Positions 1-64,000 of a stretch of DNA of 64,000 nt are shown one piece after another. The position numbers were made by a program, and so were the translations under genes. This stretch comes from Hymenobacter polaris (GTDB lineage: Bacteria; Bacteroidota; Bacteroidia; Cytophagales; Hymenobacteraceae), in assembly GCF_012927305.1 (NCBI RefSeq), contig NZ_JABBGH010000002.1:62001-126000 (forward strand). Direction: 5' to 3'. How positions within the stretch are numbered: position 1 is the first letter of the stretch; each line of letters starts with the position of its first letter. The notes beneath the pieces were generated by a model. That model had not been told where the DNA came from, did no database searches, and was given only the letters and a program-made list of their open reading frames with translations.

Positions 1-525
1 CTCCAGCACGTCGCCCAGGTAGGCCAGGTCGAACTGGTTTTCGTGGAAGTCCTCGGTGGTCTCGATGTTGCCCGTCACCACCGGCAGGTGCAGCTCGCGG
101 CGGGCATAGTCGGCGGCGTGCTCGCTGATTTCGAGGCCGTGGGTTTCCCACCCTAGGGCTTGCAGGCTCTTAAGGGTGTAGCCGGGGCCGCAGCCTACCT
201 CTAAGTACCGAAACCGGCGGCCGGGGTAGTGCTGTTGCATGTAGGTGGTGAACTTATCTTCCTTGACCTGACTCAAATTCAAGGACTTGCCTTCCTCAAT
301 AAAGGTCTTGTCCTTCTCGGTGCGGTCGTAGTTGGGGCGCTCCGTGAAGTACTCCTTGCCGTACAGCTTCTCAAGCTGCGCGGGTGTGGGCTGCGGGTCC
401 AGAAAGGTCAGGCTGCAGCTGTCGCACTGGGTGCCCTGCAGGCGCTGCCCGTCGAAGAGGTAGTAGAAAGGCAGGGCGTGGAAGGCAGTAGCTCCGCACA
501 AGTCGCAGTGGCGCTGGCTGGTCAT
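1..525 (-). CDS. Class I SAM-dependent methyltransferase, C-terminus cut by window edge
   Basis: An open frame of 175 codons starts at the ATG at 525 and runs off the window without a stop. The N-terminus carries two Cys pairs (CDLC at residues 7-10 and CDSC near residue 35), a zinc-ribbon-like arrangement seen in front of many bacterial methyltransferases. A SAM-binding motif I, LEVGCGPGYTL, follows near residue 105. The protein probably methylates a small molecule or a sugar; the substrate cannot be told from this part. It is divergent from ypdA. A CCCTAGGG site lies inside it at 151-158. Confidence 0.85.
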   Translation of the reverse strand, partial: MTSQRHCDLCGATAFHALPFYYLFDGQRLQGTQCDSCSLTFLDPQPTPAQLEKLYGKEYFTERPNYDRTEKDKTFIEEGKSLNLSQVKEDKFTTYMQQHYPGRRFRYLEVGCGPGYTLKSLQALGWETHGLEISEHAADYARRELHLPVVTGNIETTEDFHENQFDLAYLGDVLE

Positions 526-662
526 TTAGCAGTCAATAGGTATCAGTTATCATTTTTGCGGTGCTCCCGCCAGTCCCGACGCCGCAAAGGTCTGAAAAAG
601 AACCCAACTCAAGCGCCCCTCGTTGGTTAAGCAGTTACTTGATAACTGATACTCGATAACTG

Positions 663-1649
663 ATGACTGATAAGCTAGATGCCGTCGTGATTGGGGCGGG
701 CCCCGTGGGGCTGGCCTGCGCCATTGAAATACAGCGCCAGGGCCTGTCGGTGGCCGTGGTGGAGAAAGGGGCGTTGGTAAACTCGCTGGTGGGCTACCCC
801 ACTCAGATGGAGTTTTTTTCGACGCCCGAGCTGCTCGAAATTGGCGGCCACCCCTTCCCGATGGCCAGCTACAAGCCCCACCGCGAAGATGCCCTCGACT
901 ACTACCAGCGCGTGGCTGCCGCCGAAAAGCTCGACCTGCGCCTCTACCAGCGCGTAACCGGCTTGCGCGGCCAGGCGGGCGACTATGTAGTGGAAACCAG
1001 CCAGGGCGAAATCGCGGCCCGCGCCGTAGTGGTGGCCACCGGCTTCTTCGACGTGCCCAACCGCCTAGGGGTACCGGGCGAGGAGTTACCCCACGTAAAC
1101 CACTACTACAAAGAGCCCTACGCCCACGCCGACCGCGACGTGGTGGTATTGGGCGCCAAGAATTCGTCGGCCAAGGCGGCCCTGGCGCTGGCCCGCGCCG
1201 GCGCCCGCGTCACGCTGGTGGTGCGCGGCCCCGAGGTGTCGGAAAGCGTGAAGTACTGGATTCGGCCCGACTTGCTCAACCGCATTAAGGAGGGCCGCAT
1301 CAAAGCGTATTTCAACACCACCGTGGCGGCTATTACGCCCCACGCGGTGGAAGTGCTCACGCCCGAGGGCCCGCGCAGCATCCCGGCCGACTACGTGTAC
1401 GCCCTCACCGGCTACCGGCCCGACTATTCGCTGCTGACGGAGGCCCTAGGCCTGCCGCTCGACGAAAACGACCCCGCCCGGCCCATCGTCTTCGACCCCG
1501 AAACGCACGAGACTGCCCGCCCCGGCGTGTACGCCGCCGGCACCGTGTGCGGCGGCCTGGCCACCAGCCGCTGGTTTATCGAGAACGGCCGCCACCACGC
1601 CCAGCTGATTGCGGCGGCGCTGGCCGGCGCGCTGGTGCCGGCCAGGTAG
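663..1649 (+). CDS. ypdA: YpdA family bacillithiol disulfide reductase
   Basis: A 328-residue FAD/NAD(P)H oxidoreductase. The N-terminal dinucleotide motif GAGPVGLA (residues 11-18) binds FAD, and a second motif around GAKNSSAKAAL (near residue 165) binds the pyridine nucleotide. The stretch GYPTQMEFFSTP after the FAD motif is typical of YpdA. In Firmicutes YpdA reduces bacillithiol disulfide, and bacillithiol is also made by Bacteroidota, so a cytosolic thiol-redox role is likely. The length matches the family. The gene converges on the DnaJ-TPR gene with only 16 bp between their ends. Confidence 0.9.
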   Translation: MTDKLDAVVIGAGPVGLACAIEIQRQGLSVAVVEKGALVNSLVGYPTQMEFFSTPELLEIGGHPFPMASYKPHREDALDYYQRVAAAEKLDLRLYQRVTGLRGQAGDYVVETSQGEIAARAVVVATGFFDVPNRLGVPGEELPHVNHYYKEPYAHADRDVVVLGAKNSSAKAALALARAGARVTLVVRGPEVSESVKYWIRPDLLNRIKEGRIKAYFNTTVAAITPHAVEVLTPEGPRSIPADYVYALTGYRPDYSLLTEALGLPLDENDPARPIVFDPETHETARPGVYAAGTVCGGLATSRWFIENGRHHAQLIAAALAGALVPAR

Positions 1650-1665
1650 GCGGCCGCGCTAACCC

Positions 1666-2847
1666 CTACCGGCACTCGGCCGCCGCTTGTGCCGCGTAGC
1701 CGTACCCGGCGGCGGCCCCGCGCCGAAAAAACTCGCAGGCACTCACCGAGTCGGCGGTTTGCTGGGCCAGGCGACCCAGCAGGTACAGCGTGCGCCCGTC
1801 GCCTACGTTGCGCCCTAGGGCCTGCTCATACACTGCGCGCGCCTCGGGGTAGCGGCCCAGGCGCACCAGGGCGGCCCCTTCGGCCTGCAAGTAGGGGAGG
1901 GGCACGGGGCGGTTGGCAGCTTGGTACTGCTGGTGGCCGCGCTGCAAATCGGCCAGGGCGGGCGCGGTGCGGTCTAGCTCCAGCAGGCGGTTTTCGCCGC
2001 GGGCCAGGTAGGCGGCGGCCAGGGTCGTGTCGAGGCGCAGGGCTCGGCTGTAGCTGTGCTCGGCGGCCCTAGGCAGGTGCAGGCCCACCTGGCACTCGCC
2101 TAGACGCAGCAGGGTGCGGGCCACCTCGGCCGGGGGCAGCGGGTTGATGCTGGCCACCAGGGCGGCCTCGTAGTCGGCGCGGGCGGCGGGCAGGTCGTGC
2201 TCGGCATCTTGGGCCAGCTGGCCGCGCAGCTGCAAAGCCGGCGCCTGGTCGTCGCGAAAGCCCAGCGACTGGTCGAGGTAGTGGCGAGCCAGCTCCCAGC
2301 TGCCGCGCCCATAGGCCGCGCGGGCATCCTCGTAGTTGGTGCTGGCGGCCACGCGGTCCATCACAATCTTGGCCGAAATTCCGAACAGCAGCAGCAGCGC
2401 CACGATGCCCACCACCAGCCACAAGTCCTGGCGGTTGAAGCGTACTTGCTGGCGGGTGGTGCGGGGCTGGTAGTGGCGCTCGCGGGCGCCGGCCGGGCGG
2501 CGGGTGCGCAGGGGCGGGGCGGCCGCCGGCGGGGGCGTGGGCGCGCTATACACCGAAGGCCCACCGGCGCCCGGCCGCGCCGCGGCGCCGGCGTAGGCCT
2601 GGGCACTTTGCCGATGCGCTTCGGCCAGCGCCGCCTGGCGCAGCTTATAGTCGTACTGGGCGCGGCGCTCGGGGTCCGACAGCACGCGGTAGGCCACGGC
2701 CACGGCCTTGAAGCGCTCCTCGTAGCGCGGGTCGCCCTGGTGCTTATCGGGGTGCAGCTGGGTAGCCAGGCGCCGGTACGCCCGCTTAATGTCGGCGGCG
2801 GGCGCCGACACCATGACCCCTAGCGTTTGGTAATAATTCTCGCTCAC
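1666..2847 (-). CDS. J-domain protein with one membrane segment and TPR repeats
   Basis: The protein begins with a J-domain (YYQTLGV...HPD...RRAQYDY, about residues 4-70) whose HPD triad is the contact that stimulates DnaK ATPase. A Pro/Ala/Arg-rich linker, one hydrophobic segment near residues 141-165 (LWLVVGIVALLLLFGI) and a C-terminal half of TPR-like helices follow. It is probably a membrane-anchored DnaK co-chaperone that holds clients or partners through the TPRs. I place the start at GTG 2847 (MSENYYQTLGV), where the J-domain begins; the frame extends upstream to a TTG at 2874. Its client is unknown. Confidence 0.8.
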   Translation of the reverse strand: MSENYYQTLGVMVSAPAADIKRAYRRLATQLHPDKHQGDPRYEERFKAVAVAYRVLSDPERRAQYDYKLRQAALAEAHRQSAQAYAGAAARPGAGGPSVYSAPTPPPAAAPPLRTRRPAGARERHYQPRTTRQQVRFNRQDLWLVVGIVALLLLFGISAKIVMDRVAASTNYEDARAAYGRGSWELARHYLDQSLGFRDDQAPALQLRGQLAQDAEHDLPAARADYEAALVASINPLPPAEVARTLLRLGECQVGLHLPRAAEHSYSRALRLDTTLAAAYLARGENRLLELDRTAPALADLQRGHQQYQAANRPVPLPYLQAEGAALVRLGRYPEARAVYEQALGRNVGDGRTLYLLGRLAQQTADSVSACEFFRRGAAAGYGYAAQAAAECR

Positions 2848-2987
2848 CACCGGGTAATTTTTGAGCCCTGCCAACTGAAAGTTAGCCCTGGCCCGCGGTT
2901 TTTCGTAAAGAACGCCCTAGCCGGCTGGCTGTTGTTCACCGTCGGGCTTTTCTCAACCGAATTTACTTGCAAAACCTCTCTGCTCGT

Positions 2988-3359
2988 ATGGCTTTTATTA
3001 CTGACGATAAAAATCCGCGCCCCGAAGGCATGATTGGCCACCTCACCGGCTACCTCGATACCCGCATCGACCTGATACGCCTTGAAACCCAAGAGAAAGT
3101 AAAGGGCATATTCGTGGCTACCGTGCACGGTGTGGCGCTGGCCATGCTGGGTTTTCTGTTCGTCATTTTTGGCTCCATCTACCTGGGCTTCGCGCTCAAT
3201 CAGGCGCTCGAAAGCCCCTCGGCCGGTTTTGGTATCGTGGCAGGGTTATACTTGGTGCTGGCTATCCTCTTCGCGGTAGGCATCGACAAAAAGGTATTTC
3301 AGGGCGTGGCCGATAAGCTGCTGAACAACACCATCTATAAGTCAGATAAACGCCGGTAG
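2988..3359 (+). CDS. Phage holin family (Holin-X/YqjE-like) membrane protein
   Basis: A short protein of about 123 residues with an N-terminal amphipathic stretch (YLDTRIDLIRLETQEKV) and two hydrophobic hairpin segments (VALAMLGFLFVIFGSIYLGF and FGIVAGLYLVLAILFAVGI). This is the usual layout of the Holin-X/DUF1469 family, which in free-living bacteria is chromosomal and not part of a phage. I chose ATG 2988 because it keeps the expected N-terminus; an in-frame ATG also lies at 2967. The next gene starts 78 bp downstream on the same strand and is probably co-transcribed. The function is not established. Confidence 0.75.
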   Translation: MAFITDDKNPRPEGMIGHLTGYLDTRIDLIRLETQEKVKGIFVATVHGVALAMLGFLFVIFGSIYLGFALNQALESPSAGFGIVAGLYLVLAILFAVGIDKKVFQGVADKLLNNTIYKSDKRR

Positions 3360-3437
3360 CTACCCGTTGGGTAGCCGCGCGCCGGCCACCCAAGCGAAGC
3401 AGTCAACCGGCATCACCCGACCATTCACCCCTAGGAT

Positions 3438-4334
3438 ATGAGCGAGCCCACTAACCCGCTGTTTGAGGAAGAAAAGGCTTTTTTAGAGCGTAAAAAGCTG
3501 GAATACGAGCGCGCCCTGCGCGGCGACGTAGCGCAGCTAAAAGAGCAAACTGCCCACGTGGGCCGCGTAGCCCTGGTGGGCACCGGCCTGGTGGGTAGTA
3601 TCTGGCTAATTACCAAGGCCCTAGGTGGCCGCAAGCGTCGCCCCGAAGACCCCGATGCCGAGTGGCCCAGCAGCTACGAGCCAAGCGATTACGGTACCCA
3701 GCGCTTCGCCGATTTTGATTTGGCAGATGACGACGACCAGCCGGACGGCCAATGGCCAGAAGCTGATGCGTATTTCGGCAGTAGCGCTGATGCGCACGGC
3801 ACGGTATACCATTCCGACACCGAGGCCTACGACACGCCCGGCACGCCCGATGACAACCTGGACGATAATGGCTTAGGAGACTATCCGGATTTCCCCGAGC
3901 ATTCCACCTCCTACCACGGCACTGCGGCCGACACCGCAACTGGCGACTTCCAGTCGGAAGCCTATGGCCACCCCGAGTCCAGCTTGCCCTTCGACGACAG
4001 CCGCCGCCTGCCCGAGTCCGACGATTTTGCGGAAACCCCTGGTTCTAAGGGTGCCGAGGCCCAGCCCAAGCGTCAGCTCGGCGCCATGCTGGTGGCGCTA
4101 GCCAAGAGCGACCTGGGCAAAATAGTATTGGGCCAGGCCGCCAGCCTAGGGGCAGCCTTGGTTACCAAGGCGTTAAAAGCTAAACTGACGAGCGACGAGC
4201 CAGAAACGGCAAAATCTTCCGACCTTGCGGCCCCAACGGGGGAGAATGATGGCTATGCCCATGGCCACCCCGCCACGCCGCAACCGGATGCCTACCCCGC
4301 CGACGCCCCTGCCTACCGCGAACCGCTTGCTTGA
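3438..4334 (+). CDS. Uncharacterised membrane-anchored protein with long acidic spacer
   Basis: I do not recognise a family. Residues 1-35 are charged and helical (FEEEKAFLERKKLEYERAL). A hydrophobic segment follows near residues 43-62 (VALVGTGLVGSIWLITKAL). A spacer of about 130 residues rich in Asp, Glu, Ser, Gly and Tyr comes next, and then a basic/hydrophobic helix pair (LGAMLVALAKSDLGKIVLGQAASLGAALV). It follows the holin-like gene, an arrangement that suggests an envelope role, and its 3' end overlaps the GGGP synthase start. The acidic spacer is low-complexity and probably disordered. Confidence 0.6.
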   Translation: MSEPTNPLFEEEKAFLERKKLEYERALRGDVAQLKEQTAHVGRVALVGTGLVGSIWLITKALGGRKRRPEDPDAEWPSSYEPSDYGTQRFADFDLADDDDQPDGQWPEADAYFGSSADAHGTVYHSDTEAYDTPGTPDDNLDDNGLGDYPDFPEHSTSYHGTAADTATGDFQSEAYGHPESSLPFDDSRRLPESDDFAETPGSKGAEAQPKRQLGAMLVALAKSDLGKIVLGQAASLGAALVTKALKAKLTSDEPETAKSSDLAAPTGENDGYAHGHPATPQPDAYPADAPAYREPLA

Positions 4335-5082
4335 TACCCTGGCCGGGCTGCGCCACCAAGGCCGCAAGGCCCTGGCCGTGCTGCTCGACCCCGATGACTT
4401 TGTGCCCACCCGCACGCGCCAATTGCTCGGGCAGGTAGCGCAGTACCCCGTAGATTACTTTTTTGTGGGGGGCAGCCTCGTGCTTACCGAGCATCAGGCT
4501 GCCCTCATTGCGTTGCTGAAGGCCGAGGCGCCGCACGTGCCAGTGTTGCTTTTTCCGAGCCACGCCCTGCACGTAGATGCCGCTGCCGACGGCATTTTGC
4601 TGCTCTCCCTCATCTCGGGCCGCAACCCCGATTTCCTAATTGGCCAGCACGTAGTAGCGGCCCCGCGCCTGCGCCAAAGCGGCCTGCAGATTTTGCCCAC
4701 CGGCTATATGTTGGTCGAAAGCGGCCGCCCCACCACGGCTTCCTACATCAGTGGCACCGCCCCGCTGCCCCACGATAAGCCTAGCATTGCGGCAGCCACG
4801 GCGATGGCTGGCGAGCAGCTAGGCTTGCGCTTGCTGTACCTCGACGGCGGCAGCGGCGCCCAGCAGCCCGTATCGCCTGCCATGATACGGGCGGTGCGCG
4901 AGGCCACCAATGCGCCCCTACTAGTGGGCGGCGGCCTGAACACGGCCGAGAAAATCAGCGCCGCCCTAGGCGCCGGCGCCGACCTAGTAGTGGTGGGCAA
5001 CCATCTGGAGCGCAATCCAAATTTCCTGGTCGAAGCGGTGGCCGCCGTGCGGCAGGCAGGTAGTAGCCAGCCGAGTACTTAG
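4288..5082 (+). CDS. Geranylgeranylglyceryl phosphate synthase (PcrB-like, bacterial group II)
   Basis: A TIM-barrel prenyltransferase of about 264 residues. Family motifs are visible in order: VLLDPDD near the N-terminus, GGSL, PTGYMLVESG, YLDGGSGA, LLVGGGL and GADLVVVGNHLE (phosphate-binding loops). GGGP synthases join a polyprenyl diphosphate to sn-glycerol-1-phosphate. They occur in Archaea and also in many Bacteroidota, where the physiological product is not well known. I chose ATG 4288, just before the conserved LLDTLAGLRHQG region; the frame stays open to 4225 and several Met codons lie between. The start overlaps the upstream gene by 47 bp, consistent with coupling. Confidence 0.85.
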   Translation: MPTPPTPLPTANRLLDTLAGLRHQGRKALAVLLDPDDFVPTRTRQLLGQVAQYPVDYFFVGGSLVLTEHQAALIALLKAEAPHVPVLLFPSHALHVDAAADGILLLSLISGRNPDFLIGQHVVAAPRLRQSGLQILPTGYMLVESGRPTTASYISGTAPLPHDKPSIAAATAMAGEQLGLRLLYLDGGSGAQQPVSPAMIRAVREATNAPLLVGGGLNTAEKISAALGAGADLVVVGNHLERNPNFLVEAVAAVRQAGSSQPST

Positions 5083-5154
5083 CTGAACCGGCAGTAACGA
5101 ATGACGGAGTTGCAAGGTACCCTAGGGTAACCACTGGCTTTATCTTCAACTGCA

Positions 5155-6279
5155 GTGTTCGTCCGTGTCTTTCTGTGTTTGATGCTGCTAGGCAGTAGCC
5201 TGTGCCCGTCCCTAGCGATGGCTCAAACAGCGGCGCAGCAAGCCCTCGACAGCCTCAGGGTGAAGTACCACCTGCCGGCTATGCTGGCGGCAGTTATTCA
5301 GCCGCAGCGCATCTGCTACGTGTATGGCGGAGTGCGGCGCAGTGACCAGACTACGCAAATCACCCTAACCGATTACTTCCACTTCGGCTCCGATACGAAA
5401 GGCGTGACGAGCCTGCTGGCGGGTAAGCTGGTGGAGCAGGGTAAGATTCGTTGGGAAAGCAAGTTGCTCGACGTAGTGCCCAGCTTGCGCACCACCGCGC
5501 TGCCCGCCTACGCCGATGTGACGCTCGCTGCGCTACTGTCGCACCGCGCTGGCATTCCACCGTATGATTCGGGAGCGAAAATCCGGCGCCTACCAGCCTT
5601 TAGCGGCACGGTCAGGCAGAAGCGCCAGCAATTTGCCGCCTTCGTGCTGCAGCAGCCCCCGGTGTTGCCCGGTCCGGGTGAAGTCTACGCGTATTCTAAC
5701 GCGGGCTACGCGCTGGCTGCCCTGATGCTCGAGCAAGTCAGCCAGCGTTCATGGGAGGAATTGGTAGCCAGGGCTTTCCACAAGCTCAAGCTGCACTACG
5801 TAGTAGGGTTTCCTAATCGGGGCGATGCGCAGCAGCCCTGGGGCCACTGGCGGCAGGCAGCCACCGATAGCGTTTTGACCCCCCTAGGGCCCTTGCACCC
5901 GTATCACCTGCAGGACTTTCTGGCGCCAGCCGGCGACTTGGCTATGCCGCTGCCCGACTATGCGCGCCTGATACAAAAGCACTTGCGCGGATTGCTTGGG
6001 CATGCTAATTACTTGAAAGCCAAAACTTACCAGCTATTGCATTTTGGCAAGCCCAGCTACGCCTACGGGTGGGGCGTGCTGAAGCTGCCGGCAACTGGCG
6101 CACCTGTTAGCTTCCACAACGGTACGGCGGGTACCTTCTATTGCCACACCATTCTGTACCCTAGCCAGCAGGTGGCCTTGATAGTGCTAACCAACGCGGG
6201 CGGGGAAGCCGCCGAAGCCGCCTGCTACGCCCTGCACCGTCGCCTCAAGCAGCTTTACCTGCAAGGCCAGCTCGAGTAG
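5155..6279 (+). CDS. Serine hydrolase of the class C beta-lactamase/DD-peptidase type
   Basis: The protein has a signal peptide (MFVRVFLCLMLLGSSLCPSL) and then a penicillin-binding-like fold. Three active-site elements are visible: SDTK (SxxK nucleophile and base, near residues 82-85), YSN in VYAYSNAGYAL, and HNGTAG near the C-terminus. It is exported to the periplasm or beyond and cleaves esters or D-Ala-type peptides; the family is too broad to name a substrate. The start is a GTG at 5155. Downstream, a bidirectional terminator separates it from the convergent AraC gene. Confidence 0.8.
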   Translation: MFVRVFLCLMLLGSSLCPSLAMAQTAAQQALDSLRVKYHLPAMLAAVIQPQRICYVYGGVRRSDQTTQITLTDYFHFGSDTKGVTSLLAGKLVEQGKIRWESKLLDVVPSLRTTALPAYADVTLAALLSHRAGIPPYDSGAKIRRLPAFSGTVRQKRQQFAAFVLQQPPVLPGPGEVYAYSNAGYALAALMLEQVSQRSWEELVARAFHKLKLHYVVGFPNRGDAQQPWGHWRQAATDSVLTPLGPLHPYHLQDFLAPAGDLAMPLPDYARLIQKHLRGLLGHANYLKAKTYQLLHFGKPSYAYGWGVLKLPATGAPVSFHNGTAGTFYCHTILYPSQQVALIVLTNAGGEAAEAACYALHRRLKQLYLQGQLE

Positions 6280-6301
6280 TAGCCTAGCCCTTCCGCCACA
6301 A

Positions 6302-6329
6302 AAAAGGGCCGCCCGTCGGCAGCCCTTTT
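6302..6329. terminator. Bidirectional intrinsic terminator
   Basis: AAAAGGGC (6302-6309) pairs with GCCCTTTT (6322-6329), and GCC/GGC extend the stem inside. A and T runs on the two sides let it work in both directions, which suits its place between the convergent serine hydrolase and AraC genes. Confidence 0.75.
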
Positions 6330-6331
6330 CC

Positions 6332-6382
6332 GTGTAGCCAGCTGCGAGGCAGCGTATCCACGAAATCCGTTTAATCCGCGGT
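6332..6382. repeat. Solo arm of the 44.3 kb long palindrome family
   Basis: The stretch GTAGCCAGCTGCGAGGCAGC, followed by an AAATCCGTTTAATCCGCGG-like end, matches one arm of the inverted repeat at 44291-44484, with a deletion of about ten bases and a few substitutions. It ends exactly at the stop codon of the AraC gene. No partner arm is seen nearby, so it looks like a decayed or half copy. Confidence 0.7.
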
Positions 6383-7308
6383 TAAATGTTCATGGCCGAC
6401 TCGCGGCGGCGCATCTTGCCGGCCGGAATGCCGAACATCATCTTGAAGCGGCGGCAGAAGTAAGCGGTATCCTTGTAGCCCACTTCCTTGCCGATGTCGC
6501 GGATGCTTTTCTTGGTGGTGCGCAGCAGCGATACCGCGCGCTCCATGCGCTGGTATTCGATGTAGTCCTGCGGGTTGATGTTGGTCAGCATCTTGAAGTA
6601 CTGGCCCACGTAGTCCTCGCTCACGTTGGCTACGCCCGCCAGCACCTTGTTCGAGAGGTCGCCGCTCAGGTTTTCCTTGATGAAGTTGAACAGGTCGATG
6701 AGGCGCGGGTCCTTGAAGTAGGTGCTGTTGGTGGCCAGCTGCTCCACAAACATGTTGTTTTGCAAGATGTAGCGCACCACTTCCACCACCAGGTTTTCGG
6801 TGTAGATGGTGACGAGGCGCTCGCGGCCCGGCAGGTCCTGAATCGATTCCTCGATAATCTTGATGACCAGGTTGGCCAGGCGGTCGTTCTTCTTAATGAC
6901 GAAGGCCGGCACGTCGAGCGAGGCGAAAAAGTTTACCGAGTCAAACACCTTGGCCTCAAACACCACCGAGCTGTGGCTTTCCTCGGCGTCGCCGATGTAG
7001 TCGAGCTGGTCGTTGGAGGTGAAGAAGCGGTCCTTATTCGTGATAAAATCGTCGTTAGAGATAACGCGGCTGGCGGCATTCTGGCCGTAGCCCACGCGGG
7101 TAGCGCGGCCACCGGGCAAGAAGAGCAGCTCGTTCTCCTCTACCGTTTGGTCTTCGTCGCCGAAAGTGATTTTTCCTTGATGCAACAAAATAAGATTGTT
7201 GCCCACATCGTAGGCATTGCGCACCGTTACGGACTGCCGCAACACCAAATTCTTGGCTTTAATATAGCGAACTCCTAATGATTCAATTACCTTATTGTAA
7301 TCTTCCAT
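6382..7308 (-). CDS. AraC family transcriptional regulator
   Basis: A 308-residue protein. The N-terminal two thirds has a cupin-like sensor pattern (NNLILLHQGKITFGDEDQ, then ELLFLPGGRATRVGYG). The C-terminal 95 residues form the double helix-turn-helix: LAGVANVSEDYVGQYFKML is the first, and IRDIGKEVGYKDTAYFCRRF is the second with the AraC signature. It binds DNA and probably responds to a small ligand or metabolic state that is not identifiable here. G+C is lower than in its neighbours and no CCTAGG site occurs in it. It is transcribed alone, with an AT-rich leader of about 100 bp upstream. Confidence 0.88.
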   Translation of the reverse strand: MEDYNKVIESLGVRYIKAKNLVLRQSVTVRNAYDVGNNLILLHQGKITFGDEDQTVEENELLFLPGGRATRVGYGQNAASRVISNDDFITNKDRFFTSNDQLDYIGDAEESHSSVVFEAKVFDSVNFFASLDVPAFVIKKNDRLANLVIKIIEESIQDLPGRERLVTIYTENLVVEVVRYILQNNMFVEQLATNSTYFKDPRLIDLFNFIKENLSGDLSNKVLAGVANVSEDYVGQYFKMLTNINPQDYIEYQRMERAVSLLRTTKKSIRDIGKEVGYKDTAYFCRRFKMMFGIPAGKMRRRESAMNI

Positions 7309-7414
7309 AACTTAATTGTAAAATTTGAAACTTGTTGAGGGTAGGATGTCTTAACAGGGGCTAAAGTTAATAAAAACGTTTGCAATATCGCATAAAAAAA
7401 TTTATGTAAATAAA

Positions 7415-7441
7415 AAACCCAGGCTGAATCGGCCTGGGTTT
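7415..7441 (-). terminator. Intrinsic terminator after the acyl-CoA dehydrogenase gene
   Basis: AAACCCAGGC (7415-7424) pairs with GCCTGGGTTT (7432-7441) around a 7-base loop. On the minus strand the stem is followed by a T run, as expected for the gene ending at 7480. Confidence 0.8.
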
Positions 7442-7479
7442 TGTGCAAAATGCTTGCCAACTAGCGTTTTCAAAACGTC

Positions 7480-8643
7480 CTATTTGAGGATGTCGCGCGA
7501 GATGACGATTTTTTGTATTTCGGACGTACCCTCGTAAATCTGGGTAATCTTAGCATCGCGCATAAAGCGCTCTACGTGGTACTCTTTTACGAAGCCGTAG
7601 CCGCCGTGAATCTGCACGGCTTCCACCGCCGCGTCCATCGCCGTTTTGGAGGCAAACAGCTTGGCCATGGCGCCGCTCTTGGCGTAGTCAATATGGTTAT
7701 CCTTATCTGCGGCGGCTTGCAGGCACAGCAGGCGGGCCGCCTCCACGTTGGTCGCCATATCGGCCAGCTTAAACTGAATGGCCTGGTGCTGGGCAATGGG
7801 CACGCCAAACGCCTTACGCTCCTTGGCGTACTTAAGGCTCAGCTCGAGCGAGCCCGAGGCGATGCCTAGGGCCTGCGCCGCAATACCAATGCGCCCGCCC
7901 GCCAGCACCTGCATGGCAAACTTGAAGCCGAAGCCATCGGCGCCAATGCGGTTTTCCTTGGGCACCTTCACGTCGGTGAACAGCAGCGAGCAGGTGTCGG
8001 AACCCCGGATGCCGAGCTTGTTTTCCTTGGGGCCGGTTTGGAAGCCTTCCATGCCCTTCTCCACGATGAGCACGTTGATGCCGCGCGACTTCAACTCGGG
8101 GTTGGTTTGGGCAATCACCAGATACACCGAGGCGGTGGTGCCGTTGGTAATCCAGTTCTTGGTGCCGTTCAGCAGGTAGTGGTCGCCCATGTCCTCGGCG
8201 GTGGTGCGCTGGCTGGTGGCGTCAGAGCCGGCCTCGGGCTCGCTCAGGGCAAAGGCGCCGATGATTTCGCCCGAGCACAGGCGCGGCAGGTACTTGCGCT
8301 TCTGCTCCTCGGTGCCGTATTTCTCCAGGCCCCAGCACACCAGCGAGTTATTCACACTCATGATAACCGAGCACGAGGCATCGACCTTGGAGATTTCCTC
8401 CATCGCCAGCACGTAGCTCACCGTGTCGAGGCCCGAGCCGCCGTATTCGGGGCTCACCATCATGCCCATAAAGCCGAGCTCGCCCATGCGCTTAATTTGC
8501 TCGGTGGGAAATTTTTGGTGCTCGTCGCGCTCAATGACACCAGCCCACAGCTCGCTCTGGGCAAAGTCGCGGGCCGCGGCCTGCACGGCCAGCTGCTCTT
8601 CGGTGAGCTGAAAAGGGGAGGCGGTGGCAATATCAGGTTGCAT
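7480..8643 (-). CDS. Acyl-CoA dehydrogenase (short/medium chain type)
   Basis: A flavoprotein of 387 residues catalysing the first alpha,beta-dehydrogenation of acyl-CoA in fatty-acid or branched-chain oxidation. FAD/substrate motifs include FALSEPEAGSDA and WITNG, followed by KERKAFGVPIAQHQ. The C-terminal signature is QIHGGYGFVKEYHVERFMRD, then IYEGTSEIQ, whose Glu is the catalytic base in butyryl- and medium-chain enzymes. I chose ATG 8643 (MQPDIATASPFQL); the longer open frame adds about 40 residues that do not look like the family. It is a single gene with terminators on both sides. Confidence 0.92.
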   Translation of the reverse strand: MQPDIATASPFQLTEEQLAVQAAARDFAQSELWAGVIERDEHQKFPTEQIKRMGELGFMGMMVSPEYGGSGLDTVSYVLAMEEISKVDASCSVIMSVNNSLVCWGLEKYGTEEQKRKYLPRLCSGEIIGAFALSEPEAGSDATSQRTTAEDMGDHYLLNGTKNWITNGTTASVYLVIAQTNPELKSRGINVLIVEKGMEGFQTGPKENKLGIRGSDTCSLLFTDVKVPKENRIGADGFGFKFAMQVLAGGRIGIAAQALGIASGSLELSLKYAKERKAFGVPIAQHQAIQFKLADMATNVEAARLLCLQAAADKDNHIDYAKSGAMAKLFASKTAMDAAVEAVQIHGGYGFVKEYHVERFMRDAKITQIYEGTSEIQKIVISRDILK

Positions 8644-8773
8644 GGGATGGGGTAGGGAGGGAGAGAATGAAATGTACTGCGAAAATACGGCTCCTCGAAG
8701 GCAAAGCTTGCCCGCCAATAGCCCTAGGGTCCTGAAATCGGTATATTTACCTAAAGGCTTTTCCAAAAAACAA

Positions 8774-8792
8774 CGCCGGCTTAAGGCCGGCG
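8774..8792 (-). terminator. Intrinsic terminator after the YugP-type peptidase gene
   Basis: CGCCGGC (8774-8780) pairs with GCCGGCG (8786-8792). On the minus strand a T-rich run follows the stem, so it ends the transcript of the gene that stops at 8837. Confidence 0.7.
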
Positions 8793-8836
8793 CTATTCCT
8801 GAGCGTATGCATTAGCTGGCAAGCCAGTAGCTGGTT

Positions 8837-9514
8837 TTAATTGCGGCGGTTGCCACCCAGCAGCATCATACCGTAGTACACGAGCGTGGCCAGCGAGCTA
8901 ATGGCGGCTACTACGTAGGTCATGGCGGCCCACCAGAGAGCGTCTTTGGCCACGGCGTGCTCCTGGGTGGTTACCACGCCGCTGCGGTCCATCCAGGCCA
9001 GGGCGCGGCGCGAGGCGTCGAACTCGACAGGCAGCGTGATAAACGAAAACAGGGTGGTGAGGGCAAACAGCGCCACGCCCAGCCCTAGGGGCAAGATGCT
9101 GTAGCGCAGCAAAAATACGCCTCCAATGAGCAGCAAAGGCATAAACTTCGACACGGCTGACAGCGCTGGCACCATGGCCGAGCGAAACTTGAGGAAGCTG
9201 TAGGCCTGGGCGTGCTGCACGGCGTGGCCGCACTCGTGGGCGGCTACGGCGGCGGCCGTGGCCGAGCGGCCCGCGTACACGTCGGCGCTCAGGTTTACGG
9301 TTTTGGCGGTGGGGTCGTAGTGGTCGGAAAGCTGGCCGTCGGTGCTGATAATCTGCACGTCGCGAATACCGTAGTCGGCCAGCATCTTGGCCGCTACTTC
9401 GCGCCCGCTCAGGCCCGAGTGCAGGTGCACCTCGGCGTACTCTTTAAACTTGCTGCGCAGGCGCCACTGGATGCCGTAGCTAACGGCCGCGAGCAGGATG
9501 AGGAGGATAAACAT
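8837..9514 (-). CDS. YugP family membrane zinc metallopeptidase
   Basis: A protein of 225 residues with an N-terminal membrane helix (MFILLILLAAVSYGIQW), a zinc site HECGH in AAVAAHECGHAVQHA (HExxH type), and further hydrophobic segments in the second half (FMPLLLIGGVFLL, LPLGLGVALFALTTLF, and a C-terminal YVVAAISSLATLVYYGMMLL). This matches the Zn_peptidase_2 (YugP) family. The substrate is unknown; membrane-protein quality control is a plausible inference. I chose ATG 9514, directly before the first helix; the open frame extends to 9601. Confidence 0.85.
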   Translation of the reverse strand: MFILLILLAAVSYGIQWRLRSKFKEYAEVHLHSGLSGREVAAKMLADYGIRDVQIISTDGQLSDHYDPTAKTVNLSADVYAGRSATAAAVAAHECGHAVQHAQAYSFLKFRSAMVPALSAVSKFMPLLLIGGVFLLRYSILPLGLGVALFALTTLFSFITLPVEFDASRRALAWMDRSGVVTTQEHAVAKDALWWAAMTYVVAAISSLATLVYYGMMLLGGNRRN

Positions 9515-9606
9515 AGCGAAAAGGAGGATGAAGTTCTGATGAGCATATGGGCAAATGCCGTGCCTGGTTGCCACAGGGGCCCTAGGCTGCCAACTTGGCA
9601 ACTAGC

Positions 9607-10080
9607 TTATAGCTGCCGGGCCTTGGCTACCAGGGCCGAGGTACTGTAGCCCTTCACCAGCGGCACCGTCAGTACTTGCCCGCCCTTCTTCAACACCGTT
9701 TCGTGGCCCACAATTCCGTCAATCGTGTAGTCATCGCCCTTCACCAGCACGTCGGGCTGCACGGCCTCGATGAGGCGCAGCGGGGTGTCGTCGCCGAAGA
9801 GCACCACGGCATCCACGAAGGCTAGGGCGGCCAGGATGCGGGCCCGCGACGTTTCGTCCTGCAAGGGCCGGCCGGGCTTGAGGGCGCTCACCGAGGCATC
9901 GGTGTTGAGGCCCACCACCAGGCGGTCGCCCAGGGCGCGAGCCTTTTCCAGGTAGTCCACGTGCCCGAGGTGCAGCAAGTCGAAGCAGCCGTTAGTAAAC
10001 ACCACTTTTTCGCCGGCGGCCCGCCAAGCGGCTAGCATGGCAGGCAATTGCTTGGGGGATAAAATTTTATCGGCGGTCAT
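9607..10080 (-). CDS. rfaE2: D-glycero-beta-D-manno-heptose 1-phosphate adenylyltransferase (stand-alone RfaE domain II)
   Basis: A nucleotidyltransferase of 157 residues with the motif FTNGCFDLLHLGHVDYL (HxGH of the cytidylyltransferase superfamily) and the later KGYSTSALVAK motif. It adenylates heptose-1-phosphate on the route to ADP-heptose, a lipopolysaccharide-core precursor. Here the adenylyltransferase is separate from the kinase domain, unlike E. coli HldE. The YbhN-like membrane-protein gene lies upstream on the same strand, separated by a hairpin, so the two may form one envelope transcript. Confidence 0.93.
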   Translation of the reverse strand: MTADKILSPKQLPAMLAAWRAAGEKVVFTNGCFDLLHLGHVDYLEKARALGDRLVVGLNTDASVSALKPGRPLQDETSRARILAALAFVDAVVLFGDDTPLRLIEAVQPDVLVKGDDYTIDGIVGHETVLKKGGQVLTVPLVKGYSTSALVAKARQL

Positions 10081-10124
10081 AAGTGGATATCAGGTAGGCA
10101 ATTGCGGTTGATAATTAGTAGTTG

Positions 10125-10183
10125 GTGAATAGTAAAGAACGTCATTCCGAGCTTGCCGAGGAATGACGTTCTTTACTATTCAC
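10125..10183. repeat. Short perfect hairpin (24-bp arms)
   Basis: Positions 10125-10148 are exactly complementary to 10160-10183 around an 11-base loop. The arm contains AACGTCATTCC, close to the AACGTCATGCT found at the ends of the longer hairpin family elsewhere, and the loop GAGCTTGCCGA echoes that family's GAGCTTGCCGAAG. It is probably a shortened relative. It lies between two co-directional minus-strand genes. Confidence 0.85.
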
Positions 10184-10197
10184 GACTCACTACCTCA

Positions 10198-11244
10198 CTA
10201 CTCACTGGTCAGTGGCTCGTCGGCCAAGGCTTCGGCTTCCTGCACCAGGCTGCGGCGGTCGGCGGCGGCCACGGCCACGAAGCTGATGCCGCCCATCACC
10301 ACCACCAGCAGGGTTTGGGCGCCGTGTACTACCAGCGCGTAGGCAATGCCGGCCTCCTTGCTGATGCCATATACCAGCAGCACACCCTGCACCAACACGT
10401 GAAACGGCCCGATGCCACCCGCCACCGGCGCCGCCATGCCAAACGCCCCGAACGTGAGCACCGCCAGGCCCGCCCGGGCCCCTAGGCCATAAGTATCGGG
10501 AAAGCAGTAAAAAGCCAGGTAGTCGAGCAGGAAGTAAACCAGCCAGGTAAAGAAGGTGTGGAACAGGAAAAGCCCCTTGTTTTCGAGCTTCAGCACGCTG
10601 AGCAGCCCCGTGAGCAGGCCCTGAAGGAACACCAACACCTTATTAAATAGCGCGTGCTGGCGTAGGCGCTCCAGGTTGCGGTAGAGCGTATAGCCGGCCG
10701 CCAGCAGCAGCACCAGCGCCGCCAGGCCCGCCAGCACCAGCGGCAGCGGGTTGCGAGCCAGCGTATCGGCTTTGCCGCCCAGCAGCTCCTCATTAAAAAA
10801 GCCCCAGAAGGTCTTGAAATCGAGCAGCAGCGTGGCCCCCAGCAAGCACAGCAGCACCAGCACGTCAATCACGCGCTCGGTCACGACCGTGCCCAGGGCC
10901 ACTTGCACCGGCACGCCGCTGACGCGCCGCAGCACCGAGCAGCGGATGACCTCGCCGGCGCGGGGCAGCACCAGGTTGGCCAGATAGCCCACCATCATGG
11001 CGTGGTAGGTGGGCCAGTAGCCGGCCGGCGTGCGCGAGGCGTTGAGCTGCATTTGCCAGCGGTAGGCCCGGCTGAGGTAGCCCAGCACCGAGATGCCCAA
11101 GCTCAGCACCAGCCAGAAGTAATTAGCCTGCCGAATGCTGGCGCCCACGCGGCTCAGGTCCTGGCCCCGCAGCGCATACCACATCAGCGCGCCCGAAATG
11201 CCCAGCAGCAGGCCGTATTTCAGAATGTTAAGCAGGGTTTTCAT
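10198..11244 (-). CDS. YbhN/UPF0104-type flippase-like integral membrane protein
   Basis: An integral membrane protein of about 348 residues with 7-8 hydrophobic segments. It carries the family motifs SRAYRWQMQL, NLVLPRAGEVIRCSVLRR, and VTERVIDVLVLL, followed by a Gly/Pro-rich late segment (APVAGGIGPFHVLVQG). This is the lysylphosphatidylglycerol-synthase transmembrane domain family without the synthase domain. Members move or handle lipid-linked intermediates, but the substrate is not known. The start is ATG 11244. Confidence 0.85.
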   Translation of the reverse strand: MKTLLNILKYGLLLGISGALMWYALRGQDLSRVGASIRQANYFWLVLSLGISVLGYLSRAYRWQMQLNASRTPAGYWPTYHAMMVGYLANLVLPRAGEVIRCSVLRRVSGVPVQVALGTVVTERVIDVLVLLCLLGATLLLDFKTFWGFFNEELLGGKADTLARNPLPLVLAGLAALVLLLAAGYTLYRNLERLRQHALFNKVLVFLQGLLTGLLSVLKLENKGLFLFHTFFTWLVYFLLDYLAFYCFPDTYGLGARAGLAVLTFGAFGMAAPVAGGIGPFHVLVQGVLLVYGISKEAGIAYALVVHGAQTLLVVVMGGISFVAVAAADRRSLVQEAEALADEPLTSE

Positions 11245-11265
11245 CAAGCTGAAAAAAGCCGCCCG

Positions 11266-11302
11266 CCCCAGGGCCGGGCCGGCTACCGAGGCGGCCCTGG
11301 GG
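11266..11302 (-). terminator. GC-rich terminator-like hairpin after panD
   Basis: CCCCAGGGCCG (11266-11276) pairs with CGGCCCTGGGG (11292-11302). On the minus strand GGGCGGC and a run of T follow at 11257-11252. It lies between panD and the YbhN-like gene. Confidence 0.6.
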
Positions 11303-11360
11303 CCCTAGGGGTAGCAGGCGCAAAAAAGGAGCCGAGGGCAACCGGGCGGCTAGCCAGGGC

Positions 11361-11708
11361 CTAGGCCAGGCGGTTCTGGTCGTTGGGGAAGATGACGGTG
11401 GGCTGGTGGGCGCGGGCCTCGGCAAAGTCGATGAGGCAGTACGAAAACACGATAATGACATCGCCCAGGGCCACGCGGCGGGCGGCCGGCCCGTTGAGGC
11501 AGATGGTGCCCGTGCCCCGCTCACCCCGAATGGTATAGGTTTCGAAACGCTCGCCGTTGTTCACGTTCACCACCGTTACTTTTTCGTGCTCCACCATGTT
11601 GGCGGCGTCCAGCAGGTCCTCGTCAATGGTGATGCTGCCCACGTAGTGCAGCTCGGCTTGCGTGACGTGGACGCGGTGAATCTTGGATTTTAAAATTTCA
11701 ATCTGCAT
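11361..11708 (-). CDS. panD: Aspartate 1-decarboxylase
   Basis: A pyruvoyl enzyme of 115 residues converting L-aspartate to beta-alanine for pantothenate and coenzyme A. The self-cleavage site is visible as YVGSITID near residue 22, where the Ser after Gly becomes the pyruvoyl group. The length and the motifs NGERFETY and GDVIIVFSY fit PanD. The stop codon TAG at 11361-11363 lies inside a CCTAGG site. It is divergent from the gene at 11827. Confidence 0.95.
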   Translation of the reverse strand: MQIEILKSKIHRVHVTQAELHYVGSITIDEDLLDAANMVEHEKVTVVNVNNGERFETYTIRGERGTGTICLNGPAARRVALGDVIIVFSYCLIDFAEARAHQPTVIFPNDQNRLA

Positions 11709-11826
11709 AATGGGTTGCCTAAAGCGGCCTACAAAGATAATTGCTCGCCCAGGCCCCGGCCGGGTGGCGCCAAGGCGGCGGCGTTGTACTTTCCGGCCCT
11801 CATCGGTTTTCTCGTCATCAGTTGGT

Positions 11827-12669
11827 ATGCCGCACCCGTTTTTTCGTCTTTTACCGGGCCTAGGGCTGGCGCTGGGGTTGCTGCTGGCCGCGCTGGCCGG
11901 CCCCGCCGCCCGCGCCCAAACACCGCTTGGTCAGCCCTCACTCGATGAGGCCAAGGTGCAAATCTGGTGCGCTACGGCCCGCTATGTGTACGCCGACCTG
12001 GGCCACCCGCGCCTGCAAAGCACCCTGCGCTGCGAAAGCGGCAGCCTGCCCGCCCTGGCCGCCAGCCTGCGCCCCGATAGCCTACGCATCTACTCGCTGC
12101 TTTACGCACCCATCGAGGAGCGCGGCCGCATCTACCAGGGCCTCCAAGACAACCACGCCCGGCTAGCGGCGCTGGTGCGCGCCATCGTGGGCAAGCTGCG
12201 CGCCTCGCCCGCCCGCCAGCGCAGCCCCGCGCGCCTGGCCGGCCTGCACGAGCTGGAAAAAAAGCTGACCGACTACGTAGAAACCGGCCTGCCGCCCGCC
12301 ACCGTGGCCGCGGCTCCGCAGGCCGAAACCGAAACCAGCCTCAGCGGCCCCGCCGAAGCCGCCGAGGCCACGGCTGCCACCGCCCCGGCGGCTTCGGCGG
12401 GGCCCGGCGGCCCTAGGGCCACTGCCCCGGTCGCGCTGCTCGACCGCTTGTTGGCGCCGCTGGCCCTCACCTTTAGCTTGCTGAGCCTAGTGCTGTACGT
12501 GCTACTGCGCCTGAGCCTGGGCCGCACGTTGCGCCAGTTGCGCCGGGCCGCCACCCAGGCCGGCCGCGGCCCCGCCGAGCTAAGCGCCGCCCAGCGCCAG
12601 CAGGTGGAGGAGCTGGTGGCCCGGCGCGTGGCCGAGGCCCTGCGCACAACTGGCCCGGCCGCCCCCTAG
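11827..12669 (+). CDS. Uncharacterised exported protein with C-terminal membrane segment
   Basis: I do not recognise a family. From ATG 11827 the protein has a signal peptide (LGLALGLLLAALAGPAARA), a helical region of about 120 residues with two Cys (IWCATARY, LRCESGS), an Ala/Thr/Glu-rich linker, one membrane segment (LTFSLLSLVLYVLLRLSL) and a short charged helical tail ending in QQVEELVARRVAEAL. The open frame begins earlier, but upstream residues lack a signal and overlap the panD start. The TAG stop lies in a CCTAGG site. It is followed 49 bp later by the S9 peptidase gene. Confidence 0.6.
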   Translation: MPHPFFRLLPGLGLALGLLLAALAGPAARAQTPLGQPSLDEAKVQIWCATARYVYADLGHPRLQSTLRCESGSLPALAASLRPDSLRIYSLLYAPIEERGRIYQGLQDNHARLAALVRAIVGKLRASPARQRSPARLAGLHELEKKLTDYVETGLPPATVAAAPQAETETSLSGPAEAAEATAATAPAASAGPGGPRATAPVALLDRLLAPLALTFSLLSLVLYVLLRLSLGRTLRQLRRAATQAGRGPAELSAAQRQQVEELVARRVAEALRTTGPAAP

Positions 12670-12718
12670 GCGGGCCTGCCTCCCCCCAACAATTCACCTG
12701 CTCACTGCCTTATATGCT

Positions 12719-14977
<2,259 letters not shown>

Positions 14978-15348
14978 GGAGTAGCCCGAAGCTCCGTCCT
15001 ACCCCAGCAAAGCCGGTTAGCTGTAAGATATAAAAAAACCAAGTGCTGGCTATCTTCAAAAGATGTTTGCCAAAGCCCAAATCGTAGCTGCTAGGGCCTA
15101 GCAACGGCTGAAAGAGGCATAAGTAGGGCTATGCTTAACGCGCGGAAAGCCGCCTTTTCGGAGGACTGCTATGGATTTGCAATGCCTGGCAGTATTCAGT
15201 TGAACTATCCTCGATGCTACTTACTACATGGCCTTCCTCCTAGCATGTTGGATGCTAGCAGGTGCACTAAAGTGTTGGCCTAAGCCTATTCGTGCAAGGG
15301 CTGCCGTCATCTTCTTAACATAATACTTATTGCGGGTGAGGTAACAAG
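14978..15348. other. Convergent spacer without a supported gene
   Basis: G+C falls steadily across this stretch into the AT-rich acyltransferase gene. Only small symmetric words are visible: GCTAGGGCCTAGC near 15090, and CTAGCAT/ATGCTAG at 15240-15258 with a 5-base loop. I see no coding region and no clear terminator. Confidence 0.5.
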
Positions 15349-17229
15349 TCAATTAAAAAACTTCGTTGTGGCAGGGTTCGCTAATATCTTATTAACAATT
15401 AAGTCGGCACCGTACCCTGTGACATGGTTATTATCCCACATGTACGGCTCATTGTTTGCTGACAAAGCAGGGAATGAAGTTTGATTTATAATTCTGATAT
15501 AAGAAGAGTCTAGATTTTTTAGTAGATAGTTATCCATTAAATATTCTTCATCATTTAAATAATTATGATTAATTTGAATTTTATATTGAAAATTTCTTCC
15601 AGCAATTGTTGGGTAGGGGATTACGTAACTTTCGCTTTGCCCAACAACGATAACATTAATATTTTTTTTGTTGAAATAGCTAATAGATTCCTTGATGCCG
15701 TGTAATATCGTCTCCCGCTTTATTCCTTTAGCTCCAGACCAATGCGCCGTAATGATGACTAAATGTATTTCATTGGAATGGGAAGGAATAAAATCTTCAT
15801 AAACATAATCTATTATTTTTCTAATAGCTAATCGTTCATTATTTACTTTCTTTATAGTTGGTAAAATACCTCCTGCTGTAGCTTGCAGCAGATTAAATTT
15901 AGTGCTATCGAGGTTTTTCCTTAGTGATTCGGATAGCTGAGCGGCATGGCTATCGCCAAGTAGCAAAACGTTTTTCTTTCGTTTATTTATGCATAAGCAT
16001 TTATTGGTATCATAGCTTTCATCTTTAACTTCTGCAAAGCAAATCCCTGCATTAAATTGCTTGTCTCGCTTATGCTGCTGCGTAGTAGCGTAATTTGCTA
16101 CTTCTAAAGATTTGGCCTTAAAAATAAAGTTATTAGTGTCGGCATAACTTGAATAGGCAATAAGAGTAATGCATGGTAGTAGTGCTGCATATAGCCACTT
16201 CGCGCTTTTAATCTTAATATTCTCAACATAAGTATAGGATATATAGCCCAGTAAAAAAGATATTATAACGAGTAGTAGTGTTAATTTTAAGCTCATTTTT
16301 ATCCCAAAATACTGAGCTATCACGTAGACGGGCCAGTGCCATAAATACAGAGAGTAAGATATTTCCCCTAAGAATTGAATTGCTCTGTATTTAATAAATC
16401 TAACACTATCATTATTGGCAATAATTATTAAAAAAGTAGCAATTACGGGTAGCAAAGTGTAGAGACCAGGCCACAGCATAGTCGTGTCAAGAAGTAGAAA
16501 GCACAGGAATATCAAAAGGTAACCTGTATAAGCGATGAATTTTCCCCATTTGTTTTCCTTAAGTTTGCCTTCAGCAAGAAAAGCTATTCCGCCAAACATC
16601 ATTTCCCATGACCTAGTAGGAAGTAAATAAAAAGCGGCGTTATTCTTATAAGTTGTCGCAATAAGTGACAGAATGATAAGTGAAATAGTGAAAAAAATGA
16701 TAAAATAAAGATATATCTTTTTGCTTCTGATGGTGTTTGCTAGTAATAAAAGTATTAACGGATATATTAAGTAAAATTGCCATTCAACGGACAAAGACCA
16801 AGTGTGTAAAAAAATATTTGTATCTGATAACGGTGCGAAATAAGAATTAGAGCTTTGCCAGTATAATATATTTGATAAGAAAGTAATACTTGCTAAGGCG
16901 CTTTTTTGGTTTGTTTTATAATCTTCGGGAAAATAAAAGAAAAACGATAAAGTAGAAATAACAATAACAAGGCATAGTAGGGCTGGAACTATTCGCCTTG
17001 TTCTTTTGCCTATATAATCTTTAAAAGAGAAGTTATTATGATTGATGGATTGGATAATTATTCTAGTCATCAAATAGCCAGATATTACAAAGAAAATATC
17101 AACTCCAGCGAAGCCACCGGCTAAAAAATCTACTTTGTAATGAAAGAAAAGCACCCCAAGTACTGCAATAGCTCTGAGGGCATTTATATCGTATCTGAAA
17201 CCTGTTTTAGGAGTGATTGTATTTTTCAT
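15349..17229 (-). CDS. Acyltransferase-3/SGNH O-acetyltransferase (OafA/OatA type), AT-rich
   Basis: A 626-residue two-domain membrane enzyme. Residues 1-370 form the acyltransferase-3 domain with about ten hydrophobic segments; diagnostic parts are DINALRAIAVLGVLFFH, FAGVDIFFVISGYLM and the R/H-rich KRTRRIVPALL. The C-terminal SGNH domain has the GDSH block (VLLLGDSHAAQLSE) and a late Asp-His block (DNNHVTGYGADL). Such proteins transfer acetyl groups from the cytoplasm to extracytoplasmic sugars, for example O-antigen, exopolysaccharide or peptidoglycan. G+C is far below the neighbours, AAA/ATT codons dominate and CCTAGG is absent, so recent transfer is likely. The promoter presumably lies in the AT-rich 17230-17420. 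Confidence 0.9.
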   Translation of the reverse strand: MKNTITPKTGFRYDINALRAIAVLGVLFFHYKVDFLAGGFAGVDIFFVISGYLMTRIIIQSINHNNFSFKDYIGKRTRRIVPALLCLVIVISTLSFFFYFPEDYKTNQKSALASITFLSNILYWQSSNSYFAPLSDTNIFLHTWSLSVEWQFYLIYPLILLLLANTIRSKKIYLYFIIFFTISLIILSLIATTYKNNAAFYLLPTRSWEMMFGGIAFLAEGKLKENKWGKFIAYTGYLLIFLCFLLLDTTMLWPGLYTLLPVIATFLIIIANNDSVRFIKYRAIQFLGEISYSLYLWHWPVYVIAQYFGIKMSLKLTLLLVIISFLLGYISYTYVENIKIKSAKWLYAALLPCITLIAYSSYADTNNFIFKAKSLEVANYATTQQHKRDKQFNAGICFAEVKDESYDTNKCLCINKRKKNVLLLGDSHAAQLSESLRKNLDSTKFNLLQATAGGILPTIKKVNNERLAIRKIIDYVYEDFIPSHSNEIHLVIITAHWSGAKGIKRETILHGIKESISYFNKKNINVIVVGQSESYVIPYPTIAGRNFQYKIQINHNYLNDEEYLMDNYLLKNLDSSYIRIINQTSFPALSANNEPYMWDNNHVTGYGADLIVNKILANPATTKFFN

Positions 17230-18200
17230 AGCATACCACGATTATTGAGCAGGTAAAAAGTGGTTTAAAAAGAGCGTTTGAACAGAATACTCAATTAGTG
17301 GGTGTCAATAATACAAATAAGTTTTCTCTTTATCAAAGTTTTGCTAAGTGTAAGGTATATTAATTTTATAGATAGTCATAAGACATAAGTTCAGGTTTAG
17401 TAAGATAGCCCATATAGCCCCTGAATGCAATAAGACTTTTGACGCAACAAAGTCGTTCAGTGAAGGTCGTGTACGCTTAAAACGTCAACCGCAAGGTGTG
17501 GCAGCAGGTAGTAGCACGAGGCAGTTGCTGTTATTTTGTCAGCTATTCAAGTTTAAGGTGCCGAAATGTGTTGTGAGGCGCCTTTACATCATTTCGGATT
17601 GGGCTGTTAGAGCCTCGAGCTGATAACGCAGTGCGGGCAGCCAGGGCCAGCAGCCAGACTAATAGTCCTAGCTGAAGCCTTAGCTGCCCGTGACTTTGGG
17701 TATTGCTTCCCTAATACATTACTGCGGCAGGTCAGCGGCCCACCCCGTGACCCTAGGCCTGCAGCGGGGTCTGCAAGCGGTGGTTACCGCAGCAGGCCAA
17801 GCTCTCCCGAGTTTTGCGCAAGCGGCTACTGGCCAGGCTAGTTTCGAGTTAGGCTTTTGTCACCGCCATCAGGTGTGGCGTACGCACTTGAAGCCACGCC
17901 CAGGATTAGGCGAAGCTAGCGGATGGACGCTTAGGCTCAATATTGGACAATAACAGGTAGCTACCTGCTTTCAAAACTAGCAAAAAATGACCGGAACATC
18001 TTTCAATCGTCTACCCTCCTTAGCTAACTAAAAACTAACGTTACTGCTAGCGCCCAGAAGCTAGCTCAAGGCCGCTACTCGTTTGACGGCTGCCTGCGTG
18101 CTGCAATGCTCGAAGCTGCGCATAAAACTCCTGGTTCGAGGCAGCCCTGTATTTGCGCCGTTTGTTTGGCGTGCTCTTGCTGGTTTCCTGCAACCAATAG
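17230..18200. other. Long spacer with composition change and no supported gene
   Basis: The first 190 bases are AT-rich and belong with the acyltransferase island. From about 17440 the G+C rises to normal. An 87-codon open frame at 17690-17953 has no recognisable domain and is not called. A minus-strand stretch near 18050-18160 reads KRRKYRAAS in one frame and STQAAVKR in another, faintly like an IS3 orfA start, too weak to call. One CCTAGG site lies at about 17753. Confidence 0.4.
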
Positions 18201-18503
18201 TTATTCCACCACTTCCAGCACGGTGCGGAAGGAGTGGTACTTGCCGGTAAACTTCTTGTCCATCTCGGCGAGCAGCTCGGGGGCAAAGTGCTGCTGGTAA
18301 GCCTCGAGCTGGTCGAGGCTCACGGAATAGTACTGCGCGGCGTAGGTGATGCCGTTATCTTCCTCGTTGAGCAGGCGCAGCAGCTGGCTGCGAATGAAGC
18401 AGCCGGTGCCCACTACTTCGGCCATGTGGTGCTCGCGCATGTAGCTCACCCATTCGTCGGCAATGCTGGGGTCGAGGCTGGTGGTGACGTTGTAGAGAAT
18501 CAT
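18201..18503 (-). CDS. DUF4286 family protein
   Basis: A small protein of 100 residues starting at ATG 18503 (MILYNVTTSLDPSIADEW). It has the family's conserved pattern WVSYMREHHM, then VVGTGCFIRSQLLRLL and YAAQYYSVSLDQLEAYQQHFAP. The length is normal for DUF4286, which has a ferredoxin-like fold prediction and no known function. It follows the nitronate monooxygenase gene on the same strand and may be co-transcribed. Confidence 0.85.
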   Translation of the reverse strand: MILYNVTTSLDPSIADEWVSYMREHHMAEVVGTGCFIRSQLLRLLNEEDNGITYAAQYYSVSLDQLEAYQQHFAPELLAEMDKKFTGKYHSFRTVLEVVE

Positions 18504-18571
18504 AAGTGGTAAGCAAAGGCGGCAGTAAAGTAACGTTAGGGAAATACCGGCCAGCTCTTTTCCGATACGGA

Positions 18572-19645
18572 TTAGCTGGGTGGGGTGGCTAGCGCCGCTT
18601 GCAGCTCGGCGGCCAGCACCCGCACCAACTCGGCGGCCGCGAGGGGGCGAGCCCGCCCGGCGCCGGTGCCGGCCCACTGCACGGCATAGCCCGGCTCACC
18701 GGCCTGCTGCGCCGCAGCTATCAGCGCCTTACCCGCTACGTAGGCCCGCGGATAAGCCGCCACGGCCGGCCGGCCCGGCTGGTCAATCTCCCGCATAAAC
18801 CTATTGACCAGCCCGCGAGCGGGCCGGCCCGAAATGACGGCGGTAAGCTGCGTGGGCAGCGGGGGCTGCTGCAGCAAGGCGGCCCGGTAGGCGGCGCTCG
18901 CCTCCGACTCGGGGCAGGCGACGAAGGCGGTGCCCAGCTGTGCCGCCACGGCGCCCGCCCGCAGCGCCGCCGCCACGTCGGCGCCGGTCATCAGGCCGCC
19001 GGCGGCCACCACGGGCAGGGGCAGCGTCTGCACCAGCTGCCTCGTCAGGGCCAGGGTTGGCTGCTGGGTATCCGGCAGGCCATCGAATACCCCCCGGTGG
19101 CCGCCCGCCTCAATACCCTGGGCCACCAGCGCCTCAATGCCCAGGGTCAGCGCCGCCCGGCCCTCCGCTACCGATGTTACGCAGGCCAGCAGCAGGCAGC
19201 CCGCCTGCCGCAGCGCGGTGGCTTGGGCGGCCGTGGGCAAGCCAAAGTGGAAGCTCACTACCCTAGGGCGGGCCACCACCAGCACCTGCAGCAACTCCTC
19301 GTGCACCCGAAAGCTCGGGTAAGCCTCCGCCAGGCTGGCTGGGGGCGCACTGCCCAGCTTCTCGAAAAAAGGCCCTAAGTACGCCAGCCAGCGGGCATCG
19401 CCCGCGGGGTCGGGGGCGGCCGGCTGGTGGCAGAACACGTTGACGTTGAAGGGCCGGCGGCTGGCGGCCTGCAGCTCGGCCAGCTGCTGGGCTACCGTGC
19501 TGGCGGCCGGCGCAGCCCCGGCCGCCAATGAGCCTAGGGCCCCGGCTTCGGACACAGCTAGCGCCAGGGCCAGCGTTGAAACGCCCGCCATCGGGGCCTG
19601 AATAATCGGGTAAGACAGCGCCAGGCGCTCACAGAAGGCGTTCAT
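18572..19645 (-). CDS. Nitronate monooxygenase family flavoprotein
   Basis: A TIM-barrel FMN enzyme of 357 residues. The N-terminus YPIIQAPMAGVSTLALALAV, the central IEALVAQGIEAGGHRG (GGH of the flavin site) and the later VAAGGLMTGADVAAAL and GTAFVACPES are all typical of 2-nitropropane dioxygenase/nitronate monooxygenase proteins. These oxidise alkyl nitronates and detoxify propionate-3-nitronate. I chose ATG 19645; the 19 upstream residues of the open frame look unlike the family. Confidence 0.9.
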   Translation of the reverse strand: MNAFCERLALSYPIIQAPMAGVSTLALALAVSEAGALGSLAAGAAPAASTVAQQLAELQAASRRPFNVNVFCHQPAAPDPAGDARWLAYLGPFFEKLGSAPPASLAEAYPSFRVHEELLQVLVVARPRVVSFHFGLPTAAQATALRQAGCLLLACVTSVAEGRAALTLGIEALVAQGIEAGGHRGVFDGLPDTQQPTLALTRQLVQTLPLPVVAAGGLMTGADVAAALRAGAVAAQLGTAFVACPESEASAAYRAALLQQPPLPTQLTAVISGRPARGLVNRFMREIDQPGRPAVAAYPRAYVAGKALIAAAQQAGEPGYAVQWAGTGAGRARPLAAAELVRVLAAELQAALATPPS

Positions 19646-19702
19646 AGATAAGAGGCGAGGCCTGGCAGCGGGCGCTTCGGCCGCCGCACCTCGTGGCTTC
19701 AC

Positions 19703-20143
19703 TCACACCCGCATGGGGTCGAACTGGAAATCGTGGATGCGAGCCAAAATAGCCTTGGAGTCGAGCTTTTCGGCGGCAGCGGCCTGGGCCAGGGCGGGCA
19801 GCTCCTGGTCGCCGGCTAGGCGTAGGGTTAAGATTTGCTTGAGGGTGAGGTCTTTTTCGAGCGGGGCGAAGCGCTGGCCGCTGACTTCGAAGTAGCGCTG
19901 GCGCACTTCGAGCCGGGCCACGCGGTCTTGCAGCATCAGGGCGTAGTGCTGGCGCATCATTACCAGGGCCACCAGAAAAAACAGTGCCAGCAGCGCCACC
20001 GAAAACCACAGGCGCGACAGCTCGGAGTCGTCACCGGCCACGCCCACGTAGCGCCGGATGGTGTAGACGACGAGCACTAGTGTGAGCGGCAGCAGCACGA
20101 AATGGTGCAGCGGGTAGTACCGCGTGGGGTTTTTGGCGGCCAT
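19703..20143 (-). CDS. DUF6526-like small membrane protein
   Basis: A protein of 146 residues from ATG 20143. An N-terminal YYPLHHFVLLPLTLVLVVYTI helix and a second helix (LWFSVALLALFFLVALVMM) form a hairpin. A soluble tail with RFAPLEKDLTLKQILTLRLAGDQELPALA follows. The His-Phe start and Arg-rich tail resemble the DUF6526 family of Bacteroidota; I am moderately sure of the family and no function is known. It lies just upstream of the nitronate monooxygenase gene on the same strand. Confidence 0.7.
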   Translation of the reverse strand: MAAKNPTRYYPLHHFVLLPLTLVLVVYTIRRYVGVAGDDSELSRLWFSVALLALFFLVALVMMRQHYALMLQDRVARLEVRQRYFEVSGQRFAPLEKDLTLKQILTLRLAGDQELPALAQAAAAEKLDSKAILARIHDFQFDPMRV

Positions 20144-20193
20144 GGGGGCTAGGGAGTTGCGGCAAAGAGACGCTAGCAGTACGGCCCCCCACA

Positions 20194-20223
20194 AAAAAAC
20201 TCCGACTTGCGCCGGAGTTTTTT
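20194..20223 (-). terminator. Intrinsic terminator
   Basis: AAAAAACTCCG (20194-20204) pairs with CGGAGTTTTTT (20213-20223) around an 8-base loop, with an additional A/T run outside. It serves the minus-strand gene ending at 20256. Confidence 0.85.
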
Positions 20224-20255
20224 GGATAAGCGCGCGGGCGCCAACTAATAATTGC

Positions 20256-20654
20256 TTACATATTACCGGCTTTGCGGGCCGCTTTATCGGCCTCTTTCTG
20301 AGCTTTTTCCTGCTTTTTGGTGGCGCGCTCCTGCTCGCGGGCTACGTCGGCGTTTTGGCGGGCCATTTTCAACTGCTCCTTTTGCTGCTTGGCTTGCTGC
20401 CGCTGCTCGCGCATCTGGGCCTTCAGGTCGCGCGTCTGGCTTTGCTGTGCCTTGAGGGCGCGGCGCTGCTCCTTCACGGTTTGGTCGGCCGCATTGGCTT
20501 GGTCGCGCTGCTGCTGGTGCGTTTGCTGCAAGTCCTGCGTGGTTTGAGTGGGAGCCGGCGTAGTTTGGTCGGGGGTAGAAGTCGTTTGGGCATGGGCCGA
20601 GGTAGCGGCCAGGCTGGCTACGGCGAAAACGGCCAGCAACAATACTTTTTTCAT
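20256..20654 (-). CDS. Exported Gln/Lys-rich coiled-coil protein
   Basis: A protein of 132 residues. A clear signal peptide (MKKVLLLAVFAVASLAATSAHAQ) precedes a Thr/Pro/Gln-rich segment and then a long charged helix rich in Gln, Lys, Arg and Glu (for example QQQRDQANAADQTVKEQRR and KKQEKAQKEADKAARK). This composition suggests a periplasmic coiled coil; no domain is recognised. It is transcribed alone and ends at a strong terminator. ATG 20654 was chosen because the signal peptide begins there. Confidence 0.7.
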   Translation of the reverse strand: MKKVLLLAVFAVASLAATSAHAQTTSTPDQTTPAPTQTTQDLQQTHQQQRDQANAADQTVKEQRRALKAQQSQTRDLKAQMREQRQQAKQQKEQLKMARQNADVAREQERATKKQEKAQKEADKAARKAGNM

Positions 20655-20829
20655 AAAAGAAGAGAGGCAACTCATTATGTAGCTGCACAATCCTTAAACG
20701 AGCAAGCGGTGTGCCACTGTTGCAGCTACAGTTCCTTTTTAGCTTAGAATTATCCTGCATTCGGCAAGTTTATAGGCCGTTACGCCGTGGGTCTGCTTTA
20801 AACCCTAGGGCTTAGCGACGCAGCAGCCC

Positions 20830-22092
20830 CTAGGTAGGCTCGCTGTAGTCCAGGTCTTTGCCAAAGCTCTCGGGTAGCGTGAGCACTGCCCATATGGCAA
20901 CCAAGATAGTGAGCCCCCCTAGGTAAGCTGCCCCCGGAATGCGCCCGAAGTGCGCCTCGGCCCAGCGGAAGGCGGGCACCAGCCCCACCACCGCGCCCCG
21001 CGCAAAGTTGGGCGCCGTGGTGGCTACCGTAGCTCGCAGGTTGGTGCCAAACTGCTCGGCCGCCACCGTCACGAATAAGGCCCAGAAGCCCACCGAAATG
21101 CCCATCACGAAGCACATGGCGTAAAAAGCCGTGTCGGTGGCCCCGCGCATGGCAAACAGATAAACCCAAACCATGACAGCATTGAAAGCCAAGAAGATGA
21201 GTAGCGCCCGGTTGCGGCTCTTGAGCACCTGCGAGAGCCCGCCGCTCAGAAAATCGCCGAACACTAGCCCGAAGTAGCACCAGAATACAGCCAGCCCCGC
21301 CGACACGGCCGGCTGCCCCGCTACGTCGGGCCGCACCTCCAGGGCATCGGCAAACTCGGGCGAGAAAGTAATGAGGATGCCCACCGCAAACCACAGCGGC
21401 ACCCCAATGAGCAGGCAGCGCAGGTAGCGCCCCAGCAGCTTGCCGTTGGTGAAGAGGCCCAGGAAGTTGCCGCGCGCCGTGCCGCTTTCCTTGGTGCGCT
21501 GGAACATACCCGACTCGAATACGCTCACGCGCAGTACCAGCAGGGCCAGCCCTAGGGCCCCGCCCACCAGGTAGGCATTGCGCCAGCCCAGGCGCTGGCC
21601 CACCCAGTAGCCCAGCATGGCCCCGCTCACGCCCACAGTGGCTACTATCATGGTGCCCAGGCCGCGGCGCTCCTTGGGTAGGCTCTCGCTCACCAGCGTG
21701 ATGCCCGCGCCTAGCTCGCCCGCCAGCCCGATGCCCGCGATGAGCCGCAGCCAGGCGTATTGCTCCAGGCTGTGCACGTAGGCGTTGGCGAGGTTGGCCA
21801 GCGAGTACATGAGGATGGAGCCAAACAGCACCGAGAGGCGCCCTTTCTTGTCGCCCAGCACGCCCCACAGGATGCCGCCCAGCAGCATCCCGCCCATCTG
21901 CATGCTCAGCAGGTACTCGCCCTGAGTCTTCACGGCTACCTTGTCCACGATGCCCAGGTCGGCCAGGCTTTTTACCCGCACGATGCTGAACAGGATAAGG
22001 TCGTAGATATCGACGAAGTAGCCGAGGGAGGCAACAATGACGACGGCCGAGAGCAGCTTGGTTTGAGTGGGCGGGGGAGTGGTGGCTTGCAT
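20830..22092 (-). CDS. MFS transporter, metabolite:H+ symporter type
   Basis: A 12-helix permease of 420 residues. The cytoplasmic loop motif GDKKGRLSVLFGS between helices 2 and 3, and ERRGLGT after LAGELGAGITLVSESLPK, are typical of the sugar/metabolite-proton symporter branch of the major facilitator superfamily. The substrate cannot be inferred. The start is ATG 22092 (MQATTPPPTQTKLLS). The TAG stop (20830-20832) lies inside a CCTAGG site. It lies 34 bp downstream of the CDF exporter on the same strand, so the two are probably co-transcribed. Confidence 0.85.
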   Translation of the reverse strand: MQATTPPPTQTKLLSAVVIVASLGYFVDIYDLILFSIVRVKSLADLGIVDKVAVKTQGEYLLSMQMGGMLLGGILWGVLGDKKGRLSVLFGSILMYSLANLANAYVHSLEQYAWLRLIAGIGLAGELGAGITLVSESLPKERRGLGTMIVATVGVSGAMLGYWVGQRLGWRNAYLVGGALGLALLVLRVSVFESGMFQRTKESGTARGNFLGLFTNGKLLGRYLRCLLIGVPLWFAVGILITFSPEFADALEVRPDVAGQPAVSAGLAVFWCYFGLVFGDFLSGGLSQVLKSRNRALLIFLAFNAVMVWVYLFAMRGATDTAFYAMCFVMGISVGFWALFVTVAAEQFGTNLRATVATTAPNFARGAVVGLVPAFRWAEAHFGRIPGAAYLGGLTILVAIWAVLTLPESFGKDLDYSEPT

Positions 22093-22125
22093 GGCCGAAA
22101 TGTAGGGCCAGCCACCGCAAACCAC

Positions 22126-23088
22126 CTACACCGCCAGCGCGGGTGCGGGCACTTTACAGCCGCTCTGGCAGCCGTGGGCCAGCTCCGAGTCCTCGACTTG
22201 CACGGTGCTGTGGTGGATGTGGAACTCCTTAAGCAGGCCCTGCGAGAGGTTGGCCAGCCAAGTGGCATCGGCCCCGCCGGGGCGCACTAGGTGGGCCATC
22301 AGGGCGGTGTCGTGGCCGTCGCTGCTCAGGCTCCAGATGTGCAGGTCATGCAGGCTTTGCACGCCCGGCTGGCGCAGCAGGTAGTCGTGCACCTTCTCAA
22401 ATTCGATGCTGTCGGGCACGGCTTGCAGGCCCAGGCGCACCGTGTCGCGCAGCAGGCCCCACGAGCCGTAGGCGATGACAACTAGTAGCAGCAAGCTCAC
22501 CACCGGGTCGAGCCACTGCCAGCCGGTGAAGTAGGTAATAGCGCCGGCCACCACCACGCCCAGGCTCACCAACGCGTCCACAGCCATGTGGAGGTAGGCG
22601 CCGCGCACGTTCACGTCGCCCTTCTGCCCGGCCCTAAACAGCCAGGCCGTGAAGCCGTTAATCAGAATTCCCACGCCGGCCAGCGCCATCACCCAGCCGC
22701 CCTTCACGGGCTCGGGGTGGCGCAGGTGCTCGATGGTTTCCCACAAGATGAACCCTAGGGCCCCGTAGAGCAGGGCTGCGTTCAGCAGGGCCGCCTGAAT
22801 GGTAGCCCCGCGGTAGCCGAAGGTGTAGCGCGTCGTGGCGGGCCGGCCAGCCAGCCAGGCCGCGCCCCAGGCCAGAGCCAAACTCAGCACGTCGCTCAGG
22901 TTGTGGCCGGCATCGGAGAGCAGCGCCGCCGAGTTGGCCCACAGCCCACCAATCACCTCGGCCACTACAAACGCCAGGTTCAGGCCGATACCCCAGGCAA
23001 AAGCCGCGCTGAACTGGCCCCCAGCCGGCGGGGCGGCGTGCTGGTGCCCGGCGTGCGAATGGTCGTGGGAGTCGTGCGAGTGAGCCAT
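22126..23088 (-). CDS. Cation diffusion facilitator (CzcD/ZitB type) metal exporter
   Basis: A CDF protein of 320 residues. The N-terminus is His-rich (MAHSHDSHDHSHAGHQHAAP), a common zinc-binding lead. Six membrane helices follow, with the two intramembrane metal sites visible as SDAGHNLSDVLSL (helix 2) and HMAVDALVSLG (helix 5). A C-terminal cytoplasmic domain holds HDLHIWSLSSDGHDTALMAH. It exports Zn2+ or a similar divalent ion from the cytosol in exchange for protons. The upstream TonB receptor and the His-rich small protein suggest a metal-handling unit. Confidence 0.92.
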   Translation of the reverse strand: MAHSHDSHDHSHAGHQHAAPPAGGQFSAAFAWGIGLNLAFVVAEVIGGLWANSAALLSDAGHNLSDVLSLALAWGAAWLAGRPATTRYTFGYRGATIQAALLNAALLYGALGFILWETIEHLRHPEPVKGGWVMALAGVGILINGFTAWLFRAGQKGDVNVRGAYLHMAVDALVSLGVVVAGAITYFTGWQWLDPVVSLLLLVVIAYGSWGLLRDTVRLGLQAVPDSIEFEKVHDYLLRQPGVQSLHDLHIWSLSSDGHDTALMAHLVRPGGADATWLANLSQGLLKEFHIHHSTVQVEDSELAHGCQSGCKVPAPALAV

Positions 23089-23173
23089 AGCTGCAAAGTA
23101 GGTAGTTAGCAGCTAAACGCAGGGCAGGGCCTAGGGATTCAGCGGGCGCCGCTCTGCTGGCAAGCAGGTGTAA

Positions 23174-23288
23174 AAAAAGAACGTCATGCTGAGCTTGCCG
23201 AAGCATCTCTACCGCGCAAGTAATTCTAGACGTTGAGATTACTTACGCGGTAGAGATGCTTCGGCAAGCTCAGCATGACGTTCTTTTT
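23174..23288. repeat. Family A hairpin element, copy at 23.2 kb
   Basis: Two 43-base arms (23174-23216 and 23246-23288) are complementary. From the outside they read A/T run, AACGTCATGCTGAGC, TTGCCGAAGCATCTCTACC, GCG. AAGTAAT/ATTACTT extends the pairing inside. It lies between the TonB receptor and CDF genes, both on the minus strand. The T runs would allow termination or attenuation. Confidence 0.9.
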
Positions 23289-23306
23289 AGTACTAGCTTG
23301 TTCTGC

Positions 23307-25775
23307 CTACTTCAGCGTCAGCGGCACCACCAGCTTGATGCTGAGCGTGCGGCCCATGTTGTAGATGCCGCGGCGGCCGGTGGCGTAATTCACCTCGGCG
23401 TACTTGAGGCGGCTCAGGTGGCTCTGGTAGGCCACGTCGAACAGGTTATTGCAGGTCAGGTAGACACTGAACAACGTCTTGCCTTGCTTGTCGGCCACGT
23501 CGGTGCCGGCGCCGGCATTAAATAAAGTGTAGGCAGGCGTGGCTGTTTCGGTGTCGAAGGCGCCGAAGAAGCGGTTTTGGGCGAAGTTCTGCTCTAGCTG
23601 CAGGCGCGCGTACACGTTGGTCAGGCGCTGGCCCTGGCGGCGGAAGTTGCCGCGCAGCTCGCTCTGGAAGCGGTCGGGCGGAATGAAGGGCAGGTACTGC
23701 TGGTCGGCGGGCACGTCGAGCTGGCGGGCGCGCACCATTGAAAACGAGTTCTCGAAGTGCAGCCAGTCCAAGGGGTGCGGATGGAAATCGAGGGTGGCCT
23801 CGCCGCCCAGCAGCCGGGCCCGGCCCTGCACGTACTCAAACAGGCCGATGTCGGGCCCGGTGCTCACCAGCGAGTCGGTGCCGCGCTGGTTCAGCACCCG
23901 GCGCGAAAAGATGTAGCCATCGATGCTGTTCTCGAAGGCATCCACCGAAAAGCGCACGTGCTCGCTGGCGTAGCTCACGCCCGCGTCGAGCTGCAAGCTG
24001 GTTTCGGCCCGCAGGTTGGGGTTGCCCACCTCGTAGCGGATGGTACCCTCATGCACCCCGTTCGAGCCCAGCTCGGCAATATTGGGCGCCCGGAAGCCGC
24101 GTGCGATGTCGGCCTTGAATGTCAGCCGGTCGCTGGCGTTGTAGGCCGCCCCCAGGCTGCCGCTGTAGTTGTTAAACGTGCTGCGGAAGCCGCCAAACTT
24201 GGTTTCGGCGCCCGGCGTGCCCGGCGGCACCGGCTGCTCGCTGGCCCCCAGGTACAGGCTTTGGGCGTCGATGCGGCGCACGTCGTAGCGCAGGCCGCCG
24301 CTCAGGTCCACCGGCCCTAGGGTCTTTTTCACCACCCCAAACACGCCGCCCTCGCTCAGGTTGTAGGCCGGAATCAGGAATTCCAGGCCCAAGTTGCGGT
24401 TTTGCTGGCGCATGCCGCTAGCGCCCACTACCAGGTTCCAGCCGGCCATTTCGGGCAGGTAGTAGCGCAGCGCCGCATCGGCCGTGCGCAGCTGGAAGTA
24501 CAGGTTAGGCGTGTCGGGCGCCACGGCGTCGCCAAACTCGCGGCGCAGGTTCTGCTGGTAGTTGGCCTGCACCGCCAGCCGCCCACCCTGGTCGCCGATA
24601 ATCAGGTTGTTATCAATACCGATGCGCAGATGGTTGATGCGCTGGCGCGGCACGAACAGCGTGTAGCTGCGCAGCTCGTCGTCGCTCACCACCTGGCTGC
24701 CCACCTGCCCGCCCCCTAGGGCCACGTCGCGCACGAAGCGCCCGCTGGTGCTGTCGCGCACGCCCTCGCTCAGGCCCAGGTTCTGGTTGAAGCTGCTGAA
24801 CGTCAGGTGCGAGTAGCCCCAGCTCTTGTTCACGCCCACGTAGCCGCTGGCGTCCCACTCATTAAAGCCCGAGTTGAAGACGCGGCCGTCGTAGCGGTTC
24901 TGGTAGGCGGCGGCCACCTTGCGCGTGCCGCGCACCCGCCAGTTCAGCCCGTTTAGGTTGCCCGCGTTTTCGAGCGAGTAGCCCTGCAGGTTGTTGTTGG
25001 TTTGGTAGTTGGCCACGCCCTGCGCCGTGATGCGGCCCTCGGGCAGTGGGTCGGGCGCCAGGAAGTTGATGACGCCGGCCATGGCGTCGGAGCCGTAGAG
25101 CAGCGAGCCGGGGCCCTTGATAATCTCCACGTGGTCAACCCCGTACTGGTCCAGCTCGATGCCGTGCTCGTCGCCCCACTGCTGGCCTTCCTGGCGGGCG
25201 CCGTTGTTGAGCGTCACCACCCGGTTGTAGCTCAGCCCGCGCACCACCGGCTTGCTGATGGCTGCCCCGGTCGTAATCTGGCTCACGCCGGGCGTGTGGG
25301 CGATGGCGTCCACGGCGTTGGTGGCCGAGGTTTGGTTGAGGCGCGTGCGGTCCACGATGGTGGTGGGCACCGGCGAGCGGCGCACGGCCGTGGCCTGGCT
25401 CACGCCCGTGACCACCACCTGGCCAATCTCGGTAGCGGCCGGCGTCAGGGCCAGGTTCAGGGGCTGGCCGCTGCCGGTATCCACGGTTTGGGTCACGGTG
25501 TTGTAGCCCAGCGAAGTTATCTGCACCGTAAAGCGCCCCCTAGGCAGACTGCCGAAGCTGAAGCTGCCGCTGGCGTCGGTGGCCGTGCCCTGCTTGAGGT
25601 CGGGGAAGACGACGTTGGCGCCGGGCAGCCCCTCGCCGGTTTTGGCATCGGTGAGGCGGCCGGTGAAGGGCGGCGCGGCCGCCCGCGTGCGGGCCGGCGC
25701 CGCGGGCGTAGGCTGCGCCCGTGCCGATAGGGCCAGCGCGCTCAGCACCAGCCCCGTAGAATAGATAAAACGCAT
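23307..25775 (-). CDS. TonB-dependent receptor with carboxypeptidase-regulatory domain
   Basis: An outer-membrane receptor of 822 residues. A signal peptide (LVLSALALSARAQ) precedes an Ig-like carboxypeptidase-regulatory domain (FTGRLTDAKTGEGLPGANV), then a plug (VVVTGVSQ..., NAVDAIAHTPGV, KPVVRGLSYNRVVTLNNG) and a beta-barrel ending in Phe/Leu-type residues (LSIKLVVPLTLK). The QEGQQWGDEHGIELDQYG stretch in the plug resembles zinc-piracy receptors of the ZnuD type. With a CDF exporter downstream and a His-rich protein upstream, metal or metallophore uptake is the best inference. Confidence 0.88.
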   Translation of the reverse strand: MRFIYSTGLVLSALALSARAQPTPAAPARTRAAAPPFTGRLTDAKTGEGLPGANVVFPDLKQGTATDASGSFSFGSLPRGRFTVQITSLGYNTVTQTVDTGSGQPLNLALTPAATEIGQVVVTGVSQATAVRRSPVPTTIVDRTRLNQTSATNAVDAIAHTPGVSQITTGAAISKPVVRGLSYNRVVTLNNGARQEGQQWGDEHGIELDQYGVDHVEIIKGPGSLLYGSDAMAGVINFLAPDPLPEGRITAQGVANYQTNNNLQGYSLENAGNLNGLNWRVRGTRKVAAAYQNRYDGRVFNSGFNEWDASGYVGVNKSWGYSHLTFSSFNQNLGLSEGVRDSTSGRFVRDVALGGGQVGSQVVSDDELRSYTLFVPRQRINHLRIGIDNNLIIGDQGGRLAVQANYQQNLRREFGDAVAPDTPNLYFQLRTADAALRYYLPEMAGWNLVVGASGMRQQNRNLGLEFLIPAYNLSEGGVFGVVKKTLGPVDLSGGLRYDVRRIDAQSLYLGASEQPVPPGTPGAETKFGGFRSTFNNYSGSLGAAYNASDRLTFKADIARGFRAPNIAELGSNGVHEGTIRYEVGNPNLRAETSLQLDAGVSYASEHVRFSVDAFENSIDGYIFSRRVLNQRGTDSLVSTGPDIGLFEYVQGRARLLGGEATLDFHPHPLDWLHFENSFSMVRARQLDVPADQQYLPFIPPDRFQSELRGNFRRQGQRLTNVYARLQLEQNFAQNRFFGAFDTETATPAYTLFNAGAGTDVADKQGKTLFSVYLTCNNLFDVAYQSHLSRLKYAEVNYATGRRGIYNMGRTLSIKLVVPLTLK

Positions 25776-25987
25776 TATAGCAGCTAGAAAATAACGTGAT
25801 GGAAAAGCCAGCCCTAGGCCCGCGGCGGTGCGCCAGGCCCCCGGATGCCTGGTGGCGCGGCCATGCCGGGCCGGCTGCGGTAACCAGTAGCCTGGCTGTT
25901 GCTAAAAGCGCCTTAGAGGGCAGCTAACTAAGGGGGGAGGTGGGCGCGGGGCGCTACCCAGGCCTAGGGCCTAGCCAATGGCGCAGC

Positions 25988-26368
25988 CTAGCCGAGTGCG
26001 GGCGGGCCGCGCAGCTGGGCGCGCCGGGCATCCAAGGGCGGGTAGCCCGGCCAGCCAGCCACCGCCCAGGCCAGGTAAAGCTGGCGCACGCGCGGCTGGG
26101 GCAGCACTGCCATACTACCCAAGGCAAACGGCACGTTATAAAACTGCTCGGCGTGGCAGTGCTGGTGCTGGGTAGTGAAAAGCAGGCGAGGCGGCCCGGC
26201 CGCGGGCCGGCGGGCGTAGGCCGGCTCGTGGGTGGTGTGCGCGTGCGCATGCCAGGAAATTACCCACGTCTCGGGCAGCAGCGTCCGCCCCAGGCAGAGC
26301 AGCAGCAGGGCGGCGAAGTAAGGGCGAAGCGCGGCGCGGAACACGGAAGGCAGCAAAAAAATGTGCAC
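25988..26368 (-). CDS. Small His-rich protein upstream of the TonB receptor
   Basis: A protein of 126 residues starting at a GTG (26368). A hydrophobic N-terminus (YFAALLLLCLG) could be a signal or anchor. His residues cluster in SWHAHAHTTHEP and TTQHQHCHAEQFYN, which suggests metal binding. No domain family is recognised. Position directly upstream of a ZnuD-like receptor and a CDF exporter on the same strand supports a metal-related role, but this is inference from context. Confidence 0.55.
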   Translation of the reverse strand: MHIFLLPSVFRAALRPYFAALLLLCLGRTLLPETWVISWHAHAHTTHEPAYARRPAAGPPRLLFTTQHQHCHAEQFYNVPFALGSMAVLPQPRVRQLYLAWAVAGWPGYPPLDARRAQLRGPPALG

Positions 26369-26629
26369 TTACTGATGCAGCGGCATCAGGGCAAAGATAC
26401 CGGCTAGGGACGGCATTTATGAACCAATGTTGCAAATGATGGCCTTCTTCTGGCAGCGCGCTCCCATGCAAAAGGCAGCTAGTCAGTTAGCAAAGGCACT
26501 ATAGTCGAGTTTTTTTTCGAACAGCTAGCGCTTTTTGCTCGGAGTTTTCCGTAGGTTGGGCGGCAATAACCAGCGCCATACAAACGAAACAGACGCACAA
26601 AAAGAATAATACAACAGCAACTAATTTAA

Positions 26630-27112
26630 ATGATTTTCAAGCACCTATCACCGTTGTTTATTCAGGAAGATGCCGAATTGCAGCTGCTGCGCGTCCGCTG
26701 GGCGGGCAGCCGCAACGCGCCCGCTTTCCGCACTGCCGCCAGCGGCCTCGTTGACTTAATGCAGCAGCATGGCACCCGCCGCTTGCTGCTAGAGCTTAGC
26801 GAGCAGCCCGACCTACCCGTATACGACCAATTGTGGCTGAGCACTACGCTGCTGCCGCGCATTGCCCAGCTGCCCGTCACGCAGCTGGTTATTATTCTGG
26901 CCAGCCAGCGCGTCTACAACCGCCACGTGCTGGAGTCGCTGCTGATGCAGTACCAGGCGCGTATTAAGGCTGATGTTCAGTTTTTTACTCAGGATGAGGC
27001 GGCCCTTGACTGGCTGACTGATAACTCGCCCCGCGTGCCCGCGCTGCTGGCCGAGTGGGCGCGCGAGACGCACCCCAGCAGCAACCAAGCGACTAGCCGG
27101 CTGCTGTGCTAG
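26630..27112 (+). CDS. Uncharacterised protein, first of two tandem paralogues
   Basis: A protein of 160 residues with alternating beta-strand and helix pattern: LLRVRWAGSRNAPAF, RRLLLELSEQPDLPVYDQLWL, TQLVIILASQRVYNRHVLESLL, DVQFFTQDEAALDWL. The order resembles small STAS/SpoIIAA-like folds, but I cannot assign one. The gene at 27284 encodes a paralogue with the same blocks in the same order. It is cytosolic with no signal peptide. The start is ATG 26630. Confidence 0.65.
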   Translation: MIFKHLSPLFIQEDAELQLLRVRWAGSRNAPAFRTAASGLVDLMQQHGTRRLLLELSEQPDLPVYDQLWLSTTLLPRIAQLPVTQLVIILASQRVYNRHVLESLLMQYQARIKADVQFFTQDEAALDWLTDNSPRVPALLAEWARETHPSSNQATSRLLC

Positions 27113-27283
27113 CCCCACCTGCGTAGGCCGGGCCAGCCACCCATCATAAATAAAAAACGGCGCGTACTGCTAGCGCTACGCAGCAAGCGCGCACGCAGTA
27201 TGAGGCGCACAGGTGACATTTGTAATTAGCAATCAGTTTATTACCTCATCCGTATTAAGGGTAACGGCTGTGGCTGGTCTTCT

Positions 27284-27808
27284 ATGCCATTTTACAACAC
27301 CGCTGAGCTTCGCATTCAGCACGACGAAGCGCTGGGGCTGCTGCGGGCCGAGTGGATGGGTGACCGCAGCCTGGCGCGGCTGCAACCTGCCTTGGTGACG
27401 CTGCAGCAACTAGCTGAGGTGAAGAAGATTACGCACGTGCAGCTCGAGCTAAATTCCCTGCCCGACTTGTCGGTATTCGACCAGATATGGCTAGCCACGC
27501 ACTGGATGCCAACGGTGCTGCCGCTTCCGCTGCAGCAGGTAGTGCTGGTGCTAGGGTCGGCGCGCGTCTACAACGTGCACGCCATCGAAACGCTGCTCGC
27601 GGCCCTGCGCGGCCTCATCCACTTCGATGTGCAATTCTTCGCGCAGTCCGAAGCGGGCCTGCACTGGCTGGTGCCCGACCCAGCCGCGCTTGCCCGCCTG
27701 CTGGCCGAATGGCAGCCCGCCCACAACCTGCCCGGTGCCGAGCGTGACAGCTTTGCGGAATACCCGCCCGCCTGCGGACCGCCTAGCCCCCTGGCGCTGC
27801 CAACCTGA
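27284..27808 (+). CDS. Uncharacterised protein, second of two tandem paralogues
   Basis: A protein of 174 residues sharing with its neighbour the blocks LLRAEWMGDRS, VQLELNSLPDLSVFDQIWLAT, QQVVLVLGSARVYNVHAIETLL and FDVQFFAQSEAGLHWL. The conserved PDL-V-DQ-WL and RVYN-H--E-LL motifs suggest a shared active or binding surface. It has a longer Pro-rich C-terminal tail than the first copy. The separation of 171 bp and the different 5' flanks suggest separate control. Confidence 0.65.
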   Translation: MPFYNTAELRIQHDEALGLLRAEWMGDRSLARLQPALVTLQQLAEVKKITHVQLELNSLPDLSVFDQIWLATHWMPTVLPLPLQQVVLVLGSARVYNVHAIETLLAALRGLIHFDVQFFAQSEAGLHWLVPDPAALARLLAEWQPAHNLPGAERDSFAEYPPACGPPSPLALPT

Positions 27809-27909
27809 CAGCCCGCCCCGGCTTGGAATAGCCTTTGAGTGCTTCGCTTGAGCGAGGTGCCCTAGGGCCCGGCTTAACCTTTTTTGTGACCATCCATCAC
27901 CTACCTACT

Positions 27910-29742
27910 ATGACTGAAACCGGCTCGATTTCCATTCATACCGAGAACATCTTCCCCATTATCAAGAAGTTCTTGTACTCCGACCACGAAATTTTCCTGC
28001 GCGAGCTGGTGAGCAACGCCGTGGACGCCACCCAGAAGCTGCAGAGCTTGGCCCGCCAGGGCGAGTTTCAGGGGGAGCTGGGTGAGCTGAAAGTGCGCGT
28101 GACCGTGGACAGGGACGCCCGCAAGATTACCGTGTCGGACCACGGCCTGGGCATGACGGGCGAGGAGATTAAGAAGTATATCAACCAGATTGCTTTCTCC
28201 GGCGCCACCGAGTTTGTAGAGAAATATAAGGAGAAGGACCAGCAAGCCAAGGACCAGATAATCGGGCAGTTCGGCCTAGGGTTCTACTCGGCCTTCATGG
28301 TGGCCAGGGAGGTTGAAATCTGGTCGAAGAGTTATAAGGAGGACGCGGCCACGGCCCACTGGACCTGCGACGGCAGCACCCAGTTTACGCTGGACGAGTA
28401 CACGGAGGGCGTGCACGTGAAGGCCGAGCGCGGCACCGACGTGGTGCTGCACGTAGCCGAGGACTCGGACGAGTTTCTGGAGGAGGCTCGCCTGCGCGGC
28501 ATCCTGGAGAAGTACTGCCGCTTCCTGCCGGTGCCCATCGAGTTTGAGGGGCAGCTGGTGAACGATACCACGCCCATCTGGACCAAGCAGCCGGCCGACC
28601 TGACCGACGAGGACTACCAGAAGTTCTACCGCGAGCTATACCCCATGAGCATGGAGGAGCCGCTGTTCTGGATTCACCTGAACGTGGACTACCCCTTCAA
28701 CCTGACGGGCATCCTGTACTTTCCCAAGGTGAAGGACGAGCTGCAGTTCCAGCGCAATAAAATTCAGCTCTACTCGCGCCAAGTGTTCATCACCGACGAG
28801 GTGAAGGACGTGGTGCCCGAGTTTCTGATGCTGCTGCAAGGCGTGATTGACTCGCCCGATATTCCGCTCAATGTGTCGCGCAGCTTCCTGCAGGCCGATG
28901 CCAACGTGCGGAAAATCAACACCTACATCACCCGCAAGGTGGCCGACAAGCTCGGTGAACTGTTCCGCAAGGACCGCGTCGGCTACGAGGAGAAGTGGAA
29001 CGACATCGGCCTGTTCGTGAAGTACGGCATGCTCTCGGACGACAAGTTCTACGAGCGCGCCAAGGACTTCGCCCTGCTCAAGAGCGTGGACGGCAAGCTC
29101 TACACCATCACCGAGTACCAGGAGCACGTGCAAGCCAACCAGAAGGACAAGACCGACAACACGGTGCTGCTCTACACCACCGACCCCGAGGCCCAGCACG
29201 GCTTCGTGGCGGCGGCCCAGGCGCGCGGCTACGACGTGCTGGTGTTCGACCAGGTGCTCGACCCGCACTTCATCGGCCTGCTGGAGCAGAAGCTGGAAAA
29301 AACCACCTTCAAGCGCGTAGACTCGGCCACCGTGGGCCAGCTCATCGAGAAGGAGGAAACCACCGAGAGCGTGCTGAGCGAGGACGACCAGAAGAAGCTG
29401 GAGGAAGTGGTAACGGCTGCCATCAGCGACCCGGCCATGCACGTGAAAGTGGCCGCCCTCTCACCCCAGGATGCTCCGGTCGTCATCACCCGCAACGAGT
29501 TTATGCGCCGCATGAAGGACATGCAGCGCACCGGCGGCGGGGGCGGCATGCAGATGTTCGGCAGCCTGCCCGACAGCTACGACGTGACCGTGAACGCCAA
29601 CAGCCCCCTAGCCAGCAAGATGCTGGCCGACAACGGCAGCACCGTAGCCAAACAAGCCTTCGACCTGGCCCTGCTGGCCCAAGGCCTGCTCAAAGGCGAG
29701 GCGCTGACGCAGTTCGTGAAGCGCAGCACCGAGCTGCTATAG
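27910..29742 (+). CDS. htpG: Molecular chaperone HtpG (Hsp90)
   Basis: A chaperone of 610 residues. The ATP-binding GHKL domain has LRELVSNAVDA, DHGLGM and GQFGLGFYSAFMV. The middle domain has PLFWIHLNVDYPFNLTGILYFPK and SPDIPLNVSRSFLQAD. The C-terminal dimerisation domain follows. I chose ATG 27910 (MTETGSISIHTENIFP), the family start; the open frame reaches 27835. Possible promoter element TAGCCTTTG lies near 27829, without a convincing -33 box. The GLG of the lid motif is written GGC-CTA-GGG, which forms a CCTAGGG site at 28275-28281. A terminator follows. Confidence 0.96.
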   Translation: MTETGSISIHTENIFPIIKKFLYSDHEIFLRELVSNAVDATQKLQSLARQGEFQGELGELKVRVTVDRDARKITVSDHGLGMTGEEIKKYINQIAFSGATEFVEKYKEKDQQAKDQIIGQFGLGFYSAFMVAREVEIWSKSYKEDAATAHWTCDGSTQFTLDEYTEGVHVKAERGTDVVLHVAEDSDEFLEEARLRGILEKYCRFLPVPIEFEGQLVNDTTPIWTKQPADLTDEDYQKFYRELYPMSMEEPLFWIHLNVDYPFNLTGILYFPKVKDELQFQRNKIQLYSRQVFITDEVKDVVPEFLMLLQGVIDSPDIPLNVSRSFLQADANVRKINTYITRKVADKLGELFRKDRVGYEEKWNDIGLFVKYGMLSDDKFYERAKDFALLKSVDGKLYTITEYQEHVQANQKDKTDNTVLLYTTDPEAQHGFVAAAQARGYDVLVFDQVLDPHFIGLLEQKLEKTTFKRVDSATVGQLIEKEETTESVLSEDDQKKLEEVVTAAISDPAMHVKVAALSPQDAPVVITRNEFMRRMKDMQRTGGGGGMQMFGSLPDSYDVTVNANSPLASKMLADNGSTVAKQAFDLALLAQGLLKGEALTQFVKRSTELL

Positions 29743-29767
29743 GGCCCCTAGGGGTGCCAGAATCTGA

Positions 29768-29799
29768 AAAGCCCCGCTGCCGCATGGTGGCGGGGCTTT
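29768..29799 (+). terminator. Intrinsic terminator after htpG
   Basis: AAAGCCCCGC (29768-29777) pairs with GCGGGGCTTT (29790-29799), and T-rich sequence follows on the plus strand. The flanks are A- and T-rich on both sides, so it may also act on the convergent gene. Confidence 0.85.
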
Positions 29800-29851
29800 A
29801 TGTATTTTTAAATATCAGGTTGCTTATGAAGGCTGCTAATCGCATCAACTG

Positions 29852-30301
29852 TTATGAATCAATGCCCTTATCTCTCCAATCTTCTCCTTCCCATCTATCA
29901 ATTAAGCCGTCCCATTTTTGCTTTGAAATAGGATGTAGCCATTTATCAAAACTATAGTAATAATCAGTCGCTCTATGGCTGCAATTGTTCTGAATACTCT
30001 CAAACAGTCCAAAAACGACTAATTCATCAACATAGCTATCACATTTTGAGAGTATTACCTCTATCTGCGCAAATAAGTCCTGAAAGAAAATTGTTTGTTC
30101 CATTTCTACTTTGTCAACAAGAAATCTTGCAATCTCTGCTATGTCTAGATAGTATAATCTCTCAGATAGGTCGTCATCATATTCATTGTGAATGTATTTG
30201 CTGAAGTAGTTTCTCAATTCTTCGTCAGTTGAAGTAAGGGCTACAAAAACTTTGTTAATATGGCCTTGGCTAAACTCGATATTAACAGCTTGAGGTATCA
30301 T
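29852..30301 (-). CDS. AT-rich orphan protein, possibly immunity-like
   Basis: I do not recognise a family with confidence. The 149-residue product is acidic and helical with aromatic residues: ELRNYFSKYIHNEYDDDL, then YYLDIAEIARFLVDK, ILSKCDSYVDELVVFGLFESI and a Trp-rich end (FDKWLHPISKQKWDG, WEGEDWRD). Small, acidic, AT-rich single genes of this kind are often orphan immunity proteins, but no toxin gene is adjacent. G+C is well below the neighbours, which points to acquisition. I chose ATG 30301; a GTG at 30325 is the alternative. Confidence 0.6.
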   Translation of the reverse strand: MIPQAVNIEFSQGHINKVFVALTSTDEELRNYFSKYIHNEYDDDLSERLYYLDIAEIARFLVDKVEMEQTIFFQDLFAQIEVILSKCDSYVDELVVFGLFESIQNNCSHRATDYYYSFDKWLHPISKQKWDGLIDRWEGEDWRDKGIDS

Positions 30302-30539
30302 GGGGAAGTTATAACTAATATTCACTTCATCAATTCAGTTGATAAAGTAGCCAACGCGACTGAGTTGACGAAGTGTTACCGAAACAAGAAGCTAAATATC
30401 GGTGGGGCGTAGGCTTACCGAAATTGTACTTTGTTGTTTTGCCAGCGAAGTCTAATAGTCTTTGAATCATACTAATGCAACGCTGTTTCTTATTACGCTA
30501 GACCTGCAACAATGGCGATAGGTGTCCTACCTTGCCGCC

Positions 30540-32150
30540 ATGAAGCACTTCGCCCTTTTCCCCACCCTGCTGCTGGCCACCACGGCGCTGGCGCAAGACC
30601 TTGCCCACAACCAGGCCCGCGTGAGCGGCGGCACGCTGCAGGGTGCCGCCAGCGCCAACATTCACACCTTCAAGGGAGTGCCCTACGCCGCCCCGCCCCT
30701 AGGGCCGCTGCGCTGGCGCGAGCCCCAGCCCGCCCCAGCCTGGAAAAACGTGCGCCCGGCCACCCAGTTTGGCCCCAGGGCCATGCAGCTGCCGTTGTTC
30801 GGCGACATGAACTTCCGCTCGAATGGCGTGAGTGAGGACTGCCTGTATTTGAACGTGTGGACGGGCGCCAAGGCCGCCAGCGAGAAGCGGCCAGTGCTGG
30901 TGTACTTCTACGGCGGCGGCTTCGTGGGCGGCGACGGCTCGGAGCCGCGCTACGACGGCGAGGCCATGGCTAAGCGCGGCATCGTGGCCGTGACCGTGAA
31001 CTACCGCCTCGGGGTGTTTGGCTTCCTGGCCCATCCCGAGTTGACCAAGGAATCGCCCCACCATGCCTCGGGCAACTACGGCCTGCTCGACCAGCAGGCG
31101 GCCGTGCAGTGGGTGCGCCAGAACATCGCGGCGTTTGGCGGCGACCCGCGGCACATTACCATCGCGGGCGAGTCGGCCGGCTCGTGGTCGGTGAGCGCGC
31201 AGATGGCCGCGCCGGCTACGAAGGACTTGCTGGTAGGCGCCATTGCCGAAAGCGGCTCGCTGCTGGGCTTGCAGCCGCTGCCCACCCTGGCGCAGGGCGA
31301 GCAAACGGGTACGACCTTCGGTGCTAGCCTAGGGGCCAGCAGCCTGGCTGCGCTGCGGGCGCTACCGGCCCAGCAGGTGCTGGAGGCCACCGGCAAGCCG
31401 GGCGCGCCGCGCTTCTCGCCGCTGGTCGATGGCTACTTTCTGCCCCGGCAGCCCACCGAGATTTTTGCCGCCGGCCAGCAGGCCCACGTGCCGCTGCTAG
31501 TGGGTTGGAACTCGCAAGAGTCAGGCTACCAGGGAATACTAGGCCCCAATGCACCCACGGTGGCTAACTACACCGCGGCCGTGCAGAAGCTCTACGGCGA
31601 CCAGGCCGCCGACATTGCGCGCCTCTACCCCGCCGCCACCGACGCCGACGTGGAGCAGGCCGCCACCGACTTGGCCGGCGACCGCTTCATTGCCTACAGC
31701 ACCTGGAAGCTGGCCGATGCCCAGCTGCAAACCGGCGGCCAGCCCGTGTACCGCTACCTCTACGCCCGCCCTAGGCCCGCCATGACGCCCGAGATGGGCA
31801 ACGCCACCGCCAACCTGGCCGGCGGCGTGACGCGCAATGCCGGCCCCGCCAAGCCCGCCCCGCCCGCCAAGGGTGCCGTGCACTCAGCCGAGATTGAGTA
31901 CGCGCTGGGCAACCTGCCCACCAACAAGGTATTTGCCTGGACGCCCGAGGACTACAAGCTGTCGGAGGAGATGCAGGGCTACTTCGCCAACTTCATCAAA
32001 ACCGGCAACCCCAACGGCCCCGGCCTGCCCCAGTGGCCCGCCGCCAGCCAGCAAAACGGCCAGTACCTGCGCCTCGACGTAGCCACTAAAGCCGAGCCCG
32101 ACCAGACCCGCGCCCGCTACCAGTATCTGGAGCAGCACGCCAGCAAGTAG
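30540..32150 (+). CDS. Type-B carboxylesterase, exported
   Basis: An alpha/beta-hydrolase of 536 residues with signal peptide (MKHFALFPTLLLATTALAQ). The type-B signatures are SEDCLYLNVW and the nucleophile elbow GESAGSWSV; the oxyanion hole YFYGGGFVGG precedes it. The catalytic Glu and His lie in the later regions; the His is probably the one in KGAVHSAEIEYALGN. Such enzymes hydrolyse carboxylic esters of broad range. It probably acts in the periplasm. A hairpin element separates it from the convergent response-regulator gene. Confidence 0.92.
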   Translation: MKHFALFPTLLLATTALAQDLAHNQARVSGGTLQGAASANIHTFKGVPYAAPPLGPLRWREPQPAPAWKNVRPATQFGPRAMQLPLFGDMNFRSNGVSEDCLYLNVWTGAKAASEKRPVLVYFYGGGFVGGDGSEPRYDGEAMAKRGIVAVTVNYRLGVFGFLAHPELTKESPHHASGNYGLLDQQAAVQWVRQNIAAFGGDPRHITIAGESAGSWSVSAQMAAPATKDLLVGAIAESGSLLGLQPLPTLAQGEQTGTTFGASLGASSLAALRALPAQQVLEATGKPGAPRFSPLVDGYFLPRQPTEIFAAGQQAHVPLLVGWNSQESGYQGILGPNAPTVANYTAAVQKLYGDQAADIARLYPAATDADVEQAATDLAGDRFIAYSTWKLADAQLQTGGQPVYRYLYARPRPAMTPEMGNATANLAGGVTRNAGPAKPAPPAKGAVHSAEIEYALGNLPTNKVFAWTPEDYKLSEEMQGYFANFIKTGNPNGPGLPQWPAASQQNGQYLRLDVATKAEPDQTRARYQYLEQHASK

Positions 32151-32177
32151 CCCTAGGGTTGGCAGCGACGCAAAAGT

Positions 32178-32319
32178 CCGTCTGCCCGAAAAAGCCCGTC
32201 ATGCTCATCTGGCGTCCGCTTGTCGAAGCATCTCTACCGAACAACACCCGAACGGCGTGGTAGAGATGCTTCGGCAAGCGGACGCCAGATGAGCATGACG
32301 GGCTTTTTCGGGCAGACGG
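32178..32319. repeat. Family A hairpin element, long-arm copy at 32.2 kb
   Basis: Arms of 61 bases (32178-32238 and 32259-32319) are complementary except for a G-T type pair at TTGTCG/CGGCAA. This copy has the long subtype insert CTCATCTGGCGTCCGC between the GTCATG end and the GAAGCATCTCTACC core. It fills the space between convergent stop codons (32150 and 32324). Confidence 0.92.
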
Positions 32320-32323
32320 GCTC

Positions 32324-33031
32324 CTACTTCTTAAAAAACGTCAGTAAATCAGCCTTGTACGATTGGCCAACCGGGATTTCCTCGCCGGTGCTGAGCACTA
32401 CTTGCTCGGGCTGGAGGAGCTTGAGGTGGGCGGCGGCCACGATGAACGAGCGGTGCACCCGCACGAAGGGCGCGCCGAGCAGTTCGACCATGCCCTTCAT
32501 GGTCTCGTGGTGCAGGTAGGTTTTAGCGGATGTCACCACTTTGACGTAGTCCTTGCAGCCCTCCACGTACAGAATGTCGCGGTGCGGCACTTTCAGCAGG
32601 CTGCCCTGCTCCTTGAGCAGCAAGTGGCCTTCGGGCTCGGCGGGGGCTAGGGCCGCGGCGGGCGGCTGGTAGCGGGCCACGGCCTTGGCGAAACGCTCGT
32701 AGCTGAAGGGCTTGAGCAGGTAGTCGAGCACGTTCAGCTCGAAGCCCTCGTAGGCATACTCGCGGTAGGCGGTGGTGAGGATGGTTTGGGGCGGGGTGGG
32801 CAGCGTGCGCAGAAAATGCAGGCCCGTAATGAGCGGCATCTCGATGTCGAGAAACAGCAAATCGACGGGGTGCTGGCGCAGGTGGTCGTGGGCCTCCATG
32901 GCGTGGCGGCACTGGCCTCCCAGCACCAGGCCGGGCGTTTGGGCAATGAACTGCTTAAGCACCTGGTGGGCCAGCGGCTCATCGTCCACGATGAGGCAGC
33001 GGATGGGGCTAGAACTTAGCGGCAGGCTCAT
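32324..33031 (-). CDS. LytTR family response regulator
   Basis: A 235-residue regulator. The receiver domain has DDEPLA, the phospho-acceptor Asp in DLLFLDIEMPLITG (near residue 60), T in ILTTAYREYA and K in LLKPFSYERF. The C-terminal LytTR DNA-binding domain has IRYVEG-type ILYVEGCKDYVKVV and FVRVHRSFIV. It is phosphorylated by the partner kinase and binds direct repeats about 21 bp apart. I chose ATG 33031, which overlaps the kinase stop by 4 bp (ATGA), so the two are translationally coupled. A dyad operator candidate lies upstream of the pair. Confidence 0.93.
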   Translation of the reverse strand: MSLPLSSSPIRCLIVDDEPLAHQVLKQFIAQTPGLVLGGQCRHAMEAHDHLRQHPVDLLFLDIEMPLITGLHFLRTLPTPPQTILTTAYREYAYEGFELNVLDYLLKPFSYERFAKAVARYQPPAAALAPAEPEGHLLLKEQGSLLKVPHRDILYVEGCKDYVKVVTSAKTYLHHETMKGMVELLGAPFVRVHRSFIVAAAHLKLLQPEQVVLSTGEEIPVGQSYKADLLTFFKK

Positions 33032-34140
33032 AGGCGTAAAAGTAGCTCGGCGCGGTAGCGGCCGGCGTGCTCGGTTAGCGTCAGGTCGTGGGCGTGGGGG
33101 TAATACAGCTGCAGGCGCCGGCGGATATTGACCAGCCCGATGCCGCCGCTGCGGCGCGCGGCAGCGGGCGGGGGGCTGGGCAGCATGTCGTTCTCGACCA
33201 CGAAGCACAGCTGGCCCGGCGTGGCCGTGAGCGTGGCCACCACGCTGGCGTCGTCGCTGAAGTGGTGGCGGCCGTGCTTGAAGCTGTTCTCGATGAGCGG
33301 CAGCCAGAGCAGCGGCGGCACCTGCTGCCCGGCTAGCTCCTCGCCGCTGGCCTCGAAGCTGATGCGGGCGCCCTCATATTTGCGTTGCTCCAGCTCGAAG
33401 TAGTTCTCCATGAACGCTATCTCGTCGGCCAGTGCCACGCGCTCTTTGCCGCTGTCGTAGAGCACGTAGCGCATTAGCTCGGACAGCAGTAGGATGAAGC
33501 GGGGCGTATCGGGCGAGCCGGCCAGGCTCAGGCCGTAGATGCTGTTGAGGGTATTGAACAGGAAGTGCGGCTGCAGCTGTGCCTTGAGCTGCTCGAGCTG
33601 CAAGGCGGCGTGCTCCTTCTCAATTTCGCGGCGCCGGCTTTCCTGCTCAAATGCCACCCGTACGAAGCCTACGCAGCTGAAGGCTAGCACGTCGGTGAGC
33701 AATAAGCTCAACAAATTCAGGGAATAGTACATCAGCCCGATACTGAAGGGGTGCGCTATCCCATTATGAAAAATCCGCTGGTAGAACTCGGTGAGTACCG
33801 GCGGCGCGGCAACCGGAACGAAGGCTCCGGCCGCCAGCGTGGTGTTCAGCTTGATGCTCCACCAGAGATAAAGCACGGCCACCAGCCCCAGCGGCCAGGC
33901 GTAGCGCCGGCGCCGCAACAGCAGCGGCAGCAGCCAGCGATAGTACGGAATGACGTACACCGTGGCGGCCATCGCAAAGGCAATGAGCTGCGGGTAGGGC
34001 AAGTACCCGTTGTCGGCCCTGTGCGTCTTGGTGAAGCTCTCCATGTAGTGGTCGTACTTATACAGCCCGACATAGAGCGCCCACACCAGCACCTCAAAAA
34101 CCAGGGGGAAGCGGCTGGGCCGCGCGGTGGCTTGTTGCAT
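33028..34140 (-). CDS. LytS/YehU-type sensor histidine kinase
   Basis: A kinase of 370 residues. The N-terminal half has four to five membrane helices (VLVWALYVGLYKY, IAFAMAATVYVIPYYRWLLPLLL, LGLVAVLYLWW, LLSLLLTDVLAFSCVGF), followed by a short coiled coil. The His-kinase domain has LQPHFLFNTLNSIYGLS (His is the phosphorylation site) and an ATPase domain with PLIENSFKHG and GGIGLVNIRRRL. It phosphorylates the adjacent LytTR regulator; its stimulus is unknown. I chose ATG 34140. The gene is divergent from the beta-barrel receptor at 34368. Confidence 0.92.
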   Translation of the reverse strand: MQQATARPSRFPLVFEVLVWALYVGLYKYDHYMESFTKTHRADNGYLPYPQLIAFAMAATVYVIPYYRWLLPLLLRRRRYAWPLGLVAVLYLWWSIKLNTTLAAGAFVPVAAPPVLTEFYQRIFHNGIAHPFSIGLMYYSLNLLSLLLTDVLAFSCVGFVRVAFEQESRRREIEKEHAALQLEQLKAQLQPHFLFNTLNSIYGLSLAGSPDTPRFILLLSELMRYVLYDSGKERVALADEIAFMENYFELEQRKYEGARISFEASGEELAGQQVPPLLWLPLIENSFKHGRHHFSDDASVVATLTATPGQLCFVVENDMLPSPPPAAARRSGGIGLVNIRRRLQLYYPHAHDLTLTEHAGRYRAELLLRL

Positions 34141-34187
34141 GGGGCGAAGGTGGCGGATAAGCGGCGGGCGAAGACAAAAAATGGCGG

Positions 34188-34272
34188 TTTTTTCGACCAA
34201 GCGGGACGTTTTTTCGACTAAAAATCGGGTGCCCCTGCTTAGTCGAAAGGGGCCCTAGGGTGGTCGAAAAAA
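34188..34272. promoter_or_regulatory. Four-box dyad operator candidate between LytTR pair and receptor gene
   Basis: Four copies of a TTTTTTCGACYA word are placed symmetrically about position 34230. Boxes at 34188-34199 (TTTTTTCGACCA) and 34209-34220 (TTTTTTCGACTA) are 21 bp apart. Inverted boxes at 34240-34248 (TAGTCGAAA) and 34261-34272 (TGGTCGAAAAAA) are also 21 bp apart. The 21-bp period is two helical turns, as LytTR regulators use. A CCCTAGGG lies at 34253-34260 between two boxes. Confidence 0.6.
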
Positions 34273-34367
34273 GCGAAAAGGGGGCTCGGGGCGGCCGTTG
34301 CTTTGTCCCATTCCCAGCCGGTTGGCGGCCGGGAGTCACTGCCTCAGTCACCTTTTCTGCTCCCGAT

Positions 34368-36794
34368 ATGAAAAACGCCCTCGCTTCCCTGCTGCTCACT
34401 GGCACCCTGGCCTCGGCCGCCACCCTGGCCGCTGCCCAGGCGCCCGCTGCCCCGGCCGCCGCCACCGCCCTAGGCACCCTCACCGGCACCGTAGCCGACA
34501 GCCTCTCGCACCAGGCGCTACCCTTCGCCACCGTGGTGCTGCGCCCCGTGGCCGACACCAAAAGCGTGCTCAGCACTATCACCACCGACCAGGGCACGTT
34601 CAGCTTCAGCGGCCTGGCGACGGGCACCTACGCCCTGGAAGTGCACTACCTCGGCTACCGCACCCGGCAGCTGGCGGCCGTGGCGGTGGGCGCTAGCGTC
34701 GCGGCGCCCCTAGCCGTGGCCCTGGCCCCCGAGCGCCACACCCTGGCCGAAGTGAAGGTGACGGCCACCAAGCCCTTCATCGAGCGGCAGGCCGACAAGC
34801 TGGTGCTCAACGTAGCCGCCAGCCCCTTGGCCGCGGGCGGCACCGCCGCCGACCTACTGAGCCGCGCCCCCGGCGTGCTGGAGCAGGGCAGCGGCTACCA
34901 GCTGCGCGGCAAGTCCGTGACGGTAATGCTCGACGGCAAGCTCACCAACCTGAGCGGCGAGGAGCTGAAAAACATGCTGGCCGCGCTGCCCGCCAATACT
35001 TTGGATAAGATTGAAGTTATCGCCAACCCCTCGGCCAAGTACGATGCCAACGCCGCGGCCATCGTGAACCTGGTGACGAGCAAAAGCCTGAAGCTCGGCA
35101 CCAACGGCACGGCCACCCTAGGGGTAGGCACCGGCCGCTACGGCCGCTACAACGCCGGCCTCAGCCTCAATCACCGCACCGAAAAGCTGAACGTGTACGG
35201 CGGCCTCGACCGCCTTGACAACCAGACCTACAGCACCACCAGCGCCGTGCGCACCCTAGGGGCCGAAAGCCAGCTGGCCGAAAGCAGCCTCGAAACCCAC
35301 CGCCTCCAAACCAACAACCTCAAGCTGGGCTTCGACCTCGACCTGAGCAAAACCACCTCGGTGGGCGTGCTGGCCAAGGGCCTGCTCACCGACCGCCGCC
35401 GCACCGGCGAGAGCCTGGCCAAGCTCAGCGACCCGAGCGGCGCCGCGCAGCAAGGCACGCTGCTGCGCCTGTCGGGCGCGTCGCAGGTACTAAGCCCCGC
35501 GGTGAATGCCTACTACAAAACCAAGTTTGCCCAGGGCCGGACGCTGCGCGTGAGCGCCGACTACTTCGGCTACGCCAAGGATTCGCACAACGACTACGCC
35601 ACCAGCACCCTCGACGGCACCGCCCCGGCCGATTTGCTGCGCGACTACTCGCCGGCCCGCAACTCGGTGAAGTCGCTGATGGCCGACTACGCGCAGCCGC
35701 TCTACCAAGGCACCCTGGAGGCCGGCCTGAAAGCTACTTCGACCATCACCGACAACGACATCCGCTGGGAGCAGGCGCCCGCCGGCCAGCCCTTCGCCCC
35801 CGACCTGGGCAAAACCAACCACTTCATTTACCGCGAAAACGTGCGGGCGGCCTACGCCACTTTCAGCCGCGACGTCAAGAAGGTGTCGCTGCAAGTGGGC
35901 CTGCGCGCCGAGCAAACGCACTCGACCGGCACTTCGCTCACCATGAACCAAACTACGGAGCGCCAGTACCTCAACCTGTTCCCGAGCGTGTCGGCGCAGT
36001 ACAACCAGTCGGAGAAAACGCAGTACGGCTTCTCGTACCGCCGCAAGATTGAGCGCCCACGGTTCGGGGTTGTCAACCCCTTCGTAACCTATATCAGCCC
36101 CTACCGCTACGCGCAGGGCAACCCCAACATTTTGCCCGCGTTCACGCACAGCTTCGAGCTGAGCTACTCGTATGGCAGCCTGGTTTCGGCGGCCGTCAGC
36201 TACAGCCGCTATAGCAACGTCATCGTGGACAGCTTCCAGAAAGACGATGCCACGCAGGTAGTAACCAACTCGTTCCGCAACTACCCCGGCGCCGACCAGC
36301 TCGACGCTACCTTGACCCTGATGCAGCCGCTGCTGGCCGGCAAGTGGCAAACTGCCACCACCCTAGGCCTGACGGCCGCCCGGGTGCAGGCCGGCGGCGC
36401 CATCGGCGTAGGAGCCGCCAGCCCCGGTGCTTACCTCTCCAGCAACCACACCCTGACGCTGCGCCCCGGCCTCAAGGCCGAAGTATCCGCCTTTTACATG
36501 TCGCCCATGACCTTCGGCGGCCTGGCCGTTCGGTCGAGCTTTATCAGCAGCCTAGGGGTGTCCAAGACGGTGCTCAAGGGCAACGGCACGCTCACGCTCA
36601 ACGTCACCGACCTCTTCAACACCCAGCGCAGCCGCTTCGATGTGCTCGCCGCCGGCATCAACTCGCACAACGTCAACAAGCTAGAAAGCCGCTTCGTGAA
36701 GCTGAATTTCAGCTACAAGTTTGGCAACCAGAAGGTAAAAGCCAGCCAGCGCCGCGATACGGGCGTGGAATCGGAGAAGTCGCGCATGGAGTAG
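34368..36794 (+). CDS. Outer-membrane beta-barrel family protein (TonB-receptor-like)
   Basis: A protein of 808 residues from ATG 34368. The signal peptide ends near AAAQAP. A carboxypeptidase-regulatory Ig-like domain follows (GTLTGTVADSLSHQALPFATVVL), then a plug-like segment (AADLLSRAPGVLEQGSGYQLRGK, VTVMLDGKLTNLSGEEL, DKIEVIANPSAKYDANAAAIVNLVT) and the large OMP_b-brl_3 type barrel. Receptors of this family bring in oligosaccharides, siderophores or other large ligands, but the ligand is not deducible. It is divergent from the LytTR pair, so its expression is probably controlled by that pair through the boxes at 34188-34272. Confidence 0.88.
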   Translation: MKNALASLLLTGTLASAATLAAAQAPAAPAAATALGTLTGTVADSLSHQALPFATVVLRPVADTKSVLSTITTDQGTFSFSGLATGTYALEVHYLGYRTRQLAAVAVGASVAAPLAVALAPERHTLAEVKVTATKPFIERQADKLVLNVAASPLAAGGTAADLLSRAPGVLEQGSGYQLRGKSVTVMLDGKLTNLSGEELKNMLAALPANTLDKIEVIANPSAKYDANAAAIVNLVTSKSLKLGTNGTATLGVGTGRYGRYNAGLSLNHRTEKLNVYGGLDRLDNQTYSTTSAVRTLGAESQLAESSLETHRLQTNNLKLGFDLDLSKTTSVGVLAKGLLTDRRRTGESLAKLSDPSGAAQQGTLLRLSGASQVLSPAVNAYYKTKFAQGRTLRVSADYFGYAKDSHNDYATSTLDGTAPADLLRDYSPARNSVKSLMADYAQPLYQGTLEAGLKATSTITDNDIRWEQAPAGQPFAPDLGKTNHFIYRENVRAAYATFSRDVKKVSLQVGLRAEQTHSTGTSLTMNQTTERQYLNLFPSVSAQYNQSEKTQYGFSYRRKIERPRFGVVNPFVTYISPYRYAQGNPNILPAFTHSFELSYSYGSLVSAAVSYSRYSNVIVDSFQKDDATQVVTNSFRNYPGADQLDATLTLMQPLLAGKWQTATTLGLTAARVQAGGAIGVGAASPGAYLSSNHTLTLRPGLKAEVSAFYMSPMTFGGLAVRSSFISSLGVSKTVLKGNGTLTLNVTDLFNTQRSRFDVLAAGINSHNVNKLESRFVKLNFSYKFGNQKVKASQRRDTGVESEKSRME

Positions 36795-36816
36795 GGTAGG
36801 AAGCCAGTAACCAACC

Positions 36817-36928
36817 AGAACGTCATGCTCATCTAGCGTCCGCCTGCCGAAGCATCTCTACCGCGCCGCCTAGGGGGTGTTCGGTAGAGATGCTTCGGCA
36901 GGCGGACGCTAGATGAGCATGACGTTCT
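36817..36928. repeat. Family A hairpin element, long-arm copy at 36.9 kb
   Basis: Arms of 47 bases (36817-36863 and 36882-36928) are perfectly complementary. It is the long subtype (CTCATCTAGCGTCCGC insert). The short loop holds CCTAGGGG. Placed between two co-directional plus-strand genes, with a short T run after the right arm. Confidence 0.93.
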
Positions 36929-37034
36929 TTTTAAGACGGCACCTGCTTCTTAACCGAAAAAAAGCGCGGCCAAGAAGCAATTGGCTCCATTTTCGCGTTA
37001 TAAAGCCTGACCTTTCCTTAAAAGCTATTCTGTG

Positions 37035-40000
37035 ATGCGTAAAATTCTGCTTGGTTTCCTGGCGTTTGTAGTGCTGCTGCTGGTGGCGCTGGTCGCCACG
37101 CCGTTCCTCTTCAAAGACAAATTGCGGGCCCTGGCCGACAAGCAGATAGCGCAGCGCGTGCGGGCCAAGGTGCAGTACAACCCCAGCGACATCGACGTAA
37201 CGCTGCTCAGCACCTTCCCCAATTTTGGGCTGGATATTAAGAACCTGCGCGTGATTGGCGTCGATTCGTTCAGCCGCGACACCCTAGCCTACCTGCCCGA
37301 CCTGAAGGTGGGCCTGGATTTGATGAGCGTGATTAAGGGCTCGCAGATTGACGTGAAGAGCGTGACGCTCGACCAGCCCGACATCTCGGCCAAAATCCTG
37401 AAGAGCGGCAAGGCCAACTGGGACATCATGGTGTCGGATTCGGCTGCGGCGGCCAAAGGCCAGGATACCAGCTCGGTGAACCTGGCCATTCAGGGCTGGA
37501 AGATGAACAACGGGCGCATCCGCTACAGCGACCTAACCATCCCATTCAGCTTCGACGCGCGTGGCGTGAACCACACCGGCAAGGGCGACTTCACGAAGAA
37601 CGTGTTTGACCTGACCTCGAACACGACCATCGACAAGCTGACGGCCACCTACAACGACGTGGACTACCTGACCGACAAGCAGGTAAATGCCGACGTGGCC
37701 ATGGCCATGGACCTGAATAAGAACCTCTACACCTTCAAGGACAATAAGGTCACACTCAACGATTTTCCGTTCAGCTTCGCCGGCTCCATTGGCTTGCCCA
37801 ATGCCGAGGACATCACCTACGACATGACGTTTAAGGCGCTGGCAACGGACTTCAAGAACATCCTGAGTCTAGTGCCGGGCGTGTTCGACAAGCAGTTTAA
37901 GGACGTGCAGGCCAGCGGGCAGGTGGCGTTTGATGGGTACGTGAAAGGCGTGCAAAACAAGCTGCGCCTACCCGGCTACGGCGTGAACCTGGCCGTGACC
38001 AACGGCCGCTTCAAGTACCCGCAGCTGCCGCAGGAGGCCAAGAACATCAACCTGAAGATGCAGGTGGACAACCCCTCGGGCTTTACTAACAACGTGAAAG
38101 TCAACATCCCGCAGTTTCACCTCGACCTGGGCACCAACCCGGTGGATGGCAACGTGGCCATCGACGGCCTGGACCCCATGAAGGTGGACGGACGCGTGAA
38201 AGCCAACGTGAACCTGGCCGAGGCGCTGAAGGTGTACCCAGTGGCCGGCATCACGGCCCGCGGGCAGCTGTTTGTGGATGCTACCGGCAAGGGCACCTAC
38301 TCGAAAACCCAGATGCCGGTGGTGAACGCGGCCATCAAGTTCACGAATGGCTACGTGAAGTCGAACAAGTTTCCGGCGCCGGTGGAGGACATTAACCTGA
38401 GCGGCACGGTGGTGAACAAGACCGGCCAGGTGAACGACACCTACGTGGATTTGCCGCAGTTTCACTTGGTGCTGGAGGGTGAGCCGCTCGACGGGCGGCT
38501 GGCCGCGCACAACATCAACTCGCCCATCTTCGACGCCAACGTGCGCGGCACGGTGGACTTGACCAAGATGACCAAGATTTTCCCCTTGGATGGCATGACC
38601 GTGACGGGCCGGGTATCGGGCAACATCGCGGCGGCCGGCAACATGGCCGACGTGGACGCCGGGCGCTACCAGAATGTGAAGGCCAGCGGCACGGTGCAAG
38701 CCAAGAACCTGACCTACAAGAGTAAAGACCTGCCGCAGGGCGTGAACATCAGCTCGGCCAGCGGCACGTTCAACAACAACCAGATTGTGATTCAGCAGCT
38801 GAACGGCACGGCGGGCACGTCCGATTTCGCGGCCAACGGCACCATCAGCAACTACCTGGGCTACCTCTTCACGCCCGGCCAGGCGCTGAAGGGCACCATG
38901 AACGTGACCTCGCACAACTTCAACGTGAACGAGTTTATGGTGGACCCGGTGAGCGAGAAGCCCACCGCCGGCGCCGTGCAGAAAGCCCCCGCCAAGGCCG
39001 ACGGCGTGGTGCCCATTCCGAAGTACTTCGACCTGGTGCTGAACAGCAAGGTCGACAATGTGACCTACGACAACCTAAAGCTGCAAAACGCCACCGGCAC
39101 CGTGACGGTGAAGAACGAGGTAGCCACGCTCAAAGACCTAACGTTTAACACCCTAGGGGCTACCTTCGGCACCAGCGGCAGCTACAACACCCAGAGCCTG
39201 GCCCACCCCAAGTTCGACTTCGGGCTGAACATCAAGAACCTAGATTTCCAGAAGGCCTTTGCCTCGTTCAACACCGTAAAGGCGCTGGTGCCGCTGGCGC
39301 AGGTGGTGCAGGGCGTGTTCAACACCAACTTCAAGGTGAGCGGCGAGATGGGCCAGGACATGCTGCCCAAGCTGGCCTCGCTCGACGGCTCGGGGCTATT
39401 CGACATCGTGAAAGCCAGCGTGTTGCAGTCGCCCACCCTCAACCAAATTGCCAGCCTCACCACGCTGCCGGACCTGAAGAACTTGCAGGTGCTCAACAAG
39501 ATAGTAAACGCTCAAATTGTGGATGGCAACTTAGTAGTGAAGCCATTTGACATTACGGTCGGCGACATTAAGATGACCCTAGGGGGCACTAACAGCCTGG
39601 CCGGTGCCCTGCAGTACGTGACGGCCATCAACGCGCCCACCGGCAAGCTGGGCACCACCGTCAGCAACCAGCTTACGCGCCTGACGGGCGTGCAAAACAT
39701 CCAGGGCACCGACCGCGTGACCCTAGGGCTCAACATTGGCGGCACCATCACCAGCCCCCAGGTGAAGCTGACCAGCGGCAGCCTCAAGGACCAGGGCAAG
39801 GCCATCGTGACCAACGTGGTGAAAACCAAGCTCACCGACGCTCTGCTAGGCCTAGCCAATAAGAAGCGCGCTCAAACCGACAGCACCCAGAAAGCCACCC
39901 AGATAACCCAGCAAAACGCCCAGGAGCAGCTAAACCTGGAAATCCAGAAGAAGAAGCTGGAGGCCGAAGCCAAAGCCCGCCAGGCCATCGGCAAGGGGCT

Positions 40001-40079
40001 GAACAGTTTGTTTGGCGGCGGGCGTAAAGCCAGCGCGCCGGCTACTACTGCGCCAGCCGACACTACCAAGAAACCCTAG
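37035..40079 (+). CDS. AsmA family membrane-anchored protein
   Basis: A protein of 1014 residues. One N-terminal helix (ILLGFLAFVVLLLVALVATPFL) anchors it in the inner membrane, and the rest is repetitive beta-structure with recurring blocks such as IKNLRVIGVDSFSRDTLAYLPDLKVGLDLMS (AsmA start), repeated NVNLAEALKVYP-like modules, and LGLNIGGTITSPQVKLTSGS near the end. A charged coiled tail (AQEQLNLEIQKKKLEAEAKARQ) precedes a Pro/Ala/Thr end. AsmA/TamB-type proteins bridge the periplasm and help lipid transfer to the outer membrane. A GTG lies one codon upstream. The gene is followed by a strong terminator. Confidence 0.88.
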   Translation: MRKILLGFLAFVVLLLVALVATPFLFKDKLRALADKQIAQRVRAKVQYNPSDIDVTLLSTFPNFGLDIKNLRVIGVDSFSRDTLAYLPDLKVGLDLMSVIKGSQIDVKSVTLDQPDISAKILKSGKANWDIMVSDSAAAAKGQDTSSVNLAIQGWKMNNGRIRYSDLTIPFSFDARGVNHTGKGDFTKNVFDLTSNTTIDKLTATYNDVDYLTDKQVNADVAMAMDLNKNLYTFKDNKVTLNDFPFSFAGSIGLPNAEDITYDMTFKALATDFKNILSLVPGVFDKQFKDVQASGQVAFDGYVKGVQNKLRLPGYGVNLAVTNGRFKYPQLPQEAKNINLKMQVDNPSGFTNNVKVNIPQFHLDLGTNPVDGNVAIDGLDPMKVDGRVKANVNLAEALKVYPVAGITARGQLFVDATGKGTYSKTQMPVVNAAIKFTNGYVKSNKFPAPVEDINLSGTVVNKTGQVNDTYVDLPQFHLVLEGEPLDGRLAAHNINSPIFDANVRGTVDLTKMTKIFPLDGMTVTGRVSGNIAAAGNMADVDAGRYQNVKASGTVQAKNLTYKSKDLPQGVNISSASGTFNNNQIVIQQLNGTAGTSDFAANGTISNYLGYLFTPGQALKGTMNVTSHNFNVNEFMVDPVSEKPTAGAVQKAPAKADGVVPIPKYFDLVLNSKVDNVTYDNLKLQNATGTVTVKNEVATLKDLTFNTLGATFGTSGSYNTQSLAHPKFDFGLNIKNLDFQKAFASFNTVKALVPLAQVVQGVFNTNFKVSGEMGQDMLPKLASLDGSGLFDIVKASVLQSPTLNQIASLTTLPDLKNLQVLNKIVNAQIVDGNLVVKPFDITVGDIKMTLGGTNSLAGALQYVTAINAPTGKLGTTVSNQLTRLTGVQNIQGTDRVTLGLNIGGTITSPQVKLTSGSLKDQGKAIVTNVVKTKLTDALLGLANKKRAQTDSTQKATQITQQNAQEQLNLEIQKKKLEAEAKARQAIGKGLNSLFGGGRKASAPATTAPADTTKKP

Positions 40080-40101
40080 CCCTAACTTCTTCAGCAAGAA
40101 T

Positions 40102-40152
40102 AAGCCGGATTTGGCAGCGTGTTAGCCAACATGCTGCCAAATCCGGCTTTTT
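40102..40152 (+). terminator. Strong intrinsic terminator after the AsmA gene
   Basis: A 17-base perfect stem (40102-40118 with 40133-40149; core AAGCCGGATTTGGCAGC), extended by TGTT/AACA inside, is followed by a T run. It lies 22 bp after the AsmA stop. Confidence 0.9.
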
Positions 40153-40181
40153 GCGTTTAACCTGGCCGGGTAGAGCTGCGT

Positions 40182-40214
40182 TTTGCAATTATTTGGCAAT
40201 TGGCGCGAACTTTG
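40182..40214 (+). promoter_or_regulatory. Possible Bacteroidota promoter of the secretion operon
   Basis: TTTG at 40182-40185 and GAACTTTG at 40207-40214, separated by 21 bases, approximate the Bacteroidota consensus TTTG-N19-TAnnTTTG. It lies about 95 bp before the first ATG. The first base of the -7 element does not match, so confidence is low. Confidence 0.35.
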
Positions 40215-40307
40215 TGGCACACTTCATCAATTATTCATCTTGGGAGTATTCGTCGGCGAAGGCCTGCTAGTATCGCACCCCTAGGCTACTCAGTTTATTT
40301 CTACCTA

Positions 40308-41324
40308 ATGGCTTCACACGCTACGGCAAACCTGCCGCCGCCCACCCCCTGGCAACGCTTTACGCGCATGCTGGACACCGAACGCGACACCATCCGCTAC
40401 ATTATCTGGTACGCCGTGCTGGCGGGCGTCATCAGCCTGTCGCTGCCCCTAGGCACGCAGGCCGTGTTTAACCTGGTTTCGACGGGCGCCGTGTTTGGCT
40501 CTACCTACCTGCTCATCGCGGTGGTAGTGGGCGGGGTGCTGCTGGGCGGCCTGCTCACAGTGGGGCAGCTTACCCTGGTTGAAGCCATTGAGCAGCGCAT
40601 CTTTGCCAAGGCCGCCATTGAGTATGCCTACCGCCTGCCGCGCATTAAGCCCGAGGCGCTGCACGGCCAAAACCCAGCCGAGCTGGTCAACCGCTTCTTC
40701 GACGTGTTGACGGTGCAGAAGGGCCTGACGAAGTTCTTGATTGACATCTCCTTTGCGGCATTGCAAGTGCTGTTCGGCGTTATCGTGCTGGCCTTTTACC
40801 ACCCTATCTTCATCGCCTTTGGCTTGTTTACCATCGTGGCGCTGGTGCTGGTGTACGCCCTCAACTACCGGCGCGCCCTGCGCACGAGCATCGAGGAGTC
40901 GGCCTACAAGTACGAGCTGGTGGACTCGCTCGAGCACGTGGCCAAGCACCTGGATGACGTGCGCGGCAATGAGGAAGCGCAGAAAAACGCCCTGGCCCGT
41001 ACCGACGAGCTGACTTCCTCGTACCTGCACGCCCGCAACGACCACTTCCGGGTGCTGAAAACCTACTATAGCTACGCCGTGGCGCTGCGCACCTTCCTCA
41101 CGGCCGGCTTGCTCATCGCGGGCACGCTGTTCGTGGTGTCGCGCCAAATGACCCTAGGGCAGTTCGTTGCGGCTGAAGTAATTATCGTGCAGATAAGCGG
41201 CTCGATAGAAAAATTAATGACCGGCGTAAGCACCATTTTTGACATTCTGACGGGCGTGGAAAAGATAGCCGCCGTAACCGACCTGCCCATCGAAGAGCCT
41301 CAAGACGCCCTGCACCATGCTTAA
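40308..41324 (+). CDS. ABC exporter transmembrane domain without an ATPase domain
   Basis: A 338-residue protein that aligns by eye with the transmembrane half of type-1 ABC exporters: six helices between about residues 30 and 300, with the conserved IEQRIFAKAAIEYAYRLPRI coupling region, ELVNRFFDVLTVQKGLTKFLID, and VGGVLLGGLL. The protein ends just where a nucleotide-binding domain should begin. No Walker A, LSGGQ or Walker B exists here. The TAA stop (41322-41324) overlaps the ATG of the HlyD gene (41317), so the truncation is part of an intact, coupled operon. It may use an ATPase in trans or move substrate another way. ATG 40308 was chosen as start. Confidence 0.85.
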   Translation: MASHATANLPPPTPWQRFTRMLDTERDTIRYIIWYAVLAGVISLSLPLGTQAVFNLVSTGAVFGSTYLLIAVVVGGVLLGGLLTVGQLTLVEAIEQRIFAKAAIEYAYRLPRIKPEALHGQNPAELVNRFFDVLTVQKGLTKFLIDISFAALQVLFGVIVLAFYHPIFIAFGLFTIVALVLVYALNYRRALRTSIEESAYKYELVDSLEHVAKHLDDVRGNEEAQKNALARTDELTSSYLHARNDHFRVLKTYYSYAVALRTFLTAGLLIAGTLFVVSRQMTLGQFVAAEVIIVQISGSIEKLMTGVSTIFDILTGVEKIAAVTDLPIEEPQDALHHA

Positions 41325-42696
41325 CCTCTCGAACCAAAACGTGGCCGATGAGGTGTGGGAAAAAACCGCCCGCCAGTCGCGCCCCCAGCTGCTGCGCACC
41401 CAGCCCAGCCGCAAGCTAGGCCGTATCTTACTCGTTGTGGGCCTGGTGTTTCTGGTCATGCTTTTTATGCCCTGGCGCCAAACCATCGATGGGGTTGGCA
41501 CGCTCACGGCCCTCACGCCCCAGGACCGCCCCCAAACGGTGCAAAACCAGATTGCCGGCCGCATCGAACACTGGAACGTGCGCGAAGGCCAGCGCGTGCA
41601 AAAGGGTGATACGCTGCTGATGATTTCGGAAATTAAGGACGAGTACTTCGACCCCAACCTGCCCGAGCGTCTGCGCGAGCAGCTGGCCGCCAAGCGCGGC
41701 AACGTACTAGCCTACCAGGCTAAAATCGGCGCCACCGACCAGCAGATAACCGCCCTGCGCGCCACGCTGGAGGTGCAATTGGAGTCGGCCCGCAACAAAG
41801 TGGAGCAGGCCCAAAACTACCTCAACAGCGACCGCGCCGACCTGGTAGCCATCACTAACTTCTACGAAACGGCCAAGGCGCGGCTGCTGCGCTACGAGGA
41901 GGGCTACAAAAACGGTCTCTTCTCGCTCACCGATATCGAGACGCGCCGCCTTAAGCTGCAGGAAGACCTGGCCAAGGTGACCTCGCAGCGCAACAAGGTG
42001 AACAGCAGTATTCAGGCCCTGGCCAACGCCCGCATTGAGCTGGCCAACCTGCGCGCCAAGTTCGCCCAAGATTTAGCCAAGGCCAGTTCCGACCGCAGCA
42101 CGGCCGTGGCGAGCCGCGAAAGCTACGAAGGTGAGGTAGCTGCCACCCGCAATAAAATAGCTAATGTGTCGGTGCGCCGGGGCCTATACGTAGTGCGCGC
42201 GCCCCAAACCGGCTACATCGTGCGCGCCCTCAAGGCCGGCATCGGCGAAACCATCAAGGAGGGCGAGTCCATTGCCACCCTGCAGCCCGAGGCGCCGCTG
42301 CTGGCCGCCGAGCTGTACGTGCGGGCCATGGACGTGCCGCTCATTCAGCGCGGGCGCACCGTGCGCCTGCAGTTCGATGGCTGGCCGGCCATTCAGTTTT
42401 CGGGCTGGCCGAGCGCGGCGGTGGGCACCTTCGGCGGCGTGGTGACGGTGATTGACGTGGTGAGCAGCACCGGCAGCAAGTACCGCCTGCTGGTGCGCCC
42501 CGCCCAGCCCCAGTCCGGCGACCAGCCCTGGCCCAAGCAGCTGCGCCTGGGCTCGGGCGTGCGCGGCTGGGTCATCCTCGACTCGGTGCCCGTGTGGTAC
42601 GAAATCTGGCGGCAGCTCAATGGCTTCCCGCCCACCCTGAAAGAAGAGCCCGACACCACGCCCGTAAAAGGGGAATCCGGCAAAGCCGACAAATAG
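41317..42696 (+). CDS. HlyD/MFP family membrane-fusion protein
   Basis: An adaptor of 459 residues: cytoplasmic head, one membrane helix (ILLVVGLVFLVMLFMPW), a split lipoyl/barrel (IAGRIEHWNVREGQRVQKGDTLLMISE and RAPQTGYIVRALKAGIGETIKEGESIATL), and a long coiled-coil hairpin between (about residues 110-285). It links the inner-membrane transporter to the outer-membrane channel in tripartite export. It overlaps the upstream transporter stop by 8 bp and is followed 5 bp later by the TolC-like gene. Confidence 0.92.
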   Translation: MLNLSNQNVADEVWEKTARQSRPQLLRTQPSRKLGRILLVVGLVFLVMLFMPWRQTIDGVGTLTALTPQDRPQTVQNQIAGRIEHWNVREGQRVQKGDTLLMISEIKDEYFDPNLPERLREQLAAKRGNVLAYQAKIGATDQQITALRATLEVQLESARNKVEQAQNYLNSDRADLVAITNFYETAKARLLRYEEGYKNGLFSLTDIETRRLKLQEDLAKVTSQRNKVNSSIQALANARIELANLRAKFAQDLAKASSDRSTAVASRESYEGEVAATRNKIANVSVRRGLYVVRAPQTGYIVRALKAGIGETIKEGESIATLQPEAPLLAAELYVRAMDVPLIQRGRTVRLQFDGWPAIQFSGWPSAAVGTFGGVVTVIDVVSSTGSKYRLLVRPAQPQSGDQPWPKQLRLGSGVRGWVILDSVPVWYEIWRQLNGFPPTLKEEPDTTPVKGESGKADK

Positions 42697-42701
42697 CCGC
42701 T

Positions 42702-44291
42702 ATGCCTTCGTTTTTTTTCTTGCTACAATTCCTTCACGGGCTGGCCTTCCGCTGCGCGAGCTTGACAGCCCGCGCCTACCCTAGGGGGGGGGCGGCTGCT
42801 AAAGCAGGCGCCACGGCCTGGCTGCTATTGGTGGCCGGCCCCGCCCTGGCCCAAGACCTCCAGCTGCCGGCCCGCAAATCGGGCCTGGAGCGTGCCCCGC
42901 TGCAAACTATGCAGCTCGAAGAAATCCGGCCCGCCGATACAGCCAAGGTTTTCTCGCTGCAGGACCTGGCCGAGCTGGTGTTTGCCAACCACCCCATCGT
43001 AAAGCAGGCCGCCCTGCTCGGCGCCGAGGCCCAGAGCCAGGTGCTGCAAGCCCGGGGCGGTTTTGACCCCAAGCTGGGCTCCGACTTCCACCGCAAGCTT
43101 TTTGGGGGCACCGAGTACTACAATAACTGGGGCAACGAGTTGAAGGTACCGCTCTGGCCGGGCGGCATCGACCTGAAAGCCAGCTACGACCGCTACGTGG
43201 GCGTGTACACCAACCCCGAAACCCGCACCCCGGTAAATGGCCTGGCCGGCTTGGGCTTGTCGATTCCCATCGGCCAGGGCTTGCTCATTGATGCGCGCCG
43301 CAACACCCTGCGCCAAGCCAAAATACTGGTAACGGCCGCCGAAGCTGACCGCGTGAAGCAGATAAACGAGGTTTGGCTGCAAGCCGTGAAGGACTACTGG
43401 AACTGGTACTACCAGTATCAGCAGCAGCAGCTTATCCGCGAGGGCATTGCGCTGGCCAACCGCCGCTTCCAGGCCACGGCCCGCCGCGCCCAGATTGGCG
43501 ACCAGGCTCCCGTCGATTCGGTGGAGGCCCAGATAACGGTGCAGGACCGCCTGGTGCAGGCCGCGCAGCTGCAAGTAGAGCTGCTCAATGCGCGCCTGGT
43601 GCTCAGCAACCACCTCTGGAACAAGGACGGCCAGCCCGTGGAGCTGCCCACCTACGCTGCCCCCGAAACGCCCGTACGCGATACCGTGACCCGCGCCGAA
43701 TACCAGCGCCTGCGCGAGCTGGCTTCCAGCCAGCACCCCACGCTTATTAAGCTCGATGCCAAGCGCTTGCAGTACAGCATCGAGGAGCGCTACCGCCGCG
43801 AAATGCTCAAGCCCAAGCTCAACCTGAGCGGCAGCTTCATCAGCCAGGGCAACTTCTACCAGCCCGAGGTGCCCAGCTACTATAACTTCGGCTGGGATAA
43901 CTACAAGGTGGGGGTGGACTTTTCCTTTCCGCTATTCCTGCGCGCCGAGCGCGGCAAGCTGCAGTACACCCGCATCCAGATTCAGGAAAACCAGCTGGAG
44001 CGCCAGCAAAGCCAGCGCACCATTGTCACGCAGGTGAACTCGCTCTACAACACGCTGAAAGCCTACGAGCAGCAGTTGCAGCTGCAGGCCCAAACGATTA
44101 CCAACCAGCGCATTCTGCTGCGGGCCGAGCTGCAAAAGTTCGAGCTGGGCGAGAGTACCATCTTCCTGATAAACACCCGCGAAACCAAGCTCATCGAGCT
44201 GCGCATCAAGCAGGAAAGCCTGCGCTCGAGCTACGAGAAATCCAGGGCCGAGCTGTACTACTACGCCGGCACGCGGTCTATCACTAACTAG
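42702..44291 (+). CDS. TolC family outer-membrane channel of the secretion operon
   Basis: A protein of 529 residues with the outer-membrane efflux protein pattern: paired long helical repeats with FSLQDLAELVFANHPIVKQAALLG near the start and TRAEYQRLRELASSQHPTLIKLDAKR in the second half. A signal segment (AWLLLVAGPALAQ) lies after an unusually long leader of about 37 residues. This leader contains a T8 run (42711-42718) and a G9 run (42784-42792). The channel completes a transporter-adaptor-channel set. The stop codon abuts the long palindrome at 44291. Confidence 0.88.
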   Translation: MPSFFFLLQFLHGLAFRCASLTARAYPRGGAAAKAGATAWLLLVAGPALAQDLQLPARKSGLERAPLQTMQLEEIRPADTAKVFSLQDLAELVFANHPIVKQAALLGAEAQSQVLQARGGFDPKLGSDFHRKLFGGTEYYNNWGNELKVPLWPGGIDLKASYDRYVGVYTNPETRTPVNGLAGLGLSIPIGQGLLIDARRNTLRQAKILVTAAEADRVKQINEVWLQAVKDYWNWYYQYQQQQLIREGIALANRRFQATARRAQIGDQAPVDSVEAQITVQDRLVQAAQLQVELLNARLVLSNHLWNKDGQPVELPTYAAPETPVRDTVTRAEYQRLRELASSQHPTLIKLDAKRLQYSIEERYRREMLKPKLNLSGSFISQGNFYQPEVPSYYNFGWDNYKVGVDFSFPLFLRAERGKLQYTRIQIQENQLERQQSQRTIVTQVNSLYNTLKAYEQQLQLQAQTITNQRILLRAELQKFELGESTIFLINTRETKLIELRIKQESLRSSYEKSRAELYYYAGTRSITN

Positions 44292-44484
44292 ACCGCAGAT
44301 TTAACGGATTTAACTGATGTCGCAGATACGCTGCTTCGCAGTTGGCTACGCGAATAGTGAGGGCCCTAGAATAGTTTCTTGGCCGAAGAGGTAAGCGGGC
44401 TAAGCAAAGGCATTTTAACGTTCACGTAGCCAGCTGCGAAGCAGCGTATCTGCGACATCAGTTAAATCCGTTAAATCTGCGGTC
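44291..44484. repeat. Long palindrome family B between two convergent stop codons
   Basis: Arms of 61 bases (44291-44351 and 44424-44484) are complementary apart from one or two bases. They read GACCGCAGATTTAACGG, AACTGATGTCGCAGATACG and CTGCTTCGCAG in order. The left arm starts in the last base of the upstream TAG stop; the right arm ends 1 bp before the opposite gene's stop. A unique 72-base spacer separates them. A decayed half copy lies at 6332-6382. Confidence 0.92.
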
Positions 44485-44485
44485 T

Positions 44486-45988
44486 TTAATCTGCAGTCCA
44501 GCCACCCCCTAGGGCCTGGTAGAGCAAGATGCCCTGCTGCAGCTGGTCGCGGCGGGCGTTGGCCAGGTTCAGCTCGGCGTCGAGCGAGCTGCGCTGGGCC
44601 GTAACTACTTCCAGGTAAGAGGCATAGCCGGCCAGGTACAGCTCATTGGAAGTCTCGATGGCGCTGCGGAGCTGGGCGGCCTCGCGGGCGCGCAGGTCCA
44701 CGATGGCGCGGTAGTTTTCGAGGCCGCGCAGCCCGATTACCACGTCGCGGTAGCCGCTTTGCAGGGCCTGCTGGTAGCGGTAGTAGGTTTCGTTGCGGCC
44801 GGCGGCGGCACGGCGCAAATCGGCCCGGAAGGCCGCCCGGTTGATGATAGGCCCGGTGAGACCCCCTAGGACCCCAAATACCACCGAGTTAGGATTAAAG
44901 AGCAAGTCGGCCCGAAACGCGTTGAGGCCCAGGTAGGGCGTGAGGGTGAGCGAGGGCAGGAAGGCGGCCTGGGCGGCGGCAATGTCGGCCTGGCCGGCCG
45001 CCAGCTCGGCTTCGGCCTGGCGCACGTCGGGCCGATGGCGCAGGGCCGAGGCCGGAATGCCCACCCCCAGCTTGCCCACCAGCCCGGCTTCGGGTAGCGT
45101 GGTGCCGCGCTTAATGGGCGCGGGGTAGCGGCCTAGCAGCTGGTTGAGGCGGGTTTCGGTTTCGACGATGCCCTGGCGGGCTTCGTAGGCCAGGCTTTCG
45201 GTACGCAGCGTTTGGGCTGCAAACTGCTGCACGGCCAGCTCGGTGGCGCGGCCGGCCTGCTTTTGGATGCGTATCAGGCGCAGGGCTTCCTGCTGCAAGC
45301 GAGCATTGCGCTGCACCACGGCCAGCTGGTTGTCCAGGGTCAGCAGCTCGTAGTAGTTGCGGGCTATTTCAGCAATAAGGTTGGTTTGCACCAGCCGGCG
45401 GCCTTCCTCCGAGGCCAGCACGCGCAAGTAGGCGGCGCGGCGCCGGCTGCGCAGCTTGCCCCAAATGTCAATTTCCCAGCTGCTGCGGAAGCCGCCAAAA
45501 AAGTCGGGCGTGATGGGCCCCGGAATCACTTGGTTGCCCGTGATATTCTGCGAGAGGTTGGTGTCGTAGTTGCCCACCCCATTGAGGGTGTAGCGCCCGT
45601 AGCGGTCGAGCCCCGCCGTGCCCCCTAGGGATACGGTGGGAAACAACGCCCCGCGCCGCTCGATGTAGTCAGCCCTGGCCAGCTCGACGCGCTGCACGGC
45701 CACGCGCAAGTCCAGGTTTTGCCGCAGCGCCGTGTCTATCAGCGCCGTCAGGGCCGAGTCTTGGTAGAATTTGCGCCAGGGCTGCCCCCCAGCCCCTAGC
45801 GAATCGACGGGCGCGGCGGCGTTGGGGAAGGCGGCCGGCAGCCGGGCGCCCGCGCTGGGTGCGTCGGGCGCGGCCACGCGGCAGCCGGCGGCGAGTAGCA
45901 ATAGAAGACTGAGTGTTATGGCCAGGCGATTTACCCCATCCCCCGGCCCCCTCCCCTTTGGGAGAGGGGGAGCCGCGGCGGCGCACAT
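44486..45988 (-). CDS. RND efflux outer-membrane lipoprotein (NodT/OprM type)
   Basis: A TolC-superfamily lipoprotein of about 500 residues. The lipobox is LLAAGC. The characteristic first-repeat block PWRKFYQDSALTALIDTALRQNLDLRVA and the second-repeat IPASALRHRPDVRQAEAELAAGQADIAAAQAAFLPSLTL identify the NodT branch. It is the outer-membrane exit of the RND pump encoded upstream. The open frame begins at 46027; I take ATG 45988. The leader before the hydrophobic segment (PLPKGRGPGDGVN) is encoded inside an inverted repeat, so the native start is uncertain. Confidence 0.9.
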   Translation of the reverse strand: MCAAAAPPLPKGRGPGDGVNRLAITLSLLLLLAAGCRVAAPDAPSAGARLPAAFPNAAAPVDSLGAGGQPWRKFYQDSALTALIDTALRQNLDLRVAVQRVELARADYIERRGALFPTVSLGGTAGLDRYGRYTLNGVGNYDTNLSQNITGNQVIPGPITPDFFGGFRSSWEIDIWGKLRSRRRAAYLRVLASEEGRRLVQTNLIAEIARNYYELLTLDNQLAVVQRNARLQQEALRLIRIQKQAGRATELAVQQFAAQTLRTESLAYEARQGIVETETRLNQLLGRYPAPIKRGTTLPEAGLVGKLGVGIPASALRHRPDVRQAEAELAAGQADIAAAQAAFLPSLTLTPYLGLNAFRADLLFNPNSVVFGVLGGLTGPIINRAAFRADLRRAAAGRNETYYRYQQALQSGYRDVVIGLRGLENYRAIVDLRAREAAQLRSAIETSNELYLAGYASYLEVVTAQRSSLDAELNLANARRDQLQQGILLYQALGGGWTAD

Positions 45989-46144
45989 AGTTGACTGTAG
46001 TTTATATAGGGGCTTTTGTAAACTCATTTTAAAGCAGAATCAGCTAATACACTGCTGATAATAGCGCCGCCGTGGTTTCCTTTCCCTCGCAGGATGTCGC
46101 GCATCAAGCGAGGTGGGGCCGGGGGGTGGGGTAAATCGCCTGGC
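45921..46144. repeat. Inverted repeat family D around the start of the outer-membrane factor gene
   Basis: A 30-base arm at 45921-45950 (GCCAGGCGATTTACCCC, then CCCCGGCCCC) recurs inverted at 46115-46144 with one mismatch. One arm lies within the 5' coding region of the outer-membrane factor; the other ends 11 bp before the RND pump's stop. Confidence 0.88.
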
Positions 46145-46155
46145 AGCCAAAGGGC

Positions 46156-49100
46156 CTAGGCTGCCTCCAACTCCTTTTCCGTTACCGGCTCGGGCTGGGG
46201 TTCGGGCTGCTTTTCCTTCGGCTCCGCTTTCTTACCGCGCATCACTAGCAGGTAGAGGCCCGGAATGAGCAGCAGGCCGAAGAAGGTGCCCACGAACATG
46301 CCGCCCGCCGCCGCCGTGCCAATGCTGCGGTTGCCCAAGGCGCCCGCCCCATCGGCAAACACCAGCGGCATGAGGCCGGCCAGGAAAGCGAACGATGTCA
46401 TGAGAATGGGCCGCAGGCGGGCACCCGCGCCTTCCACCACGGCGTCGAGCGGCGAGGCGCCCTCGCGGCGGCGCTGCTCGGCAAACTCGATGATGAGGAT
46501 GGCGTTTTTGCCCAGCAAGCCCACCAGCATCACCAGCGCCACCTGGGCATAGATATTGTTTTCGAGGCCCGCCAGCTTCAGGGCCAAGAAGGCGCCGAAG
46601 ATGCCGGTGGGCAAGCCCAGCAGCACCGGCAGCGGCAGCACCAGGCTCTCGTACTGGGCCGCTAGCAGCAGGTACACAAACAGAATGACGATGCCGAACA
46701 CGTAGATGGCCTGGTTACCGCTCAGGACCTGCTCGCGCGTCATGCCGCTCCACTCGAAGTCGTAGCCCCTAGGGAGCACCTTTTTGGCGGCCTTTTCGAT
46801 GGCCGTGAGCGCCTCGCCCGAGCTGCGGCCGGGGGCGGCGTCGCCGTTCACCATGGCGGCGGTGTACATGTTGTAGCGCGTCAGCTGGTCGGGGCCGTAC
46901 ACGCGCTCGAGGCGCACGAAGGTGGAGAAGGGTACCATCTCGCCGCGGCTGTTCTTGACGTGCAGGGCCAGCAGGTCGTCGGGGCGGCGGCGGTACTCGG
47001 GCTCGGCCTGTACCATCACCTTGTACATCTGCCCGAAGCGGATGAAATTGCTGGCGTAGTAGCTGCCCATCAGGGTTTGCAGGGTGCTCATGGCTTTTTC
47101 CACCGTCACGCCCTTTTTGGCGGCCATGTCCTGGTCGATGTGGATGAGGTACTGCGGGTAGTTGGGGTCGAAGCCCGTAAACGCCTCGCCCACGGCCGGG
47201 TCCTGGCGCAGCACCGTCAGAAAGTCCTTGGTCACGGCCGCCGTCTTGGCCAGGTCGCCCTGGCCGGTCTTGTCCAGCACCCGCAGCTCGAAGCCGCTGG
47301 CATTGCCGAAGCCCGGCACCGTGGGCGGCGGCAAAAACTGGATGGTAGCGTCGCTGATGCCTTTGGTTTTCTTTTCCAACTCCTCAATCAGCTCGGGTAC
47401 CGACTGCCCGCGCTCGTCCCAAGGCTTTAGGTTAATCATGGCCATGCCGTAGCTGGCGCCGGCTACTTCGCTCACCAAGCTGTAGCCGGCCAGCGTCGAA
47501 ACCGACTCCACGGGCTTGAGCTGGCGCACGATGCGCTCGACCTGCTCCAGCACCTGCTCGTTGCGCTCCACGGTGGCGCCGGCAGGCGTGGTCACGTTCA
47601 CGTAAATCATGCCCTGGTCCTCGGTCGGGATGAAGCCCGAGGGCAGAACGCGGCTCACGCCCCAGGTGCCCGCCACAAACAGCGCCAGCAGCCCTAGGGT
47701 CAGTAGGCGGCGCGGGGCCAGGCGCGTCAGCAGGCTTTGGTAGCGGTGCGTTAGGGCCTCGAAGCGGCTATTGAAGCCGGCCGCCAGGCGCCCGAAGAAA
47801 CCGGGCTGATGCGGGGCGTGGCCGCTCGGCGCGGTGGTATCGGCGGCCGCGTCGTGGGCATCGTGGGCGTGCTCGCTGGGCGCTTCGGCATGCTCCGGGG
47901 CTTTTAGCAGCAGGGCGCACAGGGCAGGCGTGAGCGTGAGGGCATTGACGCCGGAGATAATAATGGCAATGGCCAGCGTAAGCGAAAACTGGCGGTAGAA
48001 CACGCCCACCGGCCCATCCATAAACGACACCGGGATGAACACTGCCGCCATCACCAGCGTGATGGCTACCAGCGAGCCCCCAATCTCGTGCATGGCCTGC
48101 GAGGTAGCGGCCCTAGGGTCGCCGGGGTTATGGTGCAGCTTGGCGTGCACGGCCTCCACCACCACAATGGCGTCGTCGACCACAATGCCGATGGCCAGTA
48201 CCAGCGCAAACAAGGTCAGCAGGTTGATGCTGAACCCGAACAGCTGCATAAAGAACAGTGCCCCCACCAGCGCCACCGGCACCGCCAGGGCGGGTATCAG
48301 CGTCGAGCGGAAGTCCTGTAAGAAAATGAATACCACGATGAATACCAGCACGAACGCCTCCAGCAGCGTGCGCAGCACCTCGTGGATGCTGGCGTCCAGA
48401 AACCGCGATACGTCGTAGGCGAAGCTGTACCGCATGCCGGGCGGAAAGCTGGTTTCCTTCAGCTCGGCCATGCGCGCCTTCACCGCCGCAATCACTTCGC
48501 GGGCGTTGGAGCCGGGGCGCTGCTTGAGCATAATGGCCGCCGAGGGCCGCCCGTTTTCCTTCGACGACATGCCGTAGGTGAGCGAGCCAAACTCCACGTC
48601 GGCCACGTCCTTGAGGCGCAGCTGCGAGCCGTCGGCGTTCGAGCGCAGCACCAGGTTGCGGTACTGCTCGGGCTCATAAAGCTTGCCGGTGTAGCGCAGC
48701 ACGTACTGCAGAGGCTGCACGGCGTTGGCGCGGCCCGAGCTTTCGCCGGTTTTGCCGGGCGCGGCCTCCACGTTCTGGGCCCGAATGGCGTCAATCACCT
48801 CGTCGGTGCCCAGGTCGTAGGCCGTCAGGCGGTCGGGCTTCAGCCACACCCGCATCGAGTATTCCCTAGCCCCCATTATCTCGGCAAAGCCCACCCCGTT
48901 GATGCGCTTCAACTCCTGCAATAGGTTGATGTCGGCGAAGTTGTAAATGAACTTCTCGCCCACCGTGCGGTCGTCGCTGGTCAGGTTCAGGTACAACAGC
49001 ATCGAGTTTACCTCCTTCTCGGTGGTCACGCCGGCCTTAATTACCTCCTCCGGCAACTCGTCCAGGATGGTGGTCACGCGGTTCTGCACACTCACCGAGG

Positions 49101-49407
49101 CCAGGTCGGGGTCGGTGCCCACCTCAAAGAAGATGGTGATGAGCGTCAGGCCGTTATTGCTGCTAACCGACTGCATGTAGGTCATGCCCGGCACGCCGTT
49201 GATGGCGCGCTCCAGGGGCAGGGCCACGGCCTTGGCGCACACCTCGGCGTTGGCGCCCGTGTACTTGGCCGTCACCGTCACCGAGGGCGGCACGATGTCG
49301 GGAAACTGCGTGATGGGCAGCCGCGTGAGGGCCAGGCCCCCCAGCAGCAGCAGGAAGGCCGAAATGACCATTGACAGGATGGGCCGGCGGATAAAGAGGT
49401 CGAGCAT
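46156..49407 (-). CDS. RND multidrug efflux permease, AcrB/MexB (HAE1) type
   Basis: A proton-driven pump of 1083 residues. The start MLDLFIRRPILSMVISAFLLLLGG, the porter region (LPITQFPDIVPPSVTV) and the transmembrane proton-relay Asp pair in GIVVDDAIVVVEAVH are typical of hydrophobe/amphiphile exporters. The central cytoplasmic loop (near residues 498-532) is His/Asp/Glu rich (EHAEAPSEHAHDAHDAAAD). The length is about 35 residues above AcrB because of this loop and a Glu/Pro/Lys tail. The TAG stop lies in a CCTAGG site. It forms one operon with the adaptor and the outer-membrane factor. Confidence 0.95.
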   Translation of the reverse strand: MLDLFIRRPILSMVISAFLLLLGGLALTRLPITQFPDIVPPSVTVTAKYTGANAEVCAKAVALPLERAINGVPGMTYMQSVSSNNGLTLITIFFEVGTDPDLASVSVQNRVTTILDELPEEVIKAGVTTEKEVNSMLLYLNLTSDDRTVGEKFIYNFADINLLQELKRINGVGFAEIMGAREYSMRVWLKPDRLTAYDLGTDEVIDAIRAQNVEAAPGKTGESSGRANAVQPLQYVLRYTGKLYEPEQYRNLVLRSNADGSQLRLKDVADVEFGSLTYGMSSKENGRPSAAIMLKQRPGSNAREVIAAVKARMAELKETSFPPGMRYSFAYDVSRFLDASIHEVLRTLLEAFVLVFIVVFIFLQDFRSTLIPALAVPVALVGALFFMQLFGFSINLLTLFALVLAIGIVVDDAIVVVEAVHAKLHHNPGDPRAATSQAMHEIGGSLVAITLVMAAVFIPVSFMDGPVGVFYRQFSLTLAIAIIISGVNALTLTPALCALLLKAPEHAEAPSEHAHDAHDAAADTTAPSGHAPHQPGFFGRLAAGFNSRFEALTHRYQSLLTRLAPRRLLTLGLLALFVAGTWGVSRVLPSGFIPTEDQGMIYVNVTTPAGATVERNEQVLEQVERIVRQLKPVESVSTLAGYSLVSEVAGASYGMAMINLKPWDERGQSVPELIEELEKKTKGISDATIQFLPPPTVPGFGNASGFELRVLDKTGQGDLAKTAAVTKDFLTVLRQDPAVGEAFTGFDPNYPQYLIHIDQDMAAKKGVTVEKAMSTLQTLMGSYYASNFIRFGQMYKVMVQAEPEYRRRPDDLLALHVKNSRGEMVPFSTFVRLERVYGPDQLTRYNMYTAAMVNGDAAPGRSSGEALTAIEKAAKKVLPRGYDFEWSGMTREQVLSGNQAIYVFGIVILFVYLLLAAQYESLVLPLPVLLGLPTGIFGAFLALKLAGLENNIYAQVALVMLVGLLGKNAILIIEFAEQRRREGASPLDAVVEGAGARLRPILMTSFAFLAGLMPLVFADGAGALGNRSIGTAAAGGMFVGTFFGLLLIPGLYLLVMRGKKAEPKEKQPEPQPEPVTEKELEAA

Positions 49408-49427
49408 AAGGGATAATATAGTGAATT

Positions 49428-49541
49428 AGAATGTCATACTTATCTGGCGTCCGCTTGCCGAAGCATCTCTCCCACGCCGTTGGGAATACCCTAGGGTGTC
49501 GTTCGGTAGAGATGCTTCGGCTGCGCTCAGCATGACATTCT
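49428..49541. repeat. Family A hairpin element, hybrid copy inside the RND operon
   Basis: The outer ends (AGAATGTCAT / ATGACATTCT) and the core (CCGAAGCATCTCT / AGAGATGCTTCGG) pair. The left arm carries the long-subtype insert (ATCTGGCGTCCGC) while the right arm carries the short-subtype CTGAGCGCAG form, so the middle does not pair. The loop contains CCCTAGGG. It lies between the adaptor and pump genes of one operon. Confidence 0.88.
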
Positions 49542-49571
49542 ACTCTGAGCCATTGGCCTAACAGTGAGAGC

Positions 49572-50732
49572 CTACTCCCCGTCGGCCAGCAGCGAATCCA
49601 TCTGCACGGTTTTGGGTTGAATACGCTGGCCGTCGCGCAGCTCCTGGGTGCCTTCGTACACCACGCGCTCGCCTGGCTTAAGGCCATCCTTCACTACGTA
49701 AAATGGCCCGATGCGCGTTTGCGGCTTGAAGCTGCGCGAGTGCACCGTGCCCGACTGGTCAACCACGTACACGTAGTTTTTATCCTGCAGTTCGAAGGCG
49801 GCGCGCTGCGGCACCATCAGGGCCTTGGGCAGGGTGGTGGTGAGGCGCACCTTGCCGGTGCTGCCGTGCTTGAGCAGGCGGTCGGGGTTAGCGAAGCGCG
49901 CCCGAATAGCCAGCGAGCCGGTGCTGGGGTCAATCTGGCTTTCGCTGGTTTCGATGCGGCCGGCCAGCGGGTAGCGCGAACCGTCGGCCATCGTCAAGTC
50001 TACTGAGTCGGGGTGCAGCTCGGGGTGTAGCTCGCGGGCGCGGCGCAGGGCCAGGTATTCGCCTTCGCCAATGTCGAAGTAGGCGTATACCTGGTGCAGG
50101 TCCGATACGGTGGTGAGCAGCGTGCCCTTGTCCACCACGCTGCCCATCTTGAGCGGAATGCGGTCGGTGATGCCGTCGAAGGGCGCGCGTATCAGCGTGT
50201 AGCTCAGCTGAGTGCGGGCGTCGGCCACGCTGGCGCGGGCATCGGCCACGTGGGCGTCGGCGTCGCGCACCTTGCTTTCGGCCAGCGTCAGCTCGCTTTT
50301 GGCAATCACGTTTTTGCTCACCAGCAGCTGCACCCGGCCGCGCTCCACGCGGGCCTCGGTGGCCTTGGCTTCGGCGCTGGCCACGGCTGCCTGGGCCTGC
50401 AGCAAGTCGTGCCGAAACAGCTCAGTATTGAGCTGAAACATGGGCTGCCCCTTCTTCACGGGCTTGCCCTCGTCCACCAGAATCTTCTCCAGAAAACCCG
50501 GTACCTGGGCCCGCACCTCCACGTTGCGAATGGCTTGGATATCAGCCACGTAATCGTGAAAAAGCTCCTGCTCCGAAGTCGTCAGCGTGAGTACCGGCAG
50601 GGTGGGCGGGGCCTCGGCTTTCGAATTATCTTTTTCGGCCTTGGCCGTGCAGGCGGCTAAGCCCAGCCCTAGGGCACTGGCCAGCAGCAAGGATAACGCA
50701 GGGGAAGCTAAACGAGGACGCGGGCGGAGCAT
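49572..50732 (-). CDS. RND efflux periplasmic adaptor (MFP), lipoprotein
   Basis: An adaptor of 386 residues. It has a lipobox (GLAAC) after a signal segment (LSLLLASALGLGLAAC). The first lipoyl half (VRAQVPGFLEKILVDEGKPVKKGQPMFQLN) is followed by a coiled-coil hairpin and the second half (YTLIRAPFDGITDRIPLKMGSVVDKGTLLTTV). A beta-barrel and a membrane-proximal domain ending in PQRAAFELQDKNYVYVVDQSGTV follow. It is the first gene of the efflux operon. I chose ATG 50732 because it gives a normal lipoprotein signal; the frame is open to 50825. Confidence 0.92.
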   Translation of the reverse strand: MLRPRPRLASPALSLLLASALGLGLAACTAKAEKDNSKAEAPPTLPVLTLTTSEQELFHDYVADIQAIRNVEVRAQVPGFLEKILVDEGKPVKKGQPMFQLNTELFRHDLLQAQAAVASAEAKATEARVERGRVQLLVSKNVIAKSELTLAESKVRDADAHVADARASVADARTQLSYTLIRAPFDGITDRIPLKMGSVVDKGTLLTTVSDLHQVYAYFDIGEGEYLALRRARELHPELHPDSVDLTMADGSRYPLAGRIETSESQIDPSTGSLAIRARFANPDRLLKHGSTGKVRLTTTLPKALMVPQRAAFELQDKNYVYVVDQSGTVHSRSFKPQTRIGPFYVVKDGLKPGERVVYEGTQELRDGQRIQPKTVQMDSLLADGE

Positions 50733-51011
50733 ACCGCCTGTACGACGAATGCTCGGCCCGCGTTGATGAACAGATTCTTGAGAAACAACCAGTTGAGAAG
50801 AAGCGGCAGCGGTTGGAGAAGGCAAGGAGTCGGGCGTTGGTGAAACAGGCCGCCGGTGGCTGGCCCAGGGGGCCCCGCCCAGCGCGGTAGCTGCTAAACG
50901 AAGTTACGGCCCGAAAAATTTATGAAAAGTTGATTAATTATTTTCTCCCGCTGTCCGCCGCGGTGGTTTTGCCCACTGCCGCAAGCAGTAGCCACCACGA
51001 CGGCGACCGCT

Positions 51012-52343
51012 TTAGTTGGCCGCCAGCCGGGCCAGCTCCGCGAGGCGCTGGCTCACGGCCGCCGCCAGGGGGCGGCTGGCCACCGCTGGCTGCAAGCAGC
51101 TGTTAATCAGCGCTTGCCAGGGCTGGCGCAGGCTGGCCGGGGCCGCCGGGCAATGGGTCAGCAACTCTTCGAGCAGGCAGCCTAGGGCGCGGGTTTCGAG
51201 CTGCTGCAAAGCCAGGCTTTCGGGCGCGGCCGGGTCGAAAAAAGCGGCCGCACCAAAATCGCTCAACAGGGCCTCGCCGCCGGGCGTGTACAAAATATTG
51301 TGGGCGTACAGGTCGCCGTGCAGAATATTCTGCGCGTGCAGGTGCGCGGCGGCTTGGGCCACACCCAGGGCCAGCCCTAGGGCCGCCGCAGGCGCCAAAG
51401 CGGTGCTCGGCGCGTACACGTCGCGGGTGCAACTGGCCAGGCTGGGTGGCCCGGCCAGAATGGTAAAGGCGGGGTCGATGAGGTCTAGCACCAGTGCCTC
51501 GGCGCCGGTGGGGTGGCCCACCACCTGCCCGCGCACGGGCACCAGGTGGGGGTGGGGCCCGGCGCAGCGGCAGGCCAGCATCTCGCTGTGCGGCAGTCCG
51601 TCGCTGGTTACGGCCCCTTTAAATAGCTTGACGGCCACCTCGGTAGGTACGGCCGCGCCCCGGTGCCACGCCGCTCGGTAAATAACGCCCGAGGCGCCTT
51701 CGCCCAGGCGCTGCTCCAGCGTGAGGCTGCCCCAGGCAATGGGGGCTACCGGGTGCCGAGCCACGGCGGCCGCCTCGGCCGCCGCCCCTAGGGGGTTGCC
51801 GGCGTAGGCCAGCCACGCCAGGCGCGGCTGGGCTAGCAGCCACGCGGGCAGCGCCTCAAAGCGGTTGGCGGCCAGGCGCAGCAGCTCCAGGCGCTGGCAG
51901 CGGGCCAGGCTGGGCGGTAGCTGGCGCAGGCGGTTGCCGGCCAGCATTAGCTTCTGCAAGTCGGGGCAGTTGCCGATTTCGGCGGGCAGCTCCGACAGCT
52001 CATTATCGGTGAGGATGAGCCAGCGCAGGCGTGGCGGTAGGGCAGCGGGCGGCACGGTGCGTAGCTGGTTGGCCTTGAAGCCAATCATAGTTAGGTTGGG
52101 GCACTCGCCCAGCACGGCGGGCAGCTCGGTAAACTGGTTGTCGGAGCAGAAGATGACTTGCAGGCGGTGCAGGCGCGGCAAGTCTGCGGGCAGGCTGCGC
52201 AGGGCGTTGCCCGAGAGGTTCAGAATTTCGAGCGAGTCGGCGAGGTCAAAAATTTCGGGCGGAAACTCGGTGAGGCCCGCCGACAAGTCGAGGCGGGTGG
52301 TGCCGGCCAAGTGGCCGGCGCGGAGCTGGGCGAGGGTATGCAA
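51012..52343 (-). CDS. Leucine-rich repeat protein fused to a eukaryotic-like Ser/Thr protein kinase
   Basis: A cytosolic fusion of about 443 residues. The N-terminal 200 residues carry seven or eight leucine-rich repeats of the LxxLxLxxNxLxxLP type (LEILNLSGNALRSLP, LRWLILTDNELSELP). The kinase domain has GEGASGVIYRA (P-loop), VAVKLFKG (Lys), HGDLYAHNIL (catalytic loop) and SDFGAA (metal-binding DFG). The catalytic loop reads HGDL instead of HRDL, an RD-less type. No membrane segment is visible. No ATG fits; I take TTG 52343 (LHTLAQLRAGHLAG), where the repeat domain starts. The frame is open to a TTG at 52451. Confidence 0.85.
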   Translation of the reverse strand: MHTLAQLRAGHLAGTTRLDLSAGLTEFPPEIFDLADSLEILNLSGNALRSLPADLPRLHRLQVIFCSDNQFTELPAVLGECPNLTMIGFKANQLRTVPPAALPPRLRWLILTDNELSELPAEIGNCPDLQKLMLAGNRLRQLPPSLARCQRLELLRLAANRFEALPAWLLAQPRLAWLAYAGNPLGAAAEAAAVARHPVAPIAWGSLTLEQRLGEGASGVIYRAAWHRGAAVPTEVAVKLFKGAVTSDGLPHSEMLACRCAGPHPHLVPVRGQVVGHPTGAEALVLDLIDPAFTILAGPPSLASCTRDVYAPSTALAPAAALGLALGVAQAAAHLHAQNILHGDLYAHNILYTPGGEALLSDFGAAAFFDPAAPESLALQQLETRALGCLLEELLTHCPAAPASLRQPWQALINSCLQPAVASRPLAAAVSQRLAELARLAAN

Positions 52344-52394
52344 GCAGGGCAGAGGCGAGTGAGGCGGCAAGTTCGGGCCAGCGGCACGGACTAT

Positions 52395-52449
52395 GGCTGC
52401 CCTAGGGCCCCGGCGCCCGCTAGCTGGCCGCCGGGGCCCTAGGGCAGCC
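52395..52449. repeat. Perfect 21-bp hairpin containing two CCCTAGGG sites
   Basis: Positions 52395-52415 (GGCTGCCCTAGGGCCCCGGCG) pair exactly with 52429-52449. Each arm holds one CCCTAGGG. It lies in the leader of the LRR-kinase gene, divergent from the SRPBCC gene. Confidence 0.9.
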
Positions 52450-52507
52450 AAGCCGCCGATTTACCGTATGCACCTCCATACTTCCCCCGACTTTTCCCAG
52501 CTTTCAT

Positions 52508-53038
52508 ATGAACAAGCGTTTGCTTACCTACGGTAGCCTGCTGCTCGGCGCGGTGGCCGGCGTGGTGCTACTCGAAAGAACCCGCCGCCAGGCGCCTACT
52601 TCCCAGCTCAATCCCACTGCGCCCGTGCGCAGCAAGCACACCATCCGCGTGCAGGCACCCGCCGAGCGGGCCTGGCAGGTGCTGAGCGAGGTAAACAGCT
52701 GGCCCGCCTGGCAGCCCGACATCGCCTACGCCCACCTGCCCGGCCCCGCGCAAGATGGCGCCCGCTTCAATTGGAGCGCCAGCGGCTACCTGCCCATTCA
52801 CTCCACGCTGCACACCGTCGAGTCCGGCGCCCGCTTCGGCTGGTCGGGCACAGCTTTTGGCGCCTTCACAGTGCACAACTGGCAGTTCGCCAGCCGCGAT
52901 GGCTACACCGAAGTAACCGCCGAAGAAAGCATGGAGGGCTGGCTGGTAAGCCTACTGCAGCCTATCCTGCAGCCCGCCCTAGATAAAGGCAACGCCCGCT
53001 GGCTGGAGTATCTGAAGCAGCGGGCCGAGCAGGCCTAG
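52508..53038 (+). CDS. SRPBCC/polyketide cyclase family protein with N-terminal anchor
   Basis: A protein of 176 residues. The first 25 residues (LLTYGSLLLGAVAGVVLLE) form a membrane anchor or signal. The rest has a START-like hydrophobic-cavity fold with the family start IRVQAPAERAWQVLSEVNSWPAWQPDI. It probably binds a lipid or other small hydrophobic molecule; the ligand is unknown. The TAG stop lies in a CCTAGGGG site. The convergent hflX gene follows across a hairpin. Confidence 0.8.
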   Translation: MNKRLLTYGSLLLGAVAGVVLLERTRRQAPTSQLNPTAPVRSKHTIRVQAPAERAWQVLSEVNSWPAWQPDIAYAHLPGPAQDGARFNWSASGYLPIHSTLHTVESGARFGWSGTAFGAFTVHNWQFASRDGYTEVTAEESMEGWLVSLLQPILQPALDKGNARWLEYLKQRAEQA

Positions 53039-53051
53039 GGGCTGCCTCAAT

Positions 53052-53168
53052 AAAAAAGGCGGTCATGCTGAGCTTGTCGAAGCATCTCTACCGCGTAGCT
53101 AACCTCAAACGCTAGGTTTACTTACGCGGTAGAGATGCTTCGACAAGCTCAGCATGACCGCCTTTTTT
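53052..53168. repeat. Family A hairpin element, copy at 53.1 kb
   Basis: Arms of 46 bases (53052-53097 and 53123-53168) are complementary: AAAAAAGGCGGTCATGCTG, AGCTTGTCGAAGCATCTCT, ACCGCGTA. AACCT/AGGTT extends the stem in the loop. It lies between the convergent SRPBCC and hflX genes, with A and T runs that fit a bidirectional terminator. Confidence 0.93.
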
Positions 53169-53194
53169 TACTTTTCCGCTCAAGCACCCCTAGG

Positions 53195-54556
53195 CTACTC
53201 ACTCGGCGTTGCCCAGCTTTCGCCGGGGTGGGCGTAGGGGTAGCGGGCGTGGTACAGCTCGGCCACCTTGCGGCCCAGCAGCTCGCGCAGGGCGTCGATG
53301 TTCTCCTTTTGCTGGGCCGAAATAAATACCACCGGGTCGTGCAGGCGGGCCATGTAGGAGGCTTCTAGCTCGGCCAACGGTGGGCGGGCGGCGGGCTCGG
53401 CAAAATCAACTGGGAAGTCGTCGTCCTCGTCGGCACCCGCCAGGGCCAGGGCCGGCGCGGGCTGGGTTTCTTCCGCCTGGTACTGGTCTATCTTGTTAAA
53501 TACCAAGATGCTAGGCTTGTCGGAAGCGCCAATCTCGCGCAGGGTTTCGTTCACCACTTCCATGTGCTCCTCGAAGGCCGGGTGCGAAATATCCACGACG
53601 TGCATCAGTAAGTCGGCCTCGCGTATTTCGTCCAGGGTGCTTTTAAAGCTCTCGATGAGCTTGGTGGGCAGCTTGCGAATGAACCCAACGGTGTCGCTTA
53701 ACAGGAAGGGTACGTGGTTGTCGAGCACCACTTTGCGGGTGGTAGCGTCCACGGTGGCAAACAGCTTGTTTTCGGCAAAGACCTCGGCTTTGCCCAGCAG
53801 GTTCATGATGGTGCTCTTGCCCACGTTGGTGTAGCCCACCAGCGCCACTCGAATGGTGTTGGTGCGCGTCTTGCGCTGGGTATGGGCCTGCTTGTCCAGG
53901 TCTTCGAGCTTCTCCTTGAGAAACGCGATGCGGTCGCGCACCACGCGGCGGTCGGTTTCAATCTCGGTTTCGCCGGGGCCCTTCATGCCCACGCCGCCGC
54001 GCTGCTTGTCCAAGTGGGTCCAGAGGCCCGTCAGGCGCGGCAGCAGGTACTGATACTGCGCCAGCTCGACCTGGGTGCGGGCGGTGGCCGACTTGGCGCG
54101 CAACGCGAAAATATCCAGAATTAGCAGCGAGCGGTCCACAATCTTGACCTTTAGCTCGGCCTCCAGGTTGCGCAGCTGCGAGGGCGAGAGGTCGTCGTCG
54201 AACACTACCATGCTCGATTTCTCGTGCTGCACCCAGGCCTTGATTTCGGCCAGCTTGCCCTCGCCCACATAGCTGCGGATGTCGGGCTTTTCTAGCTTCT
54301 GCACGAAGCGTTTGGTAGCTTCGGCGCCGGCCGTTTCAATCAGAAACGCCAGCTCGTCGAGGTATTCGGTGGTTTGTAGGTCGCTTTGGCGGCGCGGGGG
54401 CACGCTCACCAGCACGGCGGTCTCGCGCTCCTTAGCGGTGGCGTGGGTTTTTACTTTCAGCAGGTGCTGGGGTGTTTTGGCGTCGCGGCGGGCCGGGGTG
54501 CTATCGGTAGCGCCAATGTGGCGGGTGCCGCTGCGGTTGCCTTCTTTTTTGGCCAT
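53195..54556 (-). CDS. hflX: Ribosome-associated GTPase HflX
   Basis: A GTPase of 453 residues. The N-terminal HflX domain has YVGEGKLAEIKAWV and VVFDDDLSPSQLRNLE; a long helix follows (TARTQVELAQYQYLLPRL) with the Gly-rich RGGVGMKGPGETEIETDRR, and the GTP-binding domain shows GYTNVGKST (G1), DTVGFIRKLP (G3) and NKID (G4). In bacteria HflX splits stalled ribosomes during stress. An extra basic N-terminus of about 45 residues is common in Bacteroidota. I chose ATG 54556 (MAKKEGNRSG). Confidence 0.94.
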   Translation of the reverse strand: MAKKEGNRSGTRHIGATDSTPARRDAKTPQHLLKVKTHATAKERETAVLVSVPPRRQSDLQTTEYLDELAFLIETAGAEATKRFVQKLEKPDIRSYVGEGKLAEIKAWVQHEKSSMVVFDDDLSPSQLRNLEAELKVKIVDRSLLILDIFALRAKSATARTQVELAQYQYLLPRLTGLWTHLDKQRGGVGMKGPGETEIETDRRVVRDRIAFLKEKLEDLDKQAHTQRKTRTNTIRVALVGYTNVGKSTIMNLLGKAEVFAENKLFATVDATTRKVVLDNHVPFLLSDTVGFIRKLPTKLIESFKSTLDEIREADLLMHVVDISHPAFEEHMEVVNETLREIGASDKPSILVFNKIDQYQAEETQPAPALALAGADEDDDFPVDFAEPAARPPLAELEASYMARLHDPVVFISAQQKENIDALRELLGRKVAELYHARYPYAHPGESWATPSE

Positions 54557-54647
54557 AGGGTAGTAGTAGCGGAGTTGGCCGCTAGCTAGGTTAACACCAA
54601 GTACGGTAGAAACGTTGAGTGGTAGTGCCAAGCCGTATTTTTACCTC

Positions 54648-55268
54648 ATGACGACTACTGCCCCCGTTACCTCGCTGGCCGACCTCGACCCCGCCGGCAC
54701 TTACTCCTACGCCGATTACTTGAGCTGGCAGTTTCAGGAGTTGGTGGAGCTGTGGCGCGGTAAAATCATGCGCCGCATGAGCGCGCCCACCGACTTGCAC
54801 CAAGCCATCGTGGGAGCATTGAATTATAAGTTCTATGGTCATTTGCTGGGCAAGCCCTGCCAGGTGCGGGTAGCTCCCTACGACGTGCGCCTGCCCCAGC
54901 CGGGCCGCGCGGCCGAGGCGGAAACCATCCATACGGTGGTGCAGCCCGATATCTGCGTTATCTGCGACCCGCGCAAAATCGAGCCGCGCGGCTGCCTAGG
55001 GGCGCCCGACCTGATAGTGGAAGTCCTCTCGCCCGGCACGGCGGCCCGCGACTGGAAGGGTAAATACGACCTCTACGAGGAAGCCGGTGTGGGCGAATAC
55101 TGGATTGTGGCCCCCATGGAGCAAGACATTACGGTATTTGTGCGCGACGCCGCCACTGGCCGCTACCGCTTGGCCGGCGAATACGGCGAGCCGGGCCCAG
55201 TGCCCTCCCCGCTGCTGCCGGGCCTAGGGCTGCAATGGGCGGATATTTTTCTGGAATCTAATCGGTAA
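54648..55268 (+). CDS. Uma2 family (PD-(D/E)XK) endonuclease-like protein
   Basis: A protein of 206 residues starting at ATG 54648. The restriction-endonuclease-like core is visible as VVQPDICVIC (Asp), APDLIVEVLSPGTAARDWKGKYDLYEEAGVGEYWIV (Glu-x-x and Lys) near residues 110-165. Uma2 proteins are numerous in Cytophagales and cyanobacteria; their function is unproven. It is divergent from hflX with a 91-bp spacer. Confidence 0.88.
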   Translation: MTTTAPVTSLADLDPAGTYSYADYLSWQFQELVELWRGKIMRRMSAPTDLHQAIVGALNYKFYGHLLGKPCQVRVAPYDVRLPQPGRAAEAETIHTVVQPDICVICDPRKIEPRGCLGAPDLIVEVLSPGTAARDWKGKYDLYEEAGVGEYWIVAPMEQDITVFVRDAATGRYRLAGEYGEPGPVPSPLLPGLGLQWADIFLESNR

Positions 55269-55296
55269 CAACTCTTTATTAAAGAAGAAAAAAACA

Positions 55297-55402
55297 AGAC
55301 GGTCATGCTGAGCGAAGTCGAAGCATCTCTACCGCGTAAGTAATCTTAACGATTGGTACTTATGTGGTAGAGATGCTTCGACTTCGCTCAGCATGACCGT
55401 CT
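55297..55402. repeat. Family A hairpin element, copy at 55.3 kb
   Basis: Arms of 46 bases (55297-55342 and 55357-55402) are complementary with two mismatches in the inner part. The variable block is GAGCGAAGTCGAAG / CTTCGACTTCGCTC, different from the other copies but matched on both sides. It lies between the convergent Uma2 and M16 genes. Confidence 0.92.
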
Positions 55403-55431
55403 ATTTATTTTTTTGCCGCTCCTGGCTACCC

Positions 55432-58209
<2,778 letters not shown>

Positions 58210-58337
58210 AGCGGCAGAAAAAAGGTGAGGCCGCTAAGTAACCAGTTTTCTGGCACTTAACCACTATGTTCTTGCACGCCCAGAAGAATATATTTTAGTG
58301 CTTGTCTGCCCGCATAAATAAGCATAAGCCAGCCGCA

Positions 58338-58526
58338 CTAGTCGTAAGGCGCCACGCTGGTAATCCCAAAGCTGGTGCCATGCGACTCGATAACCAGCTT
58401 CAGGTTTCCCAAGAGGTAAAGCTGGCTTTCGTGAACGTAGCCCCGGAAGCTGCTGTCGGCCGCCACTACTGGTAACCAATTTCCGGGCAGGCGGCCAGCA
58501 TACCTACTACCAGTAAGCCGAAGCAA
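58338..58526 (-). pseudogene. Remnant resembling a bacterial SH3-like domain
   Basis: A 62-codon frame without an ATG encodes LPGNWLPVVAADSSFRGYVHESQLYLL, close to the GWVxxxxL end of SH3_3 cell-wall-binding domains. No signal peptide or partner domain precedes it. The frame begins at a TTG. It looks like the C-terminal remnant of a lost gene or a very small protein. It lies between the M16 and cytochrome c genes, in a spacer of about 340 bases with no other gene. Confidence 0.35.
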
Positions 58527-58549
58527 AGTGGGTGGCGCACAGCGATACC

Positions 58550-58840
58550 TTACTTCAGCGTTAAGGAGTACTCCACTACGCGCTGCACCTCGGCGGGCGT
58601 TAGCTCACTCTTGAAAGCAGGCATCTTGCCCATGCCGTTCGTTACCAAATAGGTGCGGCCTATCACGTTGAGGTTGCTCTTGGTTAGGTCGTGGGCGCCG
58701 TTGAGGCCTAGGCGGCCATCCTTGCCGTGGCAGCGGGCGCAGTAGATGCTAAAGAGCTTCTGGCCCGATTCGGGCGGGCCAGCGGAGATTGGGCGGGGCG
58801 GCGCCAGCAGCAGCGGCACCAGCAAAAAATAGGCAAGCAT
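58550..58840 (-). CDS. Class I cytochrome c, small exported
   Basis: A protein of 96 residues. A signal peptide (MLAYFLLVPLLLAPPRPISA) precedes a mono-haem c-type domain: haem attachment CARCH near residue 34, GKDGRLG, and the distal Met in GMGKMPAFKSELTPAEV. It carries electrons in the periplasm. I chose ATG 58840 (a TTG lies 15 bp upstream). Confidence 0.88.
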   Translation of the reverse strand: MLAYFLLVPLLLAPPRPISAGPPESGQKLFSIYCARCHGKDGRLGLNGAHDLTKSNLNVIGRTYLVTNGMGKMPAFKSELTPAEVQRVVEYSLTLK

Positions 58841-59016
58841 AAAGGAGCAACGCAAAAACTTTCCCGAAAGTAACCCAAGCTGCGCCCGGCTCCGCGCCGG
58901 CGCCCGACCTTTGCCGATGGTAAATGAGCAAGTGCGTAAATGAGTGAGTTAGGCTAGCCCTGCTGCTCAGCGCCACAGGCCTGATTTACTTATCTACTCA
59001 TTTACTCATCTACAGC

Positions 59017-60135
59017 TTGCGCGTCGCCGTCGTCATTAATACTTCCTGGAACATCTGGAATTTTCGCCGCGGGCTGGTGCGCGCCTTGCAAGCCGCCGGC
59101 CACGAAGTGCTGGCCATCGCCCCGCCCGACGACTACTCGGGCCGACTGGAAAGCGAGCTGGGTTGCCGCTACGTGCCCATTCTGATGGAAAACAAGGGCA
59201 CCAACCCGGTGAAAGACGCCCAGCTCACGCGCCGCTTTCTGCGCATTTACCGGCGTGAGCGGCCCGATGTGCTGCTGCACTTCACCATCAAGCCCAACAT
59301 CTACGGCACGCTGGCGGCCCGGCTGGCGGGCATTCCGTGCATCAACAACGTGAGTGGGCTGGGCACGGTGTTCATCGTCGAAAACCTGGTGAGTAAGGTG
59401 GCGCGGGGCCTGTACCGCTTCGCGTTTCAGTTTCCCTACAAGGTTTTTTTTCAGAATAATGACGACCGGGAGCTGTTCATCCGCTACGGTTTGGTGAAGC
59501 CCATGCTCACGGGCTTGGTGCCCGGCTCGGGTGTCGATTTAGCACGGTTTCAGCCCGTTGCCGCGCCGCCAGCTACGCCCTTCACCTTCCTAATGGTGGC
59601 GCGGGTGCTCTACGAAAAAGGCGTAGTGGAATACTTCGAGGCGGCTCGGCAGGTGCGGCAGGCCCTAGGCCCGGCCAGCGTGCGCCTGCAGCTGCTGGGC
59701 GGCCTCGACGAAGCCGGCGGCGTGGGCGTGCCGCGCGCCACCTTCGAGCAGTGGCTGGCCGAGGGCCACGTGGACTACCTGGGCACCAGCGACGACGTGG
59801 CCGCCCACCTGCACCGGGCGCACTGCGTGGTGCTGCCCAGCTACCGCGAGGGCACCCCCAAAACGCTGCTCGAAGCGGCGGCCTGCGGCAAGCCCCTGGT
59901 AACCACCGACGTGCCCGGCTGCCGCGAAACCGTGCAAAACGGCCGCAACGGCTACCTCTGCCAGGTGCGCTCGGCCGACGACCTGGCCGCCAAGCTGCTG
60001 CAAATGGCGCAGCTGCCTCCCGAGCGCCTGCTTGCTATGGGCGAAGCTAGCCGCCAGCTGGCCGCCGAAAAGTTTGACGAAAAGCTGGTGCTGCGCGAGT
60101 ACCTGGCCGCCGTAGCCGAGGCGGGCAAAAATTAG
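59017..60135 (+). CDS. Glycosyltransferase family 4 (GT-B) sugar transferase
   Basis: A GT-B enzyme of 372 residues. The N-terminal acceptor domain starts MRVAVVINTSWNIWNFRRGL, with TIKPNIYGTLAARLAGIP and NNVSGLG. The C-terminal donor domain shows MVARVLYEKGVVEYFEAA and the conserved EX7E region LPSYREGTPKTLLEAAACGKPLVTTDVPGCRE. It probably adds a sugar to a lipid-linked glycan; rfbC lies next door. The start is a TTG (59017); no ATG is in frame nearby. The stop codon merges with a palindrome at 60134. Confidence 0.9.
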   Translation: MRVAVVINTSWNIWNFRRGLVRALQAAGHEVLAIAPPDDYSGRLESELGCRYVPILMENKGTNPVKDAQLTRRFLRIYRRERPDVLLHFTIKPNIYGTLAARLAGIPCINNVSGLGTVFIVENLVSKVARGLYRFAFQFPYKVFFQNNDDRELFIRYGLVKPMLTGLVPGSGVDLARFQPVAAPPATPFTFLMVARVLYEKGVVEYFEAARQVRQALGPASVRLQLLGGLDEAGGVGVPRATFEQWLAEGHVDYLGTSDDVAAHLHRAHCVVLPSYREGTPKTLLEAAACGKPLVTTDVPGCRETVQNGRNGYLCQVRSADDLAAKLLQMAQLPPERLLAMGEASRQLAAEKFDEKLVLREYLAAVAEAGKN

Positions 60136-60243
60136 CTTGGACGCTGCGAGTCCGAGCGCGAGCGCAGCGAGCAGGCGAGACCGGACGACGCTACCGCGAG
60201 GATGCTCGCTGGCGCTCGCGCTCAAACTCGCAGCGTCCAAGCT
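60134..60243. repeat. Long palindrome family C between glycosyltransferase and rfbC
   Basis: Arms of about 40 bases (60134-60173 and 60203-60243) share AGCTTGGACGCTGCGAG, GAGCGCGAGCGC and AGCGAGCA in inverted form, with one short bulge and a few mismatches. The left arm begins inside the TAG stop of the glycosyltransferase gene; the right arm ends 21 bp before the rfbC start. Confidence 0.88.
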
Positions 60244-60264
60244 GCCCTTAATTTTACCTCCCAT

Positions 60265-60813
60265 ATGCAAGTATCAACGTTCCCCATCGAGGGTCTGCTG
60301 GAGTTTCGGCCCCGCATTTTTGGCGACGACCGCGGCGCGTTCTTCGAGTCGTTCAGCGCCCGCACCATGGAAGGCCTGGGGCTGCCGCACCTCGACTGGG
60401 TGCAGGACAACCAAAGCAGCTCGAAGGCCGGCACCGTGCGCGGGCTGCACTTCCAGTGCCCGCCCCACGCCCAGGCTAAGCTGGTGCGCGTAGCTCAGGG
60501 CCGCGCCCTCGATGTGGTGGTGGACCTGCGGGCGGGCTCGCCTACCTACGGCCAACACGCTACGGTAGAGCTAACCGCCGCGCTGGGCAACGTCTTTTTC
60601 GTGCCCGTCGGCTTCGCCCACGGCTTCGTGGCGCTGGAAGATAACACGCTGTTTCTCTACAAGTGCACCGACTACTACGCGCCCGCCGCCGAGGGCGGCC
60701 TGCTGTGGAACGACCCCGCCCTGGGCATCAACTGGCAGCTGCCCAGCGAGGCGCTGATATCTCCCAAAGATGCCATTCTGCCCACGCTGGCCGAATTCGA
60801 TAGCCCGTTTTAA
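60265..60813 (+). CDS. rfbC: dTDP-4-dehydrorhamnose 3,5-epimerase
   Basis: A cupin enzyme of 182 residues converting dTDP-4-keto-6-deoxyglucose to dTDP-4-keto-rhamnose in dTDP-L-rhamnose synthesis. Motifs FGDDRGAFFESF, NQSSSKAGTVRGLHFQ (His of the catalytic base), VVVDLRAGSPTYG, VGFAHGFVAL and YKCTDYYAP (catalytic Tyr) are in order. The length is normal. I chose ATG 60265; it follows the glycosyltransferase gene, so the two may serve surface-glycan synthesis. Confidence 0.95.
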   Translation: MQVSTFPIEGLLEFRPRIFGDDRGAFFESFSARTMEGLGLPHLDWVQDNQSSSKAGTVRGLHFQCPPHAQAKLVRVAQGRALDVVVDLRAGSPTYGQHATVELTAALGNVFFVPVGFAHGFVALEDNTLFLYKCTDYYAPAAEGGLLWNDPALGINWQLPSEALISPKDAILPTLAEFDSPF

Positions 60814-60845
60814 GCAGGACGTTAGTGGTTGTTAAGGTTAACGTT

Positions 60846-60970
60846 AACCAAAAAAGGCCGTCATGCTGAGCCCCGCGAAGCATCTCTACTGCGTAAGTAA
60901 ACCTAACGTTTGAGGTTAGTTACCCGGTAGAGATGCTTCGCGGGGCTCAGCATGACGGCCTTTTTTGGTT
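60846..60970. repeat. Family A hairpin element, copy at 60.9 kb
   Basis: The outer arms begin AACCAAAAAAGGCCGTCATG and end with the reverse, GGCCTTTTTTGGTT. The variable block is GAGCCCCGCGAAG / CTTCGCGGGGCTC, matched on both sides but different from other copies. It lies between the convergent rfbC and murF genes with A6 and T6 runs. Confidence 0.93.
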
Positions 60971-60991
60971 GAACTCACTGCTATTAACGAA

Positions 60992-62290
60992 TTACAGTAC
61001 GTCTAGCAGCGACTCCAGGCCCATGCCGCGGCTGCCTTTTAGCAGCACCAGCTGCCCGGCTAGGGGGTGCGCCGCCAGCCAGGCGGCGGCCTCGGCTTTG
61101 GTGGCGAAATGATGGGCGGCGGGGTGCGTTTGCGCGGCGGCCTGCAGCAACGGGCCCACCAGCAGGGCGTTGGGTAGCTGTAGCTCCGCCAGCAGCTCGC
61201 CTAGGGCCTGGTGCTCGGCCAAAGCGCTGTCGCCCAGCTCAAACATGTCGCCCAGGATAACCCAGCGGCTTTGGTCGGCGGCCGTGGGCCGGCTGGCAAA
61301 GCTGCGCAGGGCGGCGGCCATGCTGCTGGGGTTGGCGTTGTAGGCGTCGAGGATGAGGTCGTTGCCGCGGACGGTGCGCAGCAGCTGCGAGCGGTTGTTT
61401 TGCGGGTTGTAAGCCCCTAGGGCGGCGGCTATCTGGGTGGTAGGCACCCCAAAGTGCGCGCCCGCGGCGGCGGCGGCGGCCATGTTCGGGAAGTTGTATT
61501 CGCCCGTGAGTTGGGCCGCCACGCCGGTGCCATCCCAGAGGCGCAGGCGCAGGGCCGGGTCGGCGCCGAGCAGGGTGGTGGCGTAGCTGTCAGAGGGGGC
61601 AGGGTAGCTGATGCGCCAGGCCACGGCAGCGGCCAGGGCGGGCAACTTGGCATCGAGGGTGTTGACGAAGGCGGTACCCTGGTGCGCGGCCAGGTAGTCG
61701 AACAGCTCGCCCTTGCCCAAGGCAATGCCTTCCTCGCCGCCAAAGCCTTCGAGGTGCGCCTTGCCAATGTTGGTGATGAGGCCGTGGGTGGGGGCGGCCC
61801 ACTGGCAGTAGGCGGCAATCTCGCCCCGGTGGTTGGCGCCCATCTCCACCACGGCCAGCTCGTGCTGCTCGGGGCGCAGGCGCAGCAAGGTGAGCGGCAC
61901 GCCGATGTGGTTGTTGAGGTTGCCGCTGGTGGCCAGCACGTTGTACTTCTGGGCCAGCACCGCCGTGAGCAGCTCCTTGGTGGTGGTTTTGCCGTTCGAG
62001 CCCGTCACGGCCAGCACCGGGCCCCGGAAGTGGCGGCGGTGCTCCTGGGCCAGGGCTTGCAGGGCGGCCAGCGGGTCGGCGGCGTAGGTGTAGCGGGCGG
62101 CGTCGGTGGCGGCCAGGGCGGCATCGTCTACCACGGCGTGGCGGGCGCCGGCGGCCAGCGCGCCCGGCGCAAAGGCAGCCCCCCGAAAGCTGGGCCCGTT
62201 GAGGGCAAAAAACAAGGTGCCTAGCTGCGGCTGGCGCGAATCGGTGCTGACCTGGCCCTGGGCGGCGAGGTAGTGGTCGTAGAGAGTCAT
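60992..62290 (-). CDS. murF: UDP-N-acetylmuramoyl-tripeptide--D-alanyl-D-alanine ligase
   Basis: An ATP-dependent peptidoglycan-precursor ligase of 432 residues. The P-loop is AVTGSNGKTTTKELL (near residue 105). Other Mur-ligase marks are LNNHIGVPLTLL, VVEMGANHRGEIA, TNIGKAHLEGFGG and LDAYNANPSSMAAAL. It adds D-Ala-D-Ala to the UDP-MurNAc-tripeptide in the cytosol. I chose ATG 62290 (MTLYDHYLAAQGQVSTDSR), the usual start for Bacteroidota MurF. Confidence 0.95.
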   Translation of the reverse strand: MTLYDHYLAAQGQVSTDSRQPQLGTLFFALNGPSFRGAAFAPGALAAGARHAVVDDAALAATDAARYTYAADPLAALQALAQEHRRHFRGPVLAVTGSNGKTTTKELLTAVLAQKYNVLATSGNLNNHIGVPLTLLRLRPEQHELAVVEMGANHRGEIAAYCQWAAPTHGLITNIGKAHLEGFGGEEGIALGKGELFDYLAAHQGTAFVNTLDAKLPALAAAVAWRISYPAPSDSYATTLLGADPALRLRLWDGTGVAAQLTGEYNFPNMAAAAAAGAHFGVPTTQIAAALGAYNPQNNRSQLLRTVRGNDLILDAYNANPSSMAAALRSFASRPTAADQSRWVILGDMFELGDSALAEHQALGELLAELQLPNALLVGPLLQAAAQTHPAAHHFATKAEAAAWLAAHPLAGQLVLLKGSRGMGLESLLDVL

Positions 62291-62528
62291 AGGGGGCGGC
62301 GCGGGCAACCCGGCCTAGGGCCGCCGCGCCCGCAAAGGTGGGGCGGGCCCGCCTTTTGGCCCGCGCCGGCCCTAGGGCCGCCCGCCGAAAATAATCGGGT
62401 GGCCGGGGCCGTTACCAAATTGTGCCGCCCGCCGCCGTAGTTTTTAGCGGCTTTTGGCGGGCGGCTGCAACCCTTGGCCCGGCCGGCGGTGTTAGGCAGC
62501 CGGGGCTCATTTTCTTTACGTTACTTCG

Positions 62529-64000
62529 ATGCGAACACGGTTTACTTGGTGGGGGACCCTAGGGGTGCTGGTGGCACTGGGGGTGGCCCGGCCCGCGCGG
62601 GCCCAAGGCGTGGGGCTGGCGTTTGGCAGCGTGGCCCAGGTGGTGCAGGGCGCCGATACGCTAGCCCAGGCCTGGGTGGGTGGCCTCAACACGCCGCAGT
62701 TCAGTGCCCTCGACCTCGACGGCGACGGCCAGCCCGACCTCTACGCCTTCGACCGCGAGTCGGCCCGCAGCTACACCTGGCTGAGCGTGGCCACCCCCAG
62801 CGGCCGGCGCTACCGCTACGCCCCCGACTACGCCGCCGCTTTTCCGGCCGATATGACGGGCTGGGCGCTGCTGCGCGACTACGACTGCGACGGGCGGCCC
62901 GACTTATTTACGGCCGGGACCAGCGGCAACATCCGGGTGTTTCGCAACGCGGCCGATGCCAGCGGCCGGCCCAGCTTTGTGCTGGCCAACGGCGAGCTGT
63001 CGTTTCCGGCCGGCAATGGCTACACCGCCAACCTCAACATTGGGGCCTACAACCTGCCCGCCATTCAGGACGTGAACGGTGATGGCAAGCTCGATATTCT
63101 GACCTACGACTTCTACGGCTCGACGCTGCTCGAGCTGTACCTCAACGCCAGCCCCGATGCCTGCGGGGGCGTCAGCACCTTCAACCGGGTGAGCACCTAC
63201 TGGGGGCAACTGCAGGTATCCTGCGTCAGCTGCAACTCCTACCAGCTAGTGGGCGACACCTCGCCCTGCGCCACCTACCGCACCGACCACAGCCAGGGCC
63301 ACAACGTGCTGCTGCTGGACCTCAACGGCGACGGCAAGCTCGACTTGCTGGACGGGCGCGACAATTGCGCCACCCTCACCCGCCTGCTCAACTCGGGGGC
63401 CAGCAGCACCGACGCCTTGCTCGCCCCGGCGGGGGCCAGCAGCAGCTTCCCGTCAGCGGCCGCGCCGGTCAACCTGCCCGTATTTCCGGCGCCCTACCAG
63501 CTCGACGCCGACTTCGACGGGGTGCCCGATTTGCTGATTGCGCCCAACATGCTGGACAACTCGGCCGACCGGGTAAGCTTGCGCCAGTGCGTGCGCCTGT
63601 ACCACAACGCCGCCACCAGCGCCAGCGCTACCCCCAGCTATACGCTGACCAACAGCAGCTTCCTGCAAAGCGAGATGCTCGACGTGAGCGAAGGCGCCAT
63701 GGCGGCGTTTGGCGACCTCGACGGCGACGGGCTGCCCGACATGCTCATCGGCAACCAGGGCGACCAGGTGAACGGCTACTACCGCGCCAGCCTATCCTAC
63801 TACCGCAACGTGGGCACCGCCCGCCGCCCTGTGTACCGGCTGGTGAGCGACGACTACCTGGGCCTGGGCGCGGCCGCCGTGGCGGCCAATGCCCGCTTCG
63901 AAAGCCTGCGCCCCGCCCTGGTTGACCTCAACCGCGACGGCACCCTCGACCTAACATACTCGGCCTACGACGGCACCACCAACCGCCTGTACTACCTGCT
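62529..64000 (+). CDS. Exported FG-GAP/VCBS-type calcium-binding surface protein, 3' end outside window
   Basis: An open frame of 490 codons from ATG 62529 runs off the window. A signal peptide (LGVLVALGVARPARAQ) is followed by a repeated domain: seven DxDxDG-like loops are visible (DLDGDGQPDLY, DYDCDGRPDLF, DVNGDGKLDIL, DLNGDGKLDLL, DADFDGVPDLL, DLDGDGLPDML, DLNRDGTLDLT), each followed by hydrophobic residues, as in FG-GAP/VCBS beta-propellers. Related Bacteroidota proteins are secreted by the type IX system through a C-terminal sorting domain, which would lie beyond the end. A CCCTAGGG sits in the signal-peptide codons. Confidence 0.88.
   Translation, partial: MRTRFTWWGTLGVLVALGVARPARAQGVGLAFGSVAQVVQGADTLAQAWVGGLNTPQFSALDLDGDGQPDLYAFDRESARSYTWLSVATPSGRRYRYAPDYAAAFPADMTGWALLRDYDCDGRPDLFTAGTSGNIRVFRNAADASGRPSFVLANGELSFPAGNGYTANLNIGAYNLPAIQDVNGDGKLDILTYDFYGSTLLELYLNASPDACGGVSTFNRVSTYWGQLQVSCVSCNSYQLVGDTSPCATYRTDHSQGHNVLLLDLNGDGKLDLLDGRDNCATLTRLLNSGASSTDALLAPAGASSSFPSAAAPVNLPVFPAPYQLDADFDGVPDLLIAPNMLDNSADRVSLRQCVRLYHNAATSASATPSYTLTNSSFLQSEMLDVSEGAMAAFGDLDGDGLPDMLIGNQGDQVNGYYRASLSYYRNVGTARRPVYRLVSDDYLGLGAAAVAANARFESLRPALVDLNRDGTLDLTYSAYDGTTNRLYYL

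Follow-up and report, generated by a model that had tools for sequence, protein, structure and literature searches.

ABC transporters are defined by their ATPase. At positions 40308-44291 of the window (the whole 64,000-nucleotide stretch of Hymenobacter polaris DNA that was analysed), an operon with the layout of a type I secretion system opens with a gene for the transmembrane domain (TMD) of an exporter and contains no nucleotide-binding domain (NBD), which raises the question of whether that gene is broken and, if it is not, of what would power the system. Since such a pump has no ATPase of its own, it must draw on another energy source, borrow an ATPase, or not pump at all.

Domain content and operon layout

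The genes stand in the order TMD, HlyD, TolC (Table 1), and the H. polaris genome holds a single copy of the TMD gene, the nearest orthologs of which are all from Hymenobacter. The first-pass annotation had read the first gene as encoding only the six-helix exporter domain, and Pfam agreed, returning ABC_membrane alone for the 338-aa protein (39.6 bits, residues 32-299), with no ABC_tran match and, at E values up to 0.1, no match to the SbmA_BacA family. That adaptor and TolC-like genes follow directly, as also claimed there, was likewise borne out: the HlyD product is TIGR01843-like, 5 bp separate its stop from the TolC ATG, and the TolC-type protein scores 136 bits against OEP. The TMD stop and the HlyD start have 8 bp in common (ATGCTTAA), the HlyD ATG at 41317 lying within ...CACC[ATGCTTAA]C.

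Table 1. Features of the operon and its borders (positions within the window)
Feature	Position	Strand	Remarks
Intrinsic-terminator-like hairpin behind AsmA-like gene	40102..40149	+	20-bp stem and T tract
NBD-less ABC exporter TMD, 338 aa, six helices and both cytosolic coupling loops	40308..41324	+	PF00664 only
HlyD-type periplasmic adaptor (membrane fusion protein), 459 aa	41317..42696	+	HlyD_3, Biotin_lipoyl_2, TIGR01843; conserved neighbour
TolC-family outer membrane channel, 529 aa from ATG 42702	42702..44291	+	PF02321 OEP 1.9e-39
65-bp inverted repeat, 97% complementary, behind operon	44290..44485	.	folding z -20.7

The operon begins downstream of the hairpin, which matches the terminator consensus only, its function not being shown. 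The inverted repeat is a copy of a genome-wide palindromic repeat family (its 25-bp core occurs at 60 genomic sites versus 0 for the reversed control) and lies outside the transporter proper; it probably marks the operon end. With the hairpin upstream and the repeat downstream, all three genes are probably carried on one transcript.

The AlphaFold2 model of the TMD, computed as a single chain (pLDDT 78, pTM 0.68), is predicted to form a whole type IV exporter domain of six long helices, with short helices at the coupling positions (residues 115-118 and 215-218). It aligns over its full length with exporters, among them HlyB of the HlyB/D complex (VIA-align against 8dck_A, residues 127-458: Z 27.2, rmsd 3.3, 327 residues), at a sequence identity of only 14% in the structural alignment. 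That the protein would act as a dimer is inferred from the modelled fold.

Conservation and ancestry of the NBD-less form

In a survey of 61 Hymenobacter genomes, an NBD-less ortholog was found in 28 (71-85% identical and of about the same length), with frames of 344-375 aa apart from two longer ones (387 and 487 aa) extended by upstream read-through. A full-length relative was present in 26 of the 61 (44-49% identical, frames from 570 aa up), and the two forms occurred together in only one genome (Fisher P = 3 × 10−9, uncorrected for kinship). When GTDB contigs were scanned with the alignment of NBD-less proteins, at least 521 relatives were confirmed; the best 80, which were examined, represent eight genera (Hymenobacter, Pedobacter, Mucilaginibacter, Dyadobacter, Chitinophaga, Fibrisoma, Arsenicibacter and Foetidibacter) in four families. 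All of these best 80 end at a common point, within a few residues, and have HlyD 3′ of the TMD, with TolC next wherever the contig extends; most share the 8-bp overlap. No conserved NBD was found beside the 80 loci when their flanks were searched (8 kb per side for most), the NBD matches in a minority of flanks being other ABC genes at inconsistent positions. Strong purifying selection acts on the NBD-less gene (dN/dS 0.01-0.09 for eight pairs; two further pairs had saturated dS and gave no value). A lone frameshift, truncation or assembly error would have to account both for these values and for an identical end at all 80 loci, which come from many assemblies, and deserves practically no credence; for the 338-aa gene, a lone truncation is ruled out by the conserved NBD-less clade.

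The H. polaris operon belongs to a clade of type-I-secretion-like operons, conserved within Bacteroidota, in which the inner-membrane protein lacks any NBD, and this three-part export machine with an ATPase-free pump is carried by hundreds of soil and water bacteria. In a tree of 86 TMDs, all 32 NBD-less rows formed one clade (support 100/99). The first-pass annotation had interpreted the overlapping stop as a designed end and had named as its test the existence of a conserved NBD-less clade keeping its HlyD and TolC neighbours, with refutation if close homologues all carried a C-terminal ATPase domain; such a clade exists, and with 80 of the 80 best relatives NBD-less the refuting observation did not materialise.

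On the tree, the NBD-less clade adjoins L193, a full-length protein whose NBD is dead, within a wider HlyD-TolC-linked family. Full-length relatives, with TMDs about 32-49% identical, occur with the same HlyD-TolC operon in Flavobacteriaceae-type and other Hymenobacter genomes; plasmid records add one from Riemerella with a dead NBD (WP_004920602, 32%) and one from the sphingomonad Novosphingobium, the “NBD” of which lacks even Walker A. When the NBDs of the family were aligned with five exporter NBDs from the same genome, three grades emerged, namely, a near-intact NBD, a motif-dead NBD and no NBD. The nearer full-length group (n = 35) retains Walker A in nearly all members, while the signature motif (LSGGQ), the canonical Walker B D-E pair and the H-loop histidine are missing in 35 of 35. 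A distant clade of 16 members (about 29-40% TMD identity) mostly retains Walker A, the Walker B D-E pair and the H-loop, has an altered signature and Q-loop, and looks, by its motifs, ATPase competent. Among dead-NBD genes of Hymenobacter, evolution is faster in the NBD part than in the TMD part, with the NBD part still under constraint (dN/dS 0.16-0.52 versus 0.07-0.42, four pairs).

Because the nearest full-length relatives are already motif-dead, the ATPase motifs appear to have been lost before the domain itself, and the tree and alignment indicate a single deletion of the NBD after the ATPase had decayed. Loss of the catalytic motifs may have been a single or a repeated event: a single clade uniting dead-NBD and NBD-less proteins was neither proven nor rejected (AU P = 0.25). 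One candidate for a second, independent NBD loss (G568, a 353-aa frame) was discarded, its frame being cut by a contig end.

What would power the exporter

We favour, at a probability of about 0.5, a tripartite exporter that would be driven by a gradient of protons (or other ions) and no longer by an ATPase domain of its own, with E92 and E95 in TM2 and E290 in TM6 as candidate ion-coupling sites; the energy source is inferred, and there are no data on transport, substrate or ion dependence. The proposal is favoured because NBD-free precedents of the same fold exist and because the family's acids are absent from the outgroup rows. MsbA-MD transports ethidium on a pH gradient without its NBD (PMC4979069), LmrA-MD has been reported as a proton-ethidium symporter, a TM6 glutamate being required for proton coupling in LmrA (PMC6155054), and SbmA, natural and proton driven, derives from a YddA-like TMD and bears a glutamate ladder (PMC13316013). 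Glutamate occupies positions 92 and 290 in 82 of 82 NBD-less rows, with leucine and glutamine, respectively, in three outgroup rows; position 95 is Glu in 78 of the 82 and Gln in 33 of 35 dead-NBD rows, glutamine being the residue of most NBD-bearing members. Conservation of E92 and E290 is about as high in the competent-looking members, and these two acids are hence not specific to NBD loss. Also against an ion-driven reading, both coupling helices, which SbmA has lost, are still found in the AlphaFold model, and ICL1 is invariant, as would be expected if something cytosolic still docks there.

The same features could suit a TMD that remains ATP driven by borrowing a subunit encoded elsewhere, a shared NBD of, for example, LolD/FtsE-like or importer-ATPase type. 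MsiK is an ATPase shared by several sugar importers, and physical candidates exist here, with 49 NBD matches in the H. polaris genome, both coupling helices modelled, and the rest of ICL1 (E125, N128-R129-F130-F131-D132 and Q137-K138, invariant in NBD-less members) forming the most conserved cytosolic part. However, a profile of the family NBD, searched in twelve genomes, reached 270-330 bits at the full-length gene in the four genomes that have one and found no counterpart in the eight NBD-less genomes, where matches of at most 176 bits lay only inside other complete exporters and standalone NBDs scored up to about 105 bits. The first-pass annotation had proposed looking for orphan NBDs of matched distribution; no orphan NBD of this family appeared in these eight genomes. 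Ten standalone NBD proteins of the H. polaris genome were chosen for lacking a clear permease neighbour in a crude hydrophobicity scan or for being otherwise doubtful; those that could be named were LptB-, LolD- or FtsE-like or importer ATPases, and four of the ten had no model match at the threshold used. On the docking side, two residues beside the coupling helices, Y122 (conserved in 32/35 dead and 13/16 near-intact proteins) and R213 (32/35 and 14/16), are kept even alongside a motif-dead NBD and are replaced in the NBD-less clade. The entropy ratio of coupling helix 2 rises from 1.0 (near-intact) through 1.33 (dead) to 1.80 (NBD-less), the last value not being extreme, as 7% of windows in the NBD-less clade are equally variable. 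The lost residues and the more variable helix make docking of an NBD in the old way look disfavoured, and the invariance of the rest of ICL1 makes it likely that something else in the cytosol makes contact there, or that the loop bundle has a structural function. With no family NBD counterpart in eight genomes, with Y122 and R213 gone, and with the catalytic motifs already missing from the nearest relatives, what can be read from these genomes disfavours an ATPase in trans without excluding it, and we regard a borrowed ATPase as unlikely.

It is also possible, if doubtful, that nothing is actively pumped and that the TMD serves as a gate for the conduit formed by HlyD and TolC, or as a scaffold for its assembly, in downhill exit, envelope stability or signalling. 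Such a role would sit well with the missing ATPase engine, with periplasm-facing segments (residues 49-66 and YHP 164-166) that are strongly conserved and suit docking, and with the lack of any conserved cargo gene, or indeed of any conserved neighbour, beside the operon in the flanks of the 80 loci; yet the TM helices, ICL1 and the family acids are constrained beyond the needs of a bare anchor. Heterodimeric exporters in which a single site is degenerate are known (TmrAB, PMC8277102), and by analogy the TMD-only protein might pair with a complete ABC half-transporter from another locus; this is very improbable, given that a second ABC gene is absent from the operon in 80 of 80 loci and from the operons of full-length relatives that were examined, and that the NBD of the partner would find no NBD with which to dimerise. 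The first-pass annotation had left the matter between an ATPase from another locus, a non-ATP-driven transporter and a scaffold: the ATPase is disfavoured (at most 176 bits in eight genomes, docking-side residues lost), the scaffold is still possible, and the ion-driven exporter remains our preferred reading.

The cargo of such an exporter could be sought in an ORF of ∼112 aa that lies directly upstream, on the same strand, in most Sphingobacteriaceae and Chitinophagaceae loci (Pedobacter, Mucilaginibacter and Chitinophaga). Its product has a membrane anchor at the N terminus and a (V/L)xTPPP-like motif at the C terminus, and may be either a substrate or an accessory factor; the ORF is missing from those Hymenobacter and Dyadobacter loci that were examined and has no match in the H. 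polaris genome.

Comparison with known systems

How a primary transporter is converted to a secondary one is an open question in the field, and SbmA is, to our knowledge, the one natural type IV member established to function in the absence of an ATPase. Within the present family, a competent-looking, a motif-dead and an absent NBD all survive in one operon layout, so a change of energy source can be tested across living relatives. Many Bacteroidota proteins that sit in HlyD-TolC operons and are annotated “ABC transporter ATP-binding protein”, as the full-length relatives are, probably do not hydrolyse ATP, which has consequences for how type I secretion is annotated across this phylum. More tentatively, and with the odds somewhat against it, the clade may represent a natural secondary-active tripartite secretion machine on the ABC exporter fold, one that discarded ATP and whose living intermediates would record the conversion from primary to secondary transport. 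A search of the open-access literature (subscription papers being outside its scope) yielded no description of an NBD-less HlyD/TolC system.

The type I secretion system (HlyB-HlyD-TolC) has the same three-gene layout and fold. The operon meets its criteria of a type IV-fold exporter TMD (PF00664; Z 27.2 to HlyB) and of an HlyD-family adaptor with a TolC-family channel, but not that of an ABC ATPase with Walker A/B and signature, there being none on the protein, none conserved in the flanks of the 80 loci and no family NBD in the genome; unlike the HlyB system, it also lacks a C39-like N-terminal domain and a recognisable cargo gene, and identity is 14%. Type I systems have a dedicated protein or peptide substrate, for which a gene usually lies close by; the only candidate seen in the 80 loci is the membrane-anchored ∼112-aa ORF. 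The full-length Bacteroidota relatives have the same HlyD-TolC operon and 40-49% TMD identity (Riemerella, 32%), and differ in retaining an NBD in which Walker A is mostly intact and the other catalytic motifs are lost. For a heterodimeric exporter with a degenerate site, the criterion of a second half-transporter gene in the operon is unmet. MsbA-MD and LmrA-MD likewise consist of the TMD alone, and proton-coupled transport has been measured for them (PMC4979069, PMC6155054), although they are laboratory truncations of ATPase-competent transporters and not part of a tripartite system. SbmA/BacA (SLiPT) has in common with the present family an NBD-free ABC type IV TMD, an NBD-bearing ancestor and conserved membrane acids (PMC13316013). 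In contrast to SbmA/BacA, the NBD-less operon is of exporter type with HlyD and TolC, its TMD belongs to a different family (PF00664, with no SbmA_BacA match) and has six helices, no TM0 and coupling helices in the model, and its decay is documented by motif-dead NBD relatives. If the ion-driven reading is correct, it would be a second natural case of the change that gave SbmA/BacA from YddA, here in a tripartite exporter.

Surroundings of the NBD-less TMD gene

An RND-type efflux operon directly adjoins the TMD-HlyD-TolC operon and is convergent with it. Across the genome there are 60 sites of the 25-bp core of the palindromic repeat represented in the window, 27 in forward and 33 in reverse orientation, and many of them are arranged as facing pairs with a spacing of roughly 130-270 bp. 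Besides L121, a relative's locus, about 30 NBD-less loci from Pedobacter, Mucilaginibacter, Chitinophaga and their relatives carry a conserved ORF of about 112 aa immediately upstream of the NBD-less TMD gene, with a (V/L)xTPPP-like motif at the C-terminus of its product; this protein is possibly an accessory factor or a substrate.

Features near the TMD genes
Feature	Location	Strand	Details
Inverted repeat, 65 bp	window 44290-44485		member of palindromic repeat family; RNA fold z -20.7
RND-type efflux operon	window 44486-50825	-	adaptor, 1083-aa pump, outer membrane factor
Small membrane-anchored protein, ~112 aa	L121:7546-7890		directly upstream of NBD-less TMD gene

Domain architecture of the wider family

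Among full-length relatives, L193 (the dead-NBD protein adjoining the NBD-less clade in the tree), L192 and L189 start with about 140-155 additional cytosolic residues, in which Pfam identified no named domain; the NBD-less clade lacks this N-terminal extension. Additional NBD decay beyond that clade is seen in L211 (Novosphingobium plasmid pNL2) and L207, whose C-terminal domains are eroded with loss of Walker A; the sole annotation that L211 carries is “ABC transporter transmembrane domain-containing protein”. The full-length relatives L166-L181 mostly still have Walker A and D-E, together with an H-loop of unusual form that frequently reads SHDAE; their signatures are non-LSGGQ and the Q-loop glutamine is mostly absent. 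They constitute a separate, atypical class of ABC ATPase.
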